This document shows positions 1 through 26,044 of a DNA stretch of 26,044 nt, piece by piece (within the stretch, counting starts at the first letter, position 1; each line of letters starts with the position of its first letter). The translations under genes and the position numbers were made by a program. Source of the stretch: a virus; IMG/VR virus record IMGVR_UViG_3300037993_000022, positions 1 through 26,044 of that record, one strand, 5' to 3'. The notes beneath the pieces were generated by a model. It worked only from the letters and a program-made list of their open reading frames with translations. It was not told the origin of the DNA and searched no databases.

Positions 1-57
1 GGGATGGATCAGGCTGGCAGAAACGCAAACGACGATCCAGGTGGGTGAAGGGGAAGC
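1..57 (+). other. Probable 3' end of an upstream gene, then leader of the regulator gene
   Basis: In frame 1 the first bases read as the end of an open frame stopping at TGA 46-48, directly before the AAGGGGAAG ribosome site of the next gene. Frame 2 also stays open to 142. Too little is present to name a product or to be sure which frame is used. Confidence 0.3.
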
Positions 58-549
58 ATGTCAGTTAATGCGTCACAATTACGACCGGCTGACCAGGAAG
101 AGGGGGCGGCTCCGGCGTCCGAGGGTAGTGATGCTCAAATGACCATCACGTCGGGCTTTGCGAAGTGGCTCCTGTACAAGCTGATCTTGCTGAAGGACAT
201 GGTTGACATGCTGGAGCCTCGATCGACGGCTGCTGCTCAAGAGGTTATCCGGGAGAAATACTTCACCGGTTCCAGCTCGATCGAGAAAATAGCGGTCAAA
301 AAGGCGGCAGTGAGCAGGGTAATCTGCCTGGTCGAGCGGGCGATCGCCAACATGTCGCCTGAGCAGCGCCAGGTCTACAGGCTGCGTTTCAGGTCCAGGT
401 ACAGCTATAAGGACATCATGCAGCGGGCGGCAGTGTCAGAAAGCACCCTGACAAGGCGTCTGGAGGAGATCGTCGACCTCGTGATCGTTTACGTGGGCAT
501 GGCCGATGAGGACGACATGAAGGAATTCAACCGATTTTTTGAGGACTAA
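58..549 (+). CDS. ArpU/sigma-70 region 4-like phage late transcription regulator
   Basis: 163 aa. The C-terminal half (about residues 95-145) has the look of a sigma region 4/ArpU-RinA type helix-turn-helix: a segment beginning MSPEQRQVYRLRF, then YSYKDIMQRAAVSESTLTRR as the recognition helix. Proteins of this type sit just before the packaging genes of Gram-positive phages and activate the late operon, which is exactly the position here. The N-terminal ~40 residues are low in structure and acidic. The ATG at 58 is preceded by AAGGGGAAG at good spacing. Downstream there is no gene for 400 bases but there are direct repeats and an extended -10 promoter, a plausible target. The family call rests on HTH pattern and context; the exact binding site is inference. 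Confidence 0.72.
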   Translation: MSVNASQLRPADQEEGAAPASEGSDAQMTITSGFAKWLLYKLILLKDMVDMLEPRSTAAAQEVIREKYFTGSSSIEKIAVKKAAVSRVICLVERAIANMSPEQRQVYRLRFRSRYSYKDIMQRAAVSESTLTRRLEEIVDLVIVYVGMADEDDMKEFNRFFED

Positions 550-566
550 ATTTCCAGGATCAACGT

Positions 567-666
567 GAAGGAAAATTGACGGAAACGAGATCCCTGCGAT
601 GCCCGGCATGGCTGGGTGAGCGGGGACGGCCTGAAAGAGCAGATTGAAGGAAAATTGAAGGAAACG
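567..666 (+). repeat. Direct repeats upstream of the intergenic promoter (candidate operator)
   Basis: Bases 567-587 and 646-666 are the same 21-mer with one mismatch (core GAAGGAAAATTGA, then C or A, then GGAAACG). The second copy contains two perfect tandem 11-mers, ATTGAAGGAAA at 643-653 and 654-664. They end about 27 bases before the -10 box at 694-699, where an activator often binds. That they are sites for the regulator encoded at 58-549 is inference. Confidence 0.5.
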
Positions 667-690
667 GCTGGGGGAGCGATGAAGGAAGTG

Positions 691-699
691 TGCTATAAT
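691..699 (+). promoter_or_regulatory. Extended -10 promoter
   Basis: TGCTATAAT is a perfect extended -10 (TGn plus TATAAT). No good -35 hexamer is seen 16-18 bases upstream (the bases there are GGGGAG), as expected for an extended -10 or activator-dependent promoter. The predicted start is near 706, so the transcript would enter the CRISPR-like repeat at 733 after about 27 bases. It could also serve the late operon. Confidence 0.55.
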
Positions 700-732
700 C
701 CGCGCCAGGTACAGTTTTCGGAAGATGCTGGT

Positions 733-764
733 GTCGCCCCTAACACAGGGGCGTGGATTGAAAT
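733..764 (+). CRISPR. Solitary type I-C-like CRISPR repeat (single 32-base unit, no array)
   Basis: The unit is 32 bases, the usual type I-C repeat length. It opens with GTCGCCCC, forms a 6-bp stem (CGCCCC 735-740 with GGGGCG 748-753, 7-base loop) and ends in TGGATTGAAAT. This ending is the conserved type I-C 3' end, which becomes the 5' handle of the crRNA after Cas5d cleavage. Translated, it gives the familiar spurious peptides of such arrays (VAPNTGAWIEI forward, FNPRPCVRGD reverse). There is no second complete repeat, no spacer of normal length and no cas gene in the window. A 9-base direct repeat AAGATGCTG flanks it (722-730, 767-775). Confidence 0.85.
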
Positions 765-892
765 AAAAGATGCTGCTCAGGCAGTATCTCACCCATTGGC
801 GGCGGTCGGTGCCAACCTGACCGTCGCTCCCCTACGAAGGCAGCGGGCAGGACGCTGTTGGGCATGCGCACCTCCCTTCATGAACGGGCAGG

Positions 893-926
893 CAGGCCGG
901 AGAGACTGGGGACCTCTTCCGGCCTG
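893..926 (+). terminator. Strong hairpin, possible terminator or processing site
   Basis: CAGGCCGGA (893-901) pairs perfectly with TCCGGCCTG (918-926), and GAG/CTC extends it with a bulge. Only three T follow (TTTGCG), so intrinsic termination may be weak or leaky. It could mark the 3' end of the small RNA at 706 or partly attenuate the downstream operon. Confidence 0.4.
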
Positions 927-978
927 TTTGCGCGTGTTCGGCTGCTTTAGGTGAATGACGAAAAGGGGGACGAACCGG

Positions 979-1167
979 GTGAATACAAGCGGTATGTCAC
1001 GGTACGAACTGGAGACACTGGTGAACCGGCTTGAGGAAAAGTTAGAACAAGAAAAGGCGGCGCTATCCCGGCTTCAGCAATCCTGCGCGCTCTGCCGGCA
1101 GAATGATGCCGAGGTAAGGGCGGAACTGGAGGCGCAGTTGCAGTCGTTGCGGGGCGGTGTCCAATGA
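979..1167 (+). CDS. Small coiled-coil protein, unknown function
   Basis: 62 aa if the GTG at 979 is used; AAAAGGGGG at 961-969 stands 9 bases upstream. The frame is also open from an ATG at 955, but that has only a weak site. The sequence is nearly one long charged helix (ELETLVNRLEEKLEQEKAAL) predicted to form a coiled coil, with a CALC pair in the middle. The stop overlaps the next start as ATGA. Function not recognised. The position at the head of the packaging operon suggests a small accessory protein. Confidence 0.6.
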   Translation: MNTSGMSRYELETLVNRLEEKLEQEKAALSRLQQSCALCRQNDAEVRAELEAQLQSLRGGVQ

Positions 1168-1355
1168 GTGGCAAGGGAGGGCTGATCGCAATCAGGGGCA
1201 CTGCTGGCGGTATTATCACGACGATCGACGTCGCCCGCAGCAAGGGCAAGGTCGTGCTGAAAATCGGGCATACTTACCGTTTTGGCGAGAATGTGGCAAT
1301 GACGCCTGAACAAGTGTCAGAACTGGTAGAGAAACTGAAGAAAGCGCTGCAGTGA
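1164..1355 (+). CDS. Small hypothetical protein
   Basis: 63 aa, ATG overlapping the previous stop by four bases (ATGA), so probably translationally coupled. The N-terminal half is glycine- and beta-rich (GGIITTIDVARSKGKVVLKI) and the end is a helix (MTPEQVSELVEKLKKAL). No family recognised. The next gene begins with GTGA overlapping this stop, so the three small frames are tightly packed and likely real. Confidence 0.6.
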   Translation: MSGKGGLIAIRGTAGGIITTIDVARSKGKVVLKIGHTYRFGENVAMTPEQVSELVEKLKKALQ

Positions 1356-2410
1356 AGGGGGCGACGCCGGTGGCCGAGGCTCTGCATATTTTTGACGCTC
1401 TTCCAAACTACCACGGAGACAAGCGATCGCAGGCCAGGATGGCGCGGTCGATTATGAGCCTGGTGCCGCCTGCGAATCTGGCGCCCGCTTTTGCGGACGT
1501 GTGGCACCGCAGCCAGGCCGTGGCGCTTATGGCGAAGGCGCACGGATACCGCGTCGAGGCGAACGCCGTGGGCGATCTGGCCTATATCTCAGGCCAGGCG
1601 CTGATCGCCAACAATAAGCGGACGCTTGGCCGGCATGACGTCGCCTCGCTGGTGATGGACCTGCCGGAGACGAGTAGCAAACGCGGCTTCATCGAGCGGG
1701 AGCACGCCGATCTCTTCCTGCGCAGGCACGCTCAGTACCTGGACGCTGCTGTCGAGAAAGTGCAGGGTATGGAGAACGGAGCAATGCGCCAGGCGATGCT
1801 GCTGCATCTGCTCTTCAAGCTGGTGGCGGCGCTGCAGCCGTTTAAGGTTAGCGCCGTAAATGTGAGCATTCCGGTCGAGGATAAGCGGGTCGAGCAGGTC
1901 AAGACCAAGCAATTGCCGACTGCAAAAGTGGTGCTGCGGTCGCTCACTGACACGCTGGGCGAACTGGCCGAGCAGGTCAACCGGGGCATAATCGACAACG
2001 CCAGGAAGAACGTGGTTGACATGCGGCCAGACCTGGACTTCCTGGAGCAGGTCAAGGTGGATACGGCCTACTTCGATGTGCCGGCGCTGGTGGCTGAGAC
2101 GGCAGAGGAGCACCTGCTGCTGGAGATCATCCGGGGCGAGCGTACACCGGGGAGGGACAGGCTCCACAAGGACAAGCTGCGGATACGGCTGGAGAATGCG
2201 CTTCAGGCCGCAGAGCATATCCAGACCTGGATCTTGAAGCTGGGGCCGGTAGAGGCGAGCGAACTGCAGGAGTACGCCCAGCTTGTGGCAGCCAGACGGC
2301 GGGAGCCTTTCAGCTACCGCGTGCTGTCCAGTATGGCGATCTGCAAGGATTCGCTTCCGGATGAGCGCAAGCTCGAAGGTGTGCTGATTTTGGGGAGGGC
2401 GCGGTGGTGA
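1352..2410 (+). CDS. Hypothetical phage protein, mostly helical, 352 aa
   Basis: GTG start overlapping the previous stop. The protein looks largely alpha-helical with many charged residues and no signal peptide or membrane segment. No catalytic motif is evident and I do not recognise the family. It is the largest unknown gene in the early part of the window, between the regulator and the ParB/terminase genes, where other phages carry regulatory or DNA-handling genes. Its coding quality is good: a long frame with the same base composition as the structural genes and overlaps at both ends. A role in packaging or late DNA metabolism is a guess from position only. Confidence 0.7.
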   Translation: MKGATPVAEALHIFDALPNYHGDKRSQARMARSIMSLVPPANLAPAFADVWHRSQAVALMAKAHGYRVEANAVGDLAYISGQALIANNKRTLGRHDVASLVMDLPETSSKRGFIEREHADLFLRRHAQYLDAAVEKVQGMENGAMRQAMLLHLLFKLVAALQPFKVSAVNVSIPVEDKRVEQVKTKQLPTAKVVLRSLTDTLGELAEQVNRGIIDNARKNVVDMRPDLDFLEQVKVDTAYFDVPALVAETAEEHLLLEIIRGERTPGRDRLHKDKLRIRLENALQAAEHIQTWILKLGPVEASELQEYAQLVAARRREPFSYRVLSSMAICKDSLPDERKLEGVLILGRARW

Positions 2411-2598
2411 GCTGCATACTGATGGCGAAGAGGCTCGAAACTGAGGCTGAGCAGCGAGAACTCTTTTACGAAGAGCAGGAGCAGGTCAATCTGCGGGCTT
2501 TGGCCGAGCGACTAGAAAGGGTTGGTGCTCATGAAGCTGCTAAAAGCGCTGCCCTGCTACTTCGGCGGCAAGCAGAAACTGCTGAGCCGGATATTTGA
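2407..2598 (+). CDS. Small helical protein
   Basis: 63 aa from the GTG at 2407, which overlaps the previous stop (GTGA) and lies 7 bases after GGGGAGGG (2392-2399). An ATG at 2422 is the other possible start. Nearly all helix and rich in Glu/Arg (RLETEAEQRELFYEEQEQV), so probably coiled-coil or oligomeric. Function unknown. A methylase-like stub begins inside it in another frame. Confidence 0.5.
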   Translation: MSCILMAKRLETEAEQRELFYEEQEQVNLRALAERLERVGAHEAAKSAALLLRRQAETAEPDI

Positions 2599-2644
2599 GC
2601 AGATGCCACTGCCTGGGCCGGACTGGACGCTCAGGCCATGCTGA
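2531..2644 (+). pseudogene. Truncated N-terminus of a Dam-like (D12 class) adenine methylase
   Basis: 37 aa, with ATG 9 bases after AAAGGG (2516-2521). The start MKLLKALPCYFGGKQKLLSR resembles the N-terminal motif X (F-x-GGK, S-adenosylmethionine binding) of phage and bacterial D12-class adenine-N6 methylases. The homology stops after about 26 residues at QMPLPG and the frame ends at 2642. No DPPY catalytic motif follows in any frame. A full gene would be about 250-300 codons, so this looks like the remnant of a deletion. The overlap with the end of the preceding gene is unusual and the region is AT-poor, so chance resemblance is possible. Confidence 0.42.
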
Positions 2645-2709
2645 TGCTGATTTACGTGCTGCTGGCAGTCTGGGGGCTTGCTGCAGTGGGCTGAAGGAGG
2701 CGGTCGGGG

Positions 2710-3099
2710 ATGTCTTTCGAGGTTTATGTGCCACAGGCAACCAAGCAAGGCGGACATGGCGCAGGCCAGGCTGCTCAGGCTGTCGCTGCTCAGCCGACGC
2801 CCGCACGACAGCGAAGACGCAGCATGCCGATGGCTGTCCGGCAGGGACTTCCGCTGATCAAGCAGTCGCTGATCATCGAGCCGCTGCCCTATCCGTGGCC
2901 GTACAGGTTGTGCCTGGCAGCGAGGATGCCAGCGGATCAGTGCTGGTTGTCACGCTGGCACAACTCGGTCTACAAATCGCCGACCGGCACGCTCATATTT
3001 GAGGAGGACGATTATGGGGGTTTTGAAATCTGCCCGCAAACAGGCGCTGCGGGCGGCCAGGCAGGCAGGGATCAGAAGCTGGCTGCGGGGAACTGGTAA
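2710..3099 (+). CDS. Hypothetical protein, 129 aa
   Basis: Well-placed ribosome site AAGGAGG (2694-2700) 9 bases before ATG. The first 45 residues are rich in Gln, Ala and Gly and look disordered. The middle (LIIEPLPYPWPYRLC, then SPTGTLIFEEDDYGGFE) looks like a small folded beta domain. The last 30 codons overlap the next gene in another frame and read as low-complexity, so the true gene may have been longer or have lost its end. No family recognised. Confidence 0.5.
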   Translation: MSFEVYVPQATKQGGHGAGQAAQAVAAQPTPARQRRRSMPMAVRQGLPLIKQSLIIEPLPYPWPYRLCLAARMPADQCWLSRWHNSVYKSPTGTLIFEEDDYGGFEICPQTGAAGGQAGRDQKLAAGNW

Positions 3100-3181
3100 G
3101 GGCCAGGTAATGACACGGCGGGAACGCCGAAAGATGGTTAAGGGGACGGGTAAACATGCGCAGGGCAAGAGGGATTTATAA
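3014..3181 (+). CDS. Small very basic protein
   Basis: 55 aa. The ATG at 3014 lies 6 bases after GAGGAGG (3001-3007). It is extremely rich in Lys and Arg (for example KSARKQALRAARQ and MTRRERRKMVK), which suggests nucleic-acid binding, but no fold is recognised. It overlaps the 3' end of the previous frame by 86 bases and the start of the next by 26, so one of these frames could be spurious. The ribosome site favours this one. Confidence 0.45.
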   Translation: MGVLKSARKQALRAARQAGIRSWLRGTGKGQVMTRRERRKMVKGTGKHAQGKRDL

Positions 3182-3605
3182 ACTTTTGGGCGGTCGTCTA
3201 TCAATCCCGATCGAGGGAGGCCGCACCAGGCTCGAAGAGATGTTTGGCGAACTGCTGGCGCTTCCGGGTGTGGCCGAGGTCATGGAAAAGCACGACGTCC
3301 AGGTGCTGCGGACAGGCAAGGAGCCTCTGACAGCATCGCCAATCCGGATCGTGCGGACTGAACTGCAGAACGCCTCCGATCACCGGGTGCGTGTCAGGTG
3401 TGTGTCGTGCGGCGGTCAATACATTCTGCCGCCGTGGTCTGCAGTGCCGCGGTGCGAGTGCAACCAGGAATTTATGGAGTATGAGGCGACACTGCTACCG
3501 AGCGAACCACAGTCGCATTATGGCTGCTTTATCAGGGATGGCAAACGCAAGACGCCGAGCGATTTCACAAGGGGAGCAGCAGGCAATGCCGAAGGACAAG
3601 GATGA
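3156..3605 (+). CDS. Hypothetical protein with a CxxC/CxC zinc-ribbon-like element
   Basis: 149 aa, with ATG 9 bases after AAGGGGA (3140-3146). Residues C82, C85, C100 and C102 form a C-x2-C-x14-C-x-C set (VRCVSCGGQYILPP, then RCEC) that could hold one zinc ion. The N-terminal part is a mixed helix/strand domain with no signal peptide. The end overlaps the ParB-like gene by 20 bases. Family not recognised. Zinc-ribbon proteins of this size in phages are often DNA-binding, but that is only a possibility. Confidence 0.6.
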   Translation: MRRARGIYKLLGGRLSIPIEGGRTRLEEMFGELLALPGVAEVMEKHDVQVLRTGKEPLTASPIRIVRTELQNASDHRVRVRCVSCGGQYILPPWSAVPRCECNQEFMEYEATLLPSEPQSHYGCFIRDGKRKTPSDFTRGAAGNAEGQG

Positions 3606-4524
3606 TAAGGTGAAGCAACTGCCGACAGCGATCGGTGCTATCAGGCATATCCCGCTCAACCAGATCGAACCCAACGAGTGGAATCCGAACGAGATGGACG
3701 CCAAAACCTACAGCAAAATGAAGAAGGACATTCAGCGGACGGGTTACATCCCGCCGCTTCTTGTTATGCCGATCGGCCCGGAACGATACAAGATCGTGGA
3801 CGGTTATCACCGCTGGCTGGTGGCGAAGGAATTGAACATGCAGACGGTGCCCTGCCAGGTTCTGGAGATGGACGACACCGAGGCCATGCTGAAGACGGTG
3901 CAGCTGAATTATATGCGGGGCGCTGCAGTGCCGATCAAGCTGGCGAACGTGATCCACTCGCTCAACCGGACAATGACGCTGGCCGAGATCGAGGCCAAGC
4001 TGCCGTATGAAGAAGAGGAGCTGCGGGACGACTTGGCACTGCTGAAGCTGCCGGCTGACATCGAGATAGACATGGAACGCAAGGCGGCGCAGGAACGCAG
4101 CGAGGAGCCGGTCTTCATATCGGCCGTCATATACCGGGATAAGCCTCACAGTCTGCACGACTTTGTGGAGCAGGCCATGCTGGCCAGTGAGGCGACTTAC
4201 TGCGAGATAAGGGTCAAGGTCGAGTGCAATGACCGGGACTTCGACCTGTGCGTTGGGGTGATGCAGAACCTGGCGAAGCTGGACAAGAGCAGGGCGGCGG
4301 ATCTGGACGGGGAGAACGCACCGGTGATCGTGCGGTTCGCTCTGTTCAATGACCAGGCGCAGGTGCTTGACCAGGCGCTCTGTCGGATCATTATCGAAGA
4401 GGCATTGGAGAAGAATCCTAGAGGTAGAGCGTTGGAACTCATGGCCGCCGATTTTCTGGCGGGAGCGGAACCTGAAAGGGCTGACAGTGATGGCGAGACA
4501 GAAGAAGTTCAGGCTAGGACCTAA
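3586..4524 (+). CDS. ParB/Srx-fold domain protein
   Basis: 312 aa from the ATG at 3586, chosen because AAGGGGAG (3569-3576) lies 9 bases before it; the frame is open further upstream without a good site. Residues about 18-110 are a ParB N-terminal domain: IPLNQIEPNEWNPN, an RTGYIPPLLV strand, then DGYHR (72-76), the ParB/sulfiredoxin GxxR nucleotide-binding motif. The rest is helical and acidic at the end. Phage ParB-like proteins next to terminase genes are common and may act as CTP/ATP-dependent DNA clamps or nucleases, sometimes regulating packaging or carrying out DNA modification. Which of these applies cannot be told from sequence. No ParA partner is present. Confidence 0.78.
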   Translation: MPKDKDDKVKQLPTAIGAIRHIPLNQIEPNEWNPNEMDAKTYSKMKKDIQRTGYIPPLLVMPIGPERYKIVDGYHRWLVAKELNMQTVPCQVLEMDDTEAMLKTVQLNYMRGAAVPIKLANVIHSLNRTMTLAEIEAKLPYEEEELRDDLALLKLPADIEIDMERKAAQERSEEPVFISAVIYRDKPHSLHDFVEQAMLASEATYCEIRVKVECNDRDFDLCVGVMQNLAKLDKSRAADLDGENAPVIVRFALFNDQAQVLDQALCRIIIEEALEKNPRGRALELMAADFLAGAEPERADSDGETEEVQART

Positions 4525-5002
4525 CATAGATGTGATCAAGCGGCGGGAGAAGATCCTGCGGGCGTATTACGTGCATCGTTGGTCAGCCAGGCAGATCGCC
4601 GAAGTGCTCAGCATTCCGGAAGGGACGGTCGAGAATGACCTGCGGGCAATTAGGGCATACGGCCAAAAGATTGGCGATCAGGCGATGCAGGTGCCGCTGG
4701 AGAATACGATCTTTGAACTGCAGACGGCCTACAACGAGCGACAGTCGCTGCGTTGGCAGCAGTTTCACAACGAAACGGACATCTGGGATAGGAAAGATCC
4801 AGTCAACCCTAAACTTATTCACAAGGCCGACAACCGCCTGCGGGCGCAGCTTTTAAACAACATCGCCGAGGAAGAGCGGGAATTCATCAAAGTAATGCAG
4901 ACGCTCGGCGGTGTCCACAAGGAGCCGGACAAGCTGCAAGTTGAGGAGAGCTGGGCGGACATTGCAGGTGATGTGCCGGATGAAGAAGAGACTGAAACAT
5001 GA
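4490..5002 (+). CDS. Terminase small subunit (terS-like)
   Basis: 170 aa from the ATG at 4490, 9 bases after AAAGGG (4475-4480); it overlaps the ParB-like gene by 35 bases. Residues 31-54 form a sigma-region-4-like helix-turn-helix (WSARQIAEVLSIPEGTVEND), the DNA-recognition part of small terminases. A long helical oligomerisation part follows, ending in an acidic tail. It lies directly upstream of, and overlaps, the large terminase, the standard arrangement. It should bind the pac or cos site and load the motor. The call rests on HTH, size and position, not on a specific signature. Confidence 0.7.
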   Translation: MARQKKFRLGPNIDVIKRREKILRAYYVHRWSARQIAEVLSIPEGTVENDLRAIRAYGQKIGDQAMQVPLENTIFELQTAYNERQSLRWQQFHNETDIWDRKDPVNPKLIHKADNRLRAQLLNNIAEEEREFIKVMQTLGGVHKEPDKLQVEESWADIAGDVPDEEETET

Positions 5003-6458
5003 GGAAAAGGTCAAGCTAGTCCAGCGCATGCGGAAGAATCCGGTGTGGTTCTGGCGGCAGACATTCAAGGGCAAGCCGTGGAGCAAGCAGCTGGAGATTC
5101 TGAATTCAGTCTGGAAGAACAAGATCACGGCAGCCAGGAGCTGCCACGGCGCGGGGAAGAGCTGGACGGCTGCCAGGGTCGGGATCACTTACCTGATGGC
5201 ATGGCCGTCGATCGTGGTCACGACAGCGCCCACCGGTCGCCAGGTCCGCATGATCCTCTGGCAGGAGTGGGCGCTCGCCGTAAACAAGGCAAAGAAGCCG
5301 CTGGGCGGCAGACTGCTCACGGTCGAGCACAAGATCGCCGATGGCTGGTATGCCTTCGGCTTTGCCACGGACGTGCCGGACAACTTTCAGGGACTGCACG
5401 GCAAGCGCATTTTGGTGATCGTGGACGAGGCGGCCGGGATCGAGCCAAAGATCTTCGCAGCGATCGAGTCTCTGCTCACGTCGGAGAATGCGAGGCTGCT
5501 GTGCATCGGGAACCCTACCGATCCGGACTCGAACTTTGCGAAGCTTTTCAGCGATCCGAAAGTCGGCAAGATCCACATAAGCGCTTTCGACACGCCCAAC
5601 TTTACGACATTCGGGATCACTGAGGCCGACTTCGAGACGAATACCTGGGAAGAGAGGATCACTGGCCCGCTGCCATATCCGGAGCTGGTGACGCCGGCCT
5701 GGGCATATGACAAATACGTGAAGTGGGGGCCAGACTCACCGGACTACATCGCCAGGGTCAAGGGTCAATTCCCCGAAGCTGGCGAGAACGTGCTCATTCC
5801 GCTGACATGGGTCGAGCTGGCTATGCAGCGCTGGGCCGACATGGCTGAGGGTGAGCCGCGGGAAATGGGCGTCGATGTCGCCCGTTTTGGCATGGACGAA
5901 TCAGCGCTCGCACCACGGGCTGGCCGGAAGGTCATATCGATTCAGGGTTGGCACAAGCATGACCTCATGGAAACGGCAGGCTGGGTCAAGACCGAGGCCG
6001 TGCAGCTCAAGATGGCGCAGGTCAAGGTGGACGTCATCGGAATGGGCGCAGGTGTGGTCGACCGACTTAATGAGCAGCGGCGCACACGCCCGGGGCTGCC
6101 GTTTGCCGTCGAGGGGATCGACGTCTCAAAGGCTCCGAAGAATCAGGAACGCTTTTTCGATCTGACATCCGAACTGTGGTGGAACATCCGGGACATGCTC
6201 GATCCAAATCCGGCGAGCAATCCGACACCGATCGGCCTGCCTCCTGACGAGGATCTGCTCGGGCAACTGACGAGCAGGCGCTACACGTACACGAGCACCG
6301 GCAAGGTGAGGCTGGAGAGCAAAGACGATATAAAGAAGCGGGGGCTGTCATCACCGGACAGGGCTGACGCCGTGGTGCTGGCTTTTGCTCAGCCGCTGAA
6401 GTTCCCGAGCGTGATCGGCATCTCGCTCGAAGGCACGAGCAAATTTAAGGGACGGTGA
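4980..6458 (+). CDS. terL: Terminase large subunit (packaging ATPase and nuclease)
   Basis: 492 aa from the ATG at 4980, 9 bases after AGGTG. This motor pumps phage DNA into the prohead and cuts it. A Walker A loop SCHGAGKS spans residues 54-61 and Walker B ILVIVDEAAG has D149 and E150. The C-terminal RNase H-like nuclease shows the acidic set D299 (MGVDVARFG), D351 (VDVIGMGAG) and D463 (SSPDRADAVV). Length and motif order are normal. The stop overlaps the portal start (GTGA), so the two are coupled. Function is confident; packaging type (headful or cohesive) cannot be read from the sequence. Confidence 0.95.
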   Translation: MKKRLKHEEKVKLVQRMRKNPVWFWRQTFKGKPWSKQLEILNSVWKNKITAARSCHGAGKSWTAARVGITYLMAWPSIVVTTAPTGRQVRMILWQEWALAVNKAKKPLGGRLLTVEHKIADGWYAFGFATDVPDNFQGLHGKRILVIVDEAAGIEPKIFAAIESLLTSENARLLCIGNPTDPDSNFAKLFSDPKVGKIHISAFDTPNFTTFGITEADFETNTWEERITGPLPYPELVTPAWAYDKYVKWGPDSPDYIARVKGQFPEAGENVLIPLTWVELAMQRWADMAEGEPREMGVDVARFGMDESALAPRAGRKVISIQGWHKHDLMETAGWVKTEAVQLKMAQVKVDVIGMGAGVVDRLNEQRRTRPGLPFAVEGIDVSKAPKNQERFFDLTSELWWNIRDMLDPNPASNPTPIGLPPDEDLLGQLTSRRYTYTSTGKVRLESKDDIKKRGLSSPDRADAVVLAFAQPLKFPSVIGISLEGTSKFKGR

Positions 6459-9136
6459 TCACTTTGGCCGACGAACTAAATAAAGGCACCGGGAACGAAT
6501 ACAATGCCGTGATCGGTGGGTCAGGTGACAAATACGGTCCGCCTCCTGGTGGCTATCGAGGCGCAATTCCAGGATCAGGCGATCTCAGCCTGCAGCCAGG
6601 CGAGCAGCTGCCGCGAAAGTTCAATCCGATGCAGGAGTTCGGTCTTACCGGCCTGCCGCGCTTTGGCGGTTTTGTATATGAGGAATGGCTGCAGGACCTG
6701 GTGGGCATTCGAGGCCGCAACATATACCGGGAGATGCGGGACAACGATCCGATCATCGGAGCGATCCTGTTTACGATCGAGATGCTCTGCAGGCAGGTCA
6801 GCTGGTCGGTCAAGGCCGGAGGTGACTCGCCTGCAGACCAGGAAGCAGCGGATTTCCTGAATTCTTGCATGCACGATATGAGCACCAGCTGGCACGACTT
6901 CATTACTGAGGCCTTATCAATGTTCGTTTTTGGGTGGTCGTGGCACGAGATCTGTTACAAGAAGCGGCTGGGCGGCGCTGACTACGCCGATCCGCTGACT
7001 CGCTCGAAGTACGACGACGGCAGGATCGGCTGGCGCAAGCTGCCGATCAGGGCGCAGGAGACGCTCTGGCGCTGGACGTTTGACAATGAGGGCGGCATCA
7101 AGATCATGAATCAGTTGCCGCCGCCTGACTTCATTCCGAGGCGCCTGCCGATCGAGAAGGCACTGCTATTCCGGACGAAGAGCTACAAGAACAATCCAGA
7201 GGGGCGCCCTATTCGTGTTGACACGCCCGTCTTGACTCCGCATGGATGGACAACGATGGGCGAGATAAAGGTCGGCGATCGCGTTTATGACGAGCAGGGG
7301 CACATTCGGAATGTTGTTGGGAAATCGGAAGTGTTCACTGATCGGCCTGTTTACGAAGTCGTATTCAGCACCGATCACGTGATATATGCTGATGTCTGCC
7401 ACGAATGGTCAGTGACAACACGCAATGACAGGTTCAACAAGAAGAAACCTCGGAAGCTCACGACGGAGCAGATGTATAAACTATTGGCCGAGGGAAAGCC
7501 TCGGCATTTCTCGTGTGGGCAAGCGCCCATATTGGAAGCAGAAAGGGTCGATTTGCCTATTGACCCTTATATCATGGGGTACTGGCTCGGAAATGGTATA
7601 ACGAGCAAGGGCGCATTCTCTGTTTCAAAAGAGGACTGTGCTTTTATTTGCTCACAATTTGAAGCCGCAGGCTACCGATGCAATTATGACGGCAACACCA
7701 CAGTGAGCACTACTGGCTTGCTCACGGATTTAAAAGACTTGGGTGTTCTCGGCAATAAGTATGTGCCGGATGAGTATATGAGGGCACACCCTGAGCAGCG
7801 GCTTGCGTTGCTTCAAGGGCTGATGGACTCTGATGGTCATTCGCCTGGGGATAAGAAAGACAAGGCAAGCGAATTTGCCAACACCAACATGCTATTGATC
7901 AGATCCGTTTCTGAACTGGTGCGTAGTTTGGGAGGACAACCAAGATTCAGGGTCATGGAAGAGGCCGGAAGTCTTGGGGGCACAATTAAGGGAAGGCGTA
8001 TCATGTCCAAGAACGATGTCTATGAAATTACGTTCATGCTGGACATACCTGTTCATCGCCTGCCCCGCAAACTAAAAGCGCAGACGCTTAGCAGATCGAG
8101 CAGAACCAGCGGCCACTTCATTAGGGCGATTCGACGAGTAGACAACGCGGACACTGTTTGCATTGAGGTCGATAGCCCTAATCACCTGTTTCTCGCTGGG
8201 GAAGGTATGGTGCCAACTCATAATTCTTGTCTGCGCACGGCTTACAGGGCGTGGTATTTTAAGAAGCACATCGAGGAGATCGAGGCGATTGGCGTCGAGC
8301 GTGACCTGGCCGGGCTGCCGGTCGCGCTGGTGCCCCCGGAGATTCTTGACGTAAATGCTTCAGACGCTGAGAAGGCGGTCCTGACCTACGTCAAGAATCT
8401 GGTCATGAGCCTGAGACGTGACGAGCTGGAGGGCGTCGTCTTTCCGGCAGAGCTGACATCGGCAGGGACGCCCTCAGGCTATAAACTGTCGCTGCTGTCG
8501 GCGGGCGGCTCCGGCAGGCGTCAGTTTGACACGAACGCGATCATCATGCGCTATAACCAGCAGATCGCCTGTACGGTCATGGCGGACTTCATCCTGCTGG
8601 GACAAGGAAAGGTCGGATCATTTGCGCTGCACAGCGACAAGACGGAACTGTTCGCCCAGGCGCTGGCTGCGTGGCTGGATGCGGTCTCTGAGGTTATCAA
8701 CCGCCACGGCGTGCCGCGGCTCTTTGCGCTTAACACATTTCCGGGGATCACGAAACTCCCGGAAGTGGAGCATGGTCAAGTAAAGGAGTACGACTTGGTG
8801 GACCTGGCTGCTTATATCACGGCGCTGTCGGGTGCCGGCATGATGCTTTTCCCTGACGATGAGCTGGAGAACCAGCTGCGGCGTGCTGCGAATTTGGTCG
8901 AGAAACAAAAGGACTCCGACGAGACGGCGGCGCAGAATCTCCAGGAAGACCAGGGCCGCGGCGGTCAAGGGCCGGCGAAGCAGCCGGGCGACGGCACGAC
9001 TCCGGAAGACCAGGATGAATCGGCGACGCCTCCGGTGCAGAAGCGCGTGATCCCGGTTACCCAGGACGTGGCCGTCGAACTTATGGGCCTCATGAAGGAA
9101 TTTCAGGATCTGGTCAAGAGGATGAGGGTGGCTTAG
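6455..9136 (+). CDS. Portal protein precursor containing an intein
   Basis: 893 aa as translated. Residues 252-590 are an intein, leaving a 554-residue portal after splicing. The exteins match Mu gp29/DUF935-like portals: an N-terminal part with IREMRDNDPIIGAILFTIE-type sequence (about 90-120), then NNPEGR just before the intein and SCLRTAYRAWYFKKHIEEIE just after, which together form the conserved portal segment. The portal is a dodecameric ring at one head vertex, serving DNA entry, terminase docking and tail joining. The C-terminus is Gln/Glu/Gly-rich, as in many portals, and may be flexible. The GTG start at 6455 overlaps the terminase stop. Splicing is required to make a working virion. 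Confidence 0.9.
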   Translation: MITLADELNKGTGNEYNAVIGGSGDKYGPPPGGYRGAIPGSGDLSLQPGEQLPRKFNPMQEFGLTGLPRFGGFVYEEWLQDLVGIRGRNIYREMRDNDPIIGAILFTIEMLCRQVSWSVKAGGDSPADQEAADFLNSCMHDMSTSWHDFITEALSMFVFGWSWHEICYKKRLGGADYADPLTRSKYDDGRIGWRKLPIRAQETLWRWTFDNEGGIKIMNQLPPPDFIPRRLPIEKALLFRTKSYKNNPEGRPIRVDTPVLTPHGWTTMGEIKVGDRVYDEQGHIRNVVGKSEVFTDRPVYEVVFSTDHVIYADVCHEWSVTTRNDRFNKKKPRKLTTEQMYKLLAEGKPRHFSCGQAPILEAERVDLPIDPYIMGYWLGNGITSKGAFSVSKEDCAFICSQFEAAGYRCNYDGNTTVSTTGLLTDLKDLGVLGNKYVPDEYMRAHPEQRLALLQGLMDSDGHSPGDKKDKASEFANTNMLLIRSVSELVRSLGGQPRFRVMEEAGSLGGTIKGRRIMSKNDVYEITFMLDIPVHRLPRKLKAQTLSRSSRTSGHFIRAIRRVDNADTVCIEVDSPNHLFLAGEGMVPTHNSCLRTAYRAWYFKKHIEEIEAIGVERDLAGLPVALVPPEILDVNASDAEKAVLTYVKNLVMSLRRDELEGVVFPAELTSAGTPSGYKLSLLSAGGSGRRQFDTNAIIMRYNQQIACTVMADFILLGQGKVGSFALHSDKTELFAQALAAWLDAVSEVINRHGVPRLFALNTFPGITKLPEVEHGQVKEYDLVDLAAYITALSGAGMMLFPDDELENQLRRAANLVEKQKDSDETAAQNLQEDQGRGGQGPAKQPGDGTTPEDQDESATPPVQKRVIPVTQDVAVELMGLMKEFQDLVKRMRVA
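7208..8224 (+). mobile_element. Class 3 intein with LAGLIDADG homing endonuclease, in the portal gene
   Basis: 339 residues (precursor 252-590). Block A reads PIRVDTPVLTPHGW, with Pro where Cys or Ser normally sits. The class 3 signature W-C-T is complete: Trp318 in CHEWSV (block B), Cys569 in TVCIEV (block F position 4) and Thr588 in PTHN (block G). The C-terminus is His589-Asn590, followed by Ser591 as +1 residue. A dodecapeptide endonuclease is nested inside: YIMGYWLGNG (372-381) and LLQGLMDSDG (ending 461). The first motif has Asn380 where the metal-binding Asp/Glu is usual; the second keeps Asp460. The insert is visibly more AT-rich than the flanks, as expected for a recently arrived element. 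Confidence 0.9.
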
Positions 9137-10372
9137 ATGGCAGTCAGCCGGGAATGGCTCGAAGAGCTGGACGATCTCCTGGGGCGGGCAATCGAGACTG
9201 TTGAGAAAGCATCATCTCCTGAATGGCAGCAGATTCATAATATTGCGGACGCTTACCACAACCGGGTCAAGCTGGCTTTCCTGCAAGCGACAAGGCAGAC
9301 CCAGGCAGCGATCAATATAGGTGTCCTGACCAGGTATGTGCAGGCTGAGTTTGACAAGAAGCGGCTGGGCAAGAGGGATACTGTTTGGGCGGTCGTCCAC
9401 AAAATGCGGGAAGTGTTCGGGCTGTTCAAGGCGGCCTTGAGGTCTGATGAACTGGACAACATGACGCAGGAAGACTGGCTGAACGTGCTGCCGAACATGA
9501 CGCCGGACGAGATTAACCAGGCGCTCCAGAGCGGGGCGCTGGACCAGAACACCGTCATTACCTACTGGCTAAACAAGTTCGATACAGAGAGCATGACCGG
9601 CGTGCTCAGGCAGCTCTACAACAGCGGGCTGATGCCGGACGTGGTCTTCGCGGTCCTGCTGGCGAGGGTCGTGGGCAGGCCGATCAGCAGCGCAGCCGGT
9701 GAGGCGGCTGCGGCTGCGGCGGCCAACCTGCAGAAGTTCGGCATCAAGATGGACTTCAGTCTCAAGGACCCACTGGCGCAGGCCTGGATTAAGCAGTACA
9801 CGGCTAACCGGGTAGTGCAGGTCACCAGCGACACGAAGATGATGATCCGAGGGGCTATCGACCAGGCCTTTGATAAGGGTGGACACCCTTATCAGACGGC
9901 GGCGCAGATCCGGCAGTTCATTGGCCTAACAAGCAGGCAGACGGCATCGGTGCAGGCCCAGACGGCCAAGCTGGCGGCGACAGGGCAGTACCAGCCGGAT
10001 CAGCTTGCAATGATGACGCAGGCAATGACCACGAAGAAGAAAATAGACAGGTCGCTGAATATCGCCAGGACAGAAACGATCAATGCAGCCTATGCAGGTC
10101 AGCAGGCGGCGTGGGAAAGTGCGCTTGACAAGGGGCTGCTCGACCCTGATCGGCATTATAAGAAGTGGATTGTCACCAACGACGACAGGTTGTGCCCGCC
10201 CTGCGCGGCGATGGACGGTAAGAAGGTGCCGATCAAGGAGCAGTTTCACAGCGACGATTTTGGCGACGTGGACGGACCGGCACTGCATCCTCAGTGCCGG
10301 TGTGCAGCTGGGATTGTAGAAACGGGAGGACAGTCAGCTAATGGGCCAAGCGATGAATCAGCCGGTTCATAA
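9137..10372 (+). CDS. Mu gpF-like minor head protein (SPP1 gp7 family)
   Basis: 411 aa, ATG immediately after the portal stop. A long helical N-terminal part is followed by the MuF signature: NIARTETINAAYAGQQAAW (308-326), YKKWIVTNDDRLCPPC with C353 and C356, and GPALHPQCRC with H384, C387 and C389, probably a zinc site. These proteins sit inside or at the neck of the head next to the portal, and are sometimes ejected with DNA. Many carry a C-terminal toxin or enzyme domain; none is present here, as the protein ends about 20 residues after the MuF motif. It overlaps the following gene by 32 bases. Confidence 0.9.
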   Translation: MAVSREWLEELDDLLGRAIETVEKASSPEWQQIHNIADAYHNRVKLAFLQATRQTQAAINIGVLTRYVQAEFDKKRLGKRDTVWAVVHKMREVFGLFKAALRSDELDNMTQEDWLNVLPNMTPDEINQALQSGALDQNTVITYWLNKFDTESMTGVLRQLYNSGLMPDVVFAVLLARVVGRPISSAAGEAAAAAAANLQKFGIKMDFSLKDPLAQAWIKQYTANRVVQVTSDTKMMIRGAIDQAFDKGGHPYQTAAQIRQFIGLTSRQTASVQAQTAKLAATGQYQPDQLAMMTQAMTTKKKIDRSLNIARTETINAAYAGQQAAWESALDKGLLDPDRHYKKWIVTNDDRLCPPCAAMDGKKVPIKEQFHSDDFGDVDGPALHPQCRCAAGIVETGGQSANGPSDESAGS

Positions 10373-10682
10373 TCTTATGGTCGAATACCTAAAAGGCAGG
10401 GCGGCGGACGGCCATTTCCAGGAGGGCAAATTCTACACGGATAGCGTCCACTTAATCACAGACGGTCGGCAGTGGGAACTGCACGACTTTGCCGAGCGGA
10501 TCGGGCTGAGGCGGATATGGTATCAGGAAATGCCAGCGCACGCGATCCCGCACTATGACATTCTGTCGCCTAGGATTCTAGCTCGAGCGCTGGTGCTCGG
10601 GGCGGTGGAAGTCACACCCAAGCAGCTAGTCAGGATCTGGCTGGAGAAAAACGAGTCTCCAGGAAGCGCTCAGGCGCTCTGA
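10341..10682 (+). CDS. DUF4031 family protein
   Basis: 113 aa, with ATG about 10 bases after GGGAGGA. The pattern DGRQWELHDFAERIGLRRIW, then a helix and HYDILSPRILARALVLGAVE, matches the DUF4031 family of small proteins (motifs LHxFAxxxGLxRxWxQ and HYDL). The biochemical role is unknown; members occur in phages and actinobacteria. It is the last gene before a strong terminator, so it closes the portal transcription unit. Confidence 0.75.
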   Translation: MGQAMNQPVHNLMVEYLKGRAADGHFQEGKFYTDSVHLITDGRQWELHDFAERIGLRRIWYQEMPAHAIPHYDILSPRILARALVLGAVEVTPKQLVRIWLEKNESPGSAQAL

Positions 10683-10751
10683 AATAGAGTATCAAGGGCA
10701 ATCATACCAGGCCAGCCGAGCCTGCTCGTCCTGGGACAGATATGAGAGAGG
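10683..10751 (+). other. Short non-coding leader with a nested hairpin
   Basis: No gene. CCAGG (10707-10711) pairs with CCTGG (10730-10734) around CGAG/CTCG (10717-10720, 10725-10728) with a 4-base loop. This structured RNA lies directly before the terminator. No known riboswitch class is recognised. Confidence 0.35.
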
Positions 10752-10752
10752 A

Positions 10753-10795
10753 AAAAAGCCAGCAATATCAAGGCATTGCGGGCTTTTTGCTTTTT
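10753..10795 (+). terminator. Rho-independent terminator inside the structural operon
   Basis: AAAAAGCC-A-GCAAT (10753-10766) pairs with ATTGC-G-GGCTTTTT (10775-10788): 13 base pairs with one mismatch, an 8-base loop, and T tracts at 10784-10788 and 10791-10795. It separates the portal/MuF unit from the protease/scaffold unit, so either antitermination, readthrough or a downstream promoter is needed for the rest. Confidence 0.85.
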
Positions 10796-10811
10796 AAGGG
10801 GGAATGCAGCC

Positions 10812-11324
10812 ACGAAGGTACAGGTCGATGTATTGAAGGCGGACGTCAAAAAGCGCTACACCTTGGGCGAGGTCTATGTGCCGAATGAATTTGACACACA
10901 GGGCGACATGGCGACGCCTGAGGAGGTCGAGAAGGCCTGCTGGAACTACATGCGCAGGCTGCAGGGCCTCGATCCGCTGACGAAGCTCGGTAAGTCGCTT
11001 GTGGCGGCGCTCGCCAAGGCGCACAGCTCGGGGGGGTCGCTTAGGTTGGATGTAACGGAAATATGGGCGGACGTCGAAAAGGGCGCAGCGCTGATCAATG
11101 ACATGCACGAACGGGATCTGACTGGCGAACAGCCTGAGGTCGTGGAGTGCTACACCGCCCCGGCTGACTTTACGGCTGAGGCTCCTGAGGGGACACGGAT
11201 GATCAAAAAGGGGACGTGGCTGCTCGGCGTGATCTGGCCGCAGGCATATTTTCAGAAGATTCTCGATAGAGAGCGCACGGGCTATTCGATGGAAGGTAGA
11301 GGGAGGCGGGTGCCGGTTGGCTAA
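10812..11324 (+). CDS. xkdF: XkdF-like prohead protease, probable ACG start
   Basis: About 170 aa. The sequence after the start (KRYTLGEVYVPNEFDTQGD, EEVEKACWNYMRR, VVECYTAPADF, IKKGTWLLGVIW, GYSMEGRGRR) follows the putative phage serine protease XkdF family, expected to cleave scaffold and capsid proteins during prohead maturation. There is no ATG, GTG or TTG at a sensible place. AAGGGGG (10796-10802) is followed 9 bases later by ACG (10812), giving a natural N-terminus (M)KVQVDVLKADVKKRYTLG. The only other in-frame choices are TTG 10776, inside the terminator stem, and TTG 10833, which would remove ten residues of family-like sequence. The stop overlaps the next gene by 8 bases. Confidence 0.8.
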   Translation, partial: TKVQVDVLKADVKKRYTLGEVYVPNEFDTQGDMATPEEVEKACWNYMRRLQGLDPLTKLGKSLVAALAKAHSSGGSLRLDVTEIWADVEKGAALINDMHERDLTGEQPEVVECYTAPADFTAEAPEGTRMIKKGTWLLGVIWPQAYFQKILDRERTGYSMEGRGRRVPVG

Positions 11325-13104
11325 AGAGGACAAGCACCTACTGTATGACCTGGACATTACGGCCGTTGCTGGCGTCGATCGCGCTGCGAATCGGCGTCAG
11401 TTTCTGGTAATCAAGAGGGCAGACAAGGAAGGGGGGGAAAGCATGAAGGGAACGGGGCCAGCATGTGAGGACTGCAAGGGCGGCAACTGCAAGGACTGCC
11501 CCTGCGTCAAATGCACGAAGGCTGACTGTAAGGACTGCAAAGAGACGCCGCTGACGAAGGCCGGAACCGGACCAGTCTGCGAGAAGTGCGAGGGCGGCCA
11601 GTGCTCGAAGTGCGCCTGCAGCAAGTGCAACAAGCAGGGGTGCCAGGGCTGCCAGGAAACACCGCTCGGAAAGAAGGGGACGGGTCCAGCCTGCCAGGAC
11701 TGCGATGGCAAGAACTGTGCGAAGTGCAACTGCCAGGACTGTGAGAAGGACAGCTGCAAGGGGTGCAGCGAGACTCCGCTCAATAAGAAAGGGTCAGGTC
11801 CGGCCTGCGAAGACTGCAAAGGCGGACCGTGCGCGAAGTGCAGTTGCCTGAAGTGTAAGAAGGCCAGTTGTGAGGGCTGCGACGAGACTCCGCTTGGCAA
11901 GGCAGACGGCAAGAAGCCGATGAAGACAGAGGCGGGTGTCCAGTATCCGGCAGAAGCGTACGCTCATGTGCCAGATCCCAGCAAACCTTCGGACTGGAAG
12001 ATCAGGCTCTGGGACGATAGCAAGAAGGAGACGCCGAAGCAGATCGGCATGGCAGCGGCAGCTCTGAGTCCGGGAGGTTTCAGGGGGAACCAGGCCAAGA
12101 TTCCTTCCGAAGACTTGCCGGGCGTCAAGGCGAAGGTCAGGGCAGCGTGGAAGCGTGTCAATCCAGACGCGAAGCCGGAGGATATGCCGGACGTGCTGAA
12201 AAGCGACGGTACCGGGGGCAATATGGTCGAGCGTCTCCTGGTCCGGTTGGGGATCAAGAAGAGCGCGAGCGCACTGGAAGGCCTGGAGCAGGTACTTGAG
12301 GCGCTAAAGGCCGAGGGTGTCCTCAAGATCGGACGCAAGATCAACGCGGAGAAGCTCGGCAACATGAAAGAGATCCACCAGTCGCTCGGACAATTGATCG
12401 ACTGGGCGGAAGCAAGCGACGAGGCCGGCAATGACGACCTCGGGGACGAGGACGGTGCAGGTGATGGCGCAGGGCCAGGTGCTAGCGGCGATGCCGAAGG
12501 CGCTAATAATGCGCTGGACTTTGAGGGCCAGCTAGACACCGACAAAAACGCAAGAAAGGGGCTGAACAAAAACGTGGACAAGCAGCAAGAGGAGCTTCTG
12601 AAGGGCGAGATGGCCGCGCTCAAGAAGTCGAATGAAGACCTGAAGAAGCAGAACGAGACAATCGTGGCGCAACTGACCGCCCAGGCCGAGCTGAACAAGG
12701 CCGAGAAAGAGCTGCGGGTCAAGAACGAGTGCATCGCCAAGGCCGCGGGATTCAAGTATCTGTCGACTCCGACTGCCGAACTGGGCGAAATGCTCTACAA
12801 GGCGGCGCAGTCCATGACTCCAGAGGATTATGCCAAGCTGGAGGCGACTTTCAAGGCGGCGAATGAGGCAGCAAAGAACGCCGGAGTCTTCAGCGTGATC
12901 GGCTCGGACGCAACATCCAAGGGCGCCGGGGCAGTCGAAAAAGTCGAGGCGATGGCGAAGGAAATGATCAGCAAGTCATCCGGCAAGCTGTCGCATGCTG
13001 CGGCAATGGCCGACATCTTCAAAAACGACCCGCAACTCTATGCCGAGTATGACGCGGAGCAGAAGGCTGGCGGCTACGACAGGGACGACGGCATAAACGA
13101 GTAA
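11317..13104 (+). CDS. Scaffold-like protein with four 8-cysteine repeats
   Basis: 595 aa from a TTG at 11317, 10 bases after AGAGGGAGG. Order of parts: residues 8-34 with AVAGVDRAANRRQFLVIKR, the short VDxxAN segment often found beside phage proteases and scaffolds; 45-196, four 38-residue cysteine repeats; about 207-290, a DUF6582-like domain (VPDPSKPSDWKIRLWD, GGFRGNQAKIP); about 370-410, acidic Gly/Asp-rich; about 421-470, a coiled coil; and a helical C-terminus. Scaffold proteins line the prohead and are removed by the protease, which here lies just upstream. An ATG at 11443 with a G-rich site before it could give a shorter product starting at the repeats. The 32-cysteine array is not part of any scaffold family I know. 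Confidence 0.75.
   Translation: MAKEDKHLLYDLDITAVAGVDRAANRRQFLVIKRADKEGGESMKGTGPACEDCKGGNCKDCPCVKCTKADCKDCKETPLTKAGTGPVCEKCEGGQCSKCACSKCNKQGCQGCQETPLGKKGTGPACQDCDGKNCAKCNCQDCEKDSCKGCSETPLNKKGSGPACEDCKGGPCAKCSCLKCKKASCEGCDETPLGKADGKKPMKTEAGVQYPAEAYAHVPDPSKPSDWKIRLWDDSKKETPKQIGMAAAALSPGGFRGNQAKIPSEDLPGVKAKVRAAWKRVNPDAKPEDMPDVLKSDGTGGNMVERLLVRLGIKKSASALEGLEQVLEALKAEGVLKIGRKINAEKLGNMKEIHQSLGQLIDWAEASDEAGNDDLGDEDGAGDGAGPGASGDAEGANNALDFEGQLDTDKNARKGLNKNVDKQQEELLKGEMAALKKSNEDLKKQNETIVAQLTAQAELNKAEKELRVKNECIAKAAGFKYLSTPTAELGEMLYKAAQSMTPEDYAKLEATFKAANEAAKNAGVFSVIGSDATSKGAGAVEKVEAMAKEMISKSSGKLSHAAAMADIFKNDPQLYAEYDAEQKAGGYDRDDGINE
11449..11904 (+). repeat. Four in-frame 114-bp cysteine repeats
   Basis: Units at 11449-11562, 11563-11676, 11677-11790 and 11791-11904, each 38 codons. 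Every unit has eight Cys with the same mirror-symmetric spacing C-x2-C-x4-C-x2-C-x-C-x2-C-x4-C-x2-C and the linker ETPL. Intervening residues and codons (TGC/TGT) differ between units while the cysteines never do, which indicates selection on a metal-binding or disulfide pattern, not a fresh slippage event. Confidence 0.9.
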
Positions 13105-13171
13105 CAGCCGTCGCCAGAGGTATCACAGGTAACATGTTTTTGGACACATGACTAAAAAGGGGGAAGACGCA

Positions 13172-13564
13172 ATGGCTTTCGAGCAACCGCTTTTCGCACC
13201 CGCGGGCATGGTCGCCAATAGCGACCTGAGCCAGAAGGGTTACTGCCTCGTGAAGATGGTCGGCGACATGCTGGTCGACGTTTGCAGCGTGGTGACAGAC
13301 AAGCCGATCGGGATCGTCCAGAACGCTCCCAGCCAGGGCCAGATGTGCGAGGTCATGTCAGTCGGAGTCAGCAAGCTCCAGGTCGGTCAGAGCGATCTGG
13401 ACTATGGCGCCTCGGTCGGGACGGACATCAATGGAAACGGTGCGCCGTATGTGGAAGGCACGGACACGACCAAATACATCATCGGCCAGGTCATCAGCTC
13501 CGGGAGCGCCGGGGCAGTCGCCTCCGTCGCCATTAACTGCCTGATTCCGCATCGCGGATCCTAA
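13172..13564 (+). CDS. Head decoration/stabilisation protein (DUF2190-like)
   Basis: 130 aa from the ATG at 13172, 7 bases after AAAGGGGGAA; an ATG at 13148 has no such site. Beta-rich sequence with DKPIGIVQNAP, the conserved hydrophobic strand of DUF2190/decoration proteins in which the capsid stabiliser corrects for expansion. Position between scaffold and major capsid protein supports this. A terminator follows. The assignment to the exact family is by pattern and context. Confidence 0.68.
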   Translation: MAFEQPLFAPAGMVANSDLSQKGYCLVKMVGDMLVDVCSVVTDKPIGIVQNAPSQGQMCEVMSVGVSKLQVGQSDLDYGASVGTDINGNGAPYVEGTDTTKYIIGQVISSGSAGAVASVAINCLIPHRGS

Positions 13565-13597
13565 CAGGCAGCGGCTCCGGCTTTTAGACGCAAGACC

Positions 13598-13625
13598 AAA
13601 AGAGCACCTTTCGGGGTGCTTTTTG
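13598..13625 (+). terminator. Terminator between decoration and major capsid genes
   Basis: AGCACC (13603-13608) pairs with GGTGCT (13615-13620), 6-base loop, followed by a run of T and preceded by AAAA. It ends 38 bases before the capsid start. No clear promoter lies between, so partial readthrough probably sets the ratio of decoration to capsid transcripts, or RNA processing protects the capsid message. Confidence 0.8.
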
Positions 13626-13663
13626 TGTGCTCAATTTCAACTCACGGAAGGAGTGTAAAAACG

Positions 13664-14665
13664 ATGCCGCAACCTAATTATGGCCAAGTCCACGTAAATG
13701 TACCGTTGACATTCATGTCGATCGCGTACATTCAGGATGCAGATGGTTTCGTGGCAGACAAGGTCTTTCCGCTTGTCCCGGTGGATAAGCAGTCCGACAG
13801 ATACTACAGCTACAACAAGAACGACTTTATGAGGGATGAGGCCCGGGAGCGGGCGGCAGGAACCGAGTCCGCTGGTGGTGGCTACAATCTCGACAACACG
13901 CCCTCGTATTACTGCTCGATCTGGGCTTTCCACAAGGACGTTGCATGGTATCTGCGGGCGAACGCTGACGCTGTCCTCGACATGGATCGGGACGCTGCGA
14001 TCTTCGTGACGCAGCGCATGCTGATCTCCAGGGAACGCCAATTCGTGCAGGCTTACTTCCAGCCGAGCAAGTGGGGGACGACCGTCCAAGGCGTCGCCTC
14101 CAACAACGTGCCGGGAACCAGCTTCATTCAGTGGTCGGACTACATGAACTCAGATCCGATCACGGACATCCGGGTCGGCCGCATGACGGTCAAGCAGAAC
14201 ACTGGTTTCCTGCCGAACGTGATGGTCATGTCCGAGTACGTCTTCGAGGTGCTGTCGAACCATCCGGACATCGTGGACCGCTACAAGTACACCACGAACA
14301 ACGTGATCACTGAGGAGATGCTGGCGAAGCTCTTCCGGCTCGATCGCCTCGTGGTGGCCGGCGCGGTCTACGCTGCAAACGAGGAAGGCGCGACCGCAGA
14401 ATACCGCTTCATCTCGGACAATCATGCGCTGCTGTGTTACACGCCGAAGTCGGCGAGCATCCTGCAGCCTGCGGCCGGGTATATCTTCGCATGGCGGGGA
14501 CTGACCGGCAACATGGTGGATCGGCAGTCGGCCGGCTACGCGCTGGCGATCGATAAATTCCCGATCAGGCGCCTCAAGGTCGACCGGGTCGAGGGTGAAA
14601 TGGCCTACTGCTGCCAGCAGACCGGGGCGGACCTGGGCTATTTCTTCGAGAACGCCGCAGCCTAA
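13664..14665 (+). CDS. Major capsid protein
   Basis: 333 aa from the ATG at 13664, 12 bases after the strong site GGAAGGAG (13644-13651). The sequence has the character of an HK97-fold capsid of the Mu gpT/E-like type: FVADKVFPLVPVDKQSDRYY near the N-terminus, an RERQFVQAYF helix, PNVMVMSEYVFEVLSNHPD (spine-helix area) and DNHALLCYTPKSAS toward the end. It forms the icosahedral shell. Its place after protease, scaffold and decoration genes is standard. No obvious protease-cleaved N-terminal delta domain is seen. Confidence 0.85.
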   Translation: MPQPNYGQVHVNVPLTFMSIAYIQDADGFVADKVFPLVPVDKQSDRYYSYNKNDFMRDEARERAAGTESAGGGYNLDNTPSYYCSIWAFHKDVAWYLRANADAVLDMDRDAAIFVTQRMLISRERQFVQAYFQPSKWGTTVQGVASNNVPGTSFIQWSDYMNSDPITDIRVGRMTVKQNTGFLPNVMVMSEYVFEVLSNHPDIVDRYKYTTNNVITEEMLAKLFRLDRLVVAGAVYAANEEGATAEYRFISDNHALLCYTPKSASILQPAAGYIFAWRGLTGNMVDRQSAGYALAIDKFPIRRLKVDRVEGEMAYCCQQTGADLGYFFENAAA

Positions 14666-14683
14666 AGCTGCAGGGGGTCCATC

Positions 14684-14986
14684 ATGGATATGCTGCAAGT
14701 TGTGCATAAGCACTTCACATCTGGCGGTGTCTACCGTCAGAGCGGCGAGGTAGTGGACGCAAGCGCGATCAGCGCCGTCAGGCTGAAGAAACTCCAGGAC
14801 CAGCGCTACCTCGCCCCCTATACGGGGAATGTCGTCACGTGCTCCAAGTGCGATCGCATGTTTAGCACGAAAGAGCTGCTTGACGACCACACGCTGGAAG
14901 TGCATTCGAGAGGAGGTCAGGAAGGTGAGAAGTCTTCCGGGAACGACAAAGGCAGGCAGAATGATCGTGCAAAGCAGGCTGGATAA
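14684..14986 (+). CDS. Small protein with a C2H2 zinc finger
   Basis: 100 aa, ATG after AGGGGG. The first 45 residues form a small domain (VYRQSGEVVDASAISAVRLK) like those found in phage head-tail proteins of unknown role. Residues 53-74 are a classical zinc-finger spacing C53-x2-C56-x12-H69-x4-H74 (sequence CSKCDRMFSTKELLDDH). The tail is basic and polar, likely disordered. C2H2 fingers are uncommon in phage structural regions. It may bind DNA or stabilise a connector. It overlaps the next gene by 62 bases, and its function is not recognised. Confidence 0.65.
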   Translation: MDMLQVVHKHFTSGGVYRQSGEVVDASAISAVRLKKLQDQRYLAPYTGNVVTCSKCDRMFSTKELLDDHTLEVHSRGGQEGEKSSGNDKGRQNDRAKQAG

Positions 14987-15935
14987 GCCTGCGGTGCCGG
15001 TCGCAGGGACGAACGGCTGGGGCGCTCAGACATTCGTCGGGATAGCGACGGACGGATCGCTGCAGCAAGCGCTTGCAAACTGTGCAGACGTTCTGGGAGT
15101 GGCAAAGGACAACGTGGCGAACGCCGGCAGCGGATTTTTGGAGACGGAGGGAATCGCGAATGTGCTGGCAGACTCCGGCTCGATCCCGGCCAGGGCCGCG
15201 GTCAAGGTCGGCTCGAACGGCCGGGCGACACTGCTCAATACTTCGCCGCTCACCCTAAACGCAGTCGAGACAGGGACGGCAACAGGTTTCACGCAACCGG
15301 CAGCCCCCGGAGTGGTGAAGATAAAGCAGGCCGCAGATACGCTTGGTGATCGCGGCAGTGGGATCGTCGTGGTCGGCGCTGACAACACGGGTGCAGCGAT
15401 ATTCGAGACGATCAACCTGAATGCGGCGAACTCGACGACCATCGTCTCAGGATTGCTGAACTTCAAGACGATCGCCGGAATCTTCACAGCGAACGGCAAC
15501 AACCTGGGCGCTTCCAGCGTGACGCTTTACCGGGCGGACGGTATGACTGTGATCGTGGTCCTGACGAATGGCACGTCTCAGAAGGGCGCACAGATCCCGA
15601 CGTCGATTGAGGCATTCTGCGAGCAGGTGACACACACGAACAGCGCAGATGCTGTCGACGTGACATATCTGACGATCTACGGGTACGATTCCACGAACAC
15701 TCTTAAGGCCGAGCGCAAGGTGCTTTCAGGTGGCGCTGTTGGAGCTGTCGCTGCGGTCACGATGACGAGCTTCTGGAAGCAGGTCCTGAGGATCTGCACA
15801 GGCGAGTACACGAATGCCGCAACCGGAGCGCTGACGACCGTCGCCGATGCCGCCAGCCTGAAGGTGGGCCGGGCGCTGGCTGCTCCTACTGCTGAAGGCG
15901 CAACGATGCAGGTCTATCTTACGCCGAACGTCTAA
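14925..15935 (+). CDS. Virion structural protein, beta-rich
   Basis: 336 aa from the GTG at 14925, which has GAGGAGG (14910-14916) 8 bases upstream; an ATG at 14961 is the alternative. Rich in Thr, Ala, Gly and Val with regular strands (GSGIVVVGADNTGAAIFETI, NGNNLGASSVTLYRADGMT), the composition of capsid or tail decoration proteins. No family recognised. Position between the capsid and connector genes suggests a head decoration or fibre-like protein. No signal peptide or membrane segment. Confidence 0.65.
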   Translation: MRSLPGTTKAGRMIVQSRLDKPAVPVAGTNGWGAQTFVGIATDGSLQQALANCADVLGVAKDNVANAGSGFLETEGIANVLADSGSIPARAAVKVGSNGRATLLNTSPLTLNAVETGTATGFTQPAAPGVVKIKQAADTLGDRGSGIVVVGADNTGAAIFETINLNAANSTTIVSGLLNFKTIAGIFTANGNNLGASSVTLYRADGMTVIVVLTNGTSQKGAQIPTSIEAFCEQVTHTNSADAVDVTYLTIYGYDSTNTLKAERKVLSGGAVGAVAAVTMTSFWKQVLRICTGEYTNAATGALTTVADAASLKVGRALAAPTAEGATMQVYLTPNV

Positions 15936-15949
15936 AGGCGGTGATCAGC

Positions 15950-16426
15950 ATGGCAGAAGCATTTCCGCTGACGGCAATGAGCGGCGACTGGACGTATAAC
16001 GGACAGCCTGACACGATCCCGCTGGACGAGGTCAGGATCGAGATCGGCGACGTCGATCCGACTGATCCGCAGCTTCGGGACACGGAGGTCAATCATTACA
16101 TCAACGTGTATGGCAACCGGGGGAACGCAGCGATCTATGCGGCGATTGCCTGCTGCCATGTCCTGGCTGCAAAGTATGCTCGCAAGGCGAACAAGGCGAT
16201 CGGCAAGTTGAGGATCGACATGAGTGACATCGCCAAGAGCTACCGGGATCAGGCGATGGCGCTCAGGAGCCGGTCGGGGGTCACGGTGCAGCCGTACGCC
16301 GGTGGCGTGGAAATATCCGATAAGAACGCATACTTGCAGAACACGTCGCTGACGCAGCCTTTCTTCACGCGGTCCATGATGAGCGTGAACCAGGACGAGA
16401 TGGAACGGCCAATTCTGCCGGACTAG
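15950..16426 (+). CDS. Head-tail connector protein (adaptor)
   Basis: 158 aa from the ATG at 15950 with AAAGG about 11 bases upstream. The pattern DEVRIEIGDVDPTDPQLRDT, then a helix AAIACCHVLAAKYARK and an SYRDQAMALRSRSG helix, matches the gp6/YqbG-like adaptor that docks under the portal ring. The next two genes are the usual head closure and tail completion proteins, as expected. Confidence 0.7.
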   Translation: MAEAFPLTAMSGDWTYNGQPDTIPLDEVRIEIGDVDPTDPQLRDTEVNHYINVYGNRGNAAIYAAIACCHVLAAKYARKANKAIGKLRIDMSDIAKSYRDQAMALRSRSGVTVQPYAGGVEISDKNAYLQNTSLTQPFFTRSMMSVNQDEMERPILPD

Positions 16427-16441
16427 AAGCGAGGCGAGAAC

Positions 16442-16756
16442 GTGGAAAAGGAACTGCTGGACCTGCTGCAGCAGACGGTTACGATCGAGCCATGCACTGG
16501 AGAGAACTCGGCAGGTGAGCCAGTTTATGGCGCTGCTGTTACTTACGCCTGCAGGGTCGAGGAGATGCTGAAAACGATTTACAACAAGGAAGGCGTCCTG
16601 GTCACGAGCACGGCCCAGGTCTTTGTTGACGGCGTGGTGCCGGTGGGCGAGCGCGACCGGGTCACTCTTCCAAGCGGCCTGCAGCCGCTGATCCTGAATA
16701 TCGAAGTGGAGCCGGACGAGACTGGAGCGCCTTACTATAAGGGGATTTACACGTAA
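16442..16756 (+). CDS. Head-tail joining (head closure) protein
   Basis: 104 aa, GTG after GAGGCGAG. Small beta-rich protein (TVTIEPCTGENSAGEPVYGA, ACRVEEMLKTIYNKEGVL, QVFVDGVVPVGERDRVTLP) typical of the SPP1 gp16/HK97 gp7-like head closure family. It closes the DNA channel under the adaptor. Call based on size, fold pattern and position. Confidence 0.68.
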   Translation: MEKELLDLLQQTVTIEPCTGENSAGEPVYGAAVTYACRVEEMLKTIYNKEGVLVTSTAQVFVDGVVPVGERDRVTLPSGLQPLILNIEVEPDETGAPYYKGIYT

Positions 16757-16768
16757 AGGGGTGAGGTC

Positions 16769-17335
16769 ATGGCATTCACGGCGACAGTCAGCGGACTTGA
16801 CAAGATTCAGGAGGCGCTGAAGCAACTGGGCAGCCAGGCCACGAAGATCGTCGGTGCGGCGTTGTATGAAGGCTGCGAACTGACCATGACCGACTGTAAG
16901 ATCGCGACTCCTGTCCTGACCGGCACACTGAGGAACACCGGGCGCGTCGAGCAGCCGGTGGTCAATGGAAAGCAGGTCAGCGTGCTCATGGGCTTCGGTG
17001 GTCCGGCAGCGCCGTATGCGCAGCGTGTCCATGACGGGGTCGGGCCTAAGGCCGGCCACGGCGAGATCGAAATCGTTGCCAAAAACAAGCAGGTGTTGGC
17101 CTGCCCGATCCAGCAGTGGCGGGGTAAGGAAGTCAATCCGTATGGCTCAGGGAAACTGCCGTGCCTCTCCAAAGACGGCAACTTCGTGATCCTGGGCAAG
17201 CGGGTGCATCCGCAAGGTTTCGTCGGTCGCCGTTACTTAGTCGATCCGGTCAAGAAAAACATTCCGATGATAGCGGACAGAGTAAAAACCGCCGTCGTGC
17301 AGGCAGCAGTCAAGCAACTGCAAGGGGAGGCGTAG
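16769..17335 (+). CDS. Tail completion/neck protein (HK97 gp10-like)
   Basis: 188 aa, ATG after AAAGGGGTGAGG. VSGLDKIQEALKQLGSQA at the start and TPVLTGTLRNTGRVEQ are hallmarks of the HK97 gp10 family (Thr-Gly-x-Leu-Arg motif), and the FGGPAAPYAQRVHDG segment is the usual centre. The extra basic stretch 110-150 makes it a bit longer than many relatives. It acts at the neck or tail end during joining. Confidence 0.82.
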   Translation: MAFTATVSGLDKIQEALKQLGSQATKIVGAALYEGCELTMTDCKIATPVLTGTLRNTGRVEQPVVNGKQVSVLMGFGGPAAPYAQRVHDGVGPKAGHGEIEIVAKNKQVLACPIQQWRGKEVNPYGSGKLPCLSKDGNFVILGKRVHPQGFVGRRYLVDPVKKNIPMIADRVKTAVVQAAVKQLQGEA

Positions 17336-17339
17336 GCCG

Positions 17340-18434
17340 GTGGCTAATGACACGGATGCCACACTGAGCAGCCTCGAGGTCAATGGGGTGACAGTAGCAG
17401 GCTTTGCCACAGGCACGCTGATCTATGACGTGATTCTGCCAGCAGGCATGACCGTCGTCCCAACTGTGGCTGCTACGGTCAACGACGCTGGCAAGGCGAC
17501 GGCGACGGTGACTCAAGCAAGCTCTTTGCCTGGGACGGCGACGGTCCTGGTGACGGCGCAGGACGGGATCACCACCGAAACGTACACGGTCAATTTTACA
17601 GTGGCGGCAGCGGTGATTGCCCAGGACATAGCGACGTATCTCGCAGCGCAGGGCTGCGGCACTGTCGGCACCAGCATCTTCTTTGATTTTCAGCCGGAAA
17701 AGCCTGCAGCCGTCCTGACTGTGTACGACGCTGGCGGACCTTCGCCGCAGGAGCCGCCTGAAGCATGGCGTGAGCTGCATATCCAGGTTCGCAGCGTGGA
17801 TCACGCCTCAGGGTATACAGCGATCTGGAAAACGCTGGGCGCTCTTCTCTATCCGCCGACCGCAGACGGGACGATCGACGTCAACAGCAATCAGTATATG
17901 GCGCAGCTCCAGGGCATTCCGGCCATTATCACCAGGGACCAACTTAACCGCTATATCTGGAGCTTCCGGGTAGTGGTCTGCAATCTAGCCGGGAACGTCC
18001 AGGTGGACGACTGGCTGGCTGCACTGGCTACCTGGACGGCGGCAATACTGCCGGGCTGGACAGTTTACAGCGGCTGGCGGGGATACAAGCGGCCCTCGGT
18101 GACGTGGATGCTGACGGGCACGACAATCAAGGAGCGCGGCATGGGCAGCTTCTGGCAGCAGAAGAAGTTTACCTGCTGGATTCTTGGGCGCACGCCCAAC
18201 GAGCATGCCTTCGGTGGTGTCAGTATTGTTTCGGGGCTGGCGACAGCGATCAAGATCCCGCTGGACGTGGTCGCTGGTACATACCTGACAGTCCTCGAAC
18301 CGACAGCCGGCACGAACGATCCGAGCTTTCTGCTGAGCCAGGCGTCTGTGACACTGCGGCGGGTGATGCTGAGGCCGCAGCCTACTGCCCAGCTTATGGA
18401 GCAGGTGATTTTAAGCCAGGAGGAGGTAACTTGA
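17340..18434 (+). CDS. Tail completion/minor capsid protein with a cadherin-like N-terminal domain
   Basis: 364 aa, GTG 10 bases after AAGGGGAGG (17321-17329). Residues about 8-88 are a cadherin-like beta-sandwich: LSSLEVNGVTVAGFATGT and GTATVLVTAQDG, with the final TVNFTVA strand. About 90-200 resembles the phage minor capsid/tail terminator group (DIATYLAAQGCGTVGTSIFF, with RELHIQVRS). About 210-364 is a further beta-rich part (WSFRVVVCNLAG; SVTWMLTG). The Ig-like domain is probably exposed on the virion and could bind host surface sugars, as in other tailed phages. The fusion order (surface domain first, then the structural part) is unusual. Confidence 0.68.
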   Translation: MANDTDATLSSLEVNGVTVAGFATGTLIYDVILPAGMTVVPTVAATVNDAGKATATVTQASSLPGTATVLVTAQDGITTETYTVNFTVAAAVIAQDIATYLAAQGCGTVGTSIFFDFQPEKPAAVLTVYDAGGPSPQEPPEAWRELHIQVRSVDHASGYTAIWKTLGALLYPPTADGTIDVNSNQYMAQLQGIPAIITRDQLNRYIWSFRVVVCNLAGNVQVDDWLAALATWTAAILPGWTVYSGWRGYKRPSVTWMLTGTTIKERGMGSFWQQKKFTCWILGRTPNEHAFGGVSIVSGLATAIKIPLDVVAGTYLTVLEPTAGTNDPSFLLSQASVTLRRVMLRPQPTAQLMEQVILSQEEVT

Positions 18435-18743
18435 ATGGACGTAGATCAGGACCAGGTACAGGCCGAGCAGGCCGAGCAGCCTGATCAGACCGTCGAGGAT
18501 GCGCCGGCCGCTTCTCCAGAGATAGAAATGGTGGAGGAGCAGGTGGAACCGGTGGTGCAGATTGTCCAGGCTCCGGCGGCCGTCTATCCGCGGAAGGAGC
18601 TGCAGGCGAGAGCGATGGAGATCTTCGGGGTCAATCCGGAGGTCGTGGCCGGTGCATTATGCGGAAACAAGAAGACCGAGCTGACCACGGGCGAGGTCCG
18701 GATGGCTATCAAAGCGTTTCTGGAAAGGAGAGTGCATAGTTAA
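18435..18743 (+). CDS. Small acidic phage protein
   Basis: 102 aa, ATG directly after the previous stop; GGAGGAGGT (18418-18426) precedes it. The first 55 residues are Gln/Glu/Pro-rich and likely disordered. The remainder (YPRKELQARAMEIFGVNPEV, then EVRMAIKAFLERRV) is a compact helical domain. The stop overlaps the sheath start as TAATG. Unknown; it lies just before the sheath, a place often held by a small tail-assembly gene. Confidence 0.6.
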   Translation: MDVDQDQVQAEQAEQPDQTVEDAPAASPEIEMVEEQVEPVVQIVQAPAAVYPRKELQARAMEIFGVNPEVVAGALCGNKKTELTTGEVRMAIKAFLERRVHS

Positions 18744-20185
18744 TGGCAGGTGGAACATGGTCACCTACAGATCTACCGATAAGACCGGGATTTTACATGA
18801 ACTTCGTGGCCGCTGCGCTGGCCGCAATCCAATCGGGGCCGCGGGGCATCGTGGGCATGCCAGTGCAGGCTAACTGGGGACCGATCAATCAGATGATGCC
18901 GATCACGGACGAGGATACGCTGGACGCCTCATACAACACTGAATCTCTGGCGGACACCAGCTTTACTGCGCACGACTGCATATACCTGGCGCTGCTGGGG
19001 CAGCCGCAGACGGTGCTCGGATACAGGTTGTCTGATGGCGCTGCGGCCAAGGGCAGCGTAACGCTGAAGGACAGCGCAGCCACGAACGCGTTGAAACTCA
19101 CGACGCTTTACGAATCGACCAGGACCTTCAATGCCACAGTACGACCGAATCCGGTCGATGACGTCAACTTTACGGATATCGTCCTGTTTGAGGGCACGAC
19201 GCAGCTGGCGATCTTCACGTTTGCCAACGCCGGGGGCATCGTCGCCAATGCTGTCGCAGCGATCAACTCGAATCCGATCAATGTCTGGGTCGTGGCGTCG
19301 AGCATGGCAGCCGGCAATGGATCGCTGGCGGCGATCAGTAATGCAGCGTTTACCGGAGGCAATGCCGGTATCGCCGGGATCGACGACGAGGATTATACCA
19401 ACGCATTGAGCGCTTTCGAGGCGCAGACAATCAATGCAATCGTCCTGGACGGCAACACCGATGCAGGGCTGCTGACGTCGCTGGTCGCATGGGTCGCCCG
19501 GGTGCGCAGCGAGGGCAAAAAGCTCATCGCTTACGTGGGCGGAACTGCGACGCAAGACGAAAGCATCGCTACGGCAAATACCCGGAGCTACGATTGCAAC
19601 TTTGAGGGCGTGGTCAATGTCGGTGTCAGCGGCATCCTGAACGGCGTGACCTACGGCAGCGCGCTGGTGGCATGCTACATTGCTGGGTTGGCCTCCGGGC
19701 AGTCATTGCAGCAGAGCACGACCTATGCGGTCACTGTTTTCGACGACGTCACACCGCGGCTGACGAATAGCCAGGTCATATCAGCGCTGCAGGCCGGGAC
19801 GCTGGTGCTGGTCTATGACGGGACGCAGGTAGTGGTCGAGCAGGGCATCAACACACTGACGTCGCTTGCCGAAAATGAGGGTCCGAGCTGGAAAAAGATC
19901 AAGTGCATCCGGATCATGGACGCGATCGCGATGGACACTGCTGCTGCCGCCCAGACCAACTACATCGGGAAGATCCTGAACAACAAGATCGGGCAGACGG
20001 CGCTTCTCTGCGCGATCAAGCAGTATTTCGAGACGCTGGTGTCGAACCTGTTGGACGCCGATTTCACGGTGCAGACGGACACTGCCGCAATGGCAGACGC
20101 AGAAGGGGATCAGTTCTTCTGGCTTTACACGGCGACGATTGTCGACAGCATGGAGAAAATCTTCGGCACTGGTTACATCAGTTAA
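18743..20185 (+). CDS. xkdK: Tail sheath protein (XkdK-like)
   Basis: 480 aa. The opening PGFYMNFVAAALAAIQSGPRGI, with the Gly-rich turn and VGMPVQANWGP, is typical of contractile sheath proteins. Residues from about 210 onward hold the conserved domain (ALSAFEAQTINAIVLDG, then VAWVARVRSEGKKLIAYVG), and the C-terminal domain includes RIMDAIAMDTAAAAQTNYIG. Length matches PBSX XkdK-type sheaths. It proves a contractile tail. The ATG overlaps the previous stop. Confidence 0.92.
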   Translation: MAGGTWSPTDLPIRPGFYMNFVAAALAAIQSGPRGIVGMPVQANWGPINQMMPITDEDTLDASYNTESLADTSFTAHDCIYLALLGQPQTVLGYRLSDGAAAKGSVTLKDSAATNALKLTTLYESTRTFNATVRPNPVDDVNFTDIVLFEGTTQLAIFTFANAGGIVANAVAAINSNPINVWVVASSMAAGNGSLAAISNAAFTGGNAGIAGIDDEDYTNALSAFEAQTINAIVLDGNTDAGLLTSLVAWVARVRSEGKKLIAYVGGTATQDESIATANTRSYDCNFEGVVNVGVSGILNGVTYGSALVACYIAGLASGQSLQQSTTYAVTVFDDVTPRLTNSQVISALQAGTLVLVYDGTQVVVEQGINTLTSLAENEGPSWKKIKCIRIMDAIAMDTAAAAQTNYIGKILNNKIGQTALLCAIKQYFETLVSNLLDADFTVQTDTAAMADAEGDQFFWLYTATIVDSMEKIFGTGYIS

Positions 20186-20199
20186 AGGGGGTGCTTTGA

Positions 20200-20643
20200 T
20201 TGCCACTCGACGAAAGTAGGGTCATAATGGGCACCTTTGGCCAGGTGTTCATAAATGGTATTTGGCAGACAAACTTCAACAAGCTCACCGCCGAGGTCGA
20301 GCAGACCAAGAAAGAGCTGCTCCTTTCAGGTGATCTCTGGACGCGCCACAAGAAAGGGGCGTTGAAGGGCACCGGGACGCTCTCGGGCTTCAAGGTCACG
20401 TCCGACATGATCGCAGGCGGCTTCAATAAGCTGGAGCTGCTTAGCACGCTGTCAGATCCTGAGTCCTATGGCTATGAGACGATCAGGATTCAGAATGTGC
20501 TGTGGGATAAGCTGCAGCTTGCCAACTGGGAAGCTGGCACAGAAATTGCTGAGTCGATGCCGTTCACGTTTAGCAATTACGAACTTCTGGACCCGATTAT
20601 CGGGCCGGATTCGCCACCGAGTTCAGGAATTACAAGCTTCTAG
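20200..20643 (+). CDS. xkdM: Tail tube protein (XkdM-like)
   Basis: 147 aa, TTG 8 bases after AAGGGGG (20185-20191). Matches the PBSX XkdM tube family: GTFGQVFINGIWQTNFNKLT near the start, KKELLLSGDLWTRHKKG, and a LSGFKVTSDMI beta motif. It forms the inner tube through which DNA passes. The family usually ends near the segment FSNYELLDPI. Here the C-terminus has 13 extra residues from a segment that is repeated exactly after the stop, suggesting a recent small duplication. Confidence 0.9.
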   Translation: MPLDESRVIMGTFGQVFINGIWQTNFNKLTAEVEQTKKELLLSGDLWTRHKKGALKGTGTLSGFKVTSDMIAGGFNKLELLSTLSDPESYGYETIRIQNVLWDKLQLANWEAGTEIAESMPFTFSNYELLDPIIGPDSPPSSGITSF

Positions 20644-20670
20644 GACCCGATTATCGGGCCGGATTCGCCA
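20589..20670 (+). repeat. Perfect 28-bp direct repeat spanning the end of the tube gene
   Basis: Bases 20589-20616 and 20643-20670 are identical, 54 bases (18 codons) apart and in the same frame. Each copy holds a palindrome CCGAT-T-ATCGG. The first copy encodes the last part of the tube protein (DPIIGPDSP); the second starts at the last base of the TAG stop. Duplicated end of gene, or a paired RNA hairpin before the chaperone start. Confidence 0.92.
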
Positions 20671-20693
20671 ACTCAAGAGGGGAAGGGTAAGGC

Positions 20694-21122
20694 ATGGCAG
20701 AGAAGAACGAGCCTGGGGAAATGGCCGAGGAAATGACCGAAGAAGAGATTCTGAGGAAGCTTCTGGCCGTTGACGACAGCAGCACACCAAAGAAGAAAGT
20801 GATGCTCGATCGGTTGGGGATACCGGTCACGCTCAAGGGACTGACCGGCAAGCAGGTCTTTATGATCCAGGAGCGCTGCACCATCCGAAACAAAAGGACC
20901 GGAGTAGCTCGGATCGACGCGGAAGACTTTAACTGCGGGTTGATCTCTGTGGCGACGGTTAAACCGAACTGGGGTGCCAAGGAACTGCTTGCCAAATTCC
21001 GGGCCAGCGGTCCGGAAGAGGTCCTCAAGCGGCTTCTGTTGGCCGGTGAAATGTCGGCGATGGGCGATGTTGTGCTCGATCTCAGCGGCTATAACATCGA
21101 CCTCGAAGACGTAAAAAACTGA
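20694..21122 (+). CDS. xkdN: Tail assembly chaperone, short product (XkdN-like)
   Basis: 142 aa, with ATG 11 bases after AAGAGGGGAAGGG. Very acidic N-terminus (EMAEEMTEEEILRKLLAV), then RLGIPVTLKGLTGKQVFMIQ and WGAKELLAKF, as in the XkdN/gpG chaperone family. It binds the tape measure and the tube protein during tail assembly. The frame ends at GTA AAA AAC TGA, where a -1 shift gives the extended product. Confidence 0.88.
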   Translation: MAEKNEPGEMAEEMTEEEILRKLLAVDDSSTPKKKVMLDRLGIPVTLKGLTGKQVFMIQERCTIRNKRTGVARIDAEDFNCGLISVATVKPNWGAKELLAKFRASGPEEVLKRLLLAGEMSAMGDVVLDLSGYNIDLEDVKN

Positions 21123-21286
21123 TCAAGGCAGGTGGGCTGGCGACGGTGATATTTCACGCATGGAGCCAGCACCACCTGCTCCCCAGTCAGTTCTTCAACC
21201 TTTCCAGGGGAGAGCAGCAGTTTCTGATTGCTTGCACCGAGATCGAGGCAGAGCGGGACAACAAGGGCAGAAAGGGCTGGGGGTGA
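20694..21286 (+). CDS. Tail assembly chaperone, frameshifted product (gpGT-like)
   Basis: 197 aa by -1 ribosomal frameshift at A AAA AAC (21113-21119). After residue N142 the frame reads LIKAGGLATVIFHAWSQHHL, then SQFFNLSRGEQQFLIACTEI, and ends at TGA 21284. This second part has the W-x(n)-P-x-F-x-x-L-x-x-x-E pattern of the T domain of tail chaperones, which binds the tape measure; without the shift it has no start of its own. Only a fraction of ribosomes need shift. Conserved ordering (G, then GT, then tape measure) is known in lambda-like and PBSX-like phages. Confidence 0.88.
21113..21179 (+). promoter_or_regulatory. Programmed -1 frameshift signal (slippery heptamer plus stem-loop)
   Basis: A AAA AAC at 21113-21119 is a classical slippery heptamer positioned exactly in the zero frame. 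Eight bases later a 14-bp stem begins: 21128-21141 (GCAGGTGGGCTGGC) pairs with 21165-21179, with only A21171 bulged. A small inner hairpin (GTGA/TCAC) sits in the 23-base loop. Heptamer, 8-base spacer and strong stem are the standard elements. Confidence 0.93.
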
Positions 21287-21290
21287 GAAT

Positions 21291-23744
21291 ATGGCAGAGG
21301 ATACGTCGAACGACGTAGTTATCCATATTGGCGGAGACACGACTGGCTTGGAAGAGAGCATGACCAAGTCCAGCAGCACAGTGCAGAAGTTCGCCAGCAA
21401 TTCGGAGAAGCAGCTGAACACCCTTAACAAGATCAAGGTCAATCCAGTCGTCAGAATCACGGACCAGATCAGCGCGCCGCTCAAGAAGATTGAAGGCGCA
21501 TTGGGTAGCCTTAAGAGCAAGGCTTCCAGCGTGTTCAGTTTCCTGACGAATCCGATGACCATGTTAGGGGGCGCAGCTGCTGGCTTCGGGTTGTTCGAGC
21601 TGGCGAAGAGCGCCTCTGACTACGGGCAACAGGTCTACCAGTTGGGCGCTAAACTGAATATCACCACCGGTGAGGCGGAGAGCCTGAATGAGACGCTGGG
21701 CTTGGCGCAGGTAAACAGTCAGTCTTTCACTGCGACGATTATGCGGCTCGATAAGGCCGTGGACACGGCCGGCAAGAGCGGAAACGCCACAACTAAGTCG
21801 CTGGCGGCATTCGGGGTCAACCTCAAAGGCAGCAACGGGGCGCTTATGAGCACGACAGACCAGCTGGCTGCGCTGGCGGCAGGCTATACAAAGGCGGCGG
21901 CGGCAGGCAAGGAGCAGGATTACGTCTCGCAGCTCCTGGGAGCGAGGGGCCAGCAGCTGATCCCGCTTTTCGAGCAATACGCAGACTACGCGGCTATTAC
22001 CTCGAAAATTAAGATGATTGGTGTCGATCCGGCCCAGGCTCATGAGTTGTACATAAACATGCAGGCGCTCCAGGAGCAGACGAAACAGCTGGGCATGTCA
22101 TTCTCTGTCGCATTCATGCCCTTTATGAACGCAGTAGCCCCAGAATTGCTGAAAATCATGGGCGGGATCATTGATTTCATCAAGCAATATGAGCCGCAGA
22201 TAGAGTCCTTTTTCGGGGGTATTGGGAGGACAGTGGCAAGCAACCTTGACCAGGCGGCGAAGGCCTTCTTTGGTTGGGTCAACCGCCTGGCTAACGATCA
22301 GACATTCCAGAAGATGAGCCTGGGGGACAAGCTGATTTATGTCGTCGATCAGGGCCTGGACGCCCTGAATGAGTGGCTTGGCAGCGCTGGAGGCCACAAG
22401 GTCGAGGACATGTTTGCCAAGCTTGCCGGACTTGCTATCAAGGCGTGGGGGGCGGCGTTACTCACGCTGGGCGAGAGTACCATCAAGAATCTGTTTAGTG
22501 GGAACCTGCTGGGAGCTGCCGGTAGTGGCTTCCTGTTCTCCATGCTGGGCGGCGGGACGGTGCTCAAGGGCGCTGGAGCGCTAGGAAAGTTTGCGCTGAG
22601 CAAGACCGGAGCCGGAGCTGCAATGAAGGCGAGCGTCGGCGAGGGCGGATTTCTAAGTGATACGGCGGCAACACTGGGAACCGAGGGCATCGCCAACGCG
22701 GGCCGGTTCGCGATCAGCGACATAGCGCTGCCGATCACGGCGCTGATTGAGGCGATCAATGTATTCAAGGCGAAGCCTGGGCAACGGCTGGCGGCAGCAG
22801 GCATGGGCGCGGGGCGCGTCGCTGGCATGTGGGCAGGTGGTGAGGCCGGGGGCGAGTTGGGCGCTGTAATTGGTACGGCAGTCGGTCCGGAAGGCACGGC
22901 AGTCGGCGCAGCTATCGGAGCGCTGGTCGGCAGCATCGGCGGCTTCTTTGGCGGCCAGGCCTTTGCAGGCATGCTCGAAGGCTGGATCTCGAAAATAAGT
23001 TTCAAGAGCATCGGGGCGAAGGTCAAGGACGTTTTCGATCATCTTCCGGAGCTTGCAGCCTATGGCATAGGCTATCTCGTGGAAACAATCGCCCAGCTGC
23101 CGGGCAAGATCGGGTCATGGCTCAGCAAGCTGCCGGGCGAATTCAGCACCTGGTTTCAGTCGGCGAAGGCCGCGGCCATTGCGTGGCTGGTAGCGCTCCC
23201 GGGGGAGATCGCTACCTGGATACTGAGCATACCAGACAGGGTCGCCACGGCTTTCGAGCAGGTGGTAAAATCATTTGAATTATTCGGACAGGACTTGATT
23301 AACGGCCTGGTTAAGGGATTCACGTCGGACACATCTGCCGCGGGCAAGTGGATTGTCGATAAAATTATCGGCACCGAGGCAGTTGCCGGCAGCCTCGGCC
23401 AGCAGGTGGCAACGGGTTATCAGGCCGGAGCAAAGGCAGCGAAGCATGCCTCGGGCGGCTTATTCAGTGTGCCGCATGCAGGCATCGTGGCAGAGTCCGG
23501 ACCTGAGGGAATCGTGCCGCTGACTCCGAGCGCTAGGTCGCTCTCGCTCTATCAGCAGGTCGGCCAGCGCCTGGGGCTGGGATCGGGGGGAGCACAGCCA
23601 GGACATACGATCAATCTCTATATGGACGGCGCTGTGCAGGCCCAGATCAACGGGACGGGAGATCTGGACGATATGGCTAATCAGGTCGGTGACATTACTG
23701 CCAGAAAACTCAGGGGGGCGCTGGGAAATTTGGCAATGACGTAA
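21291..23744 (+). CDS. Tail tape measure protein
   Basis: 817 aa from the ATG at 21291 (GGGGGTGA before it). Long helical N-terminal part with heptads, hydrophobic segments (about 88-102) and a Gly/Ala-rich middle with membrane-like stretches (about 530-575, such as GTAVGAAIGALVGSIGGFFG), then the typical C-terminal block HASGGLFSVPHAGIVAESGP, found in XkdO/phage tape measures. It sets tail length and may form a channel in the host membrane. About 817 residues predicts a tail on the order of 120 nm by the usual 1.5 angstrom-per-residue rule. After the stop lies a diverged copy of its own C-terminal coding end. Confidence 0.9.
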   Translation: MAEDTSNDVVIHIGGDTTGLEESMTKSSSTVQKFASNSEKQLNTLNKIKVNPVVRITDQISAPLKKIEGALGSLKSKASSVFSFLTNPMTMLGGAAAGFGLFELAKSASDYGQQVYQLGAKLNITTGEAESLNETLGLAQVNSQSFTATIMRLDKAVDTAGKSGNATTKSLAAFGVNLKGSNGALMSTTDQLAALAAGYTKAAAAGKEQDYVSQLLGARGQQLIPLFEQYADYAAITSKIKMIGVDPAQAHELYINMQALQEQTKQLGMSFSVAFMPFMNAVAPELLKIMGGIIDFIKQYEPQIESFFGGIGRTVASNLDQAAKAFFGWVNRLANDQTFQKMSLGDKLIYVVDQGLDALNEWLGSAGGHKVEDMFAKLAGLAIKAWGAALLTLGESTIKNLFSGNLLGAAGSGFLFSMLGGGTVLKGAGALGKFALSKTGAGAAMKASVGEGGFLSDTAATLGTEGIANAGRFAISDIALPITALIEAINVFKAKPGQRLAAAGMGAGRVAGMWAGGEAGGELGAVIGTAVGPEGTAVGAAIGALVGSIGGFFGGQAFAGMLEGWISKISFKSIGAKVKDVFDHLPELAAYGIGYLVETIAQLPGKIGSWLSKLPGEFSTWFQSAKAAAIAWLVALPGEIATWILSIPDRVATAFEQVVKSFELFGQDLINGLVKGFTSDTSAAGKWIVDKIIGTEAVAGSLGQQVATGYQAGAKAAKHASGGLFSVPHAGIVAESGPEGIVPLTPSARSLSLYQQVGQRLGLGSGGAQPGHTINLYMDGAVQAQINGTGDLDDMANQVGDITARKLRGALGNLAMT

Positions 23745-23800
23745 GCGGGCAGCCGGTATTACTGCCAGGAAATTCCGGGGAACACCTTGCAAATTTGGCA
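23694..23800 (+). repeat. Diverged duplication of the tape measure gene end
   Basis: Bases 23694-23735 (inside the gene, encoding ITARKLRGALGNLA) reappear imperfectly at 23758-23800, after the stop. The copy begins with the same ATTACTGCCAG and ends with the same AAATTTGGCA. It would translate as ITARKFRG before drifting. It lies directly before the inserted membrane-protein gene, as expected of a recombination or gene-insertion scar. Confidence 0.8.
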
Positions 23801-23805
23801 GGTTA

Positions 23806-24429
23806 ATGGCATCATCTGAAGCAGGGTCGAAACGGAGGGGGATGGTGGGCATGCTGGTCATAGCCTTGGGAATTATATTGGCAATCGTGGGCTGGAAGTT
23901 TCTCAAGTTTAGTGTTAAGACACTGTTCTGGATAATGGTAGGCTATCTGGTGCTCTCCGCTATCATCTTCATACTGCCGTACTTGGCTATAGTTGTCTTT
24001 ATTGCTTTGATCGTATATGCAACCTGGGCAATCGTAAAGTACAGCAAGAAATACGCAGCCAAGAGGCACGAGATCGTGGGAGGGGCCAGGGGAGAAGAGG
24101 CGTACAAACATATTATTGAGAATCTCACCGGTGAGATTCCGGAGCGGGTGTTCTGTGGCTATGCCAGCGCCAGGAAAGCGAATGGAGGCTATCACCTGGT
24201 TGCAGAGGCGAAGCAGAAACTTTGGATTGTTGGCATCCGGCTGGCTACGTTTGAGACTATAGGTCAGGCCATCAGCGCCCCGTCAGGGAGCGTCAACATC
24301 AAGGTCAGACGGTTTCTATTCTTGGAGCAGGTCCGCCTTGATTTCGACGACGGACGAAAAATGGTGCTGAATACATTTTCTTACGGCGGCCGGACGGCTA
24401 GAGGGATGCTGCAGACAGTAGCAGCGTAA
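23806..24429 (+). CDS. Inserted membrane protein (moron candidate)
   Basis: 207 aa. Three hydrophobic helices near residues 13-34, 38-56 and 58-76, followed by a soluble basic/mixed domain (about 85-207). The C-terminal part has alternating strands such as KQKLWIVGIR and VKVRRFLFLEQVRLDFDDGR, suggesting a beta domain, perhaps pleckstrin-like; not a recognised family. The ATG at 23806 has only a weak site; the ATG at 23851 lies 8 bases after GGAGGGGGA and may be the true start. It stands between the tape measure and the LysM protein, where this gene order normally has no such gene. It is flanked by a duplicated gene end and its own terminator: the pattern of a phage moron. Superinfection exclusion or host-membrane interaction is a guess. 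Confidence 0.65.
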   Translation: MASSEAGSKRRGMVGMLVIALGIILAIVGWKFLKFSVKTLFWIMVGYLVLSAIIFILPYLAIVVFIALIVYATWAIVKYSKKYAAKRHEIVGGARGEEAYKHIIENLTGEIPERVFCGYASARKANGGYHLVAEAKQKLWIVGIRLATFETIGQAISAPSGSVNIKVRRFLFLEQVRLDFDDGRKMVLNTFSYGGRTARGMLQTVAA

Positions 24430-24446
24430 CAACTAAAGCAAGCACA

Positions 24447-24470
24447 AACCCCTTACGGGGTTATTTTTTT
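24447..24470 (+). terminator. Terminator after the moron candidate
   Basis: AACCCC (24447-24452) pairs with GGGGTT (24457-24462), TTAC loop, then ATTTTTTT. Strong, compact intrinsic terminator that limits transcription from the inserted gene, yet it lies within the tail operon. Confidence 0.9.
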
Positions 24471-24493
24471 GCCCGGGAAGGCGGGGTGATGCA

Positions 24494-25141
24494 ATGGAGA
24501 TCTACCTGACAGACGATGCCTCCGGCGTGACACTCCAGCTGCCGGTCAATCCGCCGACTATTAAAATCAACAGGGAGAAGCTGCTGGACACGTCGGTCAT
24601 TATCAACCTGGGCGAGGTCGACTTCACAATCGGCACCAAGGTTATTGAGATCGACCTCTCGTCGTTTTTTCCGATCACGTATGACCCGGAGTATTGCAGC
24701 TACTCCAACATTCCAGACCCGCAGGCTGCGATGAATCAGCTGACAACGTGGACGGTCAGCAAGACACCGGTGAGGTTGATTATTACTGACACCACCGTCA
24801 ACGTCCTAGTGCTGGTGGACGCAAACAACAGCACATTCCAGGGCGGCGAGCCGGGGGACGTGTATTATGACCTCACTCTTCGGGTTTATAACGAGGTTAA
24901 GGTCAGGACGCAAGCCGAAGTGCAGGCAATGTCGGCCATCAACCTGGCCTCTCAGATGCGGCCAGATCCGAAACCTGTCCCAAAAACCTACACGGTCAAG
25001 ACCGGAGACACGCTTTGGTTGATCGCCAAAATGCAGTACGGTGATGGATCGCAGTGGCAGGCAATATATAATGCGAACACGGCCACGATCGGGCCTAATC
25101 CGAATCTGATCGTGCCGGGGATGGTGCTGGTGATGCCGTAA
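24494..25141 (+). CDS. xkdP: LysM-domain baseplate protein (XkdP-like)
   Basis: 215 aa, with ATG after GGAAGGCGGGGTGATG. N-terminal 160 residues resemble the XkdP/gp53-like baseplate domain (LQLPVNPPTIKINREKLLD, with WTVSKTPVRLIITDT). Residues 166-215 are a LysM domain (YTVKTGDTLWLIAKMQYG, NLIVPGMVLVMP), which binds peptidoglycan. In PBSX this protein joins the tail to the baseplate and contacts the cell wall. The stop overlaps the next start by one base (TAATG). Confidence 0.92.
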   Translation: MEIYLTDDASGVTLQLPVNPPTIKINREKLLDTSVIINLGEVDFTIGTKVIEIDLSSFFPITYDPEYCSYSNIPDPQAAMNQLTTWTVSKTPVRLIITDTTVNVLVLVDANNSTFQGGEPGDVYYDLTLRVYNEVKVRTQAEVQAMSAINLASQMRPDPKPVPKTYTVKTGDTLWLIAKMQYGDGSQWQAIYNANTATIGPNPNLIVPGMVLVMP

Positions 25142-26044
25142 TGCCGGTAACATTTGGAACTTTGGATTATGAGGCCATTCTTAACGATCAGTATTATTTG
25201 AAGGACGTCCTCGAAGGTATCACGCTGACGGACTCTCTGGACAATATCGCATATAAGGCCGAGGTCAAGATCGTCGTGACGCCTGACTTTCCGGGTGTCA
25301 TGAACGGGCAGCCGTTCCGGGTCAGCGGTATCCCGCTGGGCGGTACGTCCATGGTCCACCTGCTGTCTCCGGCAGTAGTCTGGGAGGCAGACAGTAAGAC
25401 CACGGGGCAGAAGCATATGACCCTGACATGCTACGATCGGACGATCTACCTGGACAAGTCCGAGGACGAATATCTCTTCCCAGCCGGGCAGACGGCTAAT
25501 CAGCGGATCACTCAGTACGCATCGGACTGGGGCTTTGACATCGATCCGGATAACTTTCCAGATACCGGGATACTCCTGGCCGACACCGGCACCGGCAGGA
25601 CGCACAGGGGCACGATCTACTCTGTAATGCTTGCAGACCTCCAGGAAACAGCTATGATGGGCGGCGACATGTTCCGTCCCAGAATAACGGACAACGGTCT
25701 GGGACTATTCAAGCTCGGCACGAACAGCCCCGTCTGGGTACTGGAAAATGCAGAGAGCATCGAGCAACTGCGCACGCTGGAGGGAGCCACGACTCAGGTC
25801 AAGGTGCGAGGAAAAACGTCAACAAGCGCGGGCGAGGCGCTCGACGAGCCGCTCCTTGCCGTCGTGAAAGGCCAGACGGCCCAGTTCGGCACACTGCAGC
25901 AGCTTGTCTATGACACCAGGGTCACTAACACCGCTCAGGCCAATGCTTTAGCCCAGGACCTCCTGACGGGGGTCCTGGAGACGTTTACAGTCGTTTGCCC
26001 GGACATCAACACCGTGCGGTCAGGGGACACCATTGTCTTTAACA
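25141..26044 (+). CDS. xkdQ: Baseplate hub protein XkdQ-like, 3' end outside the window
   Basis: About 301 codons are visible and the frame is open to the last base. Strands and motifs fit the XkdQ/gp44 hub family (GITLTDSLDNIAYKAEVKI, GQPFRVSGIPLGG, HMTLTCYDRTIYLDKSED, QLRTLEGATTQVKVRGKTS). The hub connects tail tube and baseplate, and the full protein is normally 320-380 residues, so probably only a small part is missing. ATG overlaps the previous stop. Confidence 0.85.
   Translation, partial: MPVTFGTLDYEAILNDQYYLKDVLEGITLTDSLDNIAYKAEVKIVVTPDFPGVMNGQPFRVSGIPLGGTSMVHLLSPAVVWEADSKTTGQKHMTLTCYDRTIYLDKSEDEYLFPAGQTANQRITQYASDWGFDIDPDNFPDTGILLADTGTGRTHRGTIYSVMLADLQETAMMGGDMFRPRITDNGLGLFKLGTNSPVWVLENAESIEQLRTLEGATTQVKVRGKTSTSAGEALDEPLLAVVKGQTAQFGTLQQLVYDTRVTNTAQANALAQDLLTGVLETFTVVCPDINTVRSGDTIVFN

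What the first reader, a model, noticed from the sequence alone, without database searches (positions are those of the whole stretch)
733..764. Solitary type I-C CRISPR repeat in a phage: candidate RNA anti-CRISPR (Racr)
One complete 32-base type I-C-like repeat, with intact stem CGCCCC/GGGGCG and 3' handle TGGATTGAAAT, stands alone between a late regulator and the packaging operon. There is no array, no cas gene and no spacer of normal length. It points in the same direction as a predicted promoter 34 bases upstream, so the RNA would expose the repeat hairpin. Solitary repeat units in phages that act as decoy crRNAs are established. For Cas5d-processed type I-C, such an RNA could occupy Cas5d and Cas7 and stop interference. 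The role is inference; the repeat itself is seen directly.
Basis: partly seen in the sequence, partly recalled or inferred. Interest (0 to 1): 0.92.

Follow-up and report, generated by a model that had tools for sequence, protein, structure and literature searches.

The report
Lone CRISPR repeat in phage leader
A phage fragment carries one complete type I-C CRISPR repeat, letter for letter the repeat of a real bacterial CRISPR array, inserted in the leader of its late genes; it is probably a decoy RNA against CRISPR immunity, a trick already shown for other phages.

Summary
Positions 733-764 are one intact 32-nt type I-C repeat, the only copy in the 26,044-base virus record and far beyond chance. 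It is identical, 32/32 including the terminal T, to the three repeats of a CRISPR array in a Tissierellia MAG that also has cas5d. A scan of 84,980 species genomes found no other genome with its 28-nt core.

The repeat lies in the 5' leader of the late operon: after a sigma-like regulator, two activator-like direct repeats and an extended -10 promoter, and before conserved hairpins and the packaging genes. The closest relative (L002/L003; regulator 80% identical) has the same promoter and leader without the repeat. A 9-nt duplication flanks the repeat, so it was probably gained as an insertion.

Best explanation: an RNA anti-CRISPR (Racr) candidate of type I-C, with the late leader RNA exposing the hairpin to Cas5d. 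Type I-C Racrs are already established (RacrIC1, PMC10651486), so this is a new member of a known kind, untested. New here are the array-identical repeat, the empty site and the late-leader position. Against it: a late promoter is poor timing for a decoy, the host is unknown, and the matching array lies in AT-rich DNA while the phage is 58% GC.

The parts
733..764 (+). Solitary type I-C CRISPR repeat, GTCGCCCCTAACACAGGGGCGTGGATTGAAAT (stem 735-741/747-753, loop 742-746, 11-nt handle 754-764)
   Evidence: identical 32/32 to the three repeats of L012; stem probability about 0.99
722..730 (+). Left copy of flanking duplication AAGATGCTG
   Evidence: a 9-nt shared word across a 32-nt gap occurs at 8 of about 8,650 sampled positions of the window
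767..775 (+). Right copy of flanking duplication AAGATGCTG (also 5' arm of leader hairpin 1)
   Evidence: sequence
689..699 (+). Extended -10 promoter TGTGCTATAAT (no -35 box); start expected near 706
   Evidence: Sequence; identical in L002. The start site is inferred
567..588 (+). Activator-like site 1: GAAGGAAA-ATT-GACGGAAACGA (tandem 8-mers 11 nt apart)
   Evidence: Sequence; conserved in L002. Role inferred
646..667 (+). Activator-like site 2: GAAGGAAA-ATT-GAAGGAAACGG, just upstream of the -35 region
   Evidence: Sequence; degenerate in L002. Role inferred
58..549 (+). Sigma-70 region 4-like late transcription regulator (163 aa)
   Evidence: Pfam Sigma70_r4_2 E 1.7e-5 (just under its cut-off); PHROG transcriptional regulator 3.1e-9
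769..788 (+). Leader hairpin 1 GATGCTGC-TCAG-GCAGTATC, starting 4 nt after the repeat; L002 has a hairpin here too
798..828 (+). Leader hairpin 2 GGCGGTCGG..CTGACCGTCGC, conserved in L002
888..931 (+). Leader hairpin 3 GCAGGCAGGCCGGAGAG..CTCTTCCGGCCTGTTTGC, conserved in L002; no clear U-tract after it
4911..6458 (+). Terminase large subunit of the downstream late operon
   Evidence: PHROG 2, E 1.6e-43

Best explanation
The element is a type I-C RNA anti-CRISPR (Racr) candidate carried in the 5' leader of the phage's late transcript. A copy of a host-type I-C repeat was inserted into an existing, structured late leader. RNA polymerase starts near 706 and the RNA exposes the repeat hairpin. The host's Cas5d would bind and cut at the stem base (after 753). 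That leaves a 5' product of about 48 nt ending in the hairpin, and a 3' product starting with the 11-nt handle UGGAUUGAAAU and continuing into the leader. Neither product carries a spacer followed by a second repeat, so Cas5d (and perhaps Cas7) would be tied up in dead-end complexes, lowering type I-C interference. Shown: the repeat, its identity to a real array, its absence from the same leader in a relative, the leader context and the in silico hairpin. Inferred: transcription, Cas5d binding and cutting, sequestration, and benefit to the phage.
For: One complete repeat with no array. Identical over all 32 nt to a three-repeat array in a Tissierellia MAG that has cas5d next to a cas3-like ORF; a genome of the same class carries 56 copies of a relative, GTCGCCCCTCACGCAGGGGCGTGGATTGAAAT where listed. 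Same strand as the promoter 34 nt upstream and all late genes. Present here but absent from the otherwise conserved leader of L002, so it is not needed for leader function. Hairpin and handle remain largely accessible in the leader. Overlapping ORFs look non-coding: 616-954 has a stop in L002, and 436-792 matches only in broken pieces, partly antisense of the regulator. Precedent: RacrIC1 (PMC10651486). In type I-C, Cas5d cuts the repeat, leaves an 11-nt handle and stays on the 3' hairpin (PMC5965380).
Against: No expression data. The promoter has activator-like sites and no -35, as expected of late transcription, whereas a decoy should act early. No host is known: the only genome with the exact repeat lacks a relative of this phage's terminase, and its array lies in AT-rich DNA, while the phage is 58% GC. 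No known acr gene is adjacent. Only one relative of the leader was found.
Confidence: 0.6

Rival explanations
1. Neutral or recent capture: a stray repeat from a host array was copied into the leader by illegitimate recombination and has no selected function.
For: Absent from the one close relative; exact identity to an array repeat suggests youth; a 9-nt duplication flanks it; leader variation is tolerated in this region.
Against: Landing complete, in sense orientation and 34 nt after a promoter is what selection for an RNA would give. Solitary I-C repeats recur in viral contigs, with 24 of the 36 scorable intergenic ones followed by a gene on the same strand, though no null model was run for that count.
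Confidence: 0.22
2. Cas5d-responsive control of the late operon: in hosts with type I-C, Cas5d cuts the late leader at 753 and changes the stability or read-through of the late mRNA, making late expression sense the CRISPR system.
For: The repeat sits in the leader of the late transcript, 4 nt before a hairpin, rather than in a separate small-RNA gene. Several viral contigs have identical solitary repeats at dispersed sites, some just upstream of genes.
Against: The relative without the repeat has the same leader; I know of no such mechanism; control by the host's defence seems costly to the phage.
Confidence: 0.09
3. Mini-array or guide: the repeat plus downstream sequence makes a crRNA aimed at a competitor or the host.
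For: The repeat is complete and identical to an array repeat; viral mini-arrays are known (PMC11656645).
Against: No second repeat, whole or partial, in the flank. The sequence that follows is the phage's own leader, largely present in L002 without the repeat, so nothing was acquired as a spacer.
Confidence: 0.04
4. DNA role: the repeat is a recombination or integration site that lets the phage enter host CRISPR arrays.
For: Proposed earlier for solitary repeats (quoted in PMC10651486); the repeat is identical to an array.
Against: It lies inside the late leader, where integration would split the late operon from its promoter. The window is a fragment without a lysogeny module in view, so integrase content is unknown.
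Confidence: 0.04
5. Assembly artefact: a chimeric join at a CRISPR repeat.
For: The record is a metagenomic fragment.
Against: Both sides of the repeat align continuously to one leader in L002/L003; a join at a repeat would bring in foreign sequence on one side.
Confidence: 0.01

Closest known systems
RacrIC1 (Bifidobacterium pseudocatenulatum prophage, PMC10651486)
   Same: Solitary type I-C repeat in a phage genome, transcribed from a phage promoter; shown to inhibit a type I-C system.
   Different: RacrIC1 lies 11 nt downstream of an acrIC5 homologue in one bicistronic RNA. Here the repeat is in the leader of a late (packaging) operon with no recognised acr, and activity is untested.
RacrIF1 (Thiocystis violascens prophage, PMC10651486)
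   Same: Repeat-mimic RNA after its own promoter in an intergenic region.
   Different: Type I-F, cut by Cas6f, whose upstream product carries Cas6f and a Cas7f filament. Type I-C has no Cas6; Cas5d cuts, and the 5' product here would be only about 48 nt.
Type I-C CRISPR array of Tissierellia bacterium MAG S7A_St_15 (L012, JAUNVD010000011.1)
   Same: Repeat identical over all 32 nt.
   Different: A real array (3 repeats, 2 spacers of 34-35 nt) in a genome with cas5d; neither spacer matches the phage (best 19/35 and 20/34).
Viral CRISPR mini-arrays (reviewed in PMC11656645)
   Same: Repeat identical to one of a cellular array, in a virus without cas genes.
   Different: Those have repeat-spacer units with spacers against related viruses; here there is one repeat and no acquired spacer.

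Membership tests
Solitary repeat unit (SRU, criteria of SRUFinder in PMC10651486) | At least 90% identity and 90% coverage to a known CRISPR repeat | tested here: met
   100% over 32 nt to the L012 array
Solitary repeat unit (SRU, criteria of SRUFinder in PMC10651486) | Intergenic | tested here: met
   Between the regulator (ends 549) and the first late ORF (955 or later). Overlapping ORFs 616-954 and 436-792 are not conserved as intact frames in L002. Prodigal itself was not run
Solitary repeat unit (SRU, criteria of SRUFinder in PMC10651486) | No full or partial second repeat within 100 bp | tested here: met
   Flank scores within background; single match. My scoring differs from SRUFinder's
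RNA anti-CRISPR (Racr), type I-C | Promoter on the same strand within 250 nt upstream | tested here: met
   Extended -10 at 689-699, conserved in L002. No -35, so the standard scan finds none
RNA anti-CRISPR (Racr), type I-C | Repeat hairpin folds as in the cognate CRISPR repeat | tested here: met
   Stem probability about 0.99 for all but the closing pairs, in five contexts
RNA anti-CRISPR (Racr), type I-C | Host carries a matching type I-C system | tested here: inconclusive
   A genome with the identical repeat and cas5d exists, but it is not shown to be the host. Of nine genomes with related terminases, one has cas5d and it has no matching repeat
RNA anti-CRISPR (Racr), type I-C | Transcribed as RNA | not testable with these tools
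   No RNA data
RNA anti-CRISPR (Racr), type I-C | Inhibits type I-C interference by binding Cas proteins | not testable with these tools
   Needs an interference assay
RNA anti-CRISPR (Racr), type I-C | Neighbouring acr gene (common, not required) | tested here: not met
   No named family of known function for the small ORFs 955-1167, 1164-1355, 2404-2598 and 2710-3099 (2404-2598 scanned with NCBIfam only). An unknown acr cannot be excluded
Viral CRISPR mini-array | At least two repeats enclosing a spacer | tested here: not met
   the downstream sequence belongs to the conserved leader

The most novel reading that the evidence does not exclude
A CRISPR repeat has been built into the leader of a phage late mRNA, so that every late transcript is both a decoy for Cas5d and a Cas5d-cleavable switch: late expression and CRISPR suppression would be coupled in one RNA. 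Dispersed identical solitary repeats upstream of genes in other viral contigs would be further cases.
Probability: 0.1. Interest if true: 0.7.

Novelty: new member of a known kind. Interest (0 to 1): 0.36.

Why it matters
It adds a well-defined type I-C Racr candidate with two things that are useful together: an identical array in a sequenced genome with cas5d, and an 'empty-site' relative in which the same leader lacks the repeat. That makes a clean natural with/without pair for testing. If active from a late promoter, it would raise the question of why a phage should suppress CRISPR late, for instance to protect replicated genomes or to block primed adaptation.

Tried and rejected
1. Exact repeat in viral contigs: none. 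In INPHARED phages: none; in plasmids, only matches up to 90%.
2. Known structured RNA for the leader: nothing in Rfam other than the sub-threshold CRISPR-DR9 hit.
3. More relatives of the leader: the leader-hairpin pattern found only the known relative. A promoter pattern was written with 8 instead of 7 free positions, so its zero is worthless.
4. A first broad repeat pattern was one base too long and was replaced.
5. Host: terminase relatives at 53%, 50% and 45% identity occur in genomes of the same phylum as the Tissierellia MAG, two of them on GC-rich contigs, 61% and 67%. None of the three regions shares the regulator, leader or repeat, so the host is perhaps in that phylum but is unresolved.
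6. Spacers of the identical array do not match the window or its relatives.
7. Second degenerate repeat at 823 (GTCGCTCCCCTACGAAGG): within background, and present in L002 without the repeat, so rejected.
8. Intrinsic terminator after hairpin 3: not found by the scan, so a short terminated small RNA is not claimed.

Full report
What was checked. The window is an IMG/VR virus record of 26,044 bases, probably a fragment. Position 733-764 reads GTCGCCCCTAACACAGGGGCGTGGATTGAAAT, exactly as reported. A general type I-C repeat pattern with up to three mismatches matches once, against 0.00 expected in shuffles. No second repeat or partial repeat lies in the 100-nt flanks. Rfam's only hit in the region is CRISPR-DR9, below threshold.

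The repeat is a real array repeat. Scanning 84,980 species genomes for the 28-nt core gave one genome, a Tissierellia MAG, with three copies spaced 66-67 nt apart. All three are identical to the window over 32 nt, including the terminal T that differs from the usual C. That genome encodes a Cas5d well above the NCBIfam cut-off (E 1.3e-68), next to a cas3-like ORF (named from its sequence, not scanned). Genomes of the same class carry related repeats that also end in T, one of them 56 times. So the window's repeat is a natural I-C substrate, not merely a look-alike.

Where it sits. Upstream is a 163-aa protein with a sigma-70 region 4. Then come two sites of the form GAAGGAAA-ATT-GANGGAAA (567-588, 646-667), then TGTGCTATAAT (689-699) with no -35 box. 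This is the look of an activator-dependent late promoter (inference). Downstream are three strong hairpins, then small ORFs, a decayed methyltransferase homologue, ParB-like protein, terminase, portal, head and contractile-tail genes. These genes lie on the + strand, as does the repeat.

It was probably inserted. One close relative of this leader was found: L002/L003, an IMG/VR contig with 80% identity in the regulator and 86% in the terminase. Its promoter, two of the three hairpins and the ribosome-binding region are nearly the same, and a hairpin of different sequence stands where hairpin 1 is, but it has no CRISPR repeat at all. In the window the repeat is flanked by AAGATGCTG on both sides, a duplication that about 1 in 1,000 positions would show. 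The simplest reading is gain of the repeat in the window's lineage; loss in L002 is formally possible with only two sequences. The sequence after the repeat is conserved leader, which argues against an acquired spacer and so against a mini-array.

Mechanism. In the folded leader the repeat stem forms with probability near 1 and most of the handle is open. Published work shows that Cas5d cuts type I-C repeats, leaves an 11-nt 5' handle and stays with the 3' hairpin, with a second Cas5d proposed on the handle (PMC5965380). Applied here, cleavage after 753 would give a 5' product of about 48 nt ending in the hairpin and a 3' product beginning UGGAUUGAAAU. Both could occupy Cas5d, and the 3' product might collect Cas7. 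This is the Racr idea, and a type I-C Racr has been proven in another prophage (PMC10651486). I therefore rate Racr at 0.6, with every step from transcription onward inferred. In RacrIF1 the active product is the one upstream of the cut; whether that holds for type I-C is not known from the passages read.

Weak points. A late promoter is a strange place for a decoy that should act early; RacrIF1 and RacrIC1 were transcribed from their own promoters on plasmids without the phage. The phage is 58% GC, the identical array lies in AT-rich DNA, and that genome has no relative of this terminase. Terminase relatives at up to 53% identity occur in other genomes of the same phylum, two of them on GC-rich contigs, but none has a matching array. 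The identical repeat could have spread with a I-C system to an unsampled host.

How common it is. The broad I-C pattern finds 106 stretches in IMG/VR. A crude filter leaves about 50 solitary copies (at least one of them, L144:1026, is really a mini-array). With crude gene calls, 37 are intergenic; of the 36 with a called downstream gene, that gene is on the same strand in 24, in 22 of them within 200 nt. No null model was run, and phage genes are mostly co-oriented anyway, so this is only a hint. The published survey reports 2,103 viral solitary repeats; I could not check whether this contig is among them.

Verdict. Observation confirmed; interpretation plausible and strengthened, but unproven; kind already known.

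Noticed in passing
window ~7210-8226, inside portal gene 6455-9136: In-frame insertion of about 1.02 kb with a LAGLIDADG_3 domain, ending VPTHN/S: an intein, absent from the portals of L003, L024 and L025. Its first residue seems to be proline (PIRVDTPV), which recalls class 3 inteins (from memory, not tested).
   Followed up: partly
window 1352-2410: Open 352-aa homologue of a Dam-like DNA methyltransferase that has lost both expected motifs: YHGDK where L003 has YLGGK, and YFDVPAL where L003 has YFDPPYA. A dead methyltransferase with an intact frame; L003 has two intact ones.
   Followed up: partly
L107 6125, L110 358 and 955 (one contig); L119 and L167 (one contig); L144 1026 and 1604: Several viral contigs carry two or three identical type I-C repeats at dispersed sites, often just upstream of genes. 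Two of them share 22 nt upstream (GGTGATATCTTCARTATCTGCG), and L144:1026 is followed about 33 nt later by a repeat without its handle.
   Followed up: partly
window 955-1355 versus L003 1438-1960: The small ORFs just after the late leader differ between the two relatives while both sides are conserved; a possible slot for exchangeable small genes.
   Followed up: no
L002 1-290: Tandem 18-nt repeats (ATCAAGGCTGGCACGGGC-like, coding IKAGTG-like hexapeptides if in that frame) upstream of the regulator in the relative.
   Followed up: no
window 20589-20616 and 20643-20670: Perfect 28-nt direct repeat GGACCCGATTATCGGGCCGGATTCGCCA, starts 54 nt apart, within ORFs of the tail region.
   Followed up: no
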